Assembly (NCBI GenBank): GCA_003167365.1
Contig: PMTM01000022.1
Coordinates: forward strand, 1-64,000
Direction: 5' to 3'
Length of the DNA stretch: 64,000 nucleotides
Source: Spartobacteria bacterium
GTDB lineage: Bacteria > Verrucomicrobiota > Verrucomicrobiia > Chthoniobacterales > UBA10450
Shown: positions 1-64,000 of the stretch, piece after piece
How positions within the stretch are numbered: the first letter of the stretch is position 1
Layout: each line of letters begins with the position of its first letter
Position numbers and translations under genes: made by a program
Notes under the pieces: generated by a model
What the model was told of the DNA's origin: nothing
The model's database searches: none
Seen by the model: the letters and a program-made list of their open reading frames with translations, nothing else

Positions 1-123
1 GAATCGCGGCCGCCCGGTGGCGGGGGCGGTGGCGATCGCGGCGGCTACGGTGTCGGTGGTGGCGGTGGCGGTGGCGGTTATGGTGGCGGTCGCCGCGAGG
101 GCGGTGGCAGACGCGACCGATAA
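1..123 (+). CDS. C-terminal tail of a glycine-rich (probably RRM-type) RNA-binding protein, partial
   Basis: Reading frame 1 is open from the window edge to TAA at 121-123. It encodes about 40 residues made almost entirely of Gly, Arg, Tyr and Asp (GGGGGDRGGYGVGGGG-like), ending GGGRRDR. Gly/Arg-rich tails of this kind follow the RNA recognition motif in small bacterial cold-inducible RNA-binding proteins. The RRM itself would lie upstream of the window, so the family call is inference from composition. A strong terminator follows 20 bases after the stop, which supports this being the true 3' end of a gene. A longer open frame over the same bases (17-325) is an artefact of the repetitive GGC/GGT codons. 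Confidence 0.6.
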   Translation, partial: ESRPPGGGGGGDRGGYGVGGGGGGGGYGGGRREGGGRRDR

Positions 124-142
124 GTTCAATAGTTCTTTTGTG

Positions 143-172
143 AAAAAGCGCTCGTCACGGCGAGCGCTTTTT
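143..172 (+). terminator. Rho-independent terminator after the glycine-rich gene
   Basis: A perfect 12-bp stem (143-154 pairing with 161-172) encloses a 6-base loop, TCACGG, and the 3' arm ends in a run of T (168-173). It sits directly downstream of the stop codon at 121-123 and faces the right way for that gene. Confidence 0.9.
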
Positions 173-294
173 TATTTCCGCTACGTTTGTCCGCAACGAC
201 AGCGGGACGCAAGGCTCTCAACGAAAAGCGACCAGGCGATTAGGCTGATCGAAAGGCCGCCGCAAGACCTCGATCTCTCGTCGGCATCGGCGCT

Positions 295-306
295 AAGATC
301 GACAAT
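295..306 (+). repeat. AAGATCGACAAT motif, exact copy
   Basis: Exact 12-base copy of the dispersed word described in the findings. This copy is intergenic, about 30 bases upstream of the permease start. Confidence 0.8.
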
Positions 307-336
307 CACCCGCGCGGCTAACTAGACTCTCTCTCA

Positions 337-1785
337 ATGCGAGACGAGTCGAATGAGGCGCGCACTTTGCAGAAGGCCGAAGCGCGCGTCGTCGAGAAAA
401 GTGCCGAGTTCAGAAAAGAGCTCGGGCTTCGAGATCTCGTACTCACGCAAATTCTGTTTGTTATCGGTCTCGTCTGGGTTGGGACCGCTGGAAAACTCGG
501 ACCGGCCCACGTTATTTTTTGGCTGGTCGCGATCGCCCTCTTTTACATCCCTTCGGCAATTGTTGTTATTTATCTCAATCGGCAAATGCCGCTCGAGGGC
601 GGACTGTATCAGTGGGCAAAGCTCGGATTCAGCGAAGTGATTGGCTTCATGGTCGCGTGGAATCTTTGGCTTTTCGTGATGACCAACACGTCGGAGACCG
701 GTCTCCTTGTGACCACGACCTTGTCTTATGCGCTTGGTCCTCACGGAGCATGGATCGCATCCAACAAATTCGTAATCACGCTCACCAGTGCCTTCATCGT
801 TACGCTCCTCGTTGTCATTTCGACAATCGGGTTGGGCCTCGGCAAATGAGTTCACAACGCAGGCGGGATTATCATGTTGTCGATCTTTGCGACGTTGATC
901 GCATTGCCCTTCGTCAACTTGATGCACGGCACTCTGCATGAGTTTCATCCGCTCGCGACCGCTGTTCCGGTGTTTTCGCTCCTGAGTTTGAATATCCTCG
1001 GCAAACTCGGTTTTGGCGCTCTGGGCGGATTCGAATATGTCGCGATTCTCGCAGGTGAGTGTCGTAATCCGGCGCGCACAATCGGTCGTTCCGTTATCGT
1101 CGCCGCGCCCATCATCGCGTTACTCTTCATTCTCGGCACCAGTTCGGTGCTGGCTTTTGTACCGCCGGAAAAGATCGATTTGATCGGCCCCATTCCCCAA
1201 GTGTTGAGCATCGGGTTTCGTCCGTTTGGGTTGGCCGCGATGATTGTGCCCATCGCGTTGGTCTCGTTGAGCATTCTCCGAGTCACGCAAGCTAGTGTGA
1301 ATTTTACTGGAATGACAAGGTTGCCGATGGTTGCGGGATGGGATCGCTTGATGCCGCAATGGTTCACGAAATTGCATCCCCGATTTAAGACGCCGGCGAA
1401 TTCCATCCTGCTAGTGGGAGCAATCACGCTTGCACTGGGGCTAGTGAGCTTGATCGGCGTCGGGCAACAAGAAGCCTTTCAACTTTTGTTTAACGCCGGA
1501 GGAATCTTTTACGCGTTAACCTATTTGGTGATGTTTGCCATTCCCATTGTTGGTCTCCGAAACGCCGGGCGCCGGCCGCCGCTCTGGCTCCGAATTGCTT
1601 CGCTTTCCGGATTCCTTATGACGCTGCTTTACGTAACGTTGTCGATCTTTCCCATTATCGATGTCCAAAGGCCGCTCATATTCACCGCGAAAATTGCGGG
1701 GATGATCGTTGCCGCAAACCTTTTCGGCGTACTGATTTTTGTGATCGCGCGATCGAAGCGCGATCTCGAAAGCGTAAGCAGATAG
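337..1785 (+). pseudogene. APC-superfamily amino-acid permease interrupted by one in-frame TGA
   Basis: Two open stretches in the same frame (337-849 and 850-1785) are separated only by TGA at 847-849. Together they make about 482 codons, the usual size for an amino acid-polyamine-organocation transporter. The first part has the N-terminal TM1-TM2 region (RDLVLTQILFVIGLVWVG) and the Gly/Glu turn of substrate-binding helices. The second part has GFGALGGFEYVAILAGECR, typical of TM6 in this family, and a run of hydrophobic helices to the end. At the break the reading is GLGLGK-stop-VHNAGG; relatives usually have Trp here, so TGG to TGA is the simplest change. No frameshift is needed. It may be a recent nonsense mutation, a base-calling error or, less likely, readthrough; TGA is a normal stop elsewhere in the window. 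Confidence 0.75.
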
Positions 1786-1791
1786 AGAAAG

Positions 1792-1874
1792 TGGGCAGGG
1801 CTGGATTCGAACCAGCGAAGGCGTAAGCCAGCGGATTTACAGTCCGCCCCGTTTGGCCACTTCGGTACCTACCC
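1792..1874 (-). tRNA. tRNA-Tyr (GTA)
   Basis: Read on the minus strand, the 5' end GGGTAGG pairs with CCTGCCC at the 3' end, followed by discriminator A. The anticodon loop is CTGTAAA with anticodon GTA. There is a long variable arm, as expected of a class II tRNA-Tyr, and a standard TTCGAAT T-loop closed by GCTGG/CCAGC. CCA is not encoded. Confidence 0.93.
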
Positions 1875-1960
1875 GCCAGTGTGAGCGTTCATATAGGCTT
1901 GCGCCATCCGCCCCGCAAGTGATTTGCCCGTTCGAAGACTCGAACAGCCTGCTGAATGTA

Positions 1961-1971
1961 ATTGTCGATCT
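1961..1971 (-). repeat. AGATCGACAAT motif, 11-base copy
   Basis: Copy on the minus strand (preceded by G rather than A) that starts on the last base of the aminotransferase stop codon. Confidence 0.75.
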
Positions 1972-3161
1972 CAGCCAAAGAATTCGGCAATCGCATCCAC
2001 GACGTAGCGCTGGGCTTCGCGGGAGATTTCCGGGTAAATCGGCAGCGCGAGTGTCTCACCAGTGGCGCGCTCTGTCTCCGGCAAGTCGCCCTCTTTGTAG
2101 CCGAGATGGGCAAAGCATTTCTGCAGATGCAATCCAATCGGGTAATAAATCTCGGTTCCGATCTCGCGCTTCGTCAGATGTGCACGCAACGCGTCGCGTT
2201 GTGGCGTGCGAATCACATATTGGTGGTAAATGTGATGGTTGGTTACGCCGCGCTCGCGATACGGCTCGGCCGGAAGCGCGATACGATTCGCTAAACCTGT
2301 GCGCGTAAATTCCTCGCGATAAAAATCTGCAGCCGCTCTCCGCGCCGCGGACCAGCTTGCCAGATACGGAAGCTTAACATCCAGAATCGCGGCTTGGATT
2401 TCATCGAGTCGAAAATTGCCGCCGATGAAATAATGATGGTAACGAGGCTCCATCCCGTGTTGCCGGAAAATTCTTAGTCGTTTCGCAAATTCTTCGTCGC
2501 GGCAAACGATCATTCCAGCGTCGCCGGCTGCTCCCAGATTTTTCGACGGATAGAAACTGAAACAACCGGCCTCTCCCATTGTGCCTGCGGTGCGGATGCC
2601 CATGTGCGTGGTATGATATTCCGCGCCGATTGCTTGCGCGGCATCCTCGATTACTTCGAGGCCGTGCCGCTCGGAGATCACATGAATCGGATCCATCTCA
2701 CAACATAATCCAAAGAGATGTACGGGAATGATCGCGCGAATTTTCCTACCCGTTGAATCGATCAACGTTCCTTCAGCGTCGGTTTGGCAGTGCTTCTCGA
2801 TGTACCGTTCGAGTGCGGCAGGCGAAAGATTACAGGTCGCGGGGTCGATATCGACGAATAGCGGCGTGGCGCCGACACGGGCGACGCAGCCGGCCGTTGC
2901 AAAAAAACTGTAAGCGGTTGTGATCACGGCATCGCCTGGACCGATTCCCATCGCCATCAAAATGACGAGTAACGCATCAGTGCCAGATGAAACGCCGATG
3001 GCGTATGGCGCTCCCGTGAAACGGCAAATCGCCTGCTCGAACGCTTCGACTTCCGGCCCGAGAATGAAACGCTGGCTCGACAGAACCTTATCGATCCTTT
3101 GGCGAATAGGCTCCGCTAAGGTGCGGTATTGTTCGCTTAGATCGAGAAGCGGGACGCGCAT
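1971..3161 (-). CDS. DegT/DnrJ/EryC1/StrS-family PLP aminotransferase
   Basis: The 396-aa protein has the family layout: an N-terminal helix that opens MRVPLLDLSEQYR, the cofactor-pocket GVSSGTDAL near residue 57, the PLP-ring Asp in VIEDAAQAIGA (D173), and the Schiff-base Lys in SFYPSKNLGAAGD (K207). The C-terminal part carries the HIYHQYVIRT and LHLQKCFAHLGY signatures of sugar aminotransferases. Members aminate keto-sugar nucleotides for LPS, capsule or glycan synthesis; the substrate cannot be told from sequence. No sugar-nucleotide genes adjoin it, so its pathway is unknown. ATG start; the ORF ends just before tRNA-Tyr. Confidence 0.9.
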   Translation of the reverse strand: MRVPLLDLSEQYRTLAEPIRQRIDKVLSSQRFILGPEVEAFEQAICRFTGAPYAIGVSSGTDALLVILMAMGIGPGDAVITTAYSFFATAGCVARVGATPLFVDIDPATCNLSPAALERYIEKHCQTDAEGTLIDSTGRKIRAIIPVHLFGLCCEMDPIHVISERHGLEVIEDAAQAIGAEYHTTHMGIRTAGTMGEAGCFSFYPSKNLGAAGDAGMIVCRDEEFAKRLRIFRQHGMEPRYHHYFIGGNFRLDEIQAAILDVKLPYLASWSAARRAAADFYREEFTRTGLANRIALPAEPYRERGVTNHHIYHQYVIRTPQRDALRAHLTKREIGTEIYYPIGLHLQKCFAHLGYKEGDLPETERATGETLALPIYPEISREAQRYVVDAIAEFFG

Positions 3162-3263
3162 GGCCCGAAAAGCATGGCAGTTTCGTCTAACGGTTCAATC
3201 CGAAGTTTGGCTGGCTGCTAGGCCGATTGACCTGGCACCCCACCTGCTCTACGATTCCGCACC

Positions 3264-3449
3264 ATGTCCTTGCTGCGCGGGCTTTTTTGGTTGGTCCTGT
3301 TCGTATTTTTTACCTTCTGTTTCATCGTGCTCTTCGAATACGGCACGCATGATTTTACCTCCGGCTTCAAGACGGAATTGGATAAGGTCGTCAAGTACGT
3401 GAAGGAGATGGAAAAACCGGCCAAGCCGGCGGACAAAGCGAAGAAATAG
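3264..3449 (+). CDS. Small single-pass membrane protein, unknown function
   Basis: A 61-aa ORF with a long N-terminal hydrophobic helix (residues 3-25, rich in Phe, Leu and Val) followed by a charged, Lys-rich cytoplasmic-type tail ending in KPAKPADKAKK. It fits neatly between two divergently placed genes and ends 8 bases before the convergent mqnD stop. The composition looks like a real small inner-membrane protein. I recognise no family. Confidence 0.6.
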   Translation: MSLLRGLFWLVLFVFFTFCFIVLFEYGTHDFTSGFKTELDKVVKYVKEMEKPAKPADKAKK

Positions 3450-3457
3450 CGACTGCG

Positions 3458-4330
3458 TTAACCGACGAATGTGACTTCAGGCAGATGGTCGATGTACGCG
3501 GCCTGGTGAGCGTCACTCAGAAATCGACGAATCGCAGCGCGACCGTTTTCACCGTAGTCACGCGTGTAATCGTTCACATACATTCCGATAAATTTGCCCG
3601 CCAAATCTGCATTCATATCCCGCGCGTAAGGAAGTGAGTGGCGGACGGCTTCGTTGCGATGAGCCAGACCGAACTCGATGCTCCCCCGGATAATTTGCAC
3701 GAGATCGAGCTGCGTTGACGGCGGAATATCTTTGCGCAAGACATTGCCGCCCAGCGGCAGCGGCAAACCGGTCTTCGCCTTCCACCATTCACCGAGATCG
3801 ACAATTTTCCTAAAACCTGCGCGCGCATAGGTCAGCTGTCCTTCATGAATGATGAGGCCCGCATCCGCCCGTCCGTCCTTCACTGCATCGAAGATTTGGT
3901 CGAATGGCACAACTACGTGTTTGAAATCTCCAAGGAAAAGTTGCAACGCGAGATAAGCGCTGGTCATGCGGCCGGGAACCGCGATCACGCAATCTCGCAG
4001 CGATGCCTGAAGATTGGCGTTGTCTTCACCGCCGGATAGCTCGCGCTCGGTCGTCGTGATCACCATAGGCCCGTAACCATCTCCCATACTCGCGCCGCAC
4101 GGCATCAGCGCGTATTTGTCGGCGACGTGGGCGTAGGCGTGGATTGAGATGGCGGAGATATGAAGCTCGCCGCGCGTGGCCCATTCATTGAGCGTTTGAA
4201 TGTCTCGGAGCCGATGTTCAAAGCGATAACCGCGCAAGTCGATTTTGTTTTCCGCCATCGCGTAGAACATGAATGCATCGTCGGGATCGGGTGAATGGCC
4301 GAGCGTGAAGACGCCTCGATCGGAAGACAT
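3458..4330 (-). CDS. mqnD: 1,4-dihydroxy-6-naphthoate synthase (futalosine menaquinone pathway)
   Basis: The 290-aa protein opens with FTLGHSPDPDDAFMFYAMAE, the hallmark of MqnD, and has the periplasmic-binding-protein-like fold segments SAISIHAYAHVAD and GDGYGPMVI. MqnD converts cyclic de-hypoxanthine futalosine to 1,4-dihydroxy-6-naphthoate in the alternative menaquinone route. Its presence implies a menaquinone-based respiratory chain with futalosine intermediates. No other mqn gene is in the window. It is divergent from parB, the two starts being 84 bases apart. The SPDPDDAF signature favours MqnD over the related MqnA. Confidence 0.85.
   Translation of the reverse strand: MSSDRGVFTLGHSPDPDDAFMFYAMAENKIDLRGYRFEHRLRDIQTLNEWATRGELHISAISIHAYAHVADKYALMPCGASMGDGYGPMVITTTERELSGGEDNANLQASLRDCVIAVPGRMTSAYLALQLFLGDFKHVVVPFDQIFDAVKDGRADAGLIIHEGQLTYARAGFRKIVDLGEWWKAKTGLPLPLGGNVLRKDIPPSTQLDLVQIIRGSIEFGLAHRNEAVRHSLPYARDMNADLAGKFIGMYVNDYTRDYGENGRAAIRRFLSDAHQAAYIDHLPEVTFVG
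3795..3805 (+). repeat. AGATCGACAAT motif, 11-base copy
   Basis: Lies inside mqnD, where the minus-strand reading gives Ile-Val-Asp-Leu. Confidence 0.75.
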
Positions 4331-4414
4331 GGGCGCATGCTATCGGCGCTGTTCGGCGCGCGCAACCGCCGTTGCCGTTTGCGTTCGCCGGACTGTTCCG
4401 GTAGCCTGAGCCAC

Positions 4415-5302
4415 ATGGCGAAATCCGGCCTCGGCAAAGGTCTTGCCTCGCTTATCACCGCGAGGCCATCAGTCCCGCGTCCGGAAGTGGATTCGGGCGA
4501 AAGAATCCGGCAGGTTAATCTCGCGCGCATTGTTCCGAGCCCGCTGCAACCGCGCAAGGAATTCGGTCACGATGCGCTGCAGGAACTGACCGATTCAATT
4601 CGCCAGCACGGCATCATTCAGCCGCTGATTGTTCGGGAGGTCGCCGGCCAGTACGAGCTAATTGCCGGCGAGCGGCGGTGGCGTGCGGCGCAGGAAGTCG
4701 GGCTTGCCCAGGCCCCGGTAATTCTTCGTTCCGCGACGGATCTTGAAGTTCTCGAACTTTCCTTGATTGAGAATTTACAGCGCACCGATCTTAATCCGAT
4801 CGAAGAAGCGCAGGGTTACGCCAGACTCGCAACCGAGTTTGGATTGCGCCAGGAAGATATCGCGTCAAGGGTGGGCCGCAGTCGCGCCGCCGTGGCGAAC
4901 GCGATGCGATTGCTCGATCTGCATCCGCAGATTCAAGTCTGGCTCACTCAGGGCTTATTGTCGGTCGGTCATGCCAAAGTTCTGCTGGGCCTGAAACATC
5001 AGGAAGAACAATTGCTCGTGGCGCAAACGGTTTTGCGGCGCAGTGCCACGGTTCGCAACACCGAGCGGCTCGTGGCGCGACAACTCGGTGCGACGAAGCC
5101 GCGGCGTAAGCGGCGAGGGGGCGAAGCGGCTGCGACCCCAGCGACCGTTGAAGACCTTCAAGAGCGGTTGCAACAGCACCTCGGCACGCGAGTCACCATT
5201 CATCACGGAGAAAAGCGCGGCCGGATCGAGATCGAATACTACGGAAACGACGATCTTCAGCGCGTTGTTACCGCACTCGGCTTGGACGAAACTGCCGATT
5301 GA
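4415..5302 (+). CDS. parB: ParB/Spo0J-family chromosome-partitioning protein
   Basis: I chose the ATG at 4415 because it gives MAKSGLGKGLASLI, the classic ParB N-terminus; an upstream in-frame start at 4295 would overlap mqnD. The 295-aa product has the CTP-binding/nuclease-like N domain with GERRWRAA and ENLQRTDLNPIEEA, then a helix-turn-helix (DIASRVGRSRAAVANAMRLL), and a basic linker before a C-terminal dimerisation region. ParB loads at parS sites and spreads as a CTP-dependent clamp, with ParA moving the origin. No parA gene and no standard parS palindrome was seen in this window, which is unusual because parA normally sits next to parB. Confidence 0.93.
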   Translation: MAKSGLGKGLASLITARPSVPRPEVDSGERIRQVNLARIVPSPLQPRKEFGHDALQELTDSIRQHGIIQPLIVREVAGQYELIAGERRWRAAQEVGLAQAPVILRSATDLEVLELSLIENLQRTDLNPIEEAQGYARLATEFGLRQEDIASRVGRSRAAVANAMRLLDLHPQIQVWLTQGLLSVGHAKVLLGLKHQEEQLLVAQTVLRRSATVRNTERLVARQLGATKPRRKRRGGEAAATPATVEDLQERLQQHLGTRVTIHHGEKRGRIEIEYYGNDDLQRVVTALGLDETAD

Positions 5303-5325
5303 TTGGCCAAGATTCCGTTCAACGC

Positions 5326-6276
5326 ATGATGCTGAGCGCATTTTCATCGATCTGTCAGCAATATCGACGTCCGATCATTTTAGCATTCGGCATCGCTATC
5401 GGGATTGTTTCGACCCGCGCAGAAACACCTGCCGCCAAGCAATCGAAAATTTGGGAAGATTTTTCCGGCGAAAAAGCGTTCGCGCACGTCGAGCAATTAG
5501 TCGGCTTCGGTCCGCATCCTCCCGCGACTGAGGCGATCGAAAAATGCAGGGCTTACATCGAGAAACAGCTCACGCTCTCGGGCTGGACGGTTACCCGGCA
5601 GATTTTTACCAACCCGACGCCGCGTGGCCAGGTTCGATTCGTTAATCTCATCGCGCGGTTCGATGCTCGAGGCGACAAGACGGCGGCTCCTTCGTTTTTG
5701 CTCTGCTCGCACTACGACACAAAATCGTTCGATACCTTCCGCTTCGTTGGGGCGAACGACGGCGGCTCGAGCACGGGCTTGCTTTTGGAATTGGCTCGTG
5801 TGCTTGGGCAACATTCCAACTTGGCTCGGAAGATTGAGCTCGTGTTTTTTGATGGCGAGGAAGCTTACGAGGAGTTTTCGGACAGCGATGGTATTTACGG
5901 AAGCCGTTATTTCGCAAAGCAACTCGCGGAGGGCAAAACAGCCGGGCAATTTCGTGGCGGGCTCCTCTTCGACATGGTCGGGGACCGGTCGCTGAACATT
6001 ACACTGCCACCGGATTCGCCCGCAGAAATGACGCGCGACATTTTCGCCTCGGCCGACGCGCTCAAGCTGCGGAGCTATTTCACATATTTTGACCGCGGGA
6101 TCACCGACGATCATACGCCACTCAACGCAATTGGAATTCCTGTCATCGACATCATCGATTTTGATTTCGCCTGGTGGCATACAGCGGGTGACACGCTCGA
6201 CAAGGTGAGCCCGCAAAGCTTGCAGATCGTCGGCTCTGTCGCCGCGTATTATCTTTCGGAATTCGCGCTGAAATGA
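5326..6276 (+). CDS. Secreted M28-family zinc peptidase / glutaminyl-peptide cyclotransferase-like protein
   Basis: A signal-type segment (RRPIILAFGIAIGIVSTRAETPA) precedes a catalytic domain with M28 metal ligands in order: LCSHYDTKSF (His, Asp), GANDGGSSTGLLLE (bridging Asp), FFDGEEAYEEFS (Glu pair), a later Asp in LLFDMVGDRS, and His in WWHTAGDTLD. The spacing and WWHTAGD resemble the glutaminyl cyclase branch (N-terminal pyroglutamate formation) as much as aminopeptidases; the activity is not resolved. The start at 5326 (ATG-ATG) is preferred over an upstream TTG at 5299. It overlaps the next gene by four bases (ATGA), suggesting coexpression with the parvulin. Confidence 0.82.
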   Translation: MMLSAFSSICQQYRRPIILAFGIAIGIVSTRAETPAAKQSKIWEDFSGEKAFAHVEQLVGFGPHPPATEAIEKCRAYIEKQLTLSGWTVTRQIFTNPTPRGQVRFVNLIARFDARGDKTAAPSFLLCSHYDTKSFDTFRFVGANDGGSSTGLLLELARVLGQHSNLARKIELVFFDGEEAYEEFSDSDGIYGSRYFAKQLAEGKTAGQFRGGLLFDMVGDRSLNITLPPDSPAEMTRDIFASADALKLRSYFTYFDRGITDDHTPLNAIGIPVIDIIDFDFAWWHTAGDTLDKVSPQSLQIVGSVAAYYLSEFALK

Positions 6277-7268
6277 GGCTCAGGCTTGCGCTGCTGGGTC
6301 TGGTGGCCGCGATTGCCGGCATCGGATTCGGACAACTGGTTTGTCGTTCCGCTATTTGTCACGACGCGATCGGACGGCTCTTCGGAAAGGGACACTTGCT
6401 GGCGCTCGGGCAAGGCTGCGGAATTTACGAGACGGATCTCGAACGTGCGCTTGCGGAATTTCAATACGTTCGCGGAGAAGATGAATTGGGTGGCAAAGAT
6501 CAAGCGCAACTCAAGCGCTCAATTCTTTCACGACTCGCGGCAAACGCGATCGCTCGGCATCTGGCCGCGGGCGAGAAAACTCCCGCGAGCGAGGTTGATC
6601 GCGAACTTAACGTCCTGCAATCGCAATTCCGCGACGGAAACGCTTGGAAGAAGGCATTGCGAGAAAGCGATCTTTCAGAAGGATCGCTGCGCGCCATGGT
6701 TGGACAGGAGCTGCGGTCGCGTAGCTGGATCGCTCGCCAAATCGCGTCTCAGATCGAGGTGACAACGCAAGAATGTGAGCAATTCTTCCAAGACCATCCG
6801 GAGCCTTACTTTCAACCTGTTCGGCTTCGGGTTAGCCATCTATTCCTGGCAGCTCCGCCCGAAACTCCGCCGGAGATTGTCGATCTTAAGCAAAAAGCGA
6901 TCGCGTCCCTCTCCGAACGAATAAGGCGTGGCGAAAATTTCCCCGATCTAGTCGGATCGGCTTCGGAGGACGAGGCGACAAAGACGCGCGGTGGTGATCT
7001 CGGATTTTTTGCCGCGTTTCGCATGCCGCCGGATTTTTTTGCCGCGGCGGTAAAGATGAGTCCGGGCCAGATCAGTCAACCGGTCCGGACTTCCCTGGGC
7101 TTTCATATTATTCAAACAATGGACTTGAAACCCGCCCGGCAGATGACGTTTGACGAGGCGCATGCCGATATTCGCGCAGCTCTTGAGTTAGAGAAACGCC
7201 GCGTCACGCTGCAAAAACTTGAGGTCGACCTTGGCGCGCAAGCACGGATCGTTCGCTCGTTTTTCTAA
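6273..7268 (+). CDS. PpiC-type (parvulin) peptidyl-prolyl isomerase, SurA/PrsA-like
   Basis: The 331-aa protein has an N-terminal signal/anchor segment (LALLGLVAAIAGIGFG), an alpha-helical chaperone-like region to about residue 175, then a parvulin domain at roughly residues 185-285 with VSHLFLAAP, GGDLGFFAAFRMPPDFF and SLGFHIIQTMD, matching the rotamase core. A helical C-terminal tail follows. Such proteins assist folding of secreted and outer-membrane proteins in the periplasm. Its ATG overlaps the stop of the secreted peptidase gene, and coupling of the two exported proteins is plausible. Confidence 0.88.
   Translation: MRLRLALLGLVAAIAGIGFGQLVCRSAICHDAIGRLFGKGHLLALGQGCGIYETDLERALAEFQYVRGEDELGGKDQAQLKRSILSRLAANAIARHLAAGEKTPASEVDRELNVLQSQFRDGNAWKKALRESDLSEGSLRAMVGQELRSRSWIARQIASQIEVTTQECEQFFQDHPEPYFQPVRLRVSHLFLAAPPETPPEIVDLKQKAIASLSERIRRGENFPDLVGSASEDEATKTRGGDLGFFAAFRMPPDFFAAAVKMSPGQISQPVRTSLGFHIIQTMDLKPARQMTFDEAHADIRAALELEKRRVTLQKLEVDLGAQARIVRSFF
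6876..6887 (-). repeat. AAGATCGACAAT motif, exact copy
   Basis: Inside the parvulin gene, where the plus-strand reading gives Ile-Val-Asp-Leu. Confidence 0.8.
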
Positions 7269-7367
7269 GGGCCAACGTAAAATCGCAACTTCTGGATTGC
7301 GTGTCGCGGAGTTTAACCTCACTCTAATTGGCTCAGGATTGCGGCCCAAGGCCGCGCAAAACATCAC

Positions 7368-8582
7368 ATGGCCCGGCGATCGCAAAAAAACGTTGGAGTA
7401 ATCGGTCTCGGCATCATCGGAAGCCGGGTCACTGAGAACCTGCGCCGGAAAGGATTTCAGGTCTTTGTCTGGAATCGCACGCCGCGGCCGGTGCCGAATT
7501 TTGTCGGCGCGCCTGCCGAAATCGCGGAGATGTGCGATTACATTCAGATCTTTGTTTCGGATGACGATGCGCTTTTGCAGATCGTCCAGAATCTTAGTCC
7601 GGCATTGGCGCCGCGGCATATCGTGATGGCGCATTCCACCGTGGCTCCGCATTCAATGCGAGCTGCCGCCGACATCGTGGAAGGCAGGGGTGCGCGTTTT
7701 ATCGAGGCGCCGTTTACGGGCAGCAAGCTTGCGGCGGAGAAGGGGGAGCTCGTTTATTATGTGGGAGGCGATGAAGTCGCTTTGCGCGAGGCGCAACCGA
7801 TTCTTCAGGCCAGCGGGAAACAGATTGTAGAGATCGGCGAGATCGGTCAGGCCACGGCTATTAAAGTTGCGACCAACATGGTCACGGCCGCGACCGTGCA
7901 AGCCGCCACCGAAGCCCTGGCACTGGTTCATAGTGCAGGCGTGCCCTTAGAAAAATTCGTCTCCGCCATGCAGGGCAATGCGAGCAACTCGACCACGCTG
8001 ACAATGAAGTTACCCAAGATACTGGATGGTGATTTTGAGCCGCACTTTTCCCTCAAACACATGCTCAAAGACATGCAAATCGCCAGCCGGTACGGATTGT
8101 CGCAGCACCTCGAGCTCGGGGTCACTGCAGCTGCCCGCGATCGGTTGCTCGAGCAAATGCAAAGGGGACACGGCGACGAGGATTACACCGCGGTTGCCCG
8201 AAAATACTTTGGTGAAGTTAAACCGGCAGGCCGCGAGGAAGAAGATCTCGAATTGTTCGAAAAACCGGCTCCGGTCGAACCTTATCCCGCTACCCCGCAT
8301 GCCACCGAACCTTCGGCATCGCCCCAAATACAGCCCGACTTCCCGATTGGAGTGCCGCCGGAATCGCAGGAGTTGATGCCAGACACAAATGAACCACTTA
8401 TGTCCGAGGGCGTCGGGAATGTTTCCGTCAGTGCGGAGGCGCCGACACAGGAATTGCAAAATGGCGACGCTGTTCCAGCGGAAACTCTTGCGCCCGCTTC
8501 CCAACGGGAGCCACTGGAGGAAGAAGCGCCGGCGCGGCGCGGCTTGTTCAGTCGGTTGCTTCGCCGCGGGAGCGACTATTAA
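7368..8582 (+). CDS. 3-hydroxyisobutyrate dehydrogenase-family oxidoreductase with a long acidic/Pro-rich tail
   Basis: Residues 1-290 form a complete beta-hydroxyacid dehydrogenase: Rossmann motif GVIGLGIIGSR (about residues 10-20), substrate-binding FIEAPFTGSKLAAEKGEL, and the catalytic-Lys helix AIKVATNMVTAA. This family reduces or oxidises short beta-hydroxyacids, semialdehydes or glyoxylate with NAD(P). About 110 further residues are rich in Pro, Glu, Ala and Thr and end in a basic segment, RRGLFSRLLRRGSDY; this tail is not part of the usual enzyme and looks disordered. The substrate is unassigned. It is followed 23 bases later by ygfZ. Confidence 0.85.
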   Translation: MARRSQKNVGVIGLGIIGSRVTENLRRKGFQVFVWNRTPRPVPNFVGAPAEIAEMCDYIQIFVSDDDALLQIVQNLSPALAPRHIVMAHSTVAPHSMRAAADIVEGRGARFIEAPFTGSKLAAEKGELVYYVGGDEVALREAQPILQASGKQIVEIGEIGQATAIKVATNMVTAATVQAATEALALVHSAGVPLEKFVSAMQGNASNSTTLTMKLPKILDGDFEPHFSLKHMLKDMQIASRYGLSQHLELGVTAAARDRLLEQMQRGHGDEDYTAVARKYFGEVKPAGREEEDLELFEKPAPVEPYPATPHATEPSASPQIQPDFPIGVPPESQELMPDTNEPLMSEGVGNVSVSAEAPTQELQNGDAVPAETLAPASQREPLEEEAPARRGLFSRLLRRGSDY

Positions 8583-8605
8583 CGGATTGCCGCTCGCGGC
8601 AAAGG

Positions 8606-9523
8606 ATGACGGAAGAGCTTCATTCAATCGATGGGAAATTCATTGATTTTTCCGGGCACATAAAACTCAGAGTTGCGGGAAACGATCGCCTGCGCTTTCT
8701 GAACGGCCAGATTACCGCCGATATTCGCAAAGCGGGGACATCGAATTCGATTCAGGCATGTTTGCTGGACGCAAAAGGCAGGATGACCGCCCATATTTCA
8801 ATTCTGGCCGCGCCTGATCACTTCCTTCTAGACGCCGAGCCTGAACTTGGAGAAGCACTTCAGTCCAGGCTCGAGCGCTACATTATCGCCGACGATGTAT
8901 CAGTCGAAGATATGAGCAATCGATGGTCGATCTTTCATCTTATCGGTGAGACTGCCCCGACATCTCCGGACGCGACGTGGGTTGTGTCGGCACGACGTTT
9001 TGCTCGACCGGGTTGGGATATTTGGGTCGAAGCATCACATCGTGAGAAAATTGTTGAGCAACTCTCGGCCGGCTCGTCATTTTGCGATTTAAATTGCGCG
9101 GAAGTTTTGCGGATCGAGCAGGGAATCCCGCGTTGGGGGCGAGAACTGACGAACGAAATCATCCCGATTGAAGCGAACCTGGAAGAAAGCTGCATCGATT
9201 ACGACAAAGGCTGTTACGTCGGCCAGGAGGTAATTTCGCGAATGAAAATGTCGGGACAGCGAAACAAGAAACTATGCGGATTGATTTCGACGGAGCACGC
9301 GGCGCTCACCCCCGGAATGCGCCTGCTCGCGATGCCAGCGAAAGATAAAGAGGCCGGCTGGGTCACAAGCGCTTGTCACAGCGCGAGGTTGAGCAAGGAA
9401 ATTGCGCTCGGATTTGTGAAACGCGGTTTTAATTCTGCGGGCACGAAACTCGAAACAGCTGCTCCGCCAGATCAACTGGAGGGCGTCCGAGTTGAAGTTG
9501 TCGATCTTCCTTTTACAAACTGA
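8606..9523 (+). CDS. ygfZ: YgfZ/GcvT-domain folate-binding protein, Fe-S cluster maintenance
   Basis: The 305-aa protein carries the diagnostic KGCYVGQEVISRMKMSGQ motif near residue 200 and the N-terminal GNDRLRFLNGQITADI of the GcvT/YgfZ fold. YgfZ proteins bind tetrahydrofolate and help assemble or repair [4Fe-4S] clusters of a subset of enzymes, including radical SAM proteins. The next gene downstream is a SufR-like regulator, which is consistent with an iron-sulfur theme, although the two are separated by 126 bases with a likely promoter. Confidence 0.88.
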   Translation: MTEELHSIDGKFIDFSGHIKLRVAGNDRLRFLNGQITADIRKAGTSNSIQACLLDAKGRMTAHISILAAPDHFLLDAEPELGEALQSRLERYIIADDVSVEDMSNRWSIFHLIGETAPTSPDATWVVSARRFARPGWDIWVEASHREKIVEQLSAGSSFCDLNCAEVLRIEQGIPRWGRELTNEIIPIEANLEESCIDYDKGCYVGQEVISRMKMSGQRNKKLCGLISTEHAALTPGMRLLAMPAKDKEAGWVTSACHSARLSKEIALGFVKRGFNSAGTKLETAAPPDQLEGVRVEVVDLPFTN

Positions 9524-9564
9524 AATCTAAGATTCTGCGATTATTGAGGCGAGTATAATCTCCT

Positions 9565-9616
9565 ACGTCTCGGCAACTTGCGCATTTTTCATATTGCTTT
9601 TTAAAGGTTGAGACGT
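9565..9616. promoter_or_regulatory. Spaced inverted repeat upstream of the SufR-like regulator (possible operator)
   Basis: ACGTCTC (9565-9571) and GAGACGT (9610-9616) form an inverted pair ending 34 bases before the regulator's start, just downstream of a TATAAT box (9554-9559). The half-sites are 38 bases apart, so a looped or two-dimer arrangement would be needed. The functional role is a guess. Confidence 0.25.
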
Positions 9617-9649
9617 GTAAAGTCGGCGCTTTGAAAATTTGTTCGCCGT

Positions 9650-10291
9650 ATGAATCAGAAATTGCTCGCTGAAATTGGCCGCACTCAGCGGCTCGAAATT
9701 CTTAACTCGCTTAAACGAACCAAGGGCATGTCCGTGAACGAGCTCGTTGGAAAAATGAAGATGAGCTACATGGGCATCAAACAGCATTGCCTGACGCTGC
9801 AACGCGACGGCTATCTCGACACGTGGCGGCGCCCGCAAAAAATGGGTCGCCCGGAGATGGTTTATCGCTTAACGCGCCGGAGCCACGATCTTTATCCCAG
9901 CGATAGTAATCAGTTCACGCTCGAATTGCTGCAGTCCATTCGGGAGATCTACGGCGCAAACGCTCCGGAGAAATTGCTCTACAACATGTTTGAAAGAAAA
10001 AGCGCCGCGCTCAAGGCCAAGGCAAAAGGCGAAACGGTGGCAGAACGCGCGAAGTGGCTGGCCAAGACGCGTGATGCCGAAGGCTACATGTCGCAATTCG
10101 TGGCCGAGGAAAAAGGGGACGGACCGCAGATTCTGGAATGTCATTCTCCGATTTCGAATTTGCTCGAACTCTATCCCATCGTGGGCCGGATCGAGCAGGA
10201 CATGTTCGAAGCGGTTCTTGGCACGCACGTTCGCCGCGAGGAAACTCGAAGCTCTGGACAGTACGAGTGCGCATTCTATTTCAAGCTGTAG
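9650..10291 (+). CDS. Winged-helix transcriptional regulator, SufR-like
   Basis: The 213-aa protein begins with an ArsR/DeoR-like winged helix (RTQRLEILNSLKRTKGMSVNELVGKMKMSYMG then KQHCLTLQRDGYL and a GRPEMVYRLT wing). The C-terminal half resembles COG2345/SufR, with Cys in ILECHSPISNLLELYP and in GQYECAFYF that could ligate an Fe-S cluster. SufR represses Fe-S assembly genes when its cluster is loaded. The Cys pattern is not a full match to the three-Cys SufR signature, so the sensor role is inference. Its neighbour ygfZ fits that idea. Confidence 0.7.
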   Translation: MNQKLLAEIGRTQRLEILNSLKRTKGMSVNELVGKMKMSYMGIKQHCLTLQRDGYLDTWRRPQKMGRPEMVYRLTRRSHDLYPSDSNQFTLELLQSIREIYGANAPEKLLYNMFERKSAALKAKAKGETVAERAKWLAKTRDAEGYMSQFVAEEKGDGPQILECHSPISNLLELYPIVGRIEQDMFEAVLGTHVRREETRSSGQYECAFYFKL

Positions 10292-10362
10292 CCGCCTGCT
10301 GTTATTCTCCTCGCGGACAATTCCGCTTTCGCGGGGAGCGAATTTCGGTTGATTGATGGCCC

Positions 10363-12333
10363 ATGCTTCGGGTCTTTCCCAGCGCAGTCATCGAGAACCT
10401 GCGACCACTGATTGACGGTGGCCGTTATCCGATCAAGCGCGTTGTCGATGAAGACCTCGTCGTGGAGGCAGACGTCTTTAAAGCTGGCCACGACGTTGTC
10501 GCTGCCGCTTTGAAATGGCGCATTCTCGGTGATAGCCGCTGGCAGGAAACGCCGATGACTCACATTGACAATGATCGTTGGCGCGGCGCGTGCACGTTGT
10601 ACGAAAACGCGATCTACGAATATACGGTCGAGGCCTGGACGGACACGTTTCGGGGATGGCGCGATGAATTCACTAAGAAATTCGAGGTTGGGGTTTCTGC
10701 GTTAACAAGCGAGGCGCTTGAAGGCGCCGCCCTGCTGGAAGCGGCTGCGCAACGAGCCTATGACTATAATGATGCGGCCCGCTTGCTCGATCTTTCACAA
10801 AGAATCGCCGCCGGTGATCCCGCGGAGATCAAGGTCATTGCCCATTCGGGAGAGTTGGAAGTGCTCATGGCCACGTATCCGAACCGTTCCGGTGCGACGC
10901 AGTACTCGCCGCCGCCACGGGTGATTGTCGATCATGCGATCGCACGGACCGCTGCTTGGTATGAATTTTTTCCCCGTTCAGCGGAGGGCCGCGGCGATCG
11001 TGGATCAACACTGCGCGATTGTCTGTCGCGGATCGACGATGCCCAGGCAATGGGATTCGATGTAATTTATTTTCCGCCGATTCATCCAATCGGAAGCACG
11101 AATCGAAAGGGCCGAAACAATTCGACCACGTGTTTACCCCAGGACCCGGGCGTGCCGTATGCGATTGGGAGCGACGCCGGCGGACACAAAGATATCGATC
11201 CAACGCTTGGAACGCTGGACGATTTCGATTGGCTTCAGGCAGAAGTGCGAAACCGCGGGATGGAAATCGCGCTCGATTTCGCGATTAATTGTTCGCCCGA
11301 TCATCCTTATGTGAGAGAACACCCCGAGTGGTTCTACAAGAGGCCCGACGGTTCCATCAAATACGCGGAGAATCCGCCGAAGAAGTACGAGGACATCTAC
11401 CCGTTAAACTTTCGGTGCGAAGACTGGCAGGCACTTTGGGAGGAAATGAAAAGCATTATCCTCTTCTGGGCCGACCACGGAGTGCGCATATTTCGCGTTG
11501 ATAATCCTCACACTAAGCCGCTCCCGTTTTGGGAGTATTTGATCACGGAGGTGCGCTCGAAGTATCCGGATGTCCTTTTTCTTGCTGAGGCCTTCACCAA
11601 GCCGAAGATGATGAAAGCCCTGGCCAAATCCGGCTTCACCCAGAGCTACACCTATTTTACCTGGCGAGACTCAAAACAAGAACTGATCGAGTATTTCACA
11701 GAACTCACGCAGACGGACATGCGCGAATATTTTCGGGGGAATCTCTGGCCAAATACGCCCGATATTTTGCCATTTGGGCTACAAGAGGGCGGCCGGCCAG
11801 CCTTCATGATCCGTGCTGTGCTCGCGGCCACGCTCTCGAGTCTTTACGGCATCTACAGCGGGTTCGAGCTTTGCGAAAATCAAGCGTTGCCCGGCCGAGA
11901 GGAATATGCGGACTCGGAAAAGTATCAATGGAAAGAGCGCGACTGGAACGCGCCGGGAAACATCAAGGACTGGATTGCGCGTCTAAACAAAATCCGGAAA
12001 GAAAACCGGGCGCTTCAATTTTACGACAATTTGCGGTTCTATCAGGCCGACAACGACGCAATCCTTTTCTACGCCAAGATGACCGCGGCGCGCGATAACA
12101 TCATTTTGGTGGTCGTGAATCTCGATCCGCATCGCAAACAAAATTCCTATATCGATGTTCCGATCGATCAGTTCGGGTCGATAGACGACGATGTATATCA
12201 GGTCCACGATCTGATCAGCGATGCGCGCTACATGTGGCACGGCCGTCGAAACTATGTGGAGTTGGATCCGGAAATCCAACCCGCCCATATTTTTCGCGTC
12301 CGGCGCTGGGCGGGTGGTGATCAATTTGTTTAG
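10363..12333 (+). CDS. glgE: Alpha-1,4-glucan:maltose-1-phosphate maltosyltransferase
   Basis: The 656-aa GH13 protein has a beta-sandwich N domain (residues 1-110), then the GlgE-specific core: AWYEFFPRS, FDVIYFPPIHPIG, RKGRNNS, FAINCSPDHPYVREHPEWF, and the catalytic pair FRVDNPHTKPLPFWE (nucleophile D380) and LAEAFTKP (acid/base E409). GlgE extends alpha-glucans from maltose-1-phosphate made by TreS/Mak or GlgM. None of these partner genes is in the window, so glgE is isolated here. Length and motifs are normal for the family. Confidence 0.95.
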   Translation: MLRVFPSAVIENLRPLIDGGRYPIKRVVDEDLVVEADVFKAGHDVVAAALKWRILGDSRWQETPMTHIDNDRWRGACTLYENAIYEYTVEAWTDTFRGWRDEFTKKFEVGVSALTSEALEGAALLEAAAQRAYDYNDAARLLDLSQRIAAGDPAEIKVIAHSGELEVLMATYPNRSGATQYSPPPRVIVDHAIARTAAWYEFFPRSAEGRGDRGSTLRDCLSRIDDAQAMGFDVIYFPPIHPIGSTNRKGRNNSTTCLPQDPGVPYAIGSDAGGHKDIDPTLGTLDDFDWLQAEVRNRGMEIALDFAINCSPDHPYVREHPEWFYKRPDGSIKYAENPPKKYEDIYPLNFRCEDWQALWEEMKSIILFWADHGVRIFRVDNPHTKPLPFWEYLITEVRSKYPDVLFLAEAFTKPKMMKALAKSGFTQSYTYFTWRDSKQELIEYFTELTQTDMREYFRGNLWPNTPDILPFGLQEGGRPAFMIRAVLAATLSSLYGIYSGFELCENQALPGREEYADSEKYQWKERDWNAPGNIKDWIARLNKIRKENRALQFYDNLRFYQADNDAILFYAKMTAARDNIILVVVNLDPHRKQNSYIDVPIDQFGSIDDDVYQVHDLISDARYMWHGRRNYVELDPEIQPAHIFRVRRWAGGDQFV

Positions 12334-12424
12334 CAACCGGGAGTTCGCAGACGTGTTTTAGATTGAAATGGACTCGCGCATTTGCATCCGGCGTCACGCC
12401 GCCTATCATTACGGAACTTTCGGC

Positions 12425-13195
12425 ATGAAGATTCTTGCCTCGCTGATCGCTGCGGCGATCGCAACTCCCTTACTCGCACAAAGCGTAGCATCGTCGCCTG
12501 CTGCACCGGACATGCCGCATACGAAAACAATCTTGGACGCATTGTTTAAGGCTGGCCCGGTGATGATCCCCCTGTTTCTCTTGTCGATCTTTTCCCTCAT
12601 GCTTGTGATCGTTTATTTGATGACGATCCGCCGTGGGGCAGTGGTATCGCCCGGCTATATGGCCACGGCCGACGCGCTTTTGCGTAAGCGTGACTATCTC
12701 GGATTGCTTGCCGTTTCGAACCGGCATGGCGAAGCCATCGCGCGAGTGGTACAAAAGGTTCTCGATTTTACCACGAAGAATCCGAACGCGGATTTTCAAC
12801 TGGTTCGCGAGATTGCTGAGACCGAAGGAACGCGCGTCGCGTCCAGTCTCAATAACCGCGTCATCTATCTCGCGGATATTGGGATGATTGCGCCGCTGCT
12901 TGGACTGCTCGGGACGGTATTCGGGATTATCGGATCGTTCGGAGCCCTCGGTTCCGACCTTGGTGCAGCGCGCTACGTGCTTCTTTCCCAGGGTATCAGT
13001 CAAGCGTTAATCAACACCGCCGCTGGACTCACAATTGGTATTCCCGCAATGATGTTTTACGCTTTTTTCCGTGGCCGGGCGCAGCGTTTGATTTCAGATT
13101 TGGAGGCAGCCTGCACGCACGTACTGGCTTTGCTTTCCCTGCAATACAACAAGCAGGCCGAGCGCACGCCCGTGCTCTTGGAAGACGAATTTTAA
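12425..13195 (+). CDS. exbB: MotA/TolQ/ExbB proton-channel protein
   Basis: The ATG at 12425 gives a cleavable-looking signal segment (MKILASLIAAAIATPLLAQS), a first TM helix at about residues 35-55 (VMIPLFLLSIFSLMLVIVYL), a cytoplasmic loop, and the paired helices IGMIAPLLGLLGTVFGIIGSF and AGLTIGIPAMMFYAFF diagnostic of ExbB/TolQ. The protein powers outer-membrane work with the proton gradient. It is first of a three-gene run with exbD 36 bases downstream and a periplasmic TPR protein overlapping exbD. A longer in-frame ORF from 12368 is possible but would lose the signal peptide. Confidence 0.9.
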   Translation: MKILASLIAAAIATPLLAQSVASSPAAPDMPHTKTILDALFKAGPVMIPLFLLSIFSLMLVIVYLMTIRRGAVVSPGYMATADALLRKRDYLGLLAVSNRHGEAIARVVQKVLDFTTKNPNADFQLVREIAETEGTRVASSLNNRVIYLADIGMIAPLLGLLGTVFGIIGSFGALGSDLGAARYVLLSQGISQALINTAAGLTIGIPAMMFYAFFRGRAQRLISDLEAACTHVLALLSLQYNKQAERTPVLLEDEF

Positions 13196-13231
13196 GGTGG
13201 CGATCGCGTCTAAGATCGACATCGCACTCAT

Positions 13232-13639
13232 ATGAATTTGCGTAGTCGCGCGACCCTTCATCATCCTGGCATTCAGCTCGCGCCGCTGGTCGATGTCCTC
13301 CTTCTTCTTTTGATTTTCTTTCTGCTGACCTGGAATGCGGCGCGGAATGAAAACGAACTCGATGTTAAAGTGCCGAAAGCATCGTCCGCGAAGGAGAAAA
13401 GCGCTCCGATTGGCGACGTGGTGGTCAACGTGAAGGCGGACGGCAGCGTCGTGGTGAATCGGCGGACCCTTAGCACTCCCGAGTTAACCGAGTTGTTGAA
13501 AAGTCTTGTCCAACTCAACGCGGAACAGGCGGTGGTGATTCGCGGTGACGAAGTCGGCGCTTACAAGAACATCGTCAACGTGTTGAACATTTGCACGGAA
13601 GCCGGGATCACCAACGTAGCCTTCGCCACCGCGAAATGA
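13232..13639 (+). CDS. exbD: ExbD/TolR biopolymer transport protein
   Basis: The 135-aa protein has one N-terminal TM helix beginning IQLAPLVDVLLLLLIFFLL, with the conserved proton-carrying Asp at residue 21. A periplasmic domain follows with DVVVNVKADGSVVVNRR and VVIRGDEVGAYKNIVNVLN, typical of the ExbD/TolR peptidoglycan-binding fold. Its stop overlaps the start of the TPR gene (ATGA at 13636-13639), so translation is probably coupled. Confidence 0.92.
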   Translation: MNLRSRATLHHPGIQLAPLVDVLLLLLIFFLLTWNAARNENELDVKVPKASSAKEKSAPIGDVVVNVKADGSVVVNRRTLSTPELTELLKSLVQLNAEQAVVIRGDEVGAYKNIVNVLNICTEAGITNVAFATAK

Positions 13640-16110
13640 GAATTGCGCGCGGCGTGGCCGGTCTTTTGGGACTGGCCATTTCGTTTTGCATTATCACGGC
13701 TGTCCCAGCACAACAACGGACTCCTCCGGAAGTGCGTCGCGCTCAGCCGGCCAACGAACCACCGGCCCCACGTGCGTTGCCAAGTGACCAGCCAACGGCA
13801 ACGCCGCCAGCATCAAGTTCGACTGAACCTTCAACGGAACCGCCACCGCCCGATACGGAATCGCCTCCGCGCCGCCAGCTCGAATACGCGAACGCGCTCT
13901 TCACCCGCAAATTGTACGACCTCGCTGTTCCTGAATATCAAAAATATCTCGACGATTATCCAGGCGCGTCCGGACGCGCCAATGCGTATTTTTCGCTCGG
14001 TGAATGTTATCGAAATCTCGGCAAGGCTGGGACCGCGCGCACCAGCTTCCAAAAGGTGCTGGATGACTATGGCGAGAGCGATTTCGCCGGGCCTGCGGCC
14101 TACGCGCTCGCCGAGATGGCTTTCACCAACAAAAACTACGGCGCCGCGCTTCCGCTTTTTCATCGCTCGGCTGCGAAATCGAAAGAATCTGCCGTCGCGC
14201 TTTCCGCGCGATATTTCGAAGCGCGTTGCCTCGAGATTCTCGATCGCAAAGATGAAGCCTGCGATATCTATCTGCAGGTAGCGGAAGTCAAAAATCCGAA
14301 TCCTTATCGGGAAGACGCGCGCCAAACTGGGGCGGCGCTTGCGCTTGCCCGTGGCCGGAAAACTGATGCGCTGAGACAATACGAGGCGCTCTCCAATGAA
14401 ACGCAGAGGCCCGCGTTAAAAGCCGAGGCCGCAGTGCGGGCCGGCTTGCTCGCGGTCGATCTTCAGCAACCGGAAAAAGGCAAGATCGACAAGGCGATGG
14501 GTGAGAAAGCAATGGCCTTGCTCCAAAAAGCCCGCGCGCTGCCGGAGGCGGGGCGCTGGCGCGGGATCGCGCAGGTCGGGCTGCTACGTTTGCAGTTTCA
14601 ATCCGGTCAGTACGCGCAGTTGCTGATCGATTACCAAAAGGTGAAGGAACAAATTCCCGAGGACGCTCGCGCGGAAGTGATGTTGTTCGCGGCAAACAGT
14701 CACCGCCAACTCGGCCACACGCAGGAGGCCGAAGCAATTTACAATCACATCATCGCCAATTATCCAAATCACGAGGAAGCGAAGGACGCGCGCTATCAGC
14801 GGCTGATTAACGTTTACAACTCCGATCCGAACGCGCTCCTGGCCGAAGTGGACGCGTTTCTTCAGTCGAATCCCACAGCGGAACGCGCCGACCAGGCGAA
14901 ACTCCTGAAGGCCGAAGCGTTTTACAAACAACAGAAGTTTGCGGAAGCGGCGCCGATCTACGCCGAGCTGCGCGCGTCTCAGCTTTCGCCGAAGTTGCGC
15001 GCGGACGCAGCTTACAAACTCGGCTGGTGTTACGTGCAAACGAAAGACGTACCGGGGATCGTAGAAGCAATCAGTTATTTCATTCAGGCGTTTCCCGATA
15101 ATCCTCAGGCGCCATCCGCCCTTGCTCAACGCGCTTTGGTTTATCAACAGGACAAGAATTACAACGCCGCGCTTTCGGATCTGAATACGATCCTGACTAA
15201 ATATCCCTCGGCCCACGAGCGCGAGGCCGCCTTACAACAGAAGGCATTGATTCTCGGCCAGCAGGAGAATCCGAAGGGAATGACCGACGCCTTTAGACAA
15301 CTGTTGAAGGAATTTCCGAAAAGCACAGTCGCCGCTCAGGCGCAATACTACATCGGTAAGACTGCGTTTGAGGCGAAGGATTACAAGACGGCGCTCGCGG
15401 CTCTCAATACGGCGCGTCAGCTCAATAAGGAGCAATACTACAACCTCGCCACCGTTCGCATCATCTCTTGCTATTTTTATTTGAAGGACCGGAAGGCGGT
15501 GACGAAAGAGATCGATGATTTCATGGCCGCGAGTCCGGCGACGAACGCGCCGGCGGAAATTTTGGAATGGCTCGGCATCGAATATTACAATGAGAAAAAT
15601 TATCCCGCGGCTGAGAAATATCTCGGCGCTCTCGGTAAGATTGAGAATCGAGGAAACGCCAAACCGGATTTCTGGTTCTATCTCGGCGACGCGGCGTCCA
15701 GACTGAAGAATTTCGATGAGGCCGATAATGCGTTCAGTAATTATTTGCAGACTGCTACCGATCCGGCGGGCAAGGCCAAGGTGTTACTCGCGCTGGGCGC
15801 GGTGAAAATCGCCGCCCACAAAGCTGACGATGCCCAAAAAATCGCCGAGGAAATCATGGCTCTTCAACCGGAGGGGCGTGTGAATGCCGAGGCGCGTTTG
15901 CTCGCTGGCGACGTGCAAGTTGAGCGCGGCCATTTCGATGACGCCGGAAAGGCGTTCATGGGCGTGGCGCTGCTTTACGACGACCCGGCAATCACCCCGC
16001 GCGCATTGCAGAAGGCGGCGCTCGCCTATCAACGCGCCGGCAAGACTGATGAAGCCGATCGCGCGAGCCGCCAATTGCGCGAGAAATATCCGAATTACGT
16101 CGGCGGTTAG
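13636..16110 (+). CDS. Large periplasmic TPR protein cotranscribed with ExbB/ExbD
   Basis: From ATG 13636 the product is 824 aa: a signal peptide (LLGLAISFCIITAVPAQQ), a Pro/Thr/Glu-rich linker to about residue 75, then many tetratricopeptide repeats to the end, recognisable as A..YF.LGECYRNLGK, FQKVLDDYGESDF, YNHIIANYPNHEEAKDARY, AEAFYKQQKFAEAAPIY and similar. The first repeats resemble YbgF/CpoB- and BamD-type TPRs. Position after exbBD suggests a periplasmic partner of the energy-transducing complex, as YbgF is for Tol-Pal, but no TonB, TolA or Pal is present. Exact function unknown. Confidence 0.85.
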   Translation: MRIARGVAGLLGLAISFCIITAVPAQQRTPPEVRRAQPANEPPAPRALPSDQPTATPPASSSTEPSTEPPPPDTESPPRRQLEYANALFTRKLYDLAVPEYQKYLDDYPGASGRANAYFSLGECYRNLGKAGTARTSFQKVLDDYGESDFAGPAAYALAEMAFTNKNYGAALPLFHRSAAKSKESAVALSARYFEARCLEILDRKDEACDIYLQVAEVKNPNPYREDARQTGAALALARGRKTDALRQYEALSNETQRPALKAEAAVRAGLLAVDLQQPEKGKIDKAMGEKAMALLQKARALPEAGRWRGIAQVGLLRLQFQSGQYAQLLIDYQKVKEQIPEDARAEVMLFAANSHRQLGHTQEAEAIYNHIIANYPNHEEAKDARYQRLINVYNSDPNALLAEVDAFLQSNPTAERADQAKLLKAEAFYKQQKFAEAAPIYAELRASQLSPKLRADAAYKLGWCYVQTKDVPGIVEAISYFIQAFPDNPQAPSALAQRALVYQQDKNYNAALSDLNTILTKYPSAHEREAALQQKALILGQQENPKGMTDAFRQLLKEFPKSTVAAQAQYYIGKTAFEAKDYKTALAALNTARQLNKEQYYNLATVRIISCYFYLKDRKAVTKEIDDFMAASPATNAPAEILEWLGIEYYNEKNYPAAEKYLGALGKIENRGNAKPDFWFYLGDAASRLKNFDEADNAFSNYLQTATDPAGKAKVLLALGAVKIAAHKADDAQKIAEEIMALQPEGRVNAEARLLAGDVQVERGHFDDAGKAFMGVALLYDDPAITPRALQKAALAYQRAGKTDEADRASRQLREKYPNYVGG

Positions 16111-16183
16111 ATCGACGCTTTCCGGTCGGATATCGTCGAACAACGGCGTTGCCAAATCGTTGGCCGTTTGATTGCATCAACGC

Positions 16184-16846
16184 ATGGATAAGCTCCGTCC
16201 CTGCCTTGCAGAATTTATTGGAACGTTCGCACTGATTTTTATCGGGATCGGCGCAATCAAAGCCGCCGGACACGATATTCTCGCCATTGCTCTGGCTCAC
16301 GGATTGACCATCGCGGTCTTTGTCTCCGCGACTCTCCACATCTCTGGCGGGAACCTAAATCCGGCAGTAACTTTTGGCCTGCTGTGCGGCGGACACATCA
16401 CGCTCGCTACCGCGATTCGTTATTGGATCTCGCAATTGCTCGGCGCATTCTCGGCCGCGTTGATCTGCCTCGGTCTATTCGGACGCGACGTTGTTGTGAC
16501 CGGCACGCCGCAACTGGCCATCAATCTAACGCCGGGCCAGGGGATTCTGGTGGAAGGAATCCTGACCTTCTTTCTTGTCTTCGTTGTTTATGGCACGGCT
16601 GTGGATGCGCGCGGGCGCGGTCTCGCCGGCTTCGCCATCGGAGCGACCATTACGCTCGACATCTTGTTTGGTGGACCTCTTACCGGCGGAGCCATGAATC
16701 CTGCCCGCGTGTTTGGTCCGGCGCTCGCGTCGAACTTTTGGAAAGCGCACTACGTTTATTGGCTCGGACCGATGCTGGGCGGAATGCTCGCCGGTTTGGT
16801 TTATCGGGTCTTCATGGAACAAAAACCCGCACCGGCGAATAATTAA
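16184..16846 (+). CDS. Aquaporin/MIP-family channel
   Basis: The 220-aa membrane protein has six hydrophobic helices and both NPA loops: SGGNLNPAVTFG after helix 2 and GGAMNPARVFGPAL after helix 5, plus the N-terminal Glu in AEFIGTFALIFIG. The second-loop sequence NPAR-FGPA is typical of water-selective AqpZ-type channels, though glycerol permeation cannot be excluded. I chose the ATG at 16184 over an in-frame TTG at 16172. No glycerol-metabolism gene is adjacent. Confidence 0.9.
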   Translation: MDKLRPCLAEFIGTFALIFIGIGAIKAAGHDILAIALAHGLTIAVFVSATLHISGGNLNPAVTFGLLCGGHITLATAIRYWISQLLGAFSAALICLGLFGRDVVVTGTPQLAINLTPGQGILVEGILTFFLVFVVYGTAVDARGRGLAGFAIGATITLDILFGGPLTGGAMNPARVFGPALASNFWKAHYVYWLGPMLGGMLAGLVYRVFMEQKPAPANN

Positions 16847-16889
16847 GATCCGGGTAATACCCGCTCCGCTTTGCGCCAACCTCGACAGT

Positions 16890-17033
16890 TTACTTGCCGC
16901 GCCCTGAACGAGAATGACGCTGCGAGATCACTTTGACTCCGGTTCCTTTCTGAAAAGCGGAGAAAGCGGTCGGCGCGAAGTCGCGCTTCTCTCTCTTCGG
17001 CTGGTTTTTCGACTTCGGTTTTGTTTTCGGCAT
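16890..17033 (-). CDS. Possible small very basic protein, unknown
   Basis: A 47-codon ORF starts MPKTKPKSKNQPKREKR and ends HSRSGRGK; about a third of its residues are Lys or Arg. The composition resembles ribosomal or nucleoid-associated small proteins, but I cannot match it to L35, L34 or another family. It lies in an otherwise gene-free 260-base interval between the aquaporin and imuB, downstream of the truncated imuB on the same strand. No clear ribosome-binding site is visible. It may be spurious. Confidence 0.35.
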   Translation of the reverse strand: MPKTKPKSKNQPKREKRDFAPTAFSAFQKGTGVKVISQRHSRSGRGK

Positions 17034-17106
17034 GCCGCAACATTGCCACGAATCAGAAAAGATGAAACGGCCTAAAAGCAAACTGACCCACTACCCTGCC
17101 TTGCGA

Positions 17107-17643
17107 TTAATGGCCGATCTTATCGGCGATCGCGAGTGTTTCGATTGGGAGCGGTGCGAGAAAATCTTTCGCATCGTTCACTTTCAAGAGTGGCTGCGCC
17201 AGATAAGCCGCCATGAAACTGGTATCGGGCTTATCTGCGATTCCCGCTTTTGCCGTAATCTCGCAGTCGTTTAATTGTTCGATCACTCGCGCGACCTTTC
17301 GGACGAGATCGCGATTGTCCGTAAATTGAATTGTGCAAACACCGGGACTCGTCGCTTCGACATAGGGAGCCAGCGTAAATGCGTAGTGAAGCACAATTTC
17401 ATCGAGTAATTGTTCCTGCGTTCGTGCTCGGATTTTTACCATGAGACTAAGACAGCGCGCCAATCCCTGAGTGGGCGTCATTCCTTTGCGCACGCCAGCC
17501 TTTTCCGCCACCTCATTGAGCTGAATGATCGCGGGCTTTGTCTCTCTGTCGTCCAGTAACGCCAGCGGTTGGGTGCGCAATTCAGGTTGATGACGCGCGA
17601 CCGCCTGCAAATAAAAATTCGGCAAATAAAGCGTGGCAAACAT
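17107..17643 (-). CDS. imuB: ImuB N-terminal half (split Y-family polymerase-like protein)
   Basis: From ATG 17643 (overlapping the imuA stop as TAATG) the 178-aa product covers the palm/fingers part of ImuB: MFATLYLPNFYLQAVARHQP, PTQGLARCLSLMVKIRAR, AGIADKPDTSFMAAYLA and KDFLAPLPIETLAIADKIGH, then TAA. The acidic catalytic residues of active Y-family polymerases are absent, as in ImuB proteins. A normal ImuB continues with a helix-hairpin-helix, little-finger and C-terminal beta-clamp/ImuA/DnaE2 interaction region; all of that is missing here but is encoded at 31272-32246 on the other strand. Last gene of a lexA - imuA - imuB run. Whether the half protein functions is unknown. Confidence 0.82.
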   Translation of the reverse strand: MFATLYLPNFYLQAVARHQPELRTQPLALLDDRETKPAIIQLNEVAEKAGVRKGMTPTQGLARCLSLMVKIRARTQEQLLDEIVLHYAFTLAPYVEATSPGVCTIQFTDNRDLVRKVARVIEQLNDCEITAKAGIADKPDTSFMAAYLAQPLLKVNDAKDFLAPLPIETLAIADKIGH

Positions 17644-18350
17644 TAACTGGCCTCCGTCAGGTAGGGACGGCGCGCTGCGCTGTCCTGACATCGCAGTGCG
17701 ATGTCGCTATCAGAAATTTGAAGATGCGAACGTTGCACGCGAATGCGCAGCCGCGCGATGGCGTTCTCTTCTTCGAAAGTATCGAGCGTCCACAGGTTTT
17801 CGAGAACGATTTTCAATTGGGCGCTGCCGACCATGTTCTGTCGGGTCAGGACCAGGCAGGCCGTCGGCGCGGCTTCGACCAGACGTTGCAGGCGATACCA
17901 ACTGGTCTGCGGAATCTTGCGCAATTCATTCGGGGCATTGAGGACAAGATCGACAATCACCAGCGGGAAATTTCCATCGCGCAAAAGCAAATCGGCTGCT
18001 TTGATTGCTTCGGCTGCTTTACCGCAACGCACCCATAAAAGATTTCGCAGCCGCGAATTGCCCAGTCCGCCTGAGGCGGACGGATCAAAGGAATCCCGGC
18101 CATCAATTAGTGCGAGAAAGTAACGATCGCGATGGGCGGTTTGGAGAAGCGCATAAATCAACGATGCACTTCCAGCACTTGTATGCGAACTGATCAGTTC
18201 CGTAATGGCGCCTTTCGGCAATCCGCCGTTCGTCGCTTGATCGAAAAAAGATAAGCCGGTGCTTAAATACGTTGTCGCCGGCAACTGGATCTGCTGAAAC
18301 CGTTCGGCTAGAAGATTACGAAGATCGATAACCTTGCCGCTCGCTGCCAT
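17643..18350 (-). CDS. imuA: ImuA, RecA-like mutasome protein
   Basis: The 235-aa protein fits the ImuA/SulA-related RecA-like family: LSTGLSFFDQATNGGLPKGAITEL at the start, SSHTSAGSASLIYALL where RecA has its Walker A (degenerate here), and PLVIVDLVLNAPNELRK as the Walker B strand. ImuA works with ImuB and DnaE2 in SOS-induced translesion synthesis. A LexA-type palindrome lies 27 bases upstream of the start, in the short gap after lexA. The stop overlaps imuB's ATG. Confidence 0.85.
   Translation of the reverse strand: MAASGKVIDLRNLLAERFQQIQLPATTYLSTGLSFFDQATNGGLPKGAITELISSHTSAGSASLIYALLQTAHRDRYFLALIDGRDSFDPSASGGLGNSRLRNLLWVRCGKAAEAIKAADLLLRDGNFPLVIVDLVLNAPNELRKIPQTSWYRLQRLVEAAPTACLVLTRQNMVGSAQLKIVLENLWTLDTFEEENAIARLRIRVQRSHLQISDSDIALRCQDSAARRPYLTEAS
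17946..17957 (+). repeat. AAGATCGACAAT motif, exact copy
   Basis: Inside imuA; the minus-strand reading is Ile-Val-Asp-Leu. Confidence 0.8.
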
Positions 18351-18376
18351 TCAAAGAGAATGCAGCAATAAGAGAT

Positions 18377-18392
18377 ATGTTCAAGAGAACAT
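18377..18392. promoter_or_regulatory. LexA box upstream of imuA
   Basis: ATGTTCAAGAGAACAT is a perfect palindrome in both 6-base arms and matches TGTTC-N4-GAACA. It lies between the lexA stop and the imuA start (18350), the expected place for SOS control of imuA-imuB. Confidence 0.8.
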
Positions 18393-18414
18393 TTACTCGC
18401 GAAAGCTTTCGGAG

Positions 18415-19041
18415 TTAAACGCGTTTCCGCCGTTGCCCGGCCGGCTGCTTCCGCACCAGCGATACCATCACTCCTTGGATCCTTAGCTCGCGTGCCGGAG
18501 TCAGATTTGGAAAACGCGGATTTTCCGCTTTCAAATAAGGCCGCCCATGTTCCGTGACATACCGTTTCAAAGTCGTCTCGCCGTCGATCAACGCGGCCAC
18601 GATATCGCCGCTTTGCACATCTTTCCGGTCTTCCAGGATGACAATGTCCCCATCGACAATGTGCGCATCGATCATTGAATCCCCGCGGACACGTAAGGCA
18701 AAGGTCCGTCCACTTTTTGAGATATTGGCCGACCGCATATCGAGCGAGACATGACCTTCCACGGTTTGTTCGGTCAATGTCGCCATGCCGGCGGGAATCT
18801 GACCGTAGATCGGAATGTCGGTGATCCTGACCTTCATCGCCGGCGTGATCAGCGCGCGGGCCTTGCGCGCGTGTCGATCGAGAAATCCTTTCCGCTCGAG
18901 CGCGTCGAGGTATTGCATCACCGATGTCTGACTGGCGAAACGGAAATGTTTCTGGATCTCGCGCGTGCTCGGCGTCATCCCTTTTTCGCGTTGCTCGCTC
19001 TGGATAAAATCGAGGATGCTTTTTTGCCGATCTGTCAGCAT
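18415..19041 (-). CDS. lexA: LexA repressor
   Basis: ATG at 19041 gives MLTDRQKSILDFIQ, a standard LexA start, and a 208-aa product. The winged-helix domain includes TPSTREIQKHFRFASQTSVMQYL. The C-terminal peptidase has the self-cleavage site Ala-Gly in GQIPAGMA (residues 84-85), the catalytic Ser in RGDSMIDAHI (S122) and Lys in ETTLKRY (K159). It represses SOS genes and self-cleaves on RecA filaments. A near-palindromic box 35 bases upstream suggests autoregulation. An upstream TTG would add six residues. Confidence 0.93.
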   Translation of the reverse strand: MLTDRQKSILDFIQSEQREKGMTPSTREIQKHFRFASQTSVMQYLDALERKGFLDRHARKARALITPAMKVRITDIPIYGQIPAGMATLTEQTVEGHVSLDMRSANISKSGRTFALRVRGDSMIDAHIVDGDIVILEDRKDVQSGDIVAALIDGETTLKRYVTEHGRPYLKAENPRFPNLTPARELRIQGVMVSLVRKQPAGQRRKRV

Positions 19042-19075
19042 GACGTAAGGCTCGCGCAAAACAATTCAGGCGCAA

Positions 19076-19087
19076 GTTCAAATGAAC
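19076..19087. promoter_or_regulatory. LexA box upstream of lexA (autoregulation)
   Basis: GTTCAAATGAAC is a perfect GTTC-N4-GAAC palindrome; the outer bases are A and A, so it matches TGTTC-N4-GAACA except at one outer position. It ends 35 bases upstream of the lexA ATG. Confidence 0.65.
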
Positions 19088-19291
19088 AGATCGGTGACCG
19101 ACCAAGGATCTCGCTATAATCAGGATGTCCCCAAAATTTGGTTCGCTTCTCGTGGTTTTTCCCGCAAAATAAAACGTGCGGTACCGAATCTCTGGACACG
19201 AGTCATTCCCGTGTCGCTATACTTGGCTCCCCAAGGCGGTTCGTGCATCACAAACCGCTTTCTCCGATCAGCGAGCCGAAAGGTCTGCGCC

Positions 19292-19507
19292 ATGAAACCC
19301 GTCGCTTCTAAGCCCGACACGATCACCCGTTCAGAATTGGCGCGGCTCGCGTTTTGCAATAGTAAACGGCTGCCGCTCGCCGTGAATGACGGTGGCATGC
19401 GAAAGGAATGGGTGGGTATTGGCTGGATTGATTGTGGATCTCCACACGGCGACGAAACACGTCTAGTAGATTCCCCGCCGAAATTCTCGGCAAAGACTTC
19501 TGGCTAG
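19292..19507 (+). CDS. Small conserved-looking protein, unknown
   Basis: ATG at 19292 gives 71 aa with a compact, protein-like pattern: ITRSELARLAFCNSKRLPL, then GGMRKEWVGIGWIDCGSPHGDETRLVDS. The frame is open further upstream but that part does not look like protein. A TATAAT box (19113-19118) on this strand may drive it. It is divergent from lexA, so the LexA box at 19076-19087 could also affect it. No family recognised. Confidence 0.5.
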   Translation: MKPVASKPDTITRSELARLAFCNSKRLPLAVNDGGMRKEWVGIGWIDCGSPHGDETRLVDSPPKFSAKTSG

Positions 19508-19584
19508 ATGAATGAGCACCCGGACGCTCACGCCGAGATTTCATCCGCAGCTTGCTCGGCGTGGGCGGCGTCGCGAGTGTAGGC

Positions 19585-20739
19585 ATGGCTCACGCGATGG
19601 CACAAGACACCACTCCCGGCCACTCTCCCGGCCTTGCCGGCGTTGCGGTCCGCTACCCGGGAAAGACATTCTTCCTCGGCCAGGTCTTCAAGGACACAAC
19701 CAACTCTTATAAACTCGTCTGGTTCCTCGCGATTCTCGCACTCATCAAGCGAAGTGAGGAGAAGGCATTTTCCATCGCTGAAATCTTCACGGAGATGGCT
19801 GTCGCGGCATGGCATCCCGTGTGTCTGTATCGGCTCTCGCTCGGCCGACAGGACAAGCTCCAAGAGGTTATTGGCGAATTACAGGAGCAGTGCGGCCTTT
19901 CACCGCACGCGACGCCGGAAGCCATCCGCAAGTTCGTTGAAGGGTCAGGCGCAGCCCGCGCTAAACTCGAATACTTCCGGCGTTACGTTCCGACGCGCTT
20001 TCTCGCACCTTGGGTTGCCGACCACGTGCGAGGTGAGCGCGACGACGCAGCGCGCACGCGCAAGACAATGGAATTTGCCAAAGAAAGCCAAACGACACCG
20101 TTCGCTTGCCCCTACTATTTCGAAGGCAATGACGTTCGACTGAACGATTCTTGGCGTGTGTTCCTCGTCGAGAACCTCGGCGTCGTTCAATCATTCGCTG
20201 AGCATCACTTCGCGCTCTACCTGCAGGCGCGAAATCCGAACGTGCCAGGCGTCGTGAACAAACTACGTGCACCCACGCTGCGACAACTCACCGCTGCACG
20301 AGATTTCTGGCGGCTCGTGCGAACGGATTTCGACAAGCTCGGGAAGGTCGATGACTTCCAAGACATCTACTCCGAGCACCCGCTTGCAGATACCTTCTCA
20401 GTTGATCATTTCCTGCCGTGGAGCTTCGTCGTTCACGATCTGCTTTGGAATCTCGCGCCCGTAGAAGCCACTACCAATTCGAGGAAAGGTGACGTGCTCC
20501 CTGACCTGGAGCTTTATCTTCCACGGCTCGCGAAGCTGCACTTCAACGCGGTCCAAGCGGCAAAGGAGAGGCCGAAGTTCTTGGAGGACTACACCGATTG
20601 TTTCAAACAAGATACTACCGGCTTGCTATCCCTTGGTGAGAATGGCTTTGTCACCAAGTATCGGGAAGTCATCGTTCCGCAAGCACAAATTGCAATGAAC
20701 CAAGGCTTCAAATTCGGCTGGAAGATCCTCCCTAACTAA
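19585..20739 (+). CDS. HNH endonuclease-domain protein
   Basis: From ATG 19585 the product is 384 aa. The first 260 residues are helical and unassigned, with VRYPGKTFFLGQVFKDTTNSYK near the start. The C-terminal part has an HNH nuclease core: FSVDHFLPWSFVVHD (Asp-His at about 274-275), WNLAPVEATTNSRKGD, which matches the DH...N...N-KG layout of the HNH_4-like group. The metal-binding third residue would be in the NSRKGD segment. The next gene, a HIT protein, starts 11 bases later. Stand-alone HNH proteins of this shape are often in defence or mobile contexts; a role in defence is inference. An upstream TTG start at 19552 is possible. Confidence 0.72.
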   Translation: MAHAMAQDTTPGHSPGLAGVAVRYPGKTFFLGQVFKDTTNSYKLVWFLAILALIKRSEEKAFSIAEIFTEMAVAAWHPVCLYRLSLGRQDKLQEVIGELQEQCGLSPHATPEAIRKFVEGSGAARAKLEYFRRYVPTRFLAPWVADHVRGERDDAARTRKTMEFAKESQTTPFACPYYFEGNDVRLNDSWRVFLVENLGVVQSFAEHHFALYLQARNPNVPGVVNKLRAPTLRQLTAARDFWRLVRTDFDKLGKVDDFQDIYSEHPLADTFSVDHFLPWSFVVHDLLWNLAPVEATTNSRKGDVLPDLELYLPRLAKLHFNAVQAAKERPKFLEDYTDCFKQDTTGLLSLGENGFVTKYREVIVPQAQIAMNQGFKFGWKILPN

Positions 20740-20750
20740 CGGCGAAGCGA

Positions 20751-21152
20751 ATGAAGCCATTTGGGGAGATCGAGCGCGAGCGCGTGCTAGCCGAGGACGA
20801 CTTATTCGTTGTTGCGCACGACAAGTATCCAGTTTCGCCGGGCCATTCGCTCATCATCGTGAAGTGTGACGTTGCCCGCTTTTACGAACTGAGCACCGAA
20901 GAACGCTCACGACTTATGCAGTGGGTTGAGTGGTGCGTCGCTCATTTACAGGCCACGCTCGAGCCAACGCCCGACGGGTTCAATATTGGACTCAACGACG
21001 GCGCGGCTGCGGGGCAAACAGTCGCTCAAGTCCACGTCCATGTGATTCCCCGTTTTGCAGGTGACGTTTTCGACCCGCGGGGTGGAGTGCGGGGGGTCAT
21101 TCCTAGCAAAGCCCGATACTGTCAATTACAGCCAACTAGCCAGAGCCTATGA
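20751..21152 (+). CDS. HIT-family nucleotide hydrolase/transferase
   Basis: The 133-aa protein is a full HIT domain: DDLFVVAHDKYPVSPGHSLII at the start, FNIGLNDGAAAGQTVAQ as the nucleotide loop, and the histidine triad QVHVHVIPRF, followed by DPRGGVRGVIPSKARY. HIT enzymes split nucleoside phosphoramidates or dinucleoside polyphosphates through a His-AMP intermediate. The 11-base gap to the HNH gene and shared strand imply one operon. The pairing of a nuclease with a nucleotide-processing enzyme makes this a candidate two-gene module. Confidence 0.88.
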   Translation: MKPFGEIERERVLAEDDLFVVAHDKYPVSPGHSLIIVKCDVARFYELSTEERSRLMQWVEWCVAHLQATLEPTPDGFNIGLNDGAAAGQTVAQVHVHVIPRFAGDVFDPRGGVRGVIPSKARYCQLQPTSQSL

Positions 21153-21238
21153 AATCCGAGCCATTAAGTTCCGCTATGGCAGGGACTGGCGCCATCGTCT
21201 CCTGTGGCCGATACCCAAGGCCGGCGTAAATGCGCACT

Positions 21239-21415
21239 ATGGAAATCCAATTAAACGACATCGAATACCGAACTCACGAAGCCATCGTGTGCGTAATGGG
21301 AAAGACTTTCACTGTGCCAATCAAACACGACAGCACAAGGGCTCAGCAGAACGCACAAATTGAGAACTGGTTCAAGAAACGTAACGCCAATCGTCAACGA
21401 AGGGCGGCAAAATAA
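21239..21415 (+). CDS. Small protein of unknown function in the accessory patch
   Basis: A 58-aa ORF from ATG 21239 (another ATG at 21230 is in frame) reads MEIQLNDIEYRTHEAIVCVM and ends in a basic tail, KKRNANRQRRAAK. Alternating polar/hydrophobic residues suggest a small beta-rich fold with a charged C-terminus. It lies between the HIT gene and another unknown ORF on the same strand. No family recognised. Confidence 0.45.
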   Translation: MEIQLNDIEYRTHEAIVCVMGKTFTVPIKHDSTRAQQNAQIENWFKKRNANRQRRAAK

Positions 21416-21426
21416 CCGCCGACGTC

Positions 21427-21747
21427 ATGCACCCTCTGCTGAATGGCGAAGGCAACTTGGAGAAGATCTTCATCAACATGGATAGTCGAGTGCTACGAAA
21501 TCATTTCAGCAAACAGATCGGGTTGAGTGTGGAGAACAAGGAGTTAGCTGAAAAGAAATACATTAGCTCCGTCTATTTCCACACGATCTTCTTGTTTAGC
21601 ATCACTAAGAACCGCAAGTATGAGCTAAAGCAGGGAGACAGGTCCGTCGATGTCGGCGACTACCTCAAAGATGTTTTCAGCAGCTACTATGCTGACTTTC
21701 TTCTCAACTTTGGGACTGAGCAGCTAATGGTGTCGCTGGCGGAATAG
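21427..21747 (+). CDS. Unknown 106-aa protein at the edge of the direct repeat
   Basis: The product, starting MHPLLNGEGNLEKIFINMDS, is rich in Lys, Phe, Tyr and Asn and has lower GC than its neighbours, consistent with recent acquisition. It looks globular (RKYELKQGDRSVDVGDYLKD) with no signal peptide. Its stop codon at 21745-21747 is one base before the first copy of the 84-bp repeat derived from hscB. It is the last of four same-strand accessory genes starting with the HNH gene. Function unknown. Confidence 0.55.
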   Translation: MHPLLNGEGNLEKIFINMDSRVLRNHFSKQIGLSVENKELAEKKYISSVYFHTIFLFSITKNRKYELKQGDRSVDVGDYLKDVFSSYYADFLLNFGTEQLMVSLAE

Positions 21748-21748
21748 C

Positions 21749-21760
21749 TAGATCGACAAT
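21749..21760 (+). repeat. AGATCGACAAT motif at the start of direct-repeat copy A
   Basis: TAGATCGACAAT; forms the first bases of the 84-bp repeat. Confidence 0.75.
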
Positions 21761-21832
21761 TGGAATTTACGCTCCTCGAGTTGCGCGATCCAACGGGTGA
21801 GATAAGCGAAGCGCGACGATAAGGCGGAGAGT
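21749..21832 (+). repeat. 84-bp direct repeat, copy A (duplicate of the hscB 3' end)
   Basis: This stretch matches 23596-23679 at 81 of 84 positions (differences at repeat positions 21, 29 and 80). The other copy is the 3' end of hscB, including the last base of its stop codon. Here the same bases are not part of a gene. The two copies bracket the CPBP protease and AraC genes. Confidence 0.9.
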
Positions 21833-21909
21833 TCTGAAGGTCCGGCTGCGACGCCCGTGCGAGGGTGAAGTCGGCGCGATGGCGGCCGCGCGCTGACGAG
21901 AACCATTGG

Positions 21910-22515
21910 TCAGGCGACGCTTCCGCTTCTACCCATTTCGCCACGAGTGGCGGCGAGGACCAGGCCGGGTTCGATGAAAAGGTTGATGAGGAAGTGTGCT
22001 GTGACGCAAGGCGCGAGGCTGCGCCCAGCAAGAAGAAAGACGATCGCAAGCATGGCGCCAAGGAAGCCGGTGGCTAATGTCGCGCCGGCCGCAGCGCGCA
22101 CGCTCTTTCCCATTAATCCCCAAACGCCGTGCGCTGCGCCGAAGAGCAGACCGGCTCCGAGCACTTGCACGACAACCCCAAAGCCATGTGCCATGAGCCA
22201 GTTCATCGTCCACCGGCGGAACACTACCTCCTCTAGAATACCGGCTCCGATGGCGACAGCGATCGCGAGTAATTTTAGCAGCGACGGTCGGAACAAATTT
22301 GCACGGACGGAAGGGAGTCGCATTGCGAGCGCGACGAAGATGACAACGACAACTGCGGCTAGGATCCAGCCGGTGACGTTGCCGCTAAGACCCGGTGCGA
22401 ACCCAAGATACCGGACAAACCGCCAGCCGTTGACGCGAAGGTTCAACACGACCCAGCCGCATTCGATGACGGCGATAGCGCCAAGAATCCACGCGCTTTT
22501 GCGTTCGTTAGTCAT
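21910..22515 (-). CDS. CPBP-family intramembrane metalloprotease (CAAX protease-like)
   Basis: The 201-aa membrane protein has four or more hydrophobic helices and the three family motifs: EEVVFRRW (the Glu-Glu pair), FGAAHGVWG (His) and HFLINLF (His). These proteases are related to eukaryotic Rce1 and to bacteriocin-immunity and regulatory proteins. Substrate unknown. It lies within the segment bracketed by the hscB-derived direct repeat, downstream of and cooriented with the AraC gene, though 175 bases separate them. Confidence 0.83.
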   Translation of the reverse strand: MTNERKSAWILGAIAVIECGWVVLNLRVNGWRFVRYLGFAPGLSGNVTGWILAAVVVVIFVALAMRLPSVRANLFRPSLLKLLAIAVAIGAGILEEVVFRRWTMNWLMAHGFGVVVQVLGAGLLFGAAHGVWGLMGKSVRAAAGATLATGFLGAMLAIVFLLAGRSLAPCVTAHFLINLFIEPGLVLAATRGEMGRSGSVA

Positions 22516-22640
22516 TCGCCGCTTGAAGTCGACGTGTCCGCGGGTGCTGTCATGGCCATGGCTTTCATCATTTCCGTGAAACGTCGAGTCATCTATGCTT
22601 CTGGGACGTTCCGGCGCGCTGGTTCATCTCTCGCTGTCAT

Positions 22641-22672
22641 ACAGTCGAAGTCTGCGCCAGAGATTCGACTGT
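22641..22672. repeat. Hairpin between the AraC gene and the CPBP gene
   Basis: ACAGTCGAA (22641-22649) pairs perfectly with TTCGACTGT (22664-22672) over a 14-base loop. It lies about 20 bases downstream of the AraC gene stop. There is no T-run on the minus strand, so it is not a standard intrinsic terminator for that gene; an attenuator or RNA-stability role is possible. Confidence 0.4.
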
Positions 22673-22690
22673 GTATTGTAAAAAAGTGAC

Positions 22691-23512
22691 CTAGCCCTGA
22701 AGCGGCAAATGATTCCGCTGATCGATCTTCCGTTCGATAAAGACGCTCGGCGTGATCGAGCAAAATGATCGAAACTCATGAATCAGGTGCGCTTGATCGT
22801 AGTAGCCGGCGTCAACGGCGGTGCGAGCCCAGTCCACATCACTCATGGCGGGCAGAGAGCTAATGGTCCTTTGAAAGCGTTGAACGCGGTGGAAGAGCTT
22901 CGGAGTCAATCCCACCTGTTCACTGAAGACGCGGCTGAACCGGCGTTCGCTTAATCCGATTTCGCCCAGCACATCGGAGATGGTCGGCGATGGATTCCGT
23001 TGAAAGGCGTGGATTGCATATGCCACGGCGCGATGAAGCGAGAATGGACGAGCAAGTCGGCGGAGAAGGAAGCACTCTAGAAGAGCGAACTTTTTGGCTG
23101 CTGTGTTTGCGCTCAGGAGCTGGTCTCGGATATCGGCTGCCGGTGCCCCGAAAATTAATTCGATCGGGACTTGCGCGTTGCGGAATTCCTCCACCGGGAT
23201 GGATAGAAATGGAAATGCTCCGCCTGGGCGGAAGAGCACACCGATGACATCTGAGGCAGTTGGCAAGATCGCGTAGGGAGATGAGCGCGGACCGCCGAAG
23301 ATGCTGCCACTTAAGGTGATGACGGTCTCGCCATCGATGCGCTCGAAAACGCGCACGGCGTCCTCCGTGAGGTTAATGACCAAGTGGGCGCAGCCATCGG
23401 GAAGGATCGCTTCCTTGTTCGGCACAACTCCTTTCGGTGCATTCTGCCGAAGCCAAAACAGTTCGACGAAGTCGGCCAGCAATAGGGACGGTGTGTGTTT
23501 GAGAATCAACAT
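22691..23512 (-). CDS. AraC-family transcriptional regulator
   Basis: The 273-aa protein has an N-terminal cupin-like sensor of the DUF6597 type (LLLADFVELFWLRQNAP, KEAILPDGCAHLVINL, VLFRPGGAFPFL) and a C-terminal pair of helix-turn-helices (TISDVLGEIGLSERRFSRVF and DWARTAVDAGYYDQAHLIHEFRSF) ending in the family's P-S-x-F segment. Ligand and target are unknown. It precedes the CPBP protease on the same strand, inside the repeat-bracketed segment. Confidence 0.87.
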   Translation of the reverse strand: MLILKHTPSLLLADFVELFWLRQNAPKGVVPNKEAILPDGCAHLVINLTEDAVRVFERIDGETVITLSGSIFGGPRSSPYAILPTASDVIGVLFRPGGAFPFLSIPVEEFRNAQVPIELIFGAPAADIRDQLLSANTAAKKFALLECFLLRRLARPFSLHRAVAYAIHAFQRNPSPTISDVLGEIGLSERRFSRVFSEQVGLTPKLFHRVQRFQRTISSLPAMSDVDWARTAVDAGYYDQAHLIHEFRSFCSITPSVFIERKIDQRNHLPLQG

Positions 23513-23594
23513 CTAACGAGCCGGATCGATGGATCGATTCTATGATAAATGAATGCGAACAGAAAGCGCAGCCCCTTCGGAACAGGATGTCGCG

Positions 23595-24161
23595 TTAGAT
23601 CGACAATTGGAATTTGCGCTCCTTGAGTTGCGCGATCCAACGGGTGAGATAAGCGAAGCGCGACGATAAGGCGGGGAGTCCGGCTCCGACTTTATCGGTC
23701 GAAGTCCAGGCTTGGTCGAGCAGCTTTAATTCTTTCAGCGCGCCGGCGTACATGGTTTCCAGTTTATCCAGGAGATCAGCGGTTAGTTTTTGTTTTTCCA
23801 GGATTTCCGAGCGCAGCAACGCTTTGCTCAAGGCGGTAGTTGTTGTCGATCTGGCCAGGAGACGGTCGGTTTCTTGGATGAGCGTTCCGATCTCGAGAAA
23901 GACATCGGCTATTTGTTCCGGCACATTTGTGTGCGAGGCCGGAGGGATTCCTTCCAGGTTTAGCAAATGGTCCAGCCGCAATTTCGGATCGAGCAAAACC
24001 CGGTAAGCCTCAGTGACGTTGGCGAAGTCGGAATTCGGACTGGCGGAAAATGGTCGATCGGGGTGAGCGGCCTTGGTGAGCTCGTGATATTTTTGTTTGA
24101 GCTCTTCAGGATCGAGCCACGGGCGGCGCGGTTGTTCGAGCAGCGCGAAGTAATCGATCAT
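23595..24161 (-). CDS. hscB: Fe-S cochaperone HscB-like J-domain protein
   Basis: The 188-aa product has an N-terminal J domain (YFALLEQPRRPWLDPEELKQKY) with the HPD motif in KAAHPDRPFS that stimulates Hsp70 ATPase, and a C-terminal three-helix region like HscB, which binds the IscU scaffold. It overlaps the preceding IscA-type gene by four bases, supporting an Fe-S role; HscA itself is not here. ATG 24161 is chosen to match the J-domain start. The last 84 bases of the coding strand are duplicated at 21749-21832. Confidence 0.8.
   Translation of the reverse strand: MIDYFALLEQPRRPWLDPEELKQKYHELTKAAHPDRPFSASPNSDFANVTEAYRVLLDPKLRLDHLLNLEGIPPASHTNVPEQIADVFLEIGTLIQETDRLLARSTTTTALSKALLRSEILEKQKLTADLLDKLETMYAGALKELKLLDQAWTSTDKVGAGLPALSSRFAYLTRWIAQLKERKFQLSI
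23596..23607 (+). repeat. AGATCGACAAT motif at the start of direct-repeat copy B
   Basis: Overlaps the hscB stop codon; the minus-strand reading is Leu-Ser-Ile-stop. Confidence 0.75.
23596..23679 (+). repeat. 84-bp direct repeat, copy B (native hscB 3' end)
   Basis: Matches 21749-21832 at 81 of 84 positions. This copy is inside the intact hscB coding sequence and is therefore the presumed source. Beyond 84 bases the two sequences diverge. Confidence 0.9.
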
Positions 24162-24529
24162 GCAGCGAAGCTTTCGCCGCAGGAACAATGCGCGACCGCG
24201 TTCGGGTTGGTGACTTTGAAACCGCCTTTCTGCAGGTCGTCGCTAAAATCGAGCAGCGATCCGCTCACGAAAAGCGCGCTCTTGGGATCGACCACCACGC
24301 GCACGTTGGAGCTTTCGACCATGATGTCGCGGTTGGCCGGTCCATCCACCAGATCCATTTTGTATTGCAACCCGGAGCATCCACCGCCGATCACGGCCAC
24401 GCGCAACGCCCCGGCTGGCCGGCCTTGTTTCTCGAGCAGCGAACGCAATTTACGCGAAGCGTTCTCGGTCACCTTGACCAGGCGTTCGTTGCCGACTTTG
24501 AAATTGATCGCTGGGGCGGAGGTTTCCAT
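24158..24529 (-). CDS. A-type Fe-S carrier (IscA/ErpA/HesB family)
   Basis: The 123-aa protein has the family's three Cys: one in GGGCSGLQYKMDL and the pair in AHCSCGESFAA at the C-terminus. ALRVAVIGGGCSG and DPKSALFVSGSLLDF complete the signature. A-type carriers receive clusters from the scaffold and hand them to apo-targets. It leads hscB with a 4-base overlap. ErpA versus IscA cannot be resolved. Confidence 0.9.
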   Translation of the reverse strand: METSAPAINFKVGNERLVKVTENASRKLRSLLEKQGRPAGALRVAVIGGGCSGLQYKMDLVDGPANRDIMVESSNVRVVVDPKSALFVSGSLLDFSDDLQKGGFKVTNPNAVAHCSCGESFAA

Positions 24530-24540
24530 TGGAAAATAAA

Positions 24541-25554
24541 TCAGGCGCCGACCAAAGCTTTCGGTTTAAAGGCGATCTGCAAATGTTCCTGCGCAATTGC
24601 TTCGACGTCGGCCAACGTCGAGACGTGCTGAAATTTTTCCCGTAACGCTTTGCTGCCGGGAAAACCCTTGGAATAGGCCATCAAACGGGCACGCATCGAT
24701 CGAACCGCTTGGTCTTCCACGCCCCATCCCTGAACGACGAGCTGGCAATGACGCAGAATTAAATTCCACTTCTCGATCGCGCCCGGTGGATCGGGAATCT
24801 CGCCAGTGGCCAGATAAGATTTCGTTTGGTTGAAAATCCATGGCGCGCTCATGGCGGCGCGTCCGATCATGACGCCGGCAATTCCCGTTTCGCTTCGACG
24901 TTTTGCAACATCGGCCGGACTCGCGAGGTCGCCATTGCCTATGACTGGGACTGAAACGGCCGCGGCAACTTCGCCGATAACGTTCCAATCCGCGGCGCCG
25001 GAGTATCCTTGCGCGCGGGTACGTCCGTGGACGGTGATGGCTGCGATTCCTTGCTCTGCGAGAATGCGCGCCACGCGAGGTGCGTTAACGGAATCGGCGT
25101 CCCAACCGATGCGGATCTTCGCCGTCACCGGCAATGGCGCGACGGCTCGCACGACGGCCGCGGCGACGCTAGCCAGGGTGGGACAATCCTTGAGCAAAGC
25201 CGACCCGCCGTTTTTCGCGACGACTTTGTTGACCGGGCAACCAAAGTTCAGATCGATAAAATCCGGTTGGACCCAATCGACCACCTGTCTTGCCGCTTCG
25301 GCCATGTGGTTCGCATCTCCGCCGAAAAGTTGCACACCGAGTGGGCGCTCGATCTCGTCGAAGTCGATATACTCTTGCGTTCGGTCATTTCGCCGGAAGA
25401 TGCCTTCGGCCGAAACAAATTCGGTGGTCAGGACGTCGGCGCCGTATTCCTTGCAGATTTGGCGAAAGATCTTGTCCGACACGCCCGCCATCGGCGCGAG
25501 GTAAAGCGGAAAACCTGAAAACCACGGAAGCGAGGAGTGCATGTCGATCTTCAA
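24541..25554 (-). CDS. dusB: tRNA-dihydrouridine synthase (DusB-type)
   Basis: The 337-aa TIM-barrel flavoenzyme has YLAPMAGVSDKIFRQICKEYG at the N-terminus, DLNFGCPVNKVVAKNGGSALL (with the catalytic Cys in FGCP), AITVHGRTRAQGYSG and VIGNGDLASP, GVMIGRAAMSAPW for FMN phosphate binding, then the helical C-domain. It reduces uridines in the tRNA D-loop using NADPH. The start overlaps the stop of the unknown gene upstream by four bases. Confidence 0.93.
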   Translation of the reverse strand: MKIDMHSSLPWFSGFPLYLAPMAGVSDKIFRQICKEYGADVLTTEFVSAEGIFRRNDRTQEYIDFDEIERPLGVQLFGGDANHMAEAARQVVDWVQPDFIDLNFGCPVNKVVAKNGGSALLKDCPTLASVAAAVVRAVAPLPVTAKIRIGWDADSVNAPRVARILAEQGIAAITVHGRTRAQGYSGAADWNVIGEVAAAVSVPVIGNGDLASPADVAKRRSETGIAGVMIGRAAMSAPWIFNQTKSYLATGEIPDPPGAIEKWNLILRHCQLVVQGWGVEDQAVRSMRARLMAYSKGFPGSKALREKFQHVSTLADVEAIAQEHLQIAFKPKALVGA

Positions 25555-26060
25555 TGTTGCGCCGCACTGCGGAGGAGATCGGCCACTTCGTTTTGGACGT
25601 TTCCGAGCTCGCCCAATCGCAATTGCGGATCGGGCACAATGAAAACGTCGCCGGTGGCGCCGTGTTCATAGATTAGCACTCGCCCGTTTTCCGCTTGCTC
25701 GGTCTTGATCTGTTTCAAGACTCGCTTCCGCTCGAGCATCACGGCGAGCACGTAACACGTATTCTGAGGAGCGTTCTCCGATGAAAGCAGACGCCGAAAA
25801 ATCTGTTCGGCTGATTCTTTGCCGAGAGTCTCGGCCGGCCCGGATGGCGCCGGTTCGTAACGCGTTTTCCAAAATGAAAACGGCTGGATGTTTTCGTTTC
25901 GATTCGTCCAGGCTTCCTCACTCAAATCCTCCCGGCGAAATCCTTCGGCATCCTGGAAAAGCAAAGTGTAAAAATGTTCGCCCGCGACGAAAGGGCGGTT
26001 GGTCAGGGCGCACGCATCCGATCGATGCTTGATCGTCCATTCGTTGGCCAGCGGATTCAT
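25551..26060 (-). CDS. Conserved-looking protein of unknown function
   Basis: The 169-aa product has no signal or TM segment. The first part (RSDACALTNRPFVAGEHFYTLLF) holds Cys and aromatic residues as in small zinc- or RNA-binding folds; the later part (ENAPQNTCYVLAVMLERKRVLKQIKTEQ) is helical. It overlaps the LptF/G gene upstream and dusB downstream by four bases each, so all three are translated as one unit. No family recognised. Confidence 0.65.
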   Translation of the reverse strand: MNPLANEWTIKHRSDACALTNRPFVAGEHFYTLLFQDAEGFRREDLSEEAWTNRNENIQPFSFWKTRYEPAPSGPAETLGKESAEQIFRRLLSSENAPQNTCYVLAVMLERKRVLKQIKTEQAENGRVLIYEHGATGDVFIVPDPQLRLGELGNVQNEVADLLRSAAQH

Positions 26061-27196
26061 CGCGAAACTATACGGCGGCGGCCGAAAACATGAAAGTTCC
26101 AGGACTCGCGGTTGGTGGAGCGGAGATAAAGAAGATAGAGGCCGATGGCGGCGAAGAGCAGGTTTGGCGTCCAGGCGGCGATCCAGGCTGGAATTCGATT
26201 ACCTTCGCCCAGAGCCAGGAAGAAATGAGTGAGAAAGTTCATGGAAAACACGATCAGAATAGCGAATGCGACGCTGGAAAGAACTCCGCGGCGGGAGAAC
26301 CCGATGCCGAGTGGCGCCGCGACCAGCACGACGACGAGACAGGCCCACGGCAGCGCCAGCCGATATTGAAAATGGGTGCTGAAAGGAGCGAGCAAACTGC
26401 CCGGAAAATCGGCGTTGTAATGGAGGTAATCGTTCAGTTCCGGCAAACTCAGGAACTCGGCCTGCACGTTGGCGCTGCCGATTCGGAATGGGGTCTCGCT
26501 CCAATGTTCGATGACAAGCGACGGAAGAATCTCGCTGTGAAGAATATTGCCGCGCCGATCGTAGTTCACGACCTTGGCCGTTTCCAGTAGCCACGATTTT
26601 TTGTCGGGCTGATAGACCGCGCGGGCCGCCAGGTAATTTGCGGTGATATTATCGTGCGCGTCCTGTTGCAGAATCTGCACATTGTTGAAGACATTCTCGC
26701 CGGGAAGGAAATCCTGAACAAACCAGGTCCGCGCGTCAGTTCGGTTGCGGAAGATTTGACCTTCGATGTGATTGCTTCGGGCTGGGCCGGTGCGTGACAG
26801 GTAATTTTGGCGCGAAAGCTCGGCATGGGGCGCGACCGAATAGTTCAAGGCAAAGGTGACCACCGTCGTCAACAGTCCAATTGCCAGCAATGGGAAGAGC
26901 AGGCGCGGGATGCTGACACCGGCAGTCAACATCGAAACAATCTCATTCGCGCGCGACATGCGTCCCAGCGAAAAAAGGAGCGCAAGCAAGAGAGAGACTG
27001 GCAACAGGATCACTAGGACCTGTGGCAACTGCGTCAGATAAAATTCAACGGTGCGGCTGAGGCCAAAATGGTTATCGAGAAAGACCGAGATATTTTCGCT
27101 AATATCGAAGATGAGCCAGATCGATAGAAAAGCCGCCACGCAATAAAGATATGCTTGGAGAAAATTGCGAACAACGTAGCGATCGAGCAGTTTCAC
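26057..27196 (-). CDS. LptF/LptG-family LPS export permease
   Basis: From the GTG at 27196 the product starts with KLLDRYVVRNFLQAYLYCVAAF, a typical LptG start, followed by TM helices (VLVILLPVSLLLALLFSLGRMS), the periplasmic beta-jellyroll domain at about residues 115-265, and three C-terminal TM helices (FAILIVFSMNFLTHFF). LptF and LptG with LptB extract LPS from the inner membrane. A GTG at 27223 would add nine residues. Only one of the pair is in the window, so F and G cannot be told apart. Divergent from the helicase gene. Confidence 0.85.
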   Translation of the reverse strand: MKLLDRYVVRNFLQAYLYCVAAFLSIWLIFDISENISVFLDNHFGLSRTVEFYLTQLPQVLVILLPVSLLLALLFSLGRMSRANEIVSMLTAGVSIPRLLFPLLAIGLLTTVVTFALNYSVAPHAELSRQNYLSRTGPARSNHIEGQIFRNRTDARTWFVQDFLPGENVFNNVQILQQDAHDNITANYLAARAVYQPDKKSWLLETAKVVNYDRRGNILHSEILPSLVIEHWSETPFRIGSANVQAEFLSLPELNDYLHYNADFPGSLLAPFSTHFQYRLALPWACLVVVLVAAPLGIGFSRRGVLSSVAFAILIVFSMNFLTHFFLALGEGNRIPAWIAAWTPNLLFAAIGLYLLYLRSTNRESWNFHVFGRRRIVSR

Positions 27197-27300
27197 GGCG
27201 CAAATTGAAGATGAGACGCCCACTTTAGCTTAACGATCTTAAGTTCAGGTAGCCGGGTCGACATGGTAAGATGAGTTTTGCTGGCTAAACCGAAATAGCA

Positions 27301-29283
27301 ATGATCGCCCTCAAAGATTCTCTCGGCACCGATTTTGTCGAACGGGTCGGCTCGATTTTTTCCAAGGACGGCCTGCTCTCGAAGGCCAAGAACTTCGAAT
27401 TCCGTCCGGAACAGCGGGAGATGGCCGCGGCGGTGGCGAAAACGCTGGAGGAAGAACGGCATCTGGTGGTGGAGGCGGGAACCGGCGTTGGGAAATCGCT
27501 CGCCTATCTGGTTCCGGCGATTCTGTTCGCGCTCGAGCAGCACAAGAAAGCGATCGTTTCCACCCATACGATCAATCTGCAAGAGCAACTCGTTCATAAG
27601 GATATTCCGATTTTGAAGAAAATCCTGCCGGTGGAGTTCGAGGCGGCGCTTTTGAAAGGTCGGCACAATTACCTTTGTCCGCGGCGACTGGAGCGCGCGT
27701 TGCAGCAAGGGAACGAGCTCTTCACGACAACCGAACAAGCTGAATTGACGCGTTTGGCCGAGTGGGCGCGGACTACGAGGGACGGATCGTTGAGCGATTT
27801 GGCGCTCGAGCCCGACCCAAAAGTTTGGGCGCAAATTTCGAGCGAACCTCATATCTGCACGACAAAGACCTGCGGACAACGGGCCGATTGCTTTTATCAG
27901 CAGGCCAGAAAACGCATTCTGGCCGCGGATGTGATTGTGATCAATCACACGCTGCTCTTTATGTTGCTCGGGAGTCCGGATGAGCAGCAAGAGCGCGAAA
28001 GCGGTTTTCTCTTTCCGAACGATTTCATCATTTTCGACGAAGCACACACGATCGAACAGACCGCGTCTCGGCAGGTTGGGATCGGCGTTTCCGAATACGG
28101 GCTACGATCGACAATTCAACGGTTGTATAACGCGCGGACGAAAAAAGGCCTCTTCACCTTCACTCGAGACGCGACCGGAGTGAAGCTGGTTGGCTCCCTA
28201 ATCGAAGATGTCGATTTCTTTTTTCGAAGTGTGGAAGGGCGCTGCGATTTTAAGAAGGGGCGGGAATTTCGCGTGCGCGAGCCGGACCTGGTTGCCGGGA
28301 CAATCACCGGCCGCCTGCTCGCGTTGCAAGCGCGCATCGCTGAGGTCGCTAAACAGACAGACGACGAATTCCTCAAAGCCGAATTGCAGGACCTGGGCCG
28401 GCGAATTCGAGACGCGCGCGACGGAATCGAGATCTTCCTCGCCCAAAGCGCTAGTGAACACGTTTATTGGGTCGAACGCACGGGCAAAGCCGCTAAATTC
28501 TTGTCGCTCAACGCGGCGCCGATCGACGTCGCGCCGGTTTTGCGCCGCATGCTTTTTCGCGAGGATTGCTCGTCTGTGATGACGAGTGCAACTCTGGCGG
28601 TCGGTCGTCCCGATCTCGCCTATTTTCGAAAGCGAGTTGGCGCGGGCGACGCTGAGCCGTTGCAATTGGGGAGTCCGTTCGATTTTTCCAAACAGATGAA
28701 AATATTCATCGTGCAAAAGATGCCGGACCCGCGGGATGCGACTTACGAAGAAGCGCTCGAGCATTGGATCGCGCATTTCGTCGAAGAAACGGATGGGCGC
28801 GCGTTTGTGCTCTTCACCAATTATCGCGCCATGCTCCAGGTGGCCGCACAGATGGGGGAGTTTTTTGTGAAGAAGGGAATGAACTTGTTGGTGCAAGGGG
28901 CGGGTTTGCCGCGTGGCCTATTGCTGGAGCAGTTCAAGACAACACCGCGCAGCGTTCTCTTTGGGACGGACAGCTTTTGGATGGGGGTCGATGTTCCAGG
29001 TGAGGCGCTCTCCAACGTGATCATCACTCGATTGCCTTTTGCCGTGCCGGATCATCCGTTGATCGAAGCCAAGCTCGAGTTTATCGAAGCACGCGGTGGC
29101 GACGCGTTTACCGAATACTCATTGCCGGAAGCGATCTTGAAAATGCGCCAGGGCGTAGGCCGTTTGATTCGAACCAAGAGTGATAAAGGGATTATCGTCA
29201 TCCTCGACAACCGGATCGTAACAAAACCTTACGGGCGCGCGTTTTTGAGCGCGCTGCCCAAGTGTCCGGTCAAAATCATTTGA
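27301..29283 (+). CDS. dinG: DinG-type Fe-S superfamily 2 DNA helicase
   Basis: The 660-aa protein has FRPEQREMAAAVA (Q motif region), Walker A in VEAGTGVGKSLAYL (about residues 58-70), Cys residues for a 4Fe-4S cluster in YLCPRRLE and CTTKTCGQRADC, the DEAH box in IIFDEAHTIE (about 245), and motif VI around MRQGVGRLIRTKSDKG. DinG/XPD-type helicases unwind 5'-tailed DNA, D-loops and R-loops and in E. coli are SOS-induced. No LexA-type palindrome was seen upstream of this gene, but one follows 17 bases after its stop. Confidence 0.9.
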   Translation: MIALKDSLGTDFVERVGSIFSKDGLLSKAKNFEFRPEQREMAAAVAKTLEEERHLVVEAGTGVGKSLAYLVPAILFALEQHKKAIVSTHTINLQEQLVHKDIPILKKILPVEFEAALLKGRHNYLCPRRLERALQQGNELFTTTEQAELTRLAEWARTTRDGSLSDLALEPDPKVWAQISSEPHICTTKTCGQRADCFYQQARKRILAADVIVINHTLLFMLLGSPDEQQERESGFLFPNDFIIFDEAHTIEQTASRQVGIGVSEYGLRSTIQRLYNARTKKGLFTFTRDATGVKLVGSLIEDVDFFFRSVEGRCDFKKGREFRVREPDLVAGTITGRLLALQARIAEVAKQTDDEFLKAELQDLGRRIRDARDGIEIFLAQSASEHVYWVERTGKAAKFLSLNAAPIDVAPVLRRMLFREDCSSVMTSATLAVGRPDLAYFRKRVGAGDAEPLQLGSPFDFSKQMKIFIVQKMPDPRDATYEEALEHWIAHFVEETDGRAFVLFTNYRAMLQVAAQMGEFFVKKGMNLLVQGAGLPRGLLLEQFKTTPRSVLFGTDSFWMGVDVPGEALSNVIITRLPFAVPDHPLIEAKLEFIEARGGDAFTEYSLPEAILKMRQGVGRLIRTKSDKGIIVILDNRIVTKPYGRAFLSALPKCPVKII

Positions 29284-29299
29284 CACTTTACTTCCAAAG

Positions 29300-29313
29300 T
29301 GTTCATCTGAACA
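29300..29313. promoter_or_regulatory. LexA box upstream of the repeat-protein / imuB-C / dnaE2 operon
   Basis: TGTTCATCTGAACA is a perfect TGTTC-N4-GAACA palindrome, ending 7 bases before the ATG of the repeat-protein gene at 29321. Its arms are identical to those of the box in front of imuA. Confidence 0.8.
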
Positions 29314-29320
29314 TATCACG

Positions 29321-31264
29321 ATGAAGAAAATGCGATTCTCGATCTTAGCCGCGGCTGCGGCATTGCTTGTCGGGGTCGCGATTGGCCATTACGCGATTCC
29401 AGGTTCAAAAATTCCACGCGTGAAAACAGCGGCAACTGCGTTGTCGAGCGAAGCGAATACGTCGGTCGCCACTACGATTCTTCCTCCGCCGAAAGATTCA
29501 ACATCGACAATTAAATCCACAGGCGAACCCGCTCCTTCATCCGCCGAACAAATTATCGAGAGCATTAAAGCTGCGGTCGCACGTCCCGACACCCGCCATA
29601 CTTATGTGACTTTCAGTAAGCTGGCTGAATCGGTTGATGAAAAAAATGTGCGCGAGGTTCTCGCGTTCGCGCAAAACCTGCCTAGGCAACAGGACAAAAG
29701 CACGCTCGTCTCTCTGCTTGTCGGCCGTTGGGCCGAGTTCGATCCGAAATCCGCCATCGCTTATGCGCAAAGTTTGCCGGGAGGTTCGCCTCGTAACGCA
29801 GCGGTGACCAGTGTCGTCGGCGGCTGGGCCGAGCACGATTTGGCAGCGGCCACGGCTTGGACGCAGCAATTGCCGCCGGGTCAGGCTCGCGATCAAGCGA
29901 TGCAAACGATTGTTTCCTCGCTGGCCGATAAAGATCCGCAAGCTGCCCTCAGCTTTTTGGAAAACTTGCCGCCAGGCCGAAGCCGCCAGCATCTTTATTG
30001 GCCGATTTTTAGTCGTTGGGCGACGAGCGATCCGATGGCGGCAGCGGAAGCCGCGACGCAGCTTCCGGCGGGCACAAGTCGCGATGCGACTTTGCAAGCA
30101 ATCGGTTCCACTTGGGCGAATCAGGATCCGGAAGCTGCATTTACTTGGGCAAATAATTTACCGCAAAACCAGGGACGGAATAATGCGCTGCAAAACATTC
30201 TTTCGAACTGGGCGACGAAAGATCCGCAAAAAGCGGCAACCATCGCGGTGAGCTTGCCGAATGGGAACACTCGCGATCAATCGATCGGCAACATCGCGCG
30301 GCAATGGGCGTTGACCGATGCGCGCGCCGCGCTCGCCTGGACACAAGCTTTGCCCGCGGGTGAATCACAAAAACGGGCGTTGCATGCGGTGCTGGCCGCC
30401 TGGGTGCAATCGGATCCGACGGCAGCCGCTTCTTATGTCACGACACTTCCATCTGGCAAAGCGCAGGAAGAAGCGAGCCTGACAATCGCGATGCAACTGG
30501 CCGGTAGCGATATCCCAGGAGCCATTAGTTGGGTGCAAAAACTTCCCGCCGGCACTGGCCGGCAAGGCGCCCTTGCCAATATCGTTTCGCAATGGAGTGA
30601 ATCCGATCCGCGCGCGGCGGCTGATTTTGCATTGCGCTCGAGCGAAAAGGACGATCGCAAGAATTTGCTCGAAAAAATCTCGCGGCAATGGGCGTATCAG
30701 GATCCGCAAGCTGCGCTTTCCTGGGCAGAAAATTTGTCCGACCCCATGGCCCGGGATTCTGTTTTGCCCAACGTTATCGCAGCTGTCTCCGAAACCGATC
30801 CCCGCGAAGCAACCAAACTTGTTTCGCGATTGTCATCTGGCGAAGCGCAGACGAATGCCGCGGTTGCAATTATCACTCAATGGGCCGGTGAAGATCCACA
30901 GGCTGCAAGTCAGTGGGCGGCTTCCTTTCCGGAAAACTCCACCCGAGAGCGCGCGTTCGAGAGTTTGATCAATCGTTGGTCGCAAACCGATCCCTACGCG
31001 GCGGCGTCTTGGCTTTCGACTTTGTCGCAAGGTGCATCGCGCGATAAAGCCGTGGGTACTTTTGCCAGGAACATTGCCGTTTCTGATCCGCAAACGGCCG
31101 CGCAATGGGCTGAATCCATCGGCAGCGACACTGTCCGCAATGCTCAGCTCGAACCCATTGTCGCTAATTGGCTCAAGACCGATTCAAACGGCGCGACGGC
31201 TTGGATCCTGACTTCTTCACTTTCGGATGAAATGAAAACCAGGCTGCTTCCGCAGGGGAAATAA
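29321..31264 (+). CDS. Secreted repeat protein (about 16 repeats of 35 aa) heading a LexA-type operon
   Basis: The 647-aa product has an N-terminal signal or anchor (ILAAAAALLVGVAIGHYAIPG), a Ser/Thr-rich linker to about residue 75, then roughly sixteen 35-residue helical repeats with the pattern W-A-x-x-D-P-x-A-A-x-x-W-x-x-x-L-P-x-G-x-x-R. Examples are WATSDPMAAAEAATQLPAGT and WANQDPEAAFTWANNLPQNQ. They resemble TPR/Sel1-like alpha solenoids and imply protein binding outside the cytoplasm. It starts 7 bases after a LexA-type palindrome and its stop is only 7 bases before the second half of imuB. Function unknown; the SOS link comes only from position. Confidence 0.75.
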   Translation: MKKMRFSILAAAAALLVGVAIGHYAIPGSKIPRVKTAATALSSEANTSVATTILPPPKDSTSTIKSTGEPAPSSAEQIIESIKAAVARPDTRHTYVTFSKLAESVDEKNVREVLAFAQNLPRQQDKSTLVSLLVGRWAEFDPKSAIAYAQSLPGGSPRNAAVTSVVGGWAEHDLAAATAWTQQLPPGQARDQAMQTIVSSLADKDPQAALSFLENLPPGRSRQHLYWPIFSRWATSDPMAAAEAATQLPAGTSRDATLQAIGSTWANQDPEAAFTWANNLPQNQGRNNALQNILSNWATKDPQKAATIAVSLPNGNTRDQSIGNIARQWALTDARAALAWTQALPAGESQKRALHAVLAAWVQSDPTAAASYVTTLPSGKAQEEASLTIAMQLAGSDIPGAISWVQKLPAGTGRQGALANIVSQWSESDPRAAADFALRSSEKDDRKNLLEKISRQWAYQDPQAALSWAENLSDPMARDSVLPNVIAAVSETDPREATKLVSRLSSGEAQTNAAVAIITQWAGEDPQAASQWAASFPENSTRERAFESLINRWSQTDPYAAASWLSTLSQGASRDKAVGTFARNIAVSDPQTAAQWAESIGSDTVRNAQLEPIVANWLKTDSNGATAWILTSSLSDEMKTRLLPQGK

Positions 31265-31271
31265 ACCGGGT

Positions 31272-32246
31272 ATGAAAGCGGAAGGGACACCGAAAGATCT
31301 TAAAACCGCCGGCGAAGTTCATAAGATTCTGGAGATCTTGCATAAGTGGGGGATTCATACCCTCGGTCAGTTTGCCAGTCTGGATAAAGAGGAGCTAAAT
31401 GCGCGTCTTGGGTCCGAAGCGGTCCGGCTGTGGGAGCGCGCAAATGGAAAATCGATTCGACTGCTCAAATGGGTACAGCCTCCGGAAGCGTTTGCGGAAA
31501 GCTTTGAATTCGAACACGAAGTCGAAACCGTCGAACCGCTGCTCTTCATGCTGCGCCGTTTTTTGCAGCAGCTGACTTTTCGATTAAGCGCAATCTATCT
31601 TGTCGCAAAAGAACTCACTATTCGGATTACTTTTGCCGACAAAAAATGTTACGAGCCCCATTTTAAAATTCCGCAGCCGACGAACGATGTCGATCTTCTG
31701 TTTCGGATGCTGCACACGCATCTTGAAAATTTTAAATCCCCCCAACCAATCATTGCCGTCTCGCTCGAGGCTCAACCGATCAAGCCTGCTCGGCAACAGT
31801 TCGGCCTTTTCGAAACTGCATTGCGTGATCCCAATCAGCTTTACGAGACGCTCGCGCGACTCATTGCTTTGTTAGGCGCGGCTCGAGTCGGCACGCCTGC
31901 TCTAGAGGAAACTTATCGGCCGGATGCTTTTCGTATCGAACCATTTTCGTGGGAGTTAAACGATGCGTCTGCAACAAACGATGCAATCCCGCGTTCTGCG
32001 CTGCGGCGTTTTCGCCCAAATGTTCCTGCTTCTGTCCTGCTAAACGAAAGTAAGCCCGCCTACATCCGAAGTTCGCGAATCGAAGGCGAAGTCTCGGCGC
32101 AACAAGGGCCTTATGCGGCCTCCGGCAATTGGTGGGATGAAGCACGCTGGAGCCGGCTCGAATGGGATGTGCAATTAGAGAACGGAGTTTCAGCGCGCTG
32201 TCATCAAACCGAGAGCGGATGGGCCGTCGATGGCATTTACGATTAG
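31272..32246 (+). CDS. imuB: ImuB C-terminal half (split Y-family polymerase-like protein)
   Basis: The 324-aa product begins where the other half (17107-17643) stops: after a short lead, EVHKILEILHKWGIHTLGQFASLDKEELNARLGSEAVRL is the helix-hairpin-helix/thumb region, FEFEHEVETVEPLLFMLRRFLQQL opens the little-finger domain, and the C-terminal tail with RRFRPNVPASV and WWDEARWSRLEWDVQLENG is typical of ImuB's clamp and partner-binding end. No palm domain is present. The two halves sum to 502 aa, a normal ImuB length. It sits 27 bases before dnaE2, its usual partner. Confidence 0.85.
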   Translation: MKAEGTPKDLKTAGEVHKILEILHKWGIHTLGQFASLDKEELNARLGSEAVRLWERANGKSIRLLKWVQPPEAFAESFEFEHEVETVEPLLFMLRRFLQQLTFRLSAIYLVAKELTIRITFADKKCYEPHFKIPQPTNDVDLLFRMLHTHLENFKSPQPIIAVSLEAQPIKPARQQFGLFETALRDPNQLYETLARLIALLGAARVGTPALEETYRPDAFRIEPFSWELNDASATNDAIPRSALRRFRPNVPASVLLNESKPAYIRSSRIEGEVSAQQGPYAASGNWWDEARWSRLEWDVQLENGVSARCHQTESGWAVDGIYD

Positions 32247-32273
32247 TGAAAACCACCACCCCGGTGGCCGCGT

Positions 32274-35200
32274 ATGTCTTATGTCGAACTCCATGCACGC
32301 AGTGCGTTTAGTTTCCTCCGCGGCACTTCATTCCCAGAACAATTAGCTGAGACTGCCGGCGAGCTCGAGATGCCGGCGCTGGCCCTGCTCGATCGTAACG
32401 GGGTTTATGGCGCACAACGCTTTTCCGTTGCGGCACGCGAAAACAAGGTGCGACCAATTGTCGGATGCGAACTGAGTATGGAGGACAGCGGTATTTTGCC
32501 CGTGCTGGTGGAGAATCGCACCGGCTACAAAAATTTATGCGAACTGCTTACCCACTCGCATCTGCGAAGCGAGAAAGGAAAGTGCTCGATTCAATGGAAT
32601 GAACTCCCGCCATTCGGCGAAGGGCTCGTGGCATTTTACAACGCATCGTTACTCGATTCGCACCACGCGATCGAAAAATTATTGTCGATCTTTGGCAGAG
32701 AAAATCTCTACGTTGAAATTCAACGCCATTTTCTCCGCGGCGAAGAACGCGTTAATCGATCGCTGGTCGATCTTGCCGCGCATTATCGGTTGCCGATCTT
32801 AGCCACGAACGGCGTGCAGTATGCAAAACCGTACGGGCGACAAGTTCTCGACGTCTTCACCTGTATTCGTGAACACACCCACCTCGATGCCGCCGGCAAA
32901 CTGCTGACGCAAAACAGCGAACGGCACCTGAAGAGCGATGCTGACATGTGCGAGCTCTTTCGCGATTTGCCTGAAGCGATCGAAAACACCGCGCGGTTGG
33001 CCGAACACCTCACTTTTTCACTGAAGAACATCGGCTACGCATTTCCGGATTTCGCTGTGCCGGACGGACACAGCATGGATTCATTTCTGCGCACGATCAC
33101 CTGGTTTGGCGCCCAGCAACGTTATGCAGGGCTCGGCGTTGCGGTTAAACGCCAGATCGAGGAGGAACTTGCTCTGATTCAGAAACTGGGGTTCTCCGGA
33201 TATTTTTTGATCGTTTGGGACATCATCAATTTCTGTCGCGAACACAACATTATGGTTCAGGGCCGGGGCAGCGCGGCGAACAGTGCGGTTTGTTATTGCC
33301 TCGGCATCACCCCAGTCGATCCGGTGAACAACCATTTGGTCTTCGAGCGTTTTCTCAGCGAAGGGCGAAAAGGCTGGCCGGATATTGATCTCGATCTTCC
33401 CAGCGGCGATCGGCGGGAAAGCGTGATTCAGGAAATTTATCGGCGATACGGCAAGCACGGCGCGGCCATGACCGCGAACGTGATTACGTATCGGGGCCGC
33501 AGTGCGGCGCGGGAGATCGGCAAAGCATTAAATTTTCCGCCGAGCATTATCGACCGCTTTTCCCATTTGTTTGCCAACGGCGACTTTCCACACACGCTCG
33601 ATCTCCAATCTCAGATCGCTCAGGCCGGTTTACCCAAAGAACATCCGCGCATGCCGGCGTTCATAAATTTATATCAAGCCATCTACGGTTTGCCGCGCCA
33701 CCTCGGCCAGCATTCCGGTGGGATGATCATTTGCCAAAACAAACTCAGTTCATTCGTCCCACTTGAGAATGCATCGATGCCGGGACGCGTCGTCGCTCAA
33801 TGGGACAAGGACGATTGTGAAGACCTTGGCATCGTAAAAGTCGATCTACTCGGTCTCGGCATGATGTCGGTCATGCAGGATGCGCTCGAGTTATGTCGCG
33901 ATCGCGGCCGACCGCTCGACTTGGCGCACATTCCGAAAGATGACGAGACAACCTTCCAGATCATGCAAAAGGCCGACACCATCGGTATTTTTCAAATCGA
34001 GAGTCGCGCGCAAATGGCGACGCTGCCGCGGATGAAGCCGAAATGTTTTTATGATGTCGTGATCGAGGTCGCGATCATTCGGCCGGGACCGATTCAGGGC
34101 GATATGGTGCATCCGTATCTGAATCGTCGAGCTGGACGGGAACCGGTGACTTATTTTGATTCGCGTCTCGAGCCGATCCTAAAGCGCACATTGGGCGTTC
34201 CGTTGTTTCAGGAACAAATGCTCAAGATCGCGATGGTGATGGCGGATTTTTCCGGTGACGAAGCGGAGGAATTGCGGCGTGCACTCAGTTTTCATCGCTC
34301 GGAGGAGCGAATGAACAAAGTGAGCGTGAAGCTGCGCGCGGCCATGATGCGAAAGGGTATTGCCCCTGAAGTGATCGACAAAATCATTCAATCGATCAGT
34401 TCGTTTGCGCTTTATGGATTTCCCGAGTCGCACGCGATCAGTTTCGCCATCCTCGCTTATGGAAGCGCGTATCTAAAAGCGCATCGCGCGCCGGAGTTTT
34501 ACGTCAGTCTCCTCAGCAATCAGCCGATGGGTTTTTACACGCCCGCTACGATCGTGAAAGACGCCCACCGGCATGGCGTTAAAATCAAGCCGGTATGCGT
34601 CGTGCAATCAGAATGCCGATGTACGGTCGTTTCAGACGACACCGTTCGATTGGGATTTTGCGTGGTGAACGGATTGCGGCAGGAACACGCCGAAGAGCTC
34701 GTGCGGCAACGGCAAGATCGACAATTTCATTCGCTGGATGATTTCAAGCGACGCGTGCCGCTCTCGAAAGAAGAGCTGCGCATTCTCGCCGAACTGGGCG
34801 CGCTCAATTGCTTCACCGATCATCGGCGGGCGGCGATGTGGAGAGTGGAAGAGAACATGCATGACGATCTATTCGCATCGGCATGTCATCCCGAGCGAAG
34901 CGAGGGACTTCACCTACGAAGCACGCAGCAAACTGTGGACGGAGAATGTTCTATTTCCCTATGTGAGATCCCTCGCTTCGCTCGGGATGACAGAGGAGAA
35001 AAATCGCCGCTCAAGCCGATGACGATGCCGGAACGGGTCCGGGCGGATTACGAAACGATGAATCTAACCACCGGTCCGCATCCGATGAAACTGTTGCGCG
35101 AAAGTTTACCGGATGTTTGGCGAGCGACGGATCTCATCCAGGCGCGGCACGGAGCGATCGTGCAAATCGCCGGCAACGTGATTTGTCGTCAGCGTCCGGG

Positions 35201-35432
35201 GACAGCCAAAGGGTTTGTCTTCATCAGCCTGGAAGACGAGACCGGCGTTTCAAATGCAATTGTCGATCCTAACTTATTTGAGTGCTTCCGTCTGCTCATC
35301 ACCGAGGAAGCGTTTCTGCGTATTACCGGCGAAGTCCAGAACGCTGACGGCGTCGTTTTAATCAAAGCGCAGAAACTTGAGCCGCTCAATCACGAAGAGC
35401 TTATCGGCTCCAGTTCGCACGATTTTCACTGA
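32274..35432 (+). CDS. dnaE2: Error-prone DNA polymerase III alpha subunit DnaE2
   Basis: The 1052-aa protein has an N-terminal PHP domain ([20 protein letters not shown]), the C-family palm with [20 protein letters not shown] and the catalytic [12 protein letters not shown] (D370, D372, D374), the fingers ([27 protein letters not shown]), [33 protein letters not shown], and an OB-fold near the end ([25 protein letters not shown]). It is the polymerase of the ImuA-ImuB-DnaE2 mutasome. An inverted-repeat element inserted in frame adds about 36 residues (roughly 871-907) in the linker before the OB fold. Operon with imuB-C and the repeat protein under one LexA-type box. Confidence 0.95.
   Translation: [1052 protein letters not shown]
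32681..32692 (-). repeat. AAGATCGACAAT motif, exact copy
   Basis: Inside dnaE2; read there as Leu-Ser-Ile. Confidence 0.8.
34714..34725 (+). repeat. AAGATCGACAAT motif, exact copy
   Basis: Inside dnaE2; read there as Gln-Asp-Arg-Gln, a different frame from the other copy in this gene. Confidence 0.8.
34884..34992. mobile_element. Inverted-repeat (MITE-like) element inserted in frame in dnaE2
   Basis: The first 24 bases (34884-34907, TGTCATCCCGAGCG...) are the exact reverse complement of the last 24 (34969-34992). The 109-bp unit has no gene of its own. In the dnaE2 frame it reads as CHPERSEG... and ...[11 protein letters not shown], a signature commonly seen where this kind of palindromic repeat is translated. 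Related but less perfect copies are at 49696-49811 and 50811-50953. Confidence 0.88.
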
Positions 35433-35438
35433 GACCAA

Positions 35439-36923
35439 CTATTCGCCGGTGTGCCGCCGGGACGGTTCTTTAGGCTCGGCCGGTTTTTCAACCGGATTGT
35501 GATCCGATTCGATCCATTCGGTGTGAAACACGCCGGGTTTGTCGGTGCGCTCGTAGGTGTGCGCACCGAAAAAGTCGCGTTGTGATTGCAGCAAATTCGA
35601 CGGCAACCGCGCCTGGCGATAACTGTCGAAGTAGGCGAGCGACGCGCTGAACGCGGGAACGGCCACGCCGAAATCGACAGCAGTCGCAACCGCGACGCGC
35701 CAGTTGTCCTGCGTTTTTTTGACGATGCCGGTAAAATAAGAATCGAGCAGCAAGTTATGCAGCGCGGGATCACGTTGGTAGGCCTCGACAATTCGATTCA
35801 AAAAGATCGCGCGAATGATGCAACCGCCGCGCCAGATGGTGGCGATGTCACCAAAGTTGAGGTTCCATTTGTACTCGCTGCTCGCGGCGCCGAGTAGTTC
35901 CATTCCTTGCGCATAGGAAACGATCTTCGAGGCATAGAGCGCATCGTGGACCGCAGCCACAAGCTTTGCCCGATCGCCTCCGAACTTCTTGGGTTTCGGT
36001 TGTGGCAAAATCTTCGACGCAGCAACGCGTTCATCTTTGCGCGAAGAGATGACGCGCGCTTCCACGGCGGCGTTGATCGTCGAGATGACGACGGATTGTT
36101 TGATCGCCGATTGCAAAGTCCACATACCGGTTCCTTTTTGGCCAGCCTTATCGAGGATAACATCGACAAGTGGCTTTCCGGTATCCGGGTCGAGCTTGCG
36201 AAAAATCTGCGACGTGATTTCGATCAAATAGCTATCGAGCTCGCCTTTGTTCCATTCGGTGAACGTGTCGGCCAATTCCTTCGCTTCCATGCCGGCGACG
36301 TCTTTCAAGATCGCGTAGGCTTCGCAGATCAATTGCATATCGCCGTATTCGATACCGTTGTGCACCATCTTGACGTAGTGCCCGGCGCCATCCGATCCCA
36401 TGTATCGGCAGCAAGGCTCGCCATCTACTTGCGCGGCGATCTTGCGGAAGATTGGCGCAATTATTTCCCAGGATTCACGCGGACCGCCCGGCATGAGCGA
36501 CGGACCTTTGAGCGCTCCTTCCTCGCCGCCGGAAACGCCCATCCCGACAAAATGAATTCCTTTACCTTCGAGATCTTTGCAGCGGCGTTGCGTGTCGGTG
36601 AAAAGTGAATTTCCGCCGTCGATAATGACGTCGCCCTTTTCCAGCAGTGGCGCGAGTTGACCGATGACGGCATCGACCGGCGTGCCTGCTTTCACCATAA
36701 TCATGGCTTTGCGCGGACGCTTGAGCGCGGCGACGAATTCCTCCATCGTCCGCGCCGGCAGGATGTTCTTGCCCTTGCCGCGAGCGGCCGCGAACCTCTC
36801 AGTTACTTCCGTTGTCCGGTTAAAAACGGCCACGGAAAAACCTTTCGATTCCATGTTCAAGACGAGGTTTTCGCCCATGACGGCGAGACCGATCAGGCCA
36901 ATATCACATTGATTCGTGCTCAT
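35439..36923 (-). CDS. gnd: 6-phosphogluconate dehydrogenase (decarboxylating)
   Basis: The 494-aa enzyme has the NADP-binding DIGLIGLAVMGENLVLNMES, then KPRKAMIMVKAGTPVD, the substrate loop GVSGGEEGALKGPSLMPGG and the active-site GAGHYVKMVHNGIEYGDMQLI with the catalytic Lys. The helical domain includes DKAGQKGTGMWTLQSA. It makes ribulose-5-phosphate and NADPH in the oxidative pentose phosphate pathway. Length is that of the long dimeric form. Convergent with dnaE2; the stops are 6 bases apart. No zwf or pgl nearby. Confidence 0.96.
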   Translation of the reverse strand: MSTNQCDIGLIGLAVMGENLVLNMESKGFSVAVFNRTTEVTERFAAARGKGKNILPARTMEEFVAALKRPRKAMIMVKAGTPVDAVIGQLAPLLEKGDVIIDGGNSLFTDTQRRCKDLEGKGIHFVGMGVSGGEEGALKGPSLMPGGPRESWEIIAPIFRKIAAQVDGEPCCRYMGSDGAGHYVKMVHNGIEYGDMQLICEAYAILKDVAGMEAKELADTFTEWNKGELDSYLIEITSQIFRKLDPDTGKPLVDVILDKAGQKGTGMWTLQSAIKQSVVISTINAAVEARVISSRKDERVAASKILPQPKPKKFGGDRAKLVAAVHDALYASKIVSYAQGMELLGAASSEYKWNLNFGDIATIWRGGCIIRAIFLNRIVEAYQRDPALHNLLLDSYFTGIVKKTQDNWRVAVATAVDFGVAVPAFSASLAYFDSYRQARLPSNLLQSQRDFFGAHTYERTDKPGVFHTEWIESDHNPVEKPAEPKEPSRRHTGE

Positions 36924-36986
36924 TTTGGGTAATCTCCTTTGTCACGCCTTAAGGCGAAGGGCCAGTTTAGTGAGCAGTTGGAGCGC

Positions 36987-37442
36987 ATGGCAAATCCCGT
37001 TTACGAGGTTTTACTAACAAAAGAGCGTTTAGAAGCGCCGAAACAGGCTATCGATCTTGCCACCGGAGCGATTGTCGATTTCTGGGGCGTTGTTCGCGAG
37101 TTGGAGGAGGGGCGAGAGATCGAGGGGATAGAATACGAAGCGCATTGGGCGATGGCCGAGCATCAACTGAATAAGGTCGTAGAGCGAGCGATTTCGGATT
37201 TTGCGCTGGAACTTGTCGCTGTCCATCATCGCGTCGGATTTGTTGGCGCGGGGGACTCTTCGCTCTTTGTGCGCGTGGCCGGCCAGCATCGATCGGAAGC
37301 GTTTAACGCAAGTCAATCGATTGTCGAAGAATTGAAAAAGCGAGTTCCGATTTGGAAGCACCCCAAATTTAAGATCGACAATCAATCCGCCGAGAAGGCC
37401 CGTCTTGCGGGCGAAACCGCCTCGACTGTTTTACGGACATGA
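36987..37442 (+). CDS. moaE: Molybdopterin synthase catalytic subunit MoaE
   Basis: ATG 36987 gives 151 aa with the MoaE pattern: GAIVDFWGVVRELEEGREIEG, YEAHWAMAEHQLNKV, VHHRVGFVGAGDSSLFVRVAG and the Lys-containing RVPIWKHPKF near the C-terminus, which carries the active-site lysines. MoaE transfers sulfur from MoaD to make molybdopterin. No moaD or other moa gene is adjacent. The stop overlaps the pgsA start (ATGA). An upstream in-frame start at 36939 is less likely. Confidence 0.88.
   Translation: MANPVYEVLLTKERLEAPKQAIDLATGAIVDFWGVVRELEEGREIEGIEYEAHWAMAEHQLNKVVERAISDFALELVAVHHRVGFVGAGDSSLFVRVAGQHRSEAFNASQSIVEELKKRVPIWKHPKFKIDNQSAEKARLAGETASTVLRT
37371..37382 (+). repeat. AAGATCGACAAT motif, exact copy
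   Basis: Near the end of moaE; read there as Lys-Ile-Asp-Asn. Confidence 0.8.
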
Positions 37443-38017
37443 ACTGGGCGAACCGTCTTACGCTGAGCCGGCTGGTGTTGACGATCCTCTTCGTCGCAGC
37501 GCTGAATTCTTCCTGGCAATATGGAAGCACCGCCGCGCTGATCTTTTTCCTGGTCGCGGGTATAACAGATTTTGTCGATGGCGAAGTGGCCCGGCGCTAC
37601 GGGTGGGTAACCAATTTCGGAAAGCTGATGGATCCGTTGGTCGACAAGATCATGATAGCGGCGGCATTTATTTCGCTAGTGCCGCTCAAGGCTGTTCCGG
37701 CTTGGGCCGCGACGACGGTAGTGGCGCGCGATTTCTTGATTACCGGCTTGCGATTGATGGCGAGCGCAACGGGACATGTCTTGCCAGCGGAACGCTTGGG
37801 CAAGCAGAAGACCTCGTGGCAGGTCGTGACAGTAATTTTTTTCCTGGCGCTGTTGTCTGTTCACGAATTGCACTATGCGAACGAAAGCTCGACATGGTGG
37901 TTCCGCTCGTGGCACGAGGCGGGTCCGGTCCTTGTTTGGATTACCGTCGCGTTGACTCTTTATTCCGGCGTCGCCTACGCTTGGCGGCATCGCGAGCTTA
38001 TTGCGACAAACCAGTAA
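37439..38017 (+). CDS. pgsA: CDP-diacylglycerol--glycerol-3-phosphate 3-phosphatidyltransferase
   Basis: The 192-aa membrane protein has the CDP-alcohol phosphotransferase motif D-G-x2-A-R-x8-G-x3-D-x3-D in DGEVARRYGWVTNFGKLMDP plus the following VD, and the N-terminal NWANRLTLSRLVLTILF typical of PgsA. It makes phosphatidylglycerol phosphate, the committed step to PG and cardiolipin. Four to five TM helices are predicted from hydrophobicity. Translationally coupled to moaE by a 4-base overlap, with no known functional link. Confidence 0.9.
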   Translation: MNWANRLTLSRLVLTILFVAALNSSWQYGSTAALIFFLVAGITDFVDGEVARRYGWVTNFGKLMDPLVDKIMIAAAFISLVPLKAVPAWAATTVVARDFLITGLRLMASATGHVLPAERLGKQKTSWQVVTVIFFLALLSVHELHYANESSTWWFRSWHEAGPVLVWITVALTLYSGVAYAWRHRELIATNQ

Positions 38018-38049
38018 TCGCAGTGCCGGGAAACCGCGCGTAGCGGCCT

Positions 38050-38601
38050 CTAGAAAAAGCTCTGCGGAACTTCAACCATGTCGCCAGGTTGAAGCTTAAC
38101 ATCTTGCGAAGGATCGCGGCGAAACTGCCGGACATCGTAAAGTTTCACATCCTTGCCGCGCAGAAGACGAACCCGTTTCTGATCGGCAAAATCATTGAAG
38201 CCGCCCGCGGCGTTTATTGCCGTAAGCAGCGTCATGTCTTCAGTAAATGGTACGCGTGTGGGATTGCGTACGGAACCGCCGACGTTCACAAATCGGGCGG
38301 TAGGCTGCATCGTGATCGTGATGGTGGGATTAGTGTAAATCCGACCGGAACGATATGCCGCCTCAATGGAACCGGCGAGCTGCGCGGGTGTAAGCCCTTC
38401 CGCTTTTATTTTGTTAATGTAAGGCAGGTTAACCACACCGTTCGCATCAACAGTGTAAGTATTATTGACCTGGGTTTGCTCGTCGGTTGGCACTCCGCTG
38501 AGTTTAAGGTCGACCGGATCTCCGACCCTGAGTGTGGCCTGTCCTGAGACGATCGCCGCGGAAGCGAAGAAAAAAAGTGAATGAAGAAGAAACGAGCGCA
38601 T
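38050..38601 (-). CDS. Polysaccharide export protein (Wza/BexD-like, SLBB domain)
   Basis: The 183-aa exported protein (signal LLHSLFFFASAAIVSGQA) has the Poly_export domain (RVGDPVDLKLSGVPTDE, VDANGVVNLPYINKIKAEGLTPAQLAGSIEAAY) and an SLBB-like beta-grasp (FVNVGGSVRNPTRVPFTEDMTLLTAINAAGGF). Such proteins form or gate the outer-membrane channel for exopolysaccharide. There is no lipobox Cys, so it may be a short non-lipidated variant. Its ATG overlaps the BY-kinase stop by one base, making it the last gene of the cluster. Confidence 0.88.
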   Translation of the reverse strand: MRSFLLHSLFFFASAAIVSGQATLRVGDPVDLKLSGVPTDEQTQVNNTYTVDANGVVNLPYINKIKAEGLTPAQLAGSIEAAYRSGRIYTNPTITITMQPTARFVNVGGSVRNPTRVPFTEDMTLLTAINAAGGFNDFADQKRVRLLRGKDVKLYDVRQFRRDPSQDVKLQPGDMVEVPQSFF

Positions 38602-40748
38602 TAATACTCATCCAATCCGGAAGAGCCGTTGCGGGCTGTGCTGGCGGTCGTCTTCCCGTCGCGAGTGCGGCGTGAATCCTTATCGCGGGGCCGATAGTAG
38701 CCGTAATAATTCGTGTAGTAATAGTAGTTCTGATCGTGCTTTAGATCGACATTGTTAAGGACCACGCCCAACACGGTTCCACCCACACCGACTATGGCTT
38801 GCTTTACCCGTGTGAGCATTGCGCGCGGGAAACGCCGGTGTTGAACCACGATAATTGTCTGATCGACCTCGCTTGCCAGAACCGACGCGTCGCTCACGCC
38901 AAGCATGGGGGGTGAGTCGAACAAAACAATGTCATAACGCTGTTTCAATTCGGCGATCATGTCTGACATGCGCTGAGAATTGAGAATACCGACAGCATCC
39001 GACGGAAGAATACCGCTGGGCAAGACGCTGAGGTTCTCCACGCTGGTAGGCAAAATAACTTCCTCGAGATCCATCTCGGTGGTGAGATAGGTGGTTAACC
39101 CGATCCGGTCGCTCACATCAAACAGCTCGTGTTGCACGGGTCGGCGCAAATCGGCATCGACAATCAAGGTGGAATAGCCTCCCTGAGCCGAAATAAAGGC
39201 GAGATTCGCGATGGTGGTTGACTTACCTTCCCCCGGTCCACCACTTACGATCGAGATCGCATTCGATTCCGGAGTCTTGCGATTGAATTCTATGTTGGTG
39301 CGCAAGATCCGGTAGGCCTCCGCGTCAGGCGTATCGCCTGCTTCCTTGTGCAGAAGTCTAATATCCTTCGGGATGATCGCGAGAACAGGGACACCCAGAA
39401 GGCTCTCAACATCCTCCATCGTTTTAACGCTGGTATCGAGATACTCGATAAAGAAGGCCAGACCGAGACCCAGTACGAGCCCGACCAGGGCGCCCAGCAT
39501 CAGGTTGAGTCCCACGCGCGGACGTGCCGCCGCACTCGGCGGTTCGGCTACTTGTTTAACGCTTACCGCCGTTCGCGGCATCGCCAGTTCCATGGTTTGG
39601 GTTTGCGCGCGGGACCGGATGCTATCAAAAAGCAATTTCTCTTTGATGTAGGCATTCTTGGCTCGCGTGTAATTCGCGCTCAGATTCTTGTTCGCGAGTT
39701 GCTTGGCATTGATCTGGTCGAGGCGCTTCTTTAACTGGTCGCGGGTGGTCTGAGTTGTTTTGAGATTTTTGTCGAGGGCGCTGCGGATGCTTCTAACCTG
39801 TTCTTCAAGTTGCCTGGTGTAGACTTCTTTGGTGGCACGAAGGGCTTTCACCTTTGGATGATTCTCGCCCAGCCCGGAATTTAGGAGGGAAGCTTCTTGG
39901 GCCACAGCGTCTTGATAATTAGGAAGAATTTTTTGAATCGTCGGATCCTGAATATTCAGCGTAGGCATCATACGCATCAGGTCTTCGCCGTTAAGTTTCT
40001 CAATTTGCTCCAACTTTGACGCCAGCGTGGTTACCTGACCTTCGGCGTCGTTTACTTCACTCTCCTGTTTGATGACGATATTATTGACAGGCGCCTGCGA
40101 GTCTTCGGTGCCTTCGGGGTTAAGATCGATAATTTGTTCCTCATCGCGAATGCGCGCGACGACCGCACCGGCGTCGTCCATCTTCTTTTGCTGCTTGTCG
40201 ACCTCTTCATTCATGGTCGCGACCGCACGATTCATGATTTCCTTTTCTTCTTCGACGCGTTTGTCTTGATAAACGGCGACGATCTTATTGGCGATGTCGG
40301 CCGCTTCTTGCGGATTAGTGTCAAACACACTGATCTGCAGCAGATCGGTATTGCGCACTTCATCCACGGTGAGCTTTCCGCGCAGTATCTGATAGGTCTG
40401 CTCTCGCGATGGCCGATTGCCGTCTTTGCTCCATCGATCCTGGAGCTTTAGCTCTTCGATTACCGGATAGAGAATTCCAGTTCGCTGGATGACTTGGTAA
40501 ACAGTGGGAGCCAACTGTGGATCGTGGATGGGGATAGTAGGGTCGCCGCCGCTGAAAATCCGCGGATTCTCCGCCGTGGATTTTACCTCAACAAAATTCG
40601 ACGCTTGATATTCGCGGGGCTGAAAATAAGTAACGATCGCCGCCGTTATCAATACCAGGAGGAAGGACAAAAGGATCAAGACCCAGCGCACCCGAACGAC
40701 GCGCCAATAATCGAGAAAGTGCAGCTTAACTTCGTCCGTTTGTGCCAT
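38601..40748 (-). CDS. Polysaccharide chain-length regulator fused to BY-type tyrosine kinase (Wzc-like)
   Basis: The 715-aa protein has a Wzz domain with TM1 (WVLILLSFLLVLITAAIVTYF), a long coiled-coil periplasmic region (residues about 150-410), a proline-rich TM2 (LNLMLGALVGLVLGLGLAFFIEY), and a BY-kinase: Walker A SGGPGEGKSTTIANLA (near 500), Walker A' LIVDADLRRPVQ and Walker B VLFDSPPMLGVSDAS. The tail is rich in Tyr (YYYYTNYYGYYRPRD), the usual autophosphorylation cluster. It controls polymer length and export with the Wza-like protein next to it. Confidence 0.93.
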   Translation of the reverse strand: MAQTDEVKLHFLDYWRVVRVRWVLILLSFLLVLITAAIVTYFQPREYQASNFVEVKSTAENPRIFSGGDPTIPIHDPQLAPTVYQVIQRTGILYPVIEELKLQDRWSKDGNRPSREQTYQILRGKLTVDEVRNTDLLQISVFDTNPQEAADIANKIVAVYQDKRVEEEKEIMNRAVATMNEEVDKQQKKMDDAGAVVARIRDEEQIIDLNPEGTEDSQAPVNNIVIKQESEVNDAEGQVTTLASKLEQIEKLNGEDLMRMMPTLNIQDPTIQKILPNYQDAVAQEASLLNSGLGENHPKVKALRATKEVYTRQLEEQVRSIRSALDKNLKTTQTTRDQLKKRLDQINAKQLANKNLSANYTRAKNAYIKEKLLFDSIRSRAQTQTMELAMPRTAVSVKQVAEPPSAAARPRVGLNLMLGALVGLVLGLGLAFFIEYLDTSVKTMEDVESLLGVPVLAIIPKDIRLLHKEAGDTPDAEAYRILRTNIEFNRKTPESNAISIVSGGPGEGKSTTIANLAFISAQGGYSTLIVDADLRRPVQHELFDVSDRIGLTTYLTTEMDLEEVILPTSVENLSVLPSGILPSDAVGILNSQRMSDMIAELKQRYDIVLFDSPPMLGVSDASVLASEVDQTIIVVQHRRFPRAMLTRVKQAIVGVGGTVLGVVLNNVDLKHDQNYYYYTNYYGYYRPRDKDSRRTRDGKTTASTARNGSSGLDEY

Positions 40749-40817
40749 ACGCTCGCTTTGCGAAAGAGACGGGGAACCTACAAGAAAAACGCCAGTAGTA
40801 AACTCGGAAGGCAGCGC

Positions 40818-42056
40818 CTAAAAGGTCACGTCTACACCGGCGAAAATGCGATTGCGGGAATACTCAAAAGAAGAAATACCGGAGATAACATCCGTATAGT
40901 CATAGCCAGCTTGGATCGCGAAATAACGGGTGATGGCGTAACGAACCGAAAGGGCAAGATCAAAAGAGTCTTCGTTAAATCCCGGACTGATGGTTGAAGG
41001 AGCATTGACTGCGTCATACACCTCATGCGCGTAGTAGGCCGCGAGCGAGCCGGTAATGCGCGCCGTGAAGTCGTGTTTTAACGTCAAGCCGGTGCGGAAA
41101 GTGGTCCGGCTCGGATTTAGCAAGACATCCGGTTCCTCAATCGCGTAGCGATTCGTCCAACCCAGCGACGTGTTCTTGCCCAGATTGTAGTTGAGCGTGC
41201 CTTCAAAATAGGGCGAGCTGAGATCCCCACCGGTCTCATAACTGCGGAATTCCGCGCCACCGCGAAAGGACATATTAAGCTGCGGACTGAAATTGTGATC
41301 GAACCCTGCAAGGACAAAGTGAGTGGTCGAATCGCGACTAATGTCGTCATAGGAGACGATTTCATATCGATACTCAGCCACAACCGTCGTGGTCGGCCAA
41401 AGCAGGAACCGAAATTCATTTCCAAAAGTATTTTCGATTCGATCTTCAAAGATACCTACCGCGCTGTTGTCATAGTGAAGCGCGCCAAGCGTATAGCTGG
41501 TTGCGGTGGAAAAGCGAGGGGTCCACTGGTAAGAGACCGTGAACTTATCGTTTGTGTAAAAGTAATTTCCGCTCCGCCGGTCTAATCCGAGAGCGAGGCT
41601 GAAGTCCGGCTCTTGCTGGTAGGTCGCGTAGACCACCGCGCTAAGAGTCAGGCGAGGCGTAGCCTTGTGCGTGAGCGAGAAGCTAACGTTAAAATTAGTA
41701 TCGTAATCATCGCCGGAAACGGGTTTCAAATAATACGTCACGCCGGCGCCTGCATTGAGGTCGAATCGCGTGCGAGGACTGCCGAACGAGTATGACGCCG
41801 AGATCCCCGTGTTTGTAAACCACGACGCTTGGCGGTTGAGCTTACTCGTTGAAAGATTATCATCGTAACCGTCGCGGACTGAAACCGTGACTAGGAATGG
41901 CGGCCCGGAGAAAATTCCCGTACCATTCTCCCCGCCTCCGGTACCCGCGGCTAAGGGTCCTCCTCCTTCGGAGCGCATCGCCGGCAGGACAGTGAGGAAC
42001 GAGAGAAACGCGAGGAACAAGAGCCCTATCCTCGGTGCATAAGTCGTTCTCATCAT
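40818..42056 (-). CDS. Outer-membrane beta-barrel protein of the exopolysaccharide cluster
   Basis: The 412-aa protein starts with a signal peptide (IGLLFLAFLSFLTVLPAMRS), then a Gly-rich stretch and a long series of amphipathic beta strands with alternating aromatic and polar residues (VSVRDGYDDNLSTSKLN, RTTFRTGLTLKHDFTARITG, YFAIQAGYDYTDVIS), ending in Phe as outer-membrane proteins do. It resembles EpsL/BBP2-type putative barrels seen with PEP-CTERM-type exopolysaccharide loci. It is likely the porin or scaffold for the polymer; this is inference from location. Confidence 0.78.
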   Translation of the reverse strand: MMRTTYAPRIGLLFLAFLSFLTVLPAMRSEGGGPLAAGTGGGENGTGIFSGPPFLVTVSVRDGYDDNLSTSKLNRQASWFTNTGISASYSFGSPRTRFDLNAGAGVTYYLKPVSGDDYDTNFNVSFSLTHKATPRLTLSAVVYATYQQEPDFSLALGLDRRSGNYFYTNDKFTVSYQWTPRFSTATSYTLGALHYDNSAVGIFEDRIENTFGNEFRFLLWPTTTVVAEYRYEIVSYDDISRDSTTHFVLAGFDHNFSPQLNMSFRGGAEFRSYETGGDLSSPYFEGTLNYNLGKNTSLGWTNRYAIEEPDVLLNPSRTTFRTGLTLKHDFTARITGSLAAYYAHEVYDAVNAPSTISPGFNEDSFDLALSVRYAITRYFAIQAGYDYTDVISGISSFEYSRNRIFAGVDVTF

Positions 42057-42204
42057 ACCTTTGTTACGTTCCCGGCGCAGCGGCTAAACTCTGCCTGGGC
42101 GCATTGAATGGGATGCCGAGGTTAAACAAGTTGCCCCCTGGGCGGCAATGTTTTTTTTGCAATTTTCATAATGAGCCGCATTTGGACTAACGCGGGGACG
42201 GGAA

Positions 42205-44043
42205 TCATGACTTGGGTGCCAGATCAGGTTGTTCTTTCTTAGTTGGCGTAATATCAGATGTCCGCCATCGCTCGAGATGGGCCTGATAATATTGTTTGGC
42301 CGATGTTGAATTTGGATCGAGATCCAGCGCTTGGTCGTACATCCATTCAGCTTCACTGAATCTTCCCAGACCGTCGTAAGTAAAAGCTAACTCAAGCGCG
42401 TAGGTTTCATCGAGTGGCGCAAGTTTGCGCGCCTCCTCGTAAGGGGAAAGCGCCGCCCGATAAAAAGAGGCGCGCGCCGCAGAGTCGGCTTGGTCGCCAG
42501 CCAAGACACGGGCCCGGCCCAAGTAATAAAAGAGATTCGGATTCTGTTTTTCGTGTTCAATTCCCTTGAGCGCAAAAGCGATGGCCGATAGAGATCGATA
42601 CTCTCGCAATGCCACGCGTGCCCGTTCCCCGTAATACTCGCCGGCAGCAAGCTGCCAAACCCGCACACCTAGGATCAAACCCAGCGCGAACAAAAGGAGG
42701 CGCCAAAAAACCATCCTCGACATCGGCTTCGTGTCGATGTTGTCGCGGGACAACCCAGGGTTGGCCAGAATTCCGAAGACGAAGCTCATCAAGAGAACGT
42801 TGGCCGGGATGTGCAGATTGAAGTCAAAGATCGAATGCACCAGATACGCGCCAACTGCGCCGAGCGCTCCGGCATTCAACGCCATCGTGTTACTCGCCAA
42901 GCGATGCGAAAGAGCAATCCGTTTCGGTCCCAGCCGACGGGCATTGATCCACCCATAACGCAGGTGCAACACGAGAAAGATCGCGAAAGTTCCAGCGCCG
43001 ATTATTCCATAATCGCTGAGAAGCTGAAGGTAATCGTTGTGCACGTAGATCGGGTCGCGCTGCACTTGTTCCGTGCGAAATCTGCGGCCGTAAAATTGGT
43101 AGGTGCGGCTTCCCGTGCCGAGCAACGGATCTAGTTTCCATTGTTGAATGGCGGCCCGCCAAAGATCGAGACGCATGTTTTTATCATCGAGAACGTTTTT
43201 CGCTCGCTCACTCAGATCGTCACTCTGGTGGATCAACAAAGTTCCTGCAGCCAACGCCAGCACTGCCGCGGCCAATCCTGCACCGCCGATCCTGACCAAC
43301 AAATTCGCGCCAGTCGCGCGCAAGATCGAAATGCTTAGAATGGTGAAGATGAGAACACTCCCGGCCACGCTCAAATAACCGCCGCGGCTTCCGGTTAAAA
43401 TGATTCCCGCATAACAGGCCGCGGTTGAATACCCGACGAGTAGTTTCGCCCACACGGGCCAGCGACCCCAGCAAATCATGCTAAGACCGAAAATGCCCAG
43501 CACCTCCAACAAACCGGCGAGATGATTTGGGCAAATATAAAATCCGCTGGCGCGGCGGCCATAATCAAACCGCTGCAAAAATGAAACCGGCATGAAATTG
43601 TTGCCGCTGCTGAATTGGATCACTCCAACCAAGACATGGGCGAGCGCCGCCGCGAGCAAGCAGGCGAAGATCGACATGCGGGCTCTTGCCGAAGTGAAAA
43701 CGCACGCCGTAAAAAAATAGACGATCAGGCCGCCCAAGACGGAATAGATGTCAAACCTGGCCAAATAGGGCGCCGGCGATGTGGCCGCGCGAAGCTCGAT
43801 GTAGCCAAAAAAAAGAACCGCGCTCCATAAACACAGCTGGTTAGGCAACGATTTGGCGCTGCGGAGCGAACCCAATGCAAGCAGCGCAATCGCCGCAAGA
43901 AGCGTGTAGGCCGGTAAGGCAAAAAGCAACCGTGTTCCGCCAATCAGCGCCTGAATCGACACGAGTGCCACCACCAGCAAAATGGCCGAGAGAATCTCAG
44001 TCCCGCGACTCAAGCGCGAAGCGATGTTGGCGAGCGTACTCAT
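42205..44043 (-). CDS. O-antigen ligase/polymerase-like membrane protein with C-terminal TPR
   Basis: From ATG 44043 the product is 612 aa with about 10-12 TM helices and the Wzy_C/ligase loop SRGGYLSVAGSVLIF plus the periplasmic LLGTGSRTYQFYGRRFRT and HNDYLQLLSDYGIIGAGTF, where the HNDYLQ motif is diagnostic. A soluble tail carries TPR units (YYLGRARVLAGDQADSAARASF; AFTYDGLGRFSEAEWMYDQALDLDP). It probably polymerises or ligates surface polysaccharide. A TTG at 44118 would extend it by 25 residues. First gene of the export run on this strand. Confidence 0.88.
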   Translation of the reverse strand: MSTLANIASRLSRGTEILSAILLVVALVSIQALIGGTRLLFALPAYTLLAAIALLALGSLRSAKSLPNQLCLWSAVLFFGYIELRAATSPAPYLARFDIYSVLGGLIVYFFTACVFTSARARMSIFACLLAAALAHVLVGVIQFSSGNNFMPVSFLQRFDYGRRASGFYICPNHLAGLLEVLGIFGLSMICWGRWPVWAKLLVGYSTAACYAGIILTGSRGGYLSVAGSVLIFTILSISILRATGANLLVRIGGAGLAAAVLALAAGTLLIHQSDDLSERAKNVLDDKNMRLDLWRAAIQQWKLDPLLGTGSRTYQFYGRRFRTEQVQRDPIYVHNDYLQLLSDYGIIGAGTFAIFLVLHLRYGWINARRLGPKRIALSHRLASNTMALNAGALGAVGAYLVHSIFDFNLHIPANVLLMSFVFGILANPGLSRDNIDTKPMSRMVFWRLLLFALGLILGVRVWQLAAGEYYGERARVALREYRSLSAIAFALKGIEHEKQNPNLFYYLGRARVLAGDQADSAARASFYRAALSPYEEARKLAPLDETYALELAFTYDGLGRFSEAEWMYDQALDLDPNSTSAKQYYQAHLERWRTSDITPTKKEQPDLAPKS

Positions 44044-44117
44044 GAGAAGTGAATCCGATTTCGAGTTTGTTTGTGTAAGATCGACATCATCATTTTGAGC
44101 CGCAGCACTCGAAAACA

Positions 44118-44153
44118 AAAATGCCGTTGCCTTTGGTTTGGCAACGGCATTTT
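44118..44153 (-). terminator. Intrinsic terminator after the CxxCH-protein gene
   Basis: A 14-bp perfect stem (44118-44131 with 44140-44153) has an 8-base loop and, on the minus strand, runs into TTTTTGTTTTC. It lies 16 bases beyond the stop of the gene at 44169 and just upstream of the O-antigen ligase gene, separating the two transcription units. Confidence 0.85.
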
Positions 44154-44168
44154 GAATCTAAACTCTAT

Positions 44169-44861
44169 TTATTTATTGGTTGTGCTAGTAACCTGGCAAG
44201 CACCGGCAGTGTCACCTCGATGGGTCGTCAAATAACTGGCCATATCGTCGCAGGCGATCTGAACGTTCTCGCCGTTGTGACACACGACACATGTGTTCCC
44301 GGCCGCCGCTCCGCCACCCACCGAACCTGGAGGCGGATTGATATTTGACGGCGCATCCGCGAACGCACTACCACCGGAGAGTAATCCTTGCAGCGAATCC
44401 CGGCATTCAGGCGAACAGTCTGAAACCAACTCAATAAGTTGATTGGCCGAATCCGGATCGGCCTTGATCCAGTCGCGCACGACATCCGTCACCCAGTTGC
44501 AATCGAGCTCACGTTTTTCCTTCAGGCATCGGATCGTCATGCATAAAATATCGCCTTGAAGATTTTTTCTGGCGCCGGCAACCGTTCTGATGATCAATGG
44601 AGCTTCTTTTGGCGATTGCTTGACGGCCTTGCAGACGGCCTCGAGCAGCTGAGCATCTGACGCGGTCGCAATCGTTTTTCCTTGCGGAAGCTTCGCTTGA
44701 ATCATTTCCACGGGCGTGAGTTTCGCCTGGCCATGCGCCATCGGCGTCGAAGCTATCCAGAAACCGGAACCAAGCGCTATTCCGACAAAAAGAACAAGCG
44801 CCGTCTTGAGAACCTCTGTAGAGAACCGCCTTTCAGTACAAAGCGCGACCAGTTTCTTCAT
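44169..44861 (-). CDS. Exported protein with one CxxCH haem-binding motif, unknown
   Basis: The 230-aa product has an N-terminal hydrophobic segment (TALVLFVGIALGSGFWIAST), a helical Cys-containing middle (LLEAVCKAVKQSPKEAPLIIR, ILCMTIRCLKEKRELDC, VSDCSPECRDSLQ) and near the end NTCVVCHNGENV, a CxxCH motif that could bind one c-type haem. No Met-containing haem pocket is obvious. Several extra Cys pairs may form disulfides. It is set off from the exopolysaccharide genes by a terminator. The haem call rests on the motif alone. Confidence 0.6.
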   Translation of the reverse strand: MKKLVALCTERRFSTEVLKTALVLFVGIALGSGFWIASTPMAHGQAKLTPVEMIQAKLPQGKTIATASDAQLLEAVCKAVKQSPKEAPLIIRTVAGARKNLQGDILCMTIRCLKEKRELDCNWVTDVVRDWIKADPDSANQLIELVSDCSPECRDSLQGLLSGGSAFADAPSNINPPPGSVGGGAAAGNTCVVCHNGENVQIACDDMASYLTTHRGDTAGACQVTSTTNK

Positions 44862-44947
44862 AAGCGACCCTTACCAAAAGGGAACGTTATTCTTACTGCA
44901 GCGCAACATTTTGGGTCAAGACAAATCCCTTGAGCTCTGCCGCCAAT

Positions 44948-45018
44948 AGCGGGCAACGGGAATCGAACCCGCATGGCCAGCTTGGAAGGCTGGAACTTTA
45001 CCATTAAGCTATGCCCGC
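44948..45018 (-). tRNA. tRNA-Gly (TCC)
   Basis: Minus-strand 5' GCGGGCA pairs with 3' TGCCCGC, followed by U as the discriminator, as usual for tRNA-Gly. The anticodon stem CCAGC/GCTGG encloses CTTCCAA, giving anticodon TCC. The T-loop TTCGATT is standard. CCA is not encoded. Confidence 0.93.
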
Positions 45019-45045
45019 GCGAAAAGGCGCAACTACGTTTGCTCG

Positions 45046-45135
45046 ATGAAGCTGAAAAGCCAAGTGGTTTCGGACTATTCTCGCGAGATCGAGTATTTCC
45101 TGTGCTCGCTCGAGGAGCGTTGGAATCGCGGCTAA
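45046..45135 (+). CDS. Possible 29-aa small ORF
   Basis: ATG 45046 to TAA 45135 encodes MKLKSQVVSDYSREIEYFLC and a further nine residues including ERWNRG. It is amphipathic and protein-like, and lies in the 167-base gap between tRNA-Gly and the VPESG-protein gene. There is no clear ribosome-binding site and the length is short enough to arise by chance. Confidence 0.2.
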   Translation: MKLKSQVVSDYSREIEYFLCSLEERWNRG

Positions 45136-45185
45136 CCAGAAAGCGCCGCTTGAACCTTTGGACCCGCTCCGGCTGTTTCTTTATC

Positions 45186-45869
45186 TCAGCCCGCTCTTCG
45201 TTTTCGACGCCGAATCTCAGCTACAATAGGCACCAGCCCGAGCGCAAGCAAAACTGTTGTGCCGCTTTCAGGAACTTCGTGGAACGATTGCGTAACTTCA
45301 GAAATAGTAACGAAGCCGCTGTTGACTACGCCAAAACCGATGTCTTTGGTTACGTCCAGAATGGATTGAGGAGGGTTGATGTTGAGGTTGTCACCTGGTT
45401 CTGCGAATGGATCGCTAAGATCATTAGCGTCCAGGTGGCTGTTGGCGACCAGATTCCCATTAGAATCCCTCACGGTTTCATCTATGGAAAGAAACGCTGC
45501 ACTCTGCGGCTGCGCACTGCCCGTATAAAATTGGTCGATCATACCGATCTGCCCAGAGGTCGCCGTTACCCTGTAGTTGAGCAAAAGATCTGCGGTAGCA
45601 GGACCGCCGCTTACGAGACTCATATTTCCTGCCCAAGTCAGGTAATACACTCCACCCGAGAAAGACGCAGTTACTTGAATTTGAGACGGATCAAAGGTAG
45701 TCAAGCCACTGGCCAGATAGTCGAAATTGCCGAAGGTTTCGTCACCGATTGTGAGCGTTCCTGCAGTGCTCATAAGGTGCTGTAAATTATCCGTTGTGGC
45801 GGCGCTAGCCTCGCTTGCAAACACGACCACCGCCATCGCGGCGACCAAATACATGGGGAGCTTCTTCAT
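45186..45869 (-). CDS. Secreted protein with VPESG C-terminal sorting signal (VPDSG-CTERM-like)
   Basis: ATG 45869 gives 227 aa with a signal peptide (LPMYLVAAMAVVVFASEASA), a beta-rich middle (GVYYLTWAGNMSLVSGGPAT) and a C-terminal tripartite signal: VPESGTTVLLALGLVPIVAE followed by a basic run, RRRKRR. This layout is that of VPDSG/PEP-CTERM proteins, which an exosortase processes and links to the surface or exopolysaccharide. The nearby exopolysaccharide genes are the expected context, although no exosortase gene is in the window. Confidence 0.82.
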   Translation of the reverse strand: MKKLPMYLVAAMAVVVFASEASAATTDNLQHLMSTAGTLTIGDETFGNFDYLASGLTTFDPSQIQVTASFSGGVYYLTWAGNMSLVSGGPATADLLLNYRVTATSGQIGMIDQFYTGSAQPQSAAFLSIDETVRDSNGNLVANSHLDANDLSDPFAEPGDNLNINPPQSILDVTKDIGFGVVNSGFVTISEVTQSFHEVPESGTTVLLALGLVPIVAEIRRRKRRAG

Positions 45870-46079
45870 GGTTCTCGGGGCGTTACTGGTTTTTCTTTCC
45901 GCCTTTATGGGTTCATTTGCCACCGGAGGTCAATAAAAAAAGTAATTATTTTCGAGGCGATGGCACCATTAATCTGCTGTCGGCGGCCATTTAATCGGTA
46001 AGCATTTTCCTTTTCCCTCGCAAGGATGCTCGATTCGCCTGCTTGCTTTTGAGCTTGATGCGACGTAGCAACTCAACGT

Positions 46080-46772
46080 ATGAATTTTATCTGTGTCTCG
46101 CTCTTCATCGGTGCGAGTTGGCTCGCTTCGGCCCGCGCTGATCTCACTATTGTGCAAAAAGAGGAAGGCGTCGGTCCGGTCAGCGAAGTGACCATGAAGA
46201 TCAAGGGCGACAAGGCACGGGTCGATGTTAATCCGAAGATGACGGCGATCATCGATGGAAAAACCGGCGAAATGATTAACTTGATGCACGATCAGAAAGT
46301 CGTCATGCGCATGTCGGCTGAGAAAATGAAGGCTGCTATGGAAATGGCCCGCCAATTCAGCGGCAAAGACGAGAAGAAGGAAACTGGCGAGAAACCGAAG
46401 TTCGCGTCCTCCGGCAAGAAAGAAGTCATCAACGGTTACGATACGGAAGAGTACATTTACGAGACGCCGCAATTCAAAGCCAGTTACTGGATCGCCTCGA
46501 AATATCCGGATGGCGCCGCCATTCTCAAACAATTGCAATCCGTTAATCCGGCAATTTGGAGAACGTCCAATACGCAAATGCCGGACTATCGGGATTTCCC
46601 AGGTCTGCCGATCAAGACGGTCATCTCCTCCGGAGGAAATCAGATCACGACGACACTCGCGTCGGTGAAGCAAGATCGATTGAGTGACGACGATTTCGCG
46701 GTCCCAAAGGATTACCAGGAAATGAAACTGCCGGACATGAGTGGACTGCAAGGCGCTTCGCCGAAGCCCTAG
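46080..46772 (+). CDS. DUF4412-type periplasmic protein
   Basis: The 230-aa exported protein (signal FICVSLFIGASWLASARA) has VTMKIKGDKARVDVNPKMTA, MINLMHDQKVVMRMSAEKMKA, KKEVINGYDTEEYIYETPQF and GLPIKTVIS, the sequence of DUF4412-like proteins, which share a lipoprotein-carrier-like beta fold. Function is unknown. Nine bases separate it from maf. Confidence 0.72.
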   Translation: MNFICVSLFIGASWLASARADLTIVQKEEGVGPVSEVTMKIKGDKARVDVNPKMTAIIDGKTGEMINLMHDQKVVMRMSAEKMKAAMEMARQFSGKDEKKETGEKPKFASSGKKEVINGYDTEEYIYETPQFKASYWIASKYPDGAAILKQLQSVNPAIWRTSNTQMPDYRDFPGLPIKTVISSGGNQITTTLASVKQDRLSDDDFAVPKDYQEMKLPDMSGLQGASPKP

Positions 46773-46781
46773 CTTGGGCTA

Positions 46782-47372
46782 GTGCGCTCGTCGTTCATAC
46801 TCGCATCGCATTCGCCGCGCCGGCGTGAGTTGTTGGCGGCGGCAGGTTTCGAATTCGAAACTTTATCGGCCGGCGTTGTCGAAAAATTTGATGCTCATCT
46901 TACGCTGCGCGAGATGACCTTGTTCAACGCGCTTCGCAAAGGAGCGTGCGCCGCACGGCTTCATCCCGAGTCAGTCGTTCTTGCTGCCGACACGCTCGTG
47001 GCGCTCGATGGCGAAGTTATCGGCAAGCCAAGCGACTCGAAGCATGCCGCGCAAATTCTTCAACGGCTAAGCGGGCGCACCCACGAAGTTTGCTCTGCCG
47101 TCTTTATTTCTCATCTCGCCGCTGCAAGATCGACATGCTTTCATGAAATCTCGCGAGTCCGTTTCCGCCGATTGAGCCGAAAAGAGATCGACAATTATTT
47201 CGCGAAGGTGAACCCGCTCGATAAAGCGGGCGCGTACGGAGCGCAGGGGCACGGCGCGGAGATCATCGCGCGAATCGACGGTTCCTTTACAAACGTTGTC
47301 GGTTTGCCGATGGAAAAAACAATCCGCGCGCTCCGAAAGTTTGGCATCGAGCCGCGTGCAACCCCTAACTGA
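46782..47372 (+). CDS. maf: Maf-type nucleoside triphosphate pyrophosphatase
   Basis: From GTG 46782 the 196-aa protein has the Maf start FILASHSPRRRELLAAAGFEFE, then VLAADTLVALDGEVIGKPSD, and KAGAYGAQGHGAEIIARIDGSF, the substrate loop of dTTP/UTP pyrophosphatases. Maf proteins hydrolyse non-canonical or excess nucleotides and can affect septation. Convergent with the DUF2127 gene by an 8-base overlap. Confidence 0.92.
   Translation: MRSSFILASHSPRRRELLAAAGFEFETLSAGVVEKFDAHLTLREMTLFNALRKGACAARLHPESVVLAADTLVALDGEVIGKPSDSKHAAQILQRLSGRTHEVCSAVFISHLAAARSTCFHEISRVRFRRLSRKEIDNYFAKVNPLDKAGAYGAQGHGAEIIARIDGSFTNVVGLPMEKTIRALRKFGIEPRATPN
47185..47195 (+). repeat. AGATCGACAAT motif, 11-base copy
   Basis: Inside maf; read there as Glu-Ile-Asp-Asn. 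A related word, AAGATCGACATG, lies 60 bases upstream (47126). Confidence 0.75.
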
Positions 47373-47901
47373 TCTCCGCAACTTCGCGCTCGACCGGCGC
47401 AGGCGGATGGTTCGGTTTGCGTCGCAAGACAAGGTAGAGGAACCAAACAATGAAACAATTGACGGCAAGAACCACAGCCGCGCCCAAACTCGGCTTGACC
47501 GAGAGATGAAGTATCTCGAACGGAATTAAAGCCGCCGTTGCGAAGATCATCAGCAGCTCGGCCCAACGCTTTTGCAAGTACACTCCGATGCCTTCGGTAA
47601 ACAAGACCGCGGAATAAAAAAGCGCGAGCAAACCAGTAGCGCGCAAGTGGCCGGCGATGAGCGCATGCTGCAGTTGGTTCAATAGATAATGCAGCGTCTT
47701 GCTGTGCACGACGAGCAGCTCATCATCGGCCCAACCCGAGATTGCGTCCGTCCAACGCGTTCGGCTGTTCAAAAATATGAGCGAAATTCCCAGGCTGAGT
47801 AGAAACAGTCCCTTAAGAATTTTAAAAACAGCGATGAGTTTGAGATAACGAACGCGGTACGGTCGCTGCAGGATTTTTGGAACAGCGGCCGGATCGCTCA
47901 T
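47365..47901 (-). CDS. DUF2127-family membrane protein
   Basis: ATG 47901 gives 178 aa with four hydrophobic helices: LKLIAVFKILKGLFLLSLGIS, TGLLALFYSAVLFTEGIGVYL, ELLMIFATAALIPFEILHL and GAAVVLAVNCFIVWFLYLVL. The YLQKRWAELLMIFATA segment fits the DUF2127 family of unknown function. A longer ORF to 48213 overlaps the VOC gene and is not credible upstream of this ATG. Confidence 0.82.
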   Translation of the reverse strand: MSDPAAVPKILQRPYRVRYLKLIAVFKILKGLFLLSLGISLIFLNSRTRWTDAISGWADDELLVVHSKTLHYLLNQLQHALIAGHLRATGLLALFYSAVLFTEGIGVYLQKRWAELLMIFATAALIPFEILHLSVKPSLGAAVVLAVNCFIVWFLYLVLRRKPNHPPAPVEREVAEIS

Positions 47902-47926
47902 CTTCGGATTCTTCGCCGATGCTGCG

Positions 47927-48332
47927 TTACTTCGCAACGATTGGGTGTTCACGACAACAGATTTCGAGTTTGTTGCCGTCGGGATCTTCAAAGAAAAGCG
48001 CGTAATATCCAGGGCTGTAATCGGCGCAGACTTCCGGTCCCTCCAGATTTTTCCCGCCAATTTCGCGGACGAGCCTGGCGATGCGATCGACCTCTTCACG
48101 CGTGTGCGCCCAAAAAGCGATTCGCGTGCCGTTCGGTTGGTGATCTCGATCCTCCGTGAAGCCGAAAAATTCCGAAGGCCTTGTCGCGTCCGGTCGCGTA
48201 GAACGTGCCCCAATCAGAATCGGAACGGTCGCAGGTAAATCCAAGCTCCGGCAAGAGTTTGCGATAAAACTTGAACGCCACGGCAAGGTCTTTCACTCGC
48301 AAATCAATGTGATCAAGATGTCGCGTTTTCAT
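47927..48332 (-). pseudogene. Glyoxalase/VOC-superfamily protein split by a frameshift
   Basis: The N-terminal part (from ATG 48332: MKTRHLDHIDLRVKDLAVAF, ... WGTFYATGRDKA) and C-terminal part (FFGFTEDRDHQPNGTRIAFW, YYALFFEDPDGNKLEICCRE) are in different frames. The whole span is 406 bases, one more than a multiple of three. Removing one base around 48173-48178 (CCGAAGGCC on the plus strand) would give a continuous VOC fold with its metal ligands His at the start and Glu at the end. It is either a fresh frameshift or a sequencing error. Confidence 0.75.
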
Positions 48333-48750
48333 TTCTAGTTTCCGATTTTCTATTCGTTCGTCGAATCATCAATTTCAATCCCGACCAGGTTTCATCGACC
48401 GCGCACACCTTGGTGTCGACGAATCCCAGCGGTAAGGCAACGTCGCGAATGACATCCTCGGTGACATCGCTGGCAATGCCGGCAGATTTCTTCGGCCACG
48501 AAACCCACAGTGTCCCTGAATCGGCGAGTTTCGCACGAAATCGAGCCAGTTGTTTTTCCAATTCGGCGCGGCGTTTGGTGAAAAAGTGAATGAAGTTCGC
48601 ATCTGCGCCGGCTCGAGTTGCGAACCGCACATCGCTTGCAAATTTGCCCAGCAATTTCTGGTAATCGGCGGGCGCATTGATCAGAACCACGGTCGCACCG
48701 GGCTTGATCCCAAGTTTCTGCGCGAGAGGAGTTCCCGAGTAGCCGGCCAT
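48313..48750 (-). CDS. DUF3052-family protein
   Basis: ATG 48750 gives 145 aa: MAGYSGTPLAQKLGIKPGAT, then VLINAPADYQKLLG, and LWVSWPKKSAGIASDVTEDV and GFVDTKVCAVDETWSGLKLM, the core of DUF3052. Function is unknown; relatives are small stand-alone cytoplasmic proteins. The 3' end overlaps the VOC gene start by 20 bases. The upstream extension to 48822 overlaps the divergent HlyD gene and is not used. Confidence 0.82.
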   Translation of the reverse strand: MAGYSGTPLAQKLGIKPGATVVLINAPADYQKLLGKFASDVRFATRAGADANFIHFFTKRRAELEKQLARFRAKLADSGTLWVSWPKKSAGIASDVTEDVIRDVALPLGFVDTKVCAVDETWSGLKLMIRRTNRKSETRNENATS

Positions 48751-48816
48751 TTTGAAATAAAGCAAAGGCGCAATCGCTTGCGAAAGACAGTTAAATCCCG
48801 TTTCATAACGACAGTC

Positions 48817-49677
48817 TTGCAAGCAAAGATCGACAAGTGCCTTCGAACCAGTGCGTTCATCGCATTGTTAATCTTGATGGCGAGCTGCGGCGCTAGGCGC
48901 GAAGCGGTTTCCGGCACGATAGAAGTTGATGAAGTGCATGTCGGTCCACGGTCGGGAGGTCGCGTTGAAAAGCTCTTCGCGCAGGAGGGCGATAAATTGC
49001 GGACCGGACAACCAATCGTCCAGTTGGAAGCATCGGAGTTGCTGGCGCGACGCGATCTCGCCGCGGCGCAGATCAATACCGCCATTCACGACGCCGACGC
49101 GCAAGCCGCGCAGCTCGACTTCCTGCGTGACGACGCAAAGCGCCAGCAGGATTTGCTCAAACGTAAAGTAGTTTCACCGAGTGATGCAGAGCGCGCAGTG
49201 AGTGCGGGTAGGGCGCAGGAAAAGAACGTCGAGGCTGCACGAATGCGCGTGGTTCAGGCGCGCGCTCAACTCGCCGACATCGACGCGCAATTGGCCGAGA
49301 TGCAAGTCGTCGCGCCCACTGATTCCGTTTTGGAAGTGTTGAGCGTGAAGGTTGGTGACGTGCTGCCAGCCAATCGTGAAGTGGCCACGCTGCTTCTCCC
49401 GCAACATTTGTGGGTCAGGGTATTTGTTCCGGAACCTTGGCTCGGTCTGATCAAGGTCGGCGATCACGTCCGCGTTCGGGTCGATTCTTTTCCTGGCAAA
49501 GATTTCGACGGCACGGTAGAGCAGGTGAATCGCCAGGCTGAATTCACGCCGCGCAATGTGCAAACGGTCGAGGACAGAATTCGCCAGGTCTTTGGCGTCA
49601 AGATCCGCTTGCCGAATAACGACGACAAATTGCGCGCCGGGATGGCGGCCGACGCTTATTTTCCGAATGTGAAATGA
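48817..49677 (+). CDS. HlyD-family membrane-fusion lipoprotein of an ABC exporter
   Basis: I chose the TTG at 48817, which gives a short lipoprotein signal with lipobox LMASC. The rest has the HlyD barrel-sandwich (GTIEVDEVHVGPRSGGRVEK), a long alpha hairpin (residues about 85-160) and beta-barrel (VVAPTDSVLEVLSVKVGDVL, GMAADAYF). It resembles YbhG-type periplasmic adaptors that pair with ABC-2 permeases. The ATPase and permease genes follow, with repeat elements between. The start codon is uncertain because ATG is absent in this frame at the expected place. Confidence 0.85.
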   Translation: MQAKIDKCLRTSAFIALLILMASCGARREAVSGTIEVDEVHVGPRSGGRVEKLFAQEGDKLRTGQPIVQLEASELLARRDLAAAQINTAIHDADAQAAQLDFLRDDAKRQQDLLKRKVVSPSDAERAVSAGRAQEKNVEAARMRVVQARAQLADIDAQLAEMQVVAPTDSVLEVLSVKVGDVLPANREVATLLLPQHLWVRVFVPEPWLGLIKVGDHVRVRVDSFPGKDFDGTVEQVNRQAEFTPRNVQTVEDRIRQVFGVKIRLPNNDDKLRAGMAADAYFPNVK

Positions 49678-49695
49678 GGGCCGTGCTCACAAGCC

Positions 49696-49811
49696 TGTCA
49701 TCCCGAACGGAAGTGAGGGATCTCACATAATATGCTGGCGCCCGCGAGCGATCAGTTGTGTGATTATTCACCCTGTGAGAGGTCCCTCGCCGTCTGCGCG
49801 ACTCGGGATGA
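49696..49811. repeat. Imperfect copy of the inverted-repeat element
   Basis: Begins TGTCATCCCGAACGGAAG and ends with CGACTCGGGATGAC, the ends of the element seen in dnaE2, with several mismatches in the arms. It fills the gap between the HlyD and ATPase genes. Confidence 0.75.
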
Positions 49812-49844
49812 CCGCGTAAGTAATTTTCTGTTTTCGTAATTCTC

Positions 49845-50804
49845 ATGCCTGACGCGATGATCGAGTGCGAAGGATTGACGAAACGTTTCGGCACATTCAC
49901 GGCGGTCGATCACGTTTCGTTTTCCATCGGCAAAGGTTCCATCTTCGGATTTCTCGGCCCGAATGGTTCCGGTAAATCGACTGTCATCCGTCTACTTTGC
50001 GGAATTCTCGAGCCGACTGAAGGCACGGCACGCATCGGAGGCCACGACATCATTCGCGAAGGCGAAGAGATCAAAGAGATGATCGGCTACATGTCGCAGA
50101 AATTTTCGCTCTACGATGAATTGACGGCGAACGAGAATCTCATTTTCGCTGGAAAACTTTACAGTCTGGGCGGCCGGAAGTTGCATCAACGGCGCGACGA
50201 ACTGATCGCACTCACGCACCTGGAGCCGTACCTCGACAGGCGCGCTGCGCTTCTTTCCGGCGGCTGGCGACAACGCCTTGCCATGGCTTGTTCGCTCATG
50301 CATAAACCGGCCGTCTTGTTTCTCGATGAACCGACGGCGGGCATTGATCCGGTCGCGCGCCGCGAACTGTGGGATTTGCTTTTCGAGTTCGCGGGCCAAG
50401 GCATGACTCTTTTCGTCACGACGCATTATATGGACGAAGCGGAACGCTGCTCGCATGTCGGCTACATTTACATGTCGAAACTGATCGTCTGCGGCGAGCC
50501 GGATGAATTGAAGCAATTGCCGGAAGTGAATCCGCCTGGAACGCGGCGGCTCGACGTGACTTGCGACCACGTCACGACGGCGTTGCAAGCGATACGGCAC
50601 ATGCCAGGCGTGCGGACTCCCACGGTATTCGGGCAATCAATGCACCTGCTGGTCGATGAAGGCGTGACGCACGCGCAAATTGAAGAAAAACTGCGTAGCG
50701 TCGGAATCAGTCACGCTGAAATTCATGAAATCGGTCCGTCGCTCGAAGATGTCTTCGTGGCGCTTTCCGCAAAACACGCGACCGAGCAAAGGAAAGCAGC
50801 CTAA
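49845..50804 (+). CDS. ABC transporter ATP-binding protein (YbhF-like)
   Basis: The 319-aa protein has Walker A GPNGSGKST, Q-loop YMSQKFSLYDELT, signature LLSGGWRQRLAMACSL, Walker B AVLFLDEPTAGIDP and the switch His in VTTHYMDEAERC. A C-terminal extension of about 90 residues carries ISHAEIHEIGPSLEDVFVAL, as in drug and Na+-type ABC-2 exporters. It works with the permease at 50967-52091 and the HlyD adaptor. Bracketed on both sides by copies of the inverted-repeat element. Confidence 0.94.
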   Translation: MPDAMIECEGLTKRFGTFTAVDHVSFSIGKGSIFGFLGPNGSGKSTVIRLLCGILEPTEGTARIGGHDIIREGEEIKEMIGYMSQKFSLYDELTANENLIFAGKLYSLGGRKLHQRRDELIALTHLEPYLDRRAALLSGGWRQRLAMACSLMHKPAVLFLDEPTAGIDPVARRELWDLLFEFAGQGMTLFVTTHYMDEAERCSHVGYIYMSKLIVCGEPDELKQLPEVNPPGTRRLDVTCDHVTTALQAIRHMPGVRTPTVFGQSMHLLVDEGVTHAQIEEKLRSVGISHAEIHEIGPSLEDVFVALSAKHATEQRKAA

Positions 50805-50810
50805 ATGAAA

Positions 50811-50953
50811 TGTCATCCTGAGCGGAGCGAAGGACCTCACAATTGAAATGATTGCTTTCTTACACCGTGGGGAAGATCGACAAAGCGAAGGCATCCAATT
50901 CCCTGAGGAAATTTTTTGCGCCTATGCGAGATCCCTCACTTCGTTCGGGATGA
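50811..50953. repeat. Imperfect copy of the inverted-repeat element, with an inner AAGATCGACAAA word
   Basis: Starts TGTCATCCTGAGCGGAGCG and ends TTCGTTCGGGATGAC, again the element's ends with changes. The longer centre includes AAGATCGACAAA (50873-50884), one base from the dispersed 12-base motif. It lies 6 bases after the ATPase stop and 13 before the permease ATG. Confidence 0.75.
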
Positions 50954-50966
50954 CCGCGTTTTAATC

Positions 50967-52091
50967 ATGAAGCGCGTTCCTTTCCGCGGTCTCAGCGCAA
51001 TCCTGTTCAAGGAATTCATCATCGTCTGGCGCGATCCGATGACGTTGTTTTTCATGTTCTTTCCGCCACTCGTCGAAATGATCGCGTTTGGTTACGCGCT
51101 CGACACCGACGTGAAACACATGCCGATGATGGTCCTGAACGAAGATCGCACGGTCGAAAGCCGGCAGTTCATCGATAGTTTCGTGAATACGGAGACGTTT
51201 CGAGTCGTTGGCGAAGTGCAGAGTGTCGGAGAACTGGCGAGCGAAATCCGCAAAGGTCGGGCCTATGTCGGACTGGAAATCCCACCAACATTCACGCGCG
51301 ACGTGCGGGCAGGCAATCCGGCCCACGTGCAATTGTTGGTGGACGGATCGAACTCGACAACCGCGCTGCAAGCGCTCAATACCGCGCTTGCGGTCGGGCT
51401 TACCCAATCGATCGAATCGTTATTGCGTGAAACCGGTCGGCGCGATGTGCCGATCGATATCCGGCCGCAAATGCTTTACAACCCGGCGATGAAGAGCCCG
51501 AACTTTTACATCCCGGGCGTGATCGGAATTGTTTTGCAGATCGGAACTACGTTTGCCACGGCCATGGCGGTGGTGCGAGAACGCGAGAAGGGCACACTGG
51601 AGCAATTGCTGGTGAGTCCATTGAGCCGTTGGGGACTTATGCTCGGCAAGTTGATCCCGTACCTCTGCATCGGCATGGCGATGGCATTCCTGCTTTTCAT
51701 CATCATGCATTTTCTTTTTCACGTGCCGATCGCCGGCAACGTGATTGCGATGCTCTTTTCGACGCTGGTTTACGTGTTCGCTTTGCTCAGTCTCGGTTTG
51801 CTCGTCGCGACTAAAGCGGAAAATCAAATGCAAGCGCTGCAAATGTCGATGGTGTTCATGCTGCCGAGCGTTTTCTTTTCCGGTTTCGTTTTCCCGCGCG
51901 AAACCATGCCTTGGATTTTCTACGCGCTCGGCTCGCTCATGCCGGCGACTTATTTCATCTCACTCATGCGCGCAATCATTCTCCGCGGCGCCAATCTTTT
52001 CGAATACTGGCCGCACCTCGTCATTTTGATCGCGATGTCTATCTCACTCTTCATTCTCTGCGCCCTGCGCTTCCGAAAGAAGATCGGATGA
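50967..52091 (+). CDS. ABC-2 type permease (YbhS/YbhR-like)
   Basis: ATG 50967 gives 374 aa with an N-terminal TM (TLFFMFFPPLVEMIAFGYAL), a large extracytoplasmic domain (residues about 40-170), and five C-terminal TM helices including IPGVIGIVLQIGTTFATAMA, REKGTLEQLLVSPL (the coupling helix) and SVFFSGFVFPRETMPW. It is the membrane subunit of the exporter. Longer ORF starts inside the repeat element (from 50916) are artefacts. Confidence 0.92.
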   Translation: MKRVPFRGLSAILFKEFIIVWRDPMTLFFMFFPPLVEMIAFGYALDTDVKHMPMMVLNEDRTVESRQFIDSFVNTETFRVVGEVQSVGELASEIRKGRAYVGLEIPPTFTRDVRAGNPAHVQLLVDGSNSTTALQALNTALAVGLTQSIESLLRETGRRDVPIDIRPQMLYNPAMKSPNFYIPGVIGIVLQIGTTFATAMAVVREREKGTLEQLLVSPLSRWGLMLGKLIPYLCIGMAMAFLLFIIMHFLFHVPIAGNVIAMLFSTLVYVFALLSLGLLVATKAENQMQALQMSMVFMLPSVFFSGFVFPRETMPWIFYALGSLMPATYFISLMRAIILRGANLFEYWPHLVILIAMSISLFILCALRFRKKIG

Positions 52092-52100
52092 CGAACCCAC

Positions 52101-52577
52101 TTAACGTGGCAACAGGAGAAAAAACGCCAAGCCGATCGTAACCAGGTCTTCTGCTAGGGCGATGATTGCGTCCTTTATCTTCAGACTGTTGACCACTCGT
52201 TTGCGGATTTCATAACCGGCGAAGGCGCCAATCAAACCGCCAATTCCGCCCAGCGCTATGCCTACGAGCAAGGGTTGATTGGCCGACGCGCAAACGCAGG
52301 CGCCGGAAAGACCTCCCATGACGATGCGTGCGATTAAGGGTGCGGCCGTGGTTCGGTTGGGAATTTTGGGCAGTATGTCTCCGACATATTCGGCAATCGC
52401 CAGTAACGAAAAGATTGCGACCGCTGCGGTCGATCCCATGAACGCCAAAGGAGAGCCGTGCAGATTTAGCCATCCAAGATGTGCGGCCCAACTCACCGCG
52501 GCGGGGGCGGTGAGGGATCGTAAGCCGGCGACGATTCCTATGCCGAAAGCGACAGCGAAAACGTAATTCGCATTCAC
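52101..52577 (-). CDS. DUF4126-family membrane protein
   Basis: The 158-aa protein (GTG start) has four to five short hydrophobic helices with the family pattern GIGIVAGLRSLTAPAAVSWA near the N-terminus and LVGIALGGIGGLIGAFAGYE in the middle. Function is unknown. It lies downstream of and cooriented with the OLD nuclease, 6 bases away, so they may share a transcript. Confidence 0.8.
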   Translation of the reverse strand: MNANYVFAVAFGIGIVAGLRSLTAPAAVSWAAHLGWLNLHGSPLAFMGSTAAVAIFSLLAIAEYVGDILPKIPNRTTAAPLIARIVMGGLSGACVCASANQPLLVGIALGGIGGLIGAFAGYEIRKRVVNSLKIKDAIIALAEDLVTIGLAFFLLLPR

Positions 52578-52583
52578 GTTAGA

Positions 52584-54608
52584 TTATTTGAGCGTCCAAT
52601 TAATGGTACCGATAAGTTTTTTCCACTGGCTACGCTCGTTATCGGAAAGATCGGAAGCGCGGTGATCTCGAGTCCAGCGCATGAAGGCTTTCGCCAGACG
52701 ATACTTTGAAAAGTCGCTGATCTCGCCGGCGAACACATCGACAATCGAGCGGTCAGCCTGAGTCTTTGCCGCCTCAGTGACGTCCCATCCAAGATTGTCT
52801 TTCGCGACGTGGATTAGCGTTTTTCTAAGCAAGTCTTCTATCGTCGGCTTGTCCACCGGACCGCTGTAGGCGTCTTTGGTGCGCACGACGGCTTTATTCC
52901 CGAGCAGGTGGACCAGCCGGTCCTGATTGGGCGCTTGATCTCCAGCCGCGTCGGAATCCAAAAGCGCTGCCACTTTCAATTTATGCGCGTGAAGGATTGT
53001 GGCCCAGTAAACGACTTTGCCGGCGCTGCTGGCCGGCACCAACGCGATTTTCTCGTTAAGATCGATAACGTTTGTGTCGCGCAGCAGTTGTGCGACGGCG
53101 TCGACATACCAGTAGTCGGTCAAGCTCTCGAGAATCAGATTGCGCTGTTGCGTGAATAGACTCTGGGCGAGATCGTAGCCGAGTGCTTCCTGCAGAGGAA
53201 GAAGCGCGGCGGGATCCTGCGCGGTGATGTTTGTATGAACCTTCGTACCGATCTTCCGATCGGTCATCTCGACCACGCGGACTAGATTGAGTTCGTCGGG
53301 TCCGACCAAAAACGGCGAGTGGGTTGTGTAAAGTGTCTGGTTGGATTCGGCGAGGCGCGAGATCGTTTCCCGAAAGTCGCGTTGCTTTAAGCCGTGAAGG
53401 CTGAGACCCGGTTCATCGAGCAGCAAGACTGCATTCTTATGTCTGTCAGCAGCCTCTGCGAAAAACACAACAAAGAACGAGACCAACCACTGAAAACCCT
53501 CCGAGCGTTGATCGAGTTCGATTTCCACGCCAAGGTCGTCCTCCACGACCACTTTCAGATACTGACCATCGGCAACAATGCGCAACCGATCGGCCTCCCC
53601 ACGCTTTAAGTCGGGCACCCAGGCGCGGCGAAGTTCCTCGGTCAGCCGAACGCTGGCGGCGTTGAGTTGATACGATCGGCGGTCGAGCTGGTCGCGATAT
53701 TTCTGAAGAGCTTCGATGTCGCCCGGTTCTGGCTCAGCAGCTTTTCCTAGATTGGAAAGCTCGCGCGCGCTGAAACCGAGAAGCCGAAGAAGGCACTGGT
53801 TGCCGTAATCGTAGTATTCATCGTCGACCAGATTCTTTTCCAGCCGTTGTGCCAGGTGCTCCAGATGGATGAGCGGTCGCACCCGAAAATAATCTCTGAA
53901 TCGCACGAACACCGGTCGACGTTGATGTAAAATCCTGAGCGCGGTGTTTCGACGCTCATCTATGTCGACCGCGGCGATTAGGTGGTCGTACCGTTTTTCT
54001 TCGATCTCATTGCCTTCCTCAATCTTGGGAAAGATTTTTTCCAGCCAGGCTTTCAACTGCGTCGCGCGGTTGCCCGTCAGTTCGTCCGAGTCTGCCCAGT
54101 CTTTCGTGAAAGCCGCGAGAAGCGCACTTGGAATTGGCGATGCTGGAGATCCCTTGGAATCGGATTGAGCCCGCGAATCGATATGCCCGCATAATCTCGC
54201 GAGGTCTTTTTTGAAATCGCCATACTGCGGCGGTGGCGGACCTCCGTTCAGCGCGTGCCAGGCGCTGTTGTCAGGCCGCCGGCCGTACACATACACGCAG
54301 TCGCGGAACTCCATTGGGATGGCCTCCTTGTCCTCGCGACCGAGAGCGAAGTGCGCCTCCACCAACGTTGTATCTTCGAGACGAACTTTGCCCGTTATGA
54401 TGTCGTTGAATTCAGAACGAGGATAATCGCGGAGCGCATCGAAATTGCGGAGCGCTCCGGGCGGATTGATTTTGTGAAGGGCTTCCAGCACCGCGGTCTT
54501 GCCCGCTTCATTCGGGCCGATCAAAATCGTCTTCGCATCTTCGATATCGAACAAGCCGGTATCGCGAATACTCCGGTACTGCCTAACTCGCGCTTTCTTT
54601 AAGAGCAT
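52584..54608 (-). CDS. OLD-family nuclease (SMC-like ATPase plus TOPRIM)
   Basis: The 674-aa protein has an N-terminal ABC/SMC-like ATPase with Walker A GPNEAGKTAVLEAL (residues 31-44), a long insertion, the signature-like QRSEGFQWLVSFFVVFF and Walker B VLLLDEPGLSLHG (about 395), then a C-terminal TOPRIM with LILESLTDYWYVDAVAQLL (about 495) and ALLDSDAAGDQ (about 553). OLD proteins are nucleases implicated in phage exclusion. No UvrD-type helicase is adjacent, so this is a class 1-like solitary OLD, not a Gabija pair. A defence role is likely but unproven. Confidence 0.85.
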   Translation of the reverse strand: MLLKKARVRQYRSIRDTGLFDIEDAKTILIGPNEAGKTAVLEALHKINPPGALRNFDALRDYPRSEFNDIITGKVRLEDTTLVEAHFALGREDKEAIPMEFRDCVYVYGRRPDNSAWHALNGGPPPPQYGDFKKDLARLCGHIDSRAQSDSKGSPASPIPSALLAAFTKDWADSDELTGNRATQLKAWLEKIFPKIEEGNEIEEKRYDHLIAAVDIDERRNTALRILHQRRPVFVRFRDYFRVRPLIHLEHLAQRLEKNLVDDEYYDYGNQCLLRLLGFSARELSNLGKAAEPEPGDIEALQKYRDQLDRRSYQLNAASVRLTEELRRAWVPDLKRGEADRLRIVADGQYLKVVVEDDLGVEIELDQRSEGFQWLVSFFVVFFAEAADRHKNAVLLLDEPGLSLHGLKQRDFRETISRLAESNQTLYTTHSPFLVGPDELNLVRVVEMTDRKIGTKVHTNITAQDPAALLPLQEALGYDLAQSLFTQQRNLILESLTDYWYVDAVAQLLRDTNVIDLNEKIALVPASSAGKVVYWATILHAHKLKVAALLDSDAAGDQAPNQDRLVHLLGNKAVVRTKDAYSGPVDKPTIEDLLRKTLIHVAKDNLGWDVTEAAKTQADRSIVDVFAGEISDFSKYRLAKAFMRWTRDHRASDLSDNERSQWKKLIGTINWTLK

Positions 54609-54658
54609 CGATTACTCCTCGTATTGTTGAGTTAGGAAGGCGGCGTCTGACGGCGCGC

Positions 54659-55195
54659 TTATCCTTTTTTCAGCTCGGCCAATGCCTTCAGCACATCGTC
54701 GCTGTGGTCGGCGGGTTTCACGCCGGTGAATACCTTCGCGATCTCTCCCTTTGGATTGATGATGAAGGTATTTCGCGAGGCCATTTTCGCGCCTTGATAC
54801 TCCATGGTTGATCCGTACAGCGCCGAGACTTTCGCGTCCGGATCCGCCAACAGCTTGAAGGCTAATCCTTCCTTCGCGCAAAAATCTTTGTGCGATTGCG
54901 CGCTATCGACGCTCACGCCGAGAATCACCGCGCCGGCCTGCTCATATTTCGCGAGGTCGCGCTGAAAATTCTTCGCTTCAAGCGTGCAACCGCCTGTGAA
55001 ATCCTTCGGATAAAAATAAAGGACGATCCATTTGCCGCGATTGTCCTTCAGACTGACCTGACTGCCGTCCCCGGTAACGAGACTGAAATCCGGCGCGGGC
55101 GAACCGGTGGCCGGTTGTTTTTGAGGTTCATTTGCCGCATTCGCCGTGCAAGCAAGAACGCCAAGCATGATGACTGTGTTAAGAATTTTGTTCAT
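54659..55195 (-). CDS. Exported peroxiredoxin (Bcp/PrxQ-like)
   Basis: ATG 55195 gives 178 aa with a signal peptide (ILNTVIMLGVLACTANA), then the thioredoxin fold: GSPAPDFSLVTGDGS, LYFYPKDFTGGCTLEAKNFQ with the peroxidatic Cys, GVSVDSAQSHKDFCAKEGLAF and SRNTFIINPKGEIAKVF. The usual TPGCT is GGCT here and the second Cys five residues later is missing; the Cys in KDFCAKEG might resolve instead. It reduces peroxides, probably in the periplasm, which is unusual for this mostly cytosolic family. Confidence 0.88.
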   Translation of the reverse strand: MNKILNTVIMLGVLACTANAANEPQKQPATGSPAPDFSLVTGDGSQVSLKDNRGKWIVLYFYPKDFTGGCTLEAKNFQRDLAKYEQAGAVILGVSVDSAQSHKDFCAKEGLAFKLLADPDAKVSALYGSTMEYQGAKMASRNTFIINPKGEIAKVFTGVKPADHSDDVLKALAELKKG

Positions 55196-55319
55196 ATTAA
55201 TCATTCCAATCTTTTGTGAGAGTATCACCGACTCCGCGGCAAAAAGAAGTAAGATAATTAAGGTAATCTAGGCGATTCACTTACACCGTGGACGACTTGC
55301 TTCTACCAAACCTGGGCAG

Positions 55320-56588
55320 CTAGCGCGGATCTGTGACGCGACCGAGGAACAGACATGTTCCGCTCGGGACGTGCTGGATCGCGTAAATGAATGGCCGATC
55401 CACTTTCACTTCGATCGGTTCCGGTCTCTCGATCATGGCCGATCCGGCCATCATCGCTACCGCTGTGGCCGCCGCGGCTTCCGTCCCTTTCTCATCCACC
55501 GCGATGAAAGTCTTGTGAAACACTTGAGAGATATAAAGGTAGTCCTTCGGGTTTCTCGGCGCCATCCGATCGAAATTTGCGCTGCCGCTTGGTTGATCGA
55601 ATGCCGAATGCATGCCGAGCGCTTGCAGCTTGTCGGAAAGCGCGATTGTTGGCGGTTCAAATTTGAATTTCGGCAGGGTAAGATCGACATCGTGCGGCTC
55701 GAGCTTTGCACATTGTGACAGCATCTGAGTGCTGAGCTTTGATTCGAGCGCGCGCAGACCGTTCACTTCGTCTGGAACGAGAACGAGAAATTGCAGTTCG
55801 TTGCCGATATACGGCAGACTCACCGCCGTGAAACCTTCCCGCTTCGCGTAACCGAATTGGCGGTCTTCTTTTTGCATCGTTGGCACATCAACCGGCGTCC
55901 CGCCTCGAACATGGAATGGTTGCGGCATCGTTCCGCCCTCCGAAAACTCGTGAGCCCATGGAGCTTTGAGATAGACCGCGTTGGCGAGCACAAGACGCGT
56001 CGTCTCATTGAGCGCGCCAGCGGGAATCAAATCGCGAATCCGATCTCGCGTCTGCTCTGCGATCCATGTGTTGATGTGCTCCGTCGTCCCGGATGCGTCT
56101 TTACGGAAATCGAGCGGCTCAAACGGTGCGCCATAGTATTTTTTGACCAGCGCGCGAAATGAATCGCGAAAATCGTATCCGGTTTGCGCGAAAAGCCGGT
56201 TCGCGATCGCCAGCGTAATCGGTTCGCTCGGGCCTCCCATCTTTCGCGATTGCTCCACCAGTGCCGCCGTCTTCTTCGCCATTTCTTCGAGCGAACCTTG
56301 CAGCGACGAAAACGACGCATGGATCGCATCGCCATCATTTGGAAAATGAAGCACCCGCGCCATCTCCGCGCGCGTTTCGCCATCCGCGCCAGCAAACGTC
56401 ATCGCGAGCGCGCTTTGAATTGAATAAGGCGAAACGCACAAGTTCTCGTCGCCCGTCGCGAGCTGGCGATGAAGATCAATCCCAAGTCGATTCGTCGCAG
56501 TTGCAGCGAGATCGGAGTCGGCAGCGCGCAGCACGGTCATAGCGGTAATTGTCAGAAGCGCCGCGATGGAATTTTTGACAGCATTCAT
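55320..56588 (-). CDS. Exported serpin (serine protease inhibitor)
   Basis: The 422-aa protein has a signal peptide (AALLTITAMTVLRA) and a full serpin fold: LCVSPYSIQSALAMTFAGADG, ITLAIANRLFAQTGYDF, TRLVLANAVYLKAPWAHEF, and FHKTFIAVDEKGTEAAAATA, in which the hinge GTEAAAATA has the small residues needed for loop insertion, followed by the reactive loop and DRPFIYAIQHVPSGTCLFLG. These features point to an inhibitory serpin that traps a serine or cysteine protease. The exact P1 residue cannot be fixed. Serpins are uncommon in bacteria. Confidence 0.93.
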   Translation of the reverse strand: MNAVKNSIAALLTITAMTVLRAADSDLAATATNRLGIDLHRQLATGDENLCVSPYSIQSALAMTFAGADGETRAEMARVLHFPNDGDAIHASFSSLQGSLEEMAKKTAALVEQSRKMGGPSEPITLAIANRLFAQTGYDFRDSFRALVKKYYGAPFEPLDFRKDASGTTEHINTWIAEQTRDRIRDLIPAGALNETTRLVLANAVYLKAPWAHEFSEGGTMPQPFHVRGGTPVDVPTMQKEDRQFGYAKREGFTAVSLPYIGNELQFLVLVPDEVNGLRALESKLSTQMLSQCAKLEPHDVDLTLPKFKFEPPTIALSDKLQALGMHSAFDQPSGSANFDRMAPRNPKDYLYISQVFHKTFIAVDEKGTEAAAATAVAMMAGSAMIERPEPIEVKVDRPFIYAIQHVPSGTCLFLGRVTDPR

Positions 56589-56613
56589 CGATAACCCAAA
56601 GCCGCAAGGAAAC

Positions 56614-56685
56614 TGGGTTGGCCGGGACTTGAACCCGGAACCAACGCCTTAAAAGGGCGCTGCTCTACCATTGAGCTACCAACCC
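56614..56685 (-). tRNA. tRNA-Lys (TTT)
   Basis: Minus-strand 5' GGGTTGG pairs with 3' CCAACCC, then A as discriminator. The anticodon arm is GCGCC-CTTTTAA-GGCGT with anticodon TTT. The T-loop TTCAAGT is closed by CCGGG/CCCGG. CCA is not encoded. Confidence 0.93.
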
Positions 56686-56775
56686 GCATGCGAGGAAGGT
56701 TTGTAATCCAGTTCAAACCTCGCTGCAAGATTCTCCGGTTGTAGCGGACCCCTGTGAGCGCCGAAACTCAACACT

Positions 56776-56800
56776 CGGCGGTCATAGACCGCCGCTACAG
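56776..56800. repeat. Hairpin repeat supplying the stop codon of the HAD gene
   Basis: CGGCGGTC-ATA-GACCGCCG (56776-56794) is an 8-bp stem with a 3-base loop, followed by GCTACAG; on the minus strand this reads CTG-TAG, the last Leu and stop of the HAD hydrolase. A half copy, TTGTAGCGG, lies at 56739-56747. A second full unit is at 62729-62752. Confidence 0.7.
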
Positions 56801-57454
56801 TTTAGCGACCAGATCGCGTAGGGAATTCTTCGGCCGATCCAGCTTGAAGATCGACAATCCCGCAGCGGTCGCTGCTTTCCAATCGCGCTCTGGATCGTCG
56901 CCGGCGTGCAGAACCTGATCGGCTGCGAAACCGCTAAATTTCAGCGCGCGTCGAAAAATTTCCGGGTCCGGTTTGTCCGCACCGATTTCGCTGGAGACAA
57001 AGACATACTTGAAGAACTTCGAGATGCCGAGGTGCTCGAGAATCAGGCGCAAGCGCCCATCGAAATTGGAAACGACGGCGAGCTGAAATCGCGGCTCCAA
57101 CTTCTCCAGAACTTCCACGACTTCGGGATACGCTTCCCACACACCGGTTTCGGCGAAATGTTCGTAGGCGATCTCGAAAAAGTTGTCGCGGTCGAGTTCA
57201 TTCAATGAGGGCGCGACATCATTGAGAACAAGATCGACCAGTTCGCGCCACCAATCTTTATCGTCATTTTCACGCGGGCCGTCGATCGCGCCGCGGGATG
57301 GCATTTTTTCCCAAGCGGCGAAGAATGCGCGATCAAGTGCGGCGGGATCGAGTTTCAGACCAACCTCATCCGCAACGAGCGCATAATGATCACCAACGCC
57401 CTTCGTGAGGTAAAAAAGCGTCCCGACGGCATCGAAAAAGATGGCCTTGATCAT
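56795..57454 (-). CDS. HAD-superfamily hydrolase
   Basis: The 219-aa protein has motif I IFFDAVGTLF (nucleophile Asp; the second Asp is replaced in the usual DxDGT, here DAVGT), motif II VVSNFDGR, motif III Lys in GADKPDPEIF and motif IV HAGDDPERD. The DxxGT form occurs in haloacid dehalogenase and phosphoglycolate-like members. Substrate unknown. Its final Leu and TAG come from a hairpin repeat. Confidence 0.86.
   Translation of the reverse strand: MIKAIFFDAVGTLFYLTKGVGDHYALVADEVGLKLDPAALDRAFFAAWEKMPSRGAIDGPRENDDKDWWRELVDLVLNDVAPSLNELDRDNFFEIAYEHFAETGVWEAYPEVVEVLEKLEPRFQLAVVSNFDGRLRLILEHLGISKFFKYVFVSSEIGADKPDPEIFRRALKFSGFAADQVLHAGDDPERDWKAATAAGLSIFKLDRPKNSLRDLVAKL
56847..56858 (+). repeat. 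AAGATCGACAAT motif, exact copy
   Basis: Inside the HAD gene near its 3' end; read there as Leu-Ser-Ile-Phe. Confidence 0.8.
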
Positions 57455-57553
57455 GTAATTTGAAGAAAACGTCGAACGCCCAACGCCGAACGTCCAATTT
57501 CGAATTCTGAGCTAGGACTTGGATAATCTAACGCGATTGCGTTACTTAGAAAC

Positions 57554-58660
57554 ATGCTGCCGGTCGAACACGACGATCCGATCAATGCGAAGATTCTGGC
57601 GATCTCCGAGGACAAGATCGAAGGCTTCGTCCGCGAACCGTTCGCGGAGATCGCGCGACGCTCGGATGTAGATGTCGATCTGGTCATGGCGCGCATCGCG
57701 GCCATGCTGCGCGCGGGAACGATCCGGCGTGTGCGCCAGACATTGCTCGCGACCAATCTGGCCGATGGCGCGCTGGTCGCGTGGAAAGTGCCGGCGGACA
57801 AGATCGACAGCGCATTCGATTGGATGTTTCAGCACGACCCGTTTTCCGGTCACGTGGTGTTGCGCTCGACCGACACGGCGACGGCGGGATCGGATTACAA
57901 ACTTTGGACGACGTTGAAAGTGCCGCGCGGATTTTCGCTCCAGCAACACGGCGAACTGCTCGCGAAAAAGGTCGGCGCGGAACATTTTCGGCTCATGCCG
58001 GCCAAAGGAATTTTCACGCTCGGGGTCGGCCACGTCCGGCGCAAAACGATTGAACCAGGAAGCAAAGCGAACGTGCCCGCGAAAATGATTCCGGTGCAAG
58101 CTGTCGATCTGAGTGAAGACGAATGGAAAGTTTTGCTCATGCTTAAACGGGAATTCACGCCGGAAGAAATTCAGCCAACGCCTTGGGCAGCGCGCGCGCG
58201 TGAAGCGGGCGTTACGCTCGACGAATTTTATCGAGTGGCTGAAAATTTGAGCGCGCGAAAAATCATCGGCCGTTTTTCAACTTTCCTCGAGCACGTAAAA
58301 CCTTCCGCCGCCGGCGTGCGCGTTACGCGATTCAACGCGCTTTTCCATTGGGCGATTCCGGCCGGCCGCGAAATTGAAGTGGGCGGCGAAGTGGGCCGGC
58401 ATCATATCTTGACTCATTGCTACTGGCGCGAAGCCGGTCCGGAATTTAAGAACGTAAACATCATGGCGGTTGCGCACGGCACGGACAAACAACTGTTGCT
58501 CGAACACAAAGCGGCGATGGATCGACATCTTCAATCGAGCGGCATTCCGGTTTCCTACACGAATGTTTTTTGGGGCGGCCGCAGCGAGATCAAGCCGTCG
58601 GAGATTTCGCCGCAAATTTATCGCGATTGGTTGCGCGAGATGAATCCTCAAGCCGCGTGA
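57554..58660 (+). CDS. Tandem Lrp/AsnC-type protein, possible AhbA-AhbB siroheme decarboxylase fusion
   Basis: The 368-aa protein consists of two similar halves. Each has an N-terminal winged-helix (EPFAEIARRSDVDVDLVMARI; TPWAARAREAGVTLDEFYRVA) and an AsnC-like ferredoxin domain (ALVAWKVPADKIDSAFDWMF; LFHWAIPAGREIEVGGEVGR). The later HHILTHCYWRE and NIMAVAHG segments resemble those of AhbB/NirD-type siroheme decarboxylases. That enzyme makes didecarboxysiroheme for haem d1 or alternative haem synthesis. A transcription-factor role is equally possible. It is 16 bases upstream of trpD. Confidence 0.65.
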   Translation: MLPVEHDDPINAKILAISEDKIEGFVREPFAEIARRSDVDVDLVMARIAAMLRAGTIRRVRQTLLATNLADGALVAWKVPADKIDSAFDWMFQHDPFSGHVVLRSTDTATAGSDYKLWTTLKVPRGFSLQQHGELLAKKVGAEHFRLMPAKGIFTLGVGHVRRKTIEPGSKANVPAKMIPVQAVDLSEDEWKVLLMLKREFTPEEIQPTPWAARAREAGVTLDEFYRVAENLSARKIIGRFSTFLEHVKPSAAGVRVTRFNALFHWAIPAGREIEVGGEVGRHHILTHCYWREAGPEFKNVNIMAVAHGTDKQLLLEHKAAMDRHLQSSGIPVSYTNVFWGGRSEIKPSEISPQIYRDWLREMNPQAA

Positions 58661-58676
58661 ACGCGATTTTTTCATC

Positions 58677-59729
58677 GTGAAAACGTTGATCGACAAATTG
58701 CACAACGGCGGCGACCTCACTGACGGAGATATCCGCTACCTCGTTCCCGTGCTGCTTTCCGATGCGGTCCCGGACGAATTGAAGGCTGATTTTCTGGCGG
58801 CGCTTCACCATAAAGGAGAAACTGCTGAAGAAGTCACGTGTTTCGTCGAGCTTTTCATGGAACGCGCGGACGATCCGAAGATTGATCCCGCCAAATTGCC
58901 CGGCCCGATGATTGATGTATGCGGCACGGGAGGGGACGGCCTCAATCTCTTTAATGTCTCGACCACAATCATGTTTGTTCTGGCGGCGGGCGGCGCCGTT
59001 GTGCTTAAGCACGGGAACCGTGGCGTTACTTCATCGTGTGGCAGCGCGGATGTTCTGGAAGAACTTGGCGTTCCTATTCACCTCGCGCCCGAGGAACTGA
59101 AGGAGTGCGCGCAACGCTTCGGGCTTGGCTTTGTTTTTGCGCGGCAATATCACCCCGCGTTCCGCGAGATTGCGAAGATGCGGGAACGGCTAACCCGGCA
59201 AAACTCCCGCACGATTTTCAGTTTGCTCGGGCCTCTCTTGAATCCGGTGCGTCCGCCACGGCAATTGATTGGCGTGTTCGCGCCGCGATTGACGACCCTT
59301 TTCGCCGACGTATTGCGCCGGCTCGGCCGCGAACGGGCCTGGATCGTGCACGGCCTGGCCGAAAATACCAACGGGATAGACGACATTTCCATCTGCGGCG
59401 CGACCACGATCGCCGAGTTGCAAGATGGAAAAATAACCTCCGCCATTCTCGATACGCAGTGGCTAGGCGTGCCGCGTGCCCGGATCGAAGAATTGCTTGG
59501 CGGAACCGCCTCGGAGAATGCGGCTACATTAGAAGGAGTTCTTTCCGGAAAAATAACAGGCGCGAAACGCGAAATGGCGGTGGCAAACGCGGGAGGCGGC
59601 TTTGTCGTGGCCGGGATTGCGCGCGATATGAACGAGGGAATCGCGCTGGCCAGAGAGCAGATCGACAGTGGCCGCGCGATCGAGAAGCTGCGCGCGCTGC
59701 AAAGCTATAAGCCGAACGCCGCGCAATAA
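58677..59729 (+). CDS. trpD: Anthranilate phosphoribosyltransferase
   Basis: From GTG 58677 the 350-aa enzyme has DGDIRYLVPVLLSDAV, the PRPP loop MIDVCGTGGDGLNLFNVSTT, VLKHGNRGVTSSCGSADVLE, RFGLGFVFARQYHPAFREI and GPLLNPVRPPRQLIGVF. It adds phosphoribosyl to anthranilate in tryptophan synthesis. No other trp gene is in the window. Convergent with birA, overlapping by 25 bases. Confidence 0.95.
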   Translation: MKTLIDKLHNGGDLTDGDIRYLVPVLLSDAVPDELKADFLAALHHKGETAEEVTCFVELFMERADDPKIDPAKLPGPMIDVCGTGGDGLNLFNVSTTIMFVLAAGGAVVLKHGNRGVTSSCGSADVLEELGVPIHLAPEELKECAQRFGLGFVFARQYHPAFREIAKMRERLTRQNSRTIFSLLGPLLNPVRPPRQLIGVFAPRLTTLFADVLRRLGRERAWIVHGLAENTNGIDDISICGATTIAELQDGKITSAILDTQWLGVPRARIEELLGGTASENAATLEGVLSGKITGAKREMAVANAGGGFVVAGIARDMNEGIALAREQIDSGRAIEKLRALQSYKPNAAQ

Positions 59730-60307
59730 GTCCGGTCCAAATTACGCAGAAGCGCGGTGGCAAATTCCTCGCGATTCACTTGGCGATTGGCCGCCATAGC
59801 CAGAGAGGTGGCGCGAGATCGAATCTCGCCGGAAAAATCTTCCGGCGCATGGTTCACGTTGATTCCAATTCCGGCAATCGCCAGGTGCGGCGCGTTTTTT
59901 TGCGCCCGCATTTCTACAAGCACGCCCGCCACTTTTTGCCCATCGACATAAACGTCATTGGGCGGTTTAACGTTCGCGGCCAGGAAAAATTGTTCGTGGA
60001 TGGTGTTGGCAACTGTTTCCGCTGTCCACGCAGTGAGTCGCGCCGATTCACCGATTTCGATCTTCGGCCGGAGAAGAATCGAGAACCAAAGGCCTTTGTG
60101 CATCGCAGATTCCCAACGATTGCCGCGCTGGCCGCGGCCGTTGGTCTGATGTTCCGCGAAAACGACCAAGCCTTCGGGCGTTGAGGGACTCATCATTTGT
60201 AGAATGGAATCGTTCGTCGATGACGTTTCTTCGAGAACAACAATTTCGCGGCCGATGACGCGACCGCCAACGGCGCCGCGCAGTTTTGCTGCGTCAAGTG
60301 CCGGCAT
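59705..60307 (-). CDS. birA: Biotin--[acetyl-CoA-carboxylase] ligase, short form
   Basis: The 200-aa protein is a monofunctional BirA catalytic domain: EETSSTNDSILQMM, EHQTNGRGQRGNRWES (the biotinyl-AMP loop), GLWFSILLRP, KPPNDVYVDGQKVAGVLVE and AIAGIGINVNH. No N-terminal DNA-binding domain and only a trace of the C-terminal SH3-like domain are present. The usual KWPND is KPPND. It attaches biotin to BCCP. Its start lies 14 bases inside the 3' end of nadC. Confidence 0.92.
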   Translation of the reverse strand: MPALDAAKLRGAVGGRVIGREIVVLEETSSTNDSILQMMSPSTPEGLVVFAEHQTNGRGQRGNRWESAMHKGLWFSILLRPKIEIGESARLTAWTAETVANTIHEQFFLAANVKPPNDVYVDGQKVAGVLVEMRAQKNAPHLAIAGIGINVNHAPEDFSGEIRSRATSLAMAANRQVNREEFATALLRNLDRTYCAAFGL

Positions 60308-61142
60308 GCGTCAGTTCCAACGAAAGATCAATCGCGCGCGCCGAATGCGTGAGCGCACCGACCGAAATGTAATCGACGCCGGTGGCGGAAATACGCCGGA
60401 CGTTTTTCAAAGTAACGCCGCCGCTCGCTTCAAATTTTACTCTGTTTTTTCCGAGCGCGATCGCTTCGCGAATTTGCGCCGGCTTCATGTTATCGAGTAG
60501 GACAAGATCGATATCGCCCATTTCCACAAACGCGCGAACTTGCTCGAGATTGTCGGCCTCGACTTCTATCCGAACGTCCGGCCGCTTCTCACGGATACGC
60601 CGAATTGTTTCGGCGAGCGCTTTCATTCCGACATCCGCCACCAAGTGATTGTCTTTCACAAGCACCATGTCGTAGAGCCCGAAGCGATGGTTCTGGCCTC
60701 CGCCAGCGACGACCGCCGCTTTCTCCAGAGCGCGAAGCCCTGGAGTGGTCTTTCGCGTATCGAGGATTTTCGCGGGATGCTCACCCACCGCGTCGACAAA
60801 TTGCCGGGTGAGCGTGGCGATTCCGCACAAGCGCTGGAGAAAATTCAGCGCGACCCGCTCCGCTTTAAGGATCGACCAGGCCAGGCCGTGAATCTCGATG
60901 ATCGTGTCGCCGGCATCGATTTCGGAACCGTCGTTGTGAATTACCTGAACGCGCGTCGCGCTATCAACCCGATGAAAAACTTCCGTGGCTGTGTTCGCTC
61001 CGGCGACGATCGCTTTTTCGCGCGCCACAATTTTTGCCGAAGCCACGGCGCTGGCGTCCACAAAAGATTCCGTGGTGATATCGCCTTCACCAATGTCCTC
61101 TTGCAGCGCGATCGCAATCGGATCGTGAACGGGATCACTCAT
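60294..61142 (-). CDS. nadC: Nicotinate-nucleotide pyrophosphorylase (carboxylating)
   Basis: ATG 61142 gives 282 aa with EDIGEGDITTESF, AERVALNFLQRLCGIATLTR, ILDTRKTTPGLRALEKAAV, GGGQNHRFGLYDMVLVKDNH and IEVEADNLEQ, all typical of quinolinate phosphoribosyltransferase. It makes nicotinate mononucleotide in de novo NAD synthesis. nadA and nadB are not here. It overlaps guanine deaminase by four bases (ATGA). An ORF running on to 61484 is a shadow. Confidence 0.95.
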   Translation of the reverse strand: MSDPVHDPIAIALQEDIGEGDITTESFVDASAVASAKIVAREKAIVAGANTATEVFHRVDSATRVQVIHNDGSEIDAGDTIIEIHGLAWSILKAERVALNFLQRLCGIATLTRQFVDAVGEHPAKILDTRKTTPGLRALEKAAVVAGGGQNHRFGLYDMVLVKDNHLVADVGMKALAETIRRIREKRPDVRIEVEADNLEQVRAFVEMGDIDLVLLDNMKPAQIREAIALGKNRVKFEASGGVTLKNVRRISATGVDYISVGALTHSARAIDLSLELTHAGT

Positions 61143-62473
61143 GCGATTCGTTCGGCGCGGTAAACGCATCGGCCGCGCACGTATGTTTCCAAAGTGGAAT
61201 GTGGACCGCCGCGATAAATGCAAAGCGCGAGCACGTCTTCCGGAGACAGCGCGTTGAGCGAATGGCGATCTTTTTGATAGGGAAGCAGCGCCGCAAGATC
61301 GACAACGACAAAGTCTGCTTCCTTTCCGGCATCGAGCGTCCCGATGATTTTGGCTTTGCCGAGTGCGCGCGCGCCGCCTTGCGTGCCGAGATAAAACGCT
61401 TCGCTCACGCGTATCGGACGCAGATTCGGTTCGTAAGCACTCCGCGCTTTTTGCACTTCGATGGCGGCGCGCATCACCTGCCACATATTGAGCTCAGGCC
61501 CAGCCGCTACGTCGGAACCGAGACCGACGGCGATGCCGGCTTTCAAAAGCTGGTCGAGTTTTATCAAACCGCTGCCGAGAAAAAGATTCGAGCTCGGGCA
61601 ATGCGCGACGCTGGATTGCGCCGCCGCGATGGCCGCGATCTCGCGCGGATTAAGATGAATGCAGTGGCCGAGCACGGTTCTGGGCGTCAGCATTCCACAC
61701 GTTTCGTAAACGTGCGTGTAGTCCCGGGCCGACATGAAGAGGTGATGAACTTTTTCGATCTCCTCGCGGTTTTCGGCGAGATGCGTTTGAAGATAAGCTT
61801 CGAATCGCGCGGCCAGTTCAGCCGCGCTGCGCATCATTTTTTCCGAGCAGGTGACGGCGAACCGCGGACTGAATGCGTATTCCAGCCTGCCATCCTCGGA
61901 GCGATGCCATTTGCGGCAAAGCCGTTCGCTTTCCAGCAACGAAACCGACAACACTTTTTTCGGCTGCAACTGGCCGTAGGAGCCGACATCCATCATCATT
62001 TTCCCAAGGATGACGCGCAGCCCGCTTTCCTTGGCGGCTTCGAAACCGATTTCGCAACTGTCTTCGTAAATCGCGGCATAAACCATCGCGGTGGTGGTGC
62101 CATTTTGCGCGAGCGCGTGGAAAAATTGCGGCGCTTCTTCACGCGCCTTCGGTCCGGTGAAATCGCGTTCGACCGGGAAAATGTTCTGGCGCAACCAGGG
62201 AAGAAGTTCACTCTCGCCGCGTGCGACCGCGGAATACTGCGGCAGGTGCGTATGGCAATCGATCAGCCCGGGGAAGATCGCGACCGCGCCACGATCGATC
62301 CAATTGACGGGGTGGGGTTGAGGCAGACGGCGCAGATTATCGTAATCGCCCACGGCCAGAATCCGGCCGTTCTCAACGATAATGGCGCCATTGCGACTGC
62401 CCCGCAGCCCGCCAAATTCGGGGGCGTCCACGAGGAAGCCTCGTATTCCAAACGCATTGTCGTTGCCGTTCAT
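61139..62473 (-). CDS. guaD: Guanine deaminase (amidohydrolase superfamily)
   Basis: The 444-aa amidohydrolase has metal-binding FPGLIDCHTHLPQY, HLAENREEIEK, LGHCIHLNPRE, SSVAHCPSSNLFLGSG and the Asp in VGLGSDVAAGPELNMW; these match guanine deaminase rather than chlorohydrolases or cytosine deaminase. It converts guanine to xanthine for purine salvage or breakdown. Final strands (GKEADFVVVDL) complete the composite beta domain. Operon with nadC and birA. Confidence 0.88.
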   Translation of the reverse strand: MNGNDNAFGIRGFLVDAPEFGGLRGSRNGAIIVENGRILAVGDYDNLRRLPQPHPVNWIDRGAVAIFPGLIDCHTHLPQYSAVARGESELLPWLRQNIFPVERDFTGPKAREEAPQFFHALAQNGTTTAMVYAAIYEDSCEIGFEAAKESGLRVILGKMMMDVGSYGQLQPKKVLSVSLLESERLCRKWHRSEDGRLEYAFSPRFAVTCSEKMMRSAAELAARFEAYLQTHLAENREEIEKVHHLFMSARDYTHVYETCGMLTPRTVLGHCIHLNPREIAAIAAAQSSVAHCPSSNLFLGSGLIKLDQLLKAGIAVGLGSDVAAGPELNMWQVMRAAIEVQKARSAYEPNLRPIRVSEAFYLGTQGGARALGKAKIIGTLDAGKEADFVVVDLAALLPYQKDRHSLNALSPEDVLALCIYRGGPHSTLETYVRGRCVYRAERIA

Positions 62474-62728
62474 AGGAAGCCGCGCCTATGAAAACATCAC
62501 ACGGGGCGCAGACTGGCAACATCGCAGTTAGGCTGCCGGAATTCCGCAAAAAAAAGATTCGGGCAGCGCACGCAAGGAGAAACAACAAATACGGAAAACG
62601 TGCAACTACCCGAATCGCCTTAACCTGATGATTTGGACAGTGGGATGCCAAGCCCGTTCGAATTATTTACGAGAAAATCTTGTATCTGTGGTCTCTCTGC
62701 CGATGGGAGGCGGCCCAGACTCATAGAT

Positions 62729-62752
62729 GCGACGGTCGGAGACCGCGCTACA
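62729..62752. repeat. Hairpin repeat supplying the stop codon of the exonuclease gene
   Basis: The core CGGTC-GGA-GACCG is followed by CGCTACAG; the CTA at 62748-62750 is the minus-strand TAG stop of the exonuclease. Same design as the unit at 56776-56800. The surrounding gap (62474-62747) holds no other gene that I can support. Confidence 0.65.
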
Positions 62753-63659
62753 GGCCAAGTTCCGATTGAATTCCCGTGCCGGCGCGTCCGGCCTCTTCCC
62801 GGACCTCCTGCAGAAGCGATTTGAATTCGCACTTTTCCAAAGCGGTAATGAGCGGGGGATAATCCGGCTTTATGCGAAGATCGTCGATCGGCACCGGCAA
62901 CTTCGTGTCGCAATCGAGTTCGACCATTTTCCGGTTTTGCAGGATTTGATCGCGGGCGTTGAGCAGCTTCTCGCGCGTGCGCTGACTCTTCACCTGGTCG
63001 ATGTTGGCGAGCAGGGAATCCAATCCGCCGTGTTCGCGCAGCAGCGCGGCGGCCGTTTTCCGGCCAATACCTACGCCCGGGATGTTATCGACCGAATCGC
63101 CGGCAATCGCGAGAACGTCGCCGATGAGCTTTGGTTCGATGTCCCATTTGGCGGTTACTTCCGCTTCGCCGAGAAGCGCGAACGCGTCTTTCGGCGACGC
63201 GAGATCGGCTTTGGCCGTGGTATAAACCTTCACGCAAGGGCCGACGAGCTGGAACAAGTCCTTGTCGTTCGTCGCGAGCACGACATCGATCTTGCGCTGG
63301 CTGGCGGCGAGTGTGTAGCAACCCATCAGGTCGTCTGCTTCCGTGTTCGGGAGCGAGATGTTCTTGAAACCGAGCAACGGAGTCAGCTTCTGAATGAAAT
63401 CGAGCTGCGGAATCATCGTCTTCGGCATTTCCTTGCGCGTTTCTTTGTAAGCGGGCTGCAATTCCATTCGCTTCTGAGGCAACCCTTCATCCCAAAGAAC
63501 GGCGCCCAGTTCCGGCTGCAAATGTTTGAGCATCAATCGCAGCGTCTTGGTGAATCCAAAAATCGCATTGGTCGGTTCTCCTCGGGAATTGGAAAGGTTC
63601 TGGATCGCGAAGAAGGAGCGATAGACGTAGTAGTGGCCGTCGATGAGAAGCAACTTCAT
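62748..63659 (-). CDS. Stand-alone 5'-3' exonuclease (FEN/Pol I N-domain type)
   Basis: The 303-aa protein has LLLIDGHYYVYRSFFAI (first metal-binding Asp), AVLWDEGLPQKRMELQPAYKETR, NTEADDLMGCYTLAA, VVLATNDKDLFQLV and GDSVDNIPGVGIGRKTAAALL, the helix-3-turn-helix of FEN-type nucleases. The acidic residues for two metals are present. It matches the 5' nuclease domain of DNA polymerase I without the polymerase. It likely removes RNA primers or flaps. The final Leu and stop come from a hairpin repeat. Confidence 0.9.
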   Translation of the reverse strand: MKLLLIDGHYYVYRSFFAIQNLSNSRGEPTNAIFGFTKTLRLMLKHLQPELGAVLWDEGLPQKRMELQPAYKETRKEMPKTMIPQLDFIQKLTPLLGFKNISLPNTEADDLMGCYTLAASQRKIDVVLATNDKDLFQLVGPCVKVYTTAKADLASPKDAFALLGEAEVTAKWDIEPKLIGDVLAIAGDSVDNIPGVGIGRKTAAALLREHGGLDSLLANIDQVKSQRTREKLLNARDQILQNRKMVELDCDTKLPVPIDDLRIKPDYPPLITALEKCEFKSLLQEVREEAGRAGTGIQSELGL

Positions 63660-63788
63660 TTAAGGAGACAGGATTAACTGGATTGTAAGGATTTCAAAAC
63701 TGAAGCTGCAACCCGCGTTTCGAAAATCCTATTCTCTCCTTCACCGCCAATCGCTAGTTTTTTTCTCGAATCGCGATTAAGTCACGGC

Positions 63789-64000
63789 ATGCCGGAAGAA
63801 TGGATCGTTCGTGTGCAGGGCAGGGAATACGGCCCTATTGATCTCGAAACTCTGCAGGAATGGAAAAACGAAGGCCGCGTGCTTCCCGCGAATGAAGTGC
63901 GTCAGGCCGATGCCGATCTCTGGACGACTGCCGACAAAATCCCCGGTCTTTTCCCGCCGCCGCCGCCGACTTTGAACGACGAAAGCGTCGACCGGCGCCA
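63789..64000 (+). CDS. GYF_2/DUF4339-domain protein, partial at window edge
   Basis: From ATG 63789 about 70 residues are visible: MPEEWIVRVQGREYGPIDLE, then LQEWKNEGRVLPANEVR and LWTTADKIPGLF followed by a Pro run. W-x-V-x-x-x-x-x-x-G-P with L-x-x-W-x-x-x-G-R-V is the GYF_2 fold, which binds proline-rich or membrane partners and is often fused to TM helices downstream. The rest is outside the window. Confidence 0.75.
   Translation, partial: MPEEWIVRVQGREYGPIDLETLQEWKNEGRVLPANEVRQADADLWTTADKIPGLFPPPPPTLNDESVDRR

Follow-up and report, generated by a model that had tools for sequence, protein, structure and literature searches.

The described system with which the present locus is best compared is the LexA-regulated imuA-imuB-dnaE2 cassette. 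Split forms of this cassette are on record, e.g. mycobacterial imuA'-imuB and dnaE2, in which the cut falls between genes (PMC6511836); stand-alone ImuB-C proteins have been described as well, and these consist of the terminal domain only (PMC3765255, PMC6511836). The 64 kb of DNA analysed here (the window) comes from the soil Verrucomicrobia, Candidatus Udaeobacter and relatives. It has all functions of the cassette, with imuA, imuB and dnaE2 all present, LexA operators upstream and lexA adjoining imuA; it differs in that imuB is two genes, each with an operator of its own, and in that a membrane repeat protein gene, here called REP, stands before the second unit. Of these two departures the split ImuB is the more interesting finding.

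Genes and LexA operators of the window

On the plus strand, positions 27301-35432 carry, in this order, a DinG/YoaA-type helicase gene, an operator, REP, imuB-C and dnaE2. On the opposite strand, 17107-19059 hold lexA, an operator, imuA and the N-terminal half of imuB.

17107-17691, minus strand: imuB-N, palm and fingers of the split ImuB (alignment to intact ImuB; weak PDB matches, to DNA polymerase IV residues 11-156)
17643-18350, minus strand: imuA (NCBIfam ImuA and RecA matches below cut-off; synteny with lexA in relatives)
18378-18391, no strand assigned: LexA operator of imuA-imuB-N (perfect palindrome, 27.6 bits)
18415-19059, minus strand: lexA (TIGR00498, 176 bits, over cut-off)
19075-19088, no strand assigned: probable LexA operator of lexA itself (one mismatch, 15.8 bits)
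27301-29283, plus strand: DinG/YoaA-type helicase, 5′ of the operator (Pfam Helicase_C_2; best NCBIfam match YoaA, below cut-off; conserved neighbour)
29300-29313, no strand assigned: LexA operator TGTTCATCTGAACA 5′ of REP (perfect TGTTC-N4-GAACA palindrome, 24.5 bits)
29321-31264, plus strand: REP, 647 aa, N-terminal hydrophobic anchor and alpha-solenoid of 32-aa repeats (open reading frame; orthologue alignment; AlphaFold)
31272-32246, plus strand: imuB-C, thumb, little finger and C-terminal region of the split ImuB (Pfam IMS_C; alignment to intact ImuB; Y-family fold matches)
32274-35432, plus strand: dnaE2, error-prone DNA polymerase (NCBIfam NF004225, 1172 bits, over cut-off)

The original prediction, that a LexA-type box is followed by REP as the first gene and that 7 nt separate the REP stop from the imuB-C ATG (31272), was confirmed on both counts. 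The operator 5′ of this first gene of the predicted operon is of the verrucomicrobial type, as expected of a member of the LexA regulon. Operators were scored with a 20-mer matrix whose training set comprised only 22 imuA operators from the window's family, the window's imuA box being among them and the REP box not. Only the three sites listed above (imuA, REP and lexA) score ≥8 in the 64 kb, and no score ≥12 was observed in ten shuffles of 179 kb of relatives' DNA (1.79 Mb). The sequence of the lexA operator, AGTTCAAATGAACA, is the same in several relatives.

Four other exact boxes in the genome were considered as SOS targets and rejected, none of them reaching 9 on the 20-mer matrix; judged by eye from translations, three are intragenic (in genes for a large TPR-containing protein, nuoL and a probable sugar-phosphate lactonase) and the fourth lies just beyond the end of a glycosyltransferase gene. 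For recA as an SOS target, no matrix site was found in the 4-kb stretch scanned. In outgroup family f4, a mirror-type palindrome GAAC-N4-GTTC (ATATGAACAAATGTTCATAA) was seen ∼35 nt 5′ of imuA (genome G039, L131:10296), a sequence that hints at two LexA motif types within one order.

The spacing between box and REP start is 7 nt in the window (16 nt to the second ATG) versus ∼28 nt in other species, and no evident counterpart of the other species' leader motif follows the window's box. To judge from the alignment with orthologues, the true start of REP may be the ATG at 29330. The interior of dnaE2 (∼34878-35010) has an apparent in-frame insertion of an interspersed DNA repeat (CHPERSEG...RFARDDRGEKSP), of a type found also elsewhere in the window's genome.

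The repeat protein

Two segments of REP were delimited.

29342-29398, plus strand: hydrophobic segment, aa 8-26, signal anchor or signal peptide (mean Kyte-Doolittle 2.1)
29645-31261, plus strand: repeat region, aa 109-647, with one degenerate unit, 15 full 32-aa units from aa 141 and one partial terminal unit (lag-32 self-identity, unit listing)

An exported solenoid of ∼35-aa repeats had been proposed. The repeat is real, but its period is 32 aa: self-identity reaches 28.5% at lag 32, whereas 1000 shuffles gave no more than 12.5% at any lag of 20-50, and between aa 141 and aa 621 the units, each beginning with a D, follow one another at exact 32-residue intervals without indels. The 16-17 units carry the signature W-A-x-x-D-P-x-A-A. 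In the AlphaFold model (mean pLDDT 83) a low-confidence linker extends to about residue 70 and is followed by an all-helical solenoid with helix pairs throughout, i.e. the tandem helix-pair repeats of constant length that define an alpha-solenoid. With the HEAT, TPR and PPR solenoids REP has in common tandem helix pairs in a superhelix; it differs from them in its fixed period and its own signature, and no profile matches above cut-off (only TPR_30 and ELYS were hit, below Pfam cut-offs, and there was no NCBIfam match). The best fold matches, to karyopherins, SF3B1 and PPR10, are to generic solenoids with top TM-scores of 0.2-0.3, and a sequence search against PDB returned nothing useful.

K/R residues precede a single, strongly hydrophobic stretch (residues 8-26) in which no clear cleavage motif is seen; alignment places an N-terminal hydrophobic stretch in the REP orthologues too. 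The protein had been called secreted. On these features it is equally likely that the segment is a signal anchor, which would hold REP in the inner membrane and leave the solenoid in the periplasm.

REP evolves under purifying selection (dN/dS 0.10-0.29) and is therefore a working gene. Its relatives are spread over several families of the order and lie in unrelated neighbourhoods, a single genome having up to 14 matching segments; when the neighbours of paralogues were considered as a clue to function, the contexts were scattered and no common partner was seen. Loci L051-L053 and L172-L181 belong to a large family of N-terminally anchored 32-aa-repeat proteins from several families of the order, in which a G-R motif after the anchor is frequent. 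By its sequence, REP is a member of a large protein family matching no described one that we found. A periplasmic protein-binding scaffold would be the default guess from the modelled fold.

The divided imuB gene

Four outgroup families of the order, f4, f5, f6 and f9, have imuB as a single gene and imuA-imuB-dnaE2 contiguous, mostly with lexA. In the window's family imuB is split in every genome where a half was found. The halves are ∼13.6 kb apart in the window, where no single gene encodes palm, fingers, thumb, little finger and C-terminal domain together. In an alignment to intact ImuB the cut falls between LPIETLAIADKI and KILEILHKWGIHTLG, where palm/fingers meet the thumb, and hardly any sequence is missing. 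In the model of the C half, which is of modest confidence (pLDDT 64.5) and has fold matches among Y-family polymerases, there are thumb helices, a little finger, one more helix and a C-terminal region rich in beta structure; this domain layout agrees with PMC6511836. Between genera, each half shows ∼50-73% identity to its counterpart in the window, and in nearly all of the loci examined a LexA box precedes it.

When one contig carries both halves, these point away from each other and enclose lexA and dinG, the layout that a single inversion broken within imuB would produce. We propose that such an inversion, in the family ancestor, cut imuB between the palm/fingers and thumb modules. As gene order suggests, lexA-imuA-imuB(N) would have remained at one end, and imuB(C)-dnaE2 would have been brought to the 3′ side of the dinG/yoaA helicase gene, with one LexA-controlled promoter presumably driving imuB(C)-dnaE2; the two ImuB halves would act together.

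An assembly artefact, either for the split or for the linkage, was rejected, the same order being found in ∼30 separate assemblies. On the gene orders compared, the split is family-wide and is not caused by REP. In the open-access literature we found no description of this imuB cut, nor any paper dealing with ImuB in Verrucomicrobiota or with the SOS response of Udaeobacter; a two-gene ImuB under separate LexA boxes is apparently undescribed.

Operator position and the history of REP

Three arrangements of the locus were defined in the window's family by the position of REP and of the box. Arrangement A, dinG-box-REP-imuBC-dnaE2, was observed in ∼10 genomes (G000 of g1, and genera g3, g7, g8 and g12), with boxes of 12-25 bits mostly ∼28 nt 5′ of the REP start. 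In G000, G018, G006, G014, G032, G011 and G028 (12 bits in the last) a box is found above REP and none above imuB-C; G021 and G007 have a box above REP, with REP and imuB-C on different contigs. The REP-imuBC junction in this group is a gap of 2-11 nt or an ATGA overlap, with the exception of G028 (≥127 nt). Genome G009 (g10) has a similarly close junction, the region upstream of its REP being beyond the contig. A tandem duplication of REP was seen in G025 (L039:7003-11801), with a box (15.5 bits) only above the copy adjoining imuBC.

Arrangement B, dinG-REP-box-imuBC-dnaE2, is present in all five genomes of the basal lineage (G010, G019, G026, G033 and G001): no site is found above REP, and a box of 20-27 bits lies just before imuBC, inside a REP-imuBC gap of 53-240 nt. 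Arrangement C, box-imuBC-dnaE2 without REP, accounts for at least 21 loci (17-31 bits), located after dinG where the contig extends there. There are two outliers: G013 has a boxless REP beside dinG and box-imuBC 9 kb further on, and G035 has no box above REP. A perfect LexA box between imuB-C and dnaE2 in G035 (L136:1889) represents a third operator position in the locus.

The operator is thus not conserved upstream of REP orthologues, being present in ∼10 and absent from the five basal genomes, G013 and G035; none of 13 other REP homologues checked has a LexA box. Absence of the box from orthologues, which was to count against REP as leader of a LexA operon, is therefore found in part of them. 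Such an operon is predicted in the window and recurs in g3, g7, g8 and g12, but the operator stays with the mutasome family-wide. REP is beside imuBC with a box in only some of the relatives, and the other suggestion made originally, an envelope protein in the damage response, goes no further than a predicted co-regulation in a subset of genera. REP is retained behind the box in five genera (g1, g3, g7, g8 and g12) at 50-63% identity and is absent from most sampled species having the same mutasome. Judged from these sequences, the constant feature of the locus is LexA control of dnaE2, not of REP.

The box-to-start leaders of REP (A), imuBC (B) and imuBC (C) are closer to each other than any of them is to the imuA leader, to an extent exceeding base-shuffled controls; it therefore looks like one promoter. 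In REP-less loci L114, L120, L121, L122 and L124 a perfect 6-bp inverted repeat, GAGCGC-ATGAA-GCGCTC (with ATGCA and ATGGA variants), encloses the imuB-C start codon in its loop, and g4 species have a different inverted repeat at the same position. The repeat is possibly a hairpin at the mRNA 5′ end. These starts resemble the start of REP (ATGCAGCGCT), and the sequence could, alternatively, be a remnant of deleted REP.

A species tree built on dinG, imuBC and dnaE2 has group B branching off before the rest of the family. With a simple model and with the tested groups defined by the trait itself, a single clade was rejected both for group A (AU p 0.0003) and for the REP-less group C (AU p 0.003). 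At least four state changes are needed on the tree. The tree alone is compatible with either A or B as the older arrangement; the boxless REP of group B and of the 13 homologues favours B, as far as sequence can tell. Insertion of REP anew in each lineage was rejected as less parsimonious, the REP tree agreeing with the species tree where resolved and the site being the same.

The simplest reading of these sequences is a capture of REP by the mutasome promoter, followed by at least two losses. A member of the verrucomicrobial family of membrane-anchored 32-residue solenoids would have adjoined the imuB(C)-dnaE2 promoter and, in one branch, come between the promoter and imuB(C), which would have placed REP under predicted LexA control. 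REP is predicted to share a transcript with imuB-C and dnaE2, and in some genera to be translationally coupled; its losses from the locus would have left the box directly before imuB-C. In the window's genome LexA would repress REP, imuB-C and dnaE2, and DNA damage should induce REP, presumably in the inner membrane with the solenoid outside, along with ImuB-C and DnaE2, although the mutasome does not need it.

REP is probably a passenger gene, because relatives keep the switch on the mutasome genes with or without REP; REP-less lineages keep the mutasome, which therefore does not need REP. We consider it reasonably probable that REP is a passenger in the SOS operon of a split mutasome, captured behind one LexA promoter and later lost. 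Still, its retention and identity in five genera and the tight or overlapping junctions could mean that induction is selected, the tree alone does not fix whether REP was ancestrally inside or outside the unit, and the window's own box lies 7 nt from the start with no evident leader motif. The same junctions, together with the constraint on REP, could be taken as signs of a genuine SOS effector, a scaffold in the inner membrane or periplasm whose induction serves a purpose, e.g. envelope protection of damaged non-dividing cells, and envelope-linked SOS genes are known elsewhere, such as HigX in Caulobacter (PMC13384398). This we regard as unlikely: most sampled species with the same mutasome lack REP, all five basal genomes have it outside the SOS unit, the 13 other homologues are boxless, and for HigX the paper attributes the SOS link to an inserted neighbour and speaks of a cost. 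More doubtful yet is a combined view, in which ImuB would be two separately encoded, LexA-controlled chains reassembling in the mutasome and the inner-membrane solenoid would be a genuine envelope damage-response component in some genera.

The original prediction also allowed that the rearrangement splitting imuB brought REP and its promoter, so that a pre-existing LexA promoter of REP would have rescued imuB-C-dnaE2. The breakpoint does lie at the REP/imuB-C junction, and a root with REP inside is equally parsimonious; yet the split is family-wide, the REP-less genomes that share it have the box at imuB-C, the basal lineage is boxless at REP and no REP homologue outside the locus has a box. 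This account is not supported, and we regard it as very unlikely. Least likely of all is that REP lies outside the operon, with a constitutive promoter of its own, a weak box and an unseen internal promoter for imuB-C-dnaE2. The window's short box-to-start spacing would fit it, but there is no sigma-70-like site near 31272, the LexA score there is -21.8, and at junctions with gaps of 2-11 nt or an overlap such a promoter could lie only within the REP coding region.

If REP is indeed a passenger, it would be a gene pulled into a stress regulon by position and then leaving, with close relatives as natural deletion controls. The split ImuB is a family-wide natural experiment on which joint of a catalytically dead polymerase tolerates cutting, and it makes testable whether the two modules work without need for one chain. 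HigX of Caulobacter (PMC13384398) resembles REP in being an ancestral envelope-related gene that its genomic surroundings brought under LexA control, and only in some species. The two differ in kind and in place: HigX, a membrane-associated transcription factor, follows an inserted toxin-antitoxin pair, and REP, a solenoid, precedes the mutasome. The stand-alone ImuB-C proteins (PMC3765255, PMC6511836) resemble the window's imuB-C as C-terminal pieces of ImuB located beside dnaE2 or a Y-family polymerase gene in SOS operons. In contrast to them, the window's piece is more than the C-terminal domain, adding thumb and little finger, and the window keeps the palm/fingers partner and imuA, with the cut made inside the polymerase core and, as we propose, by inversion.
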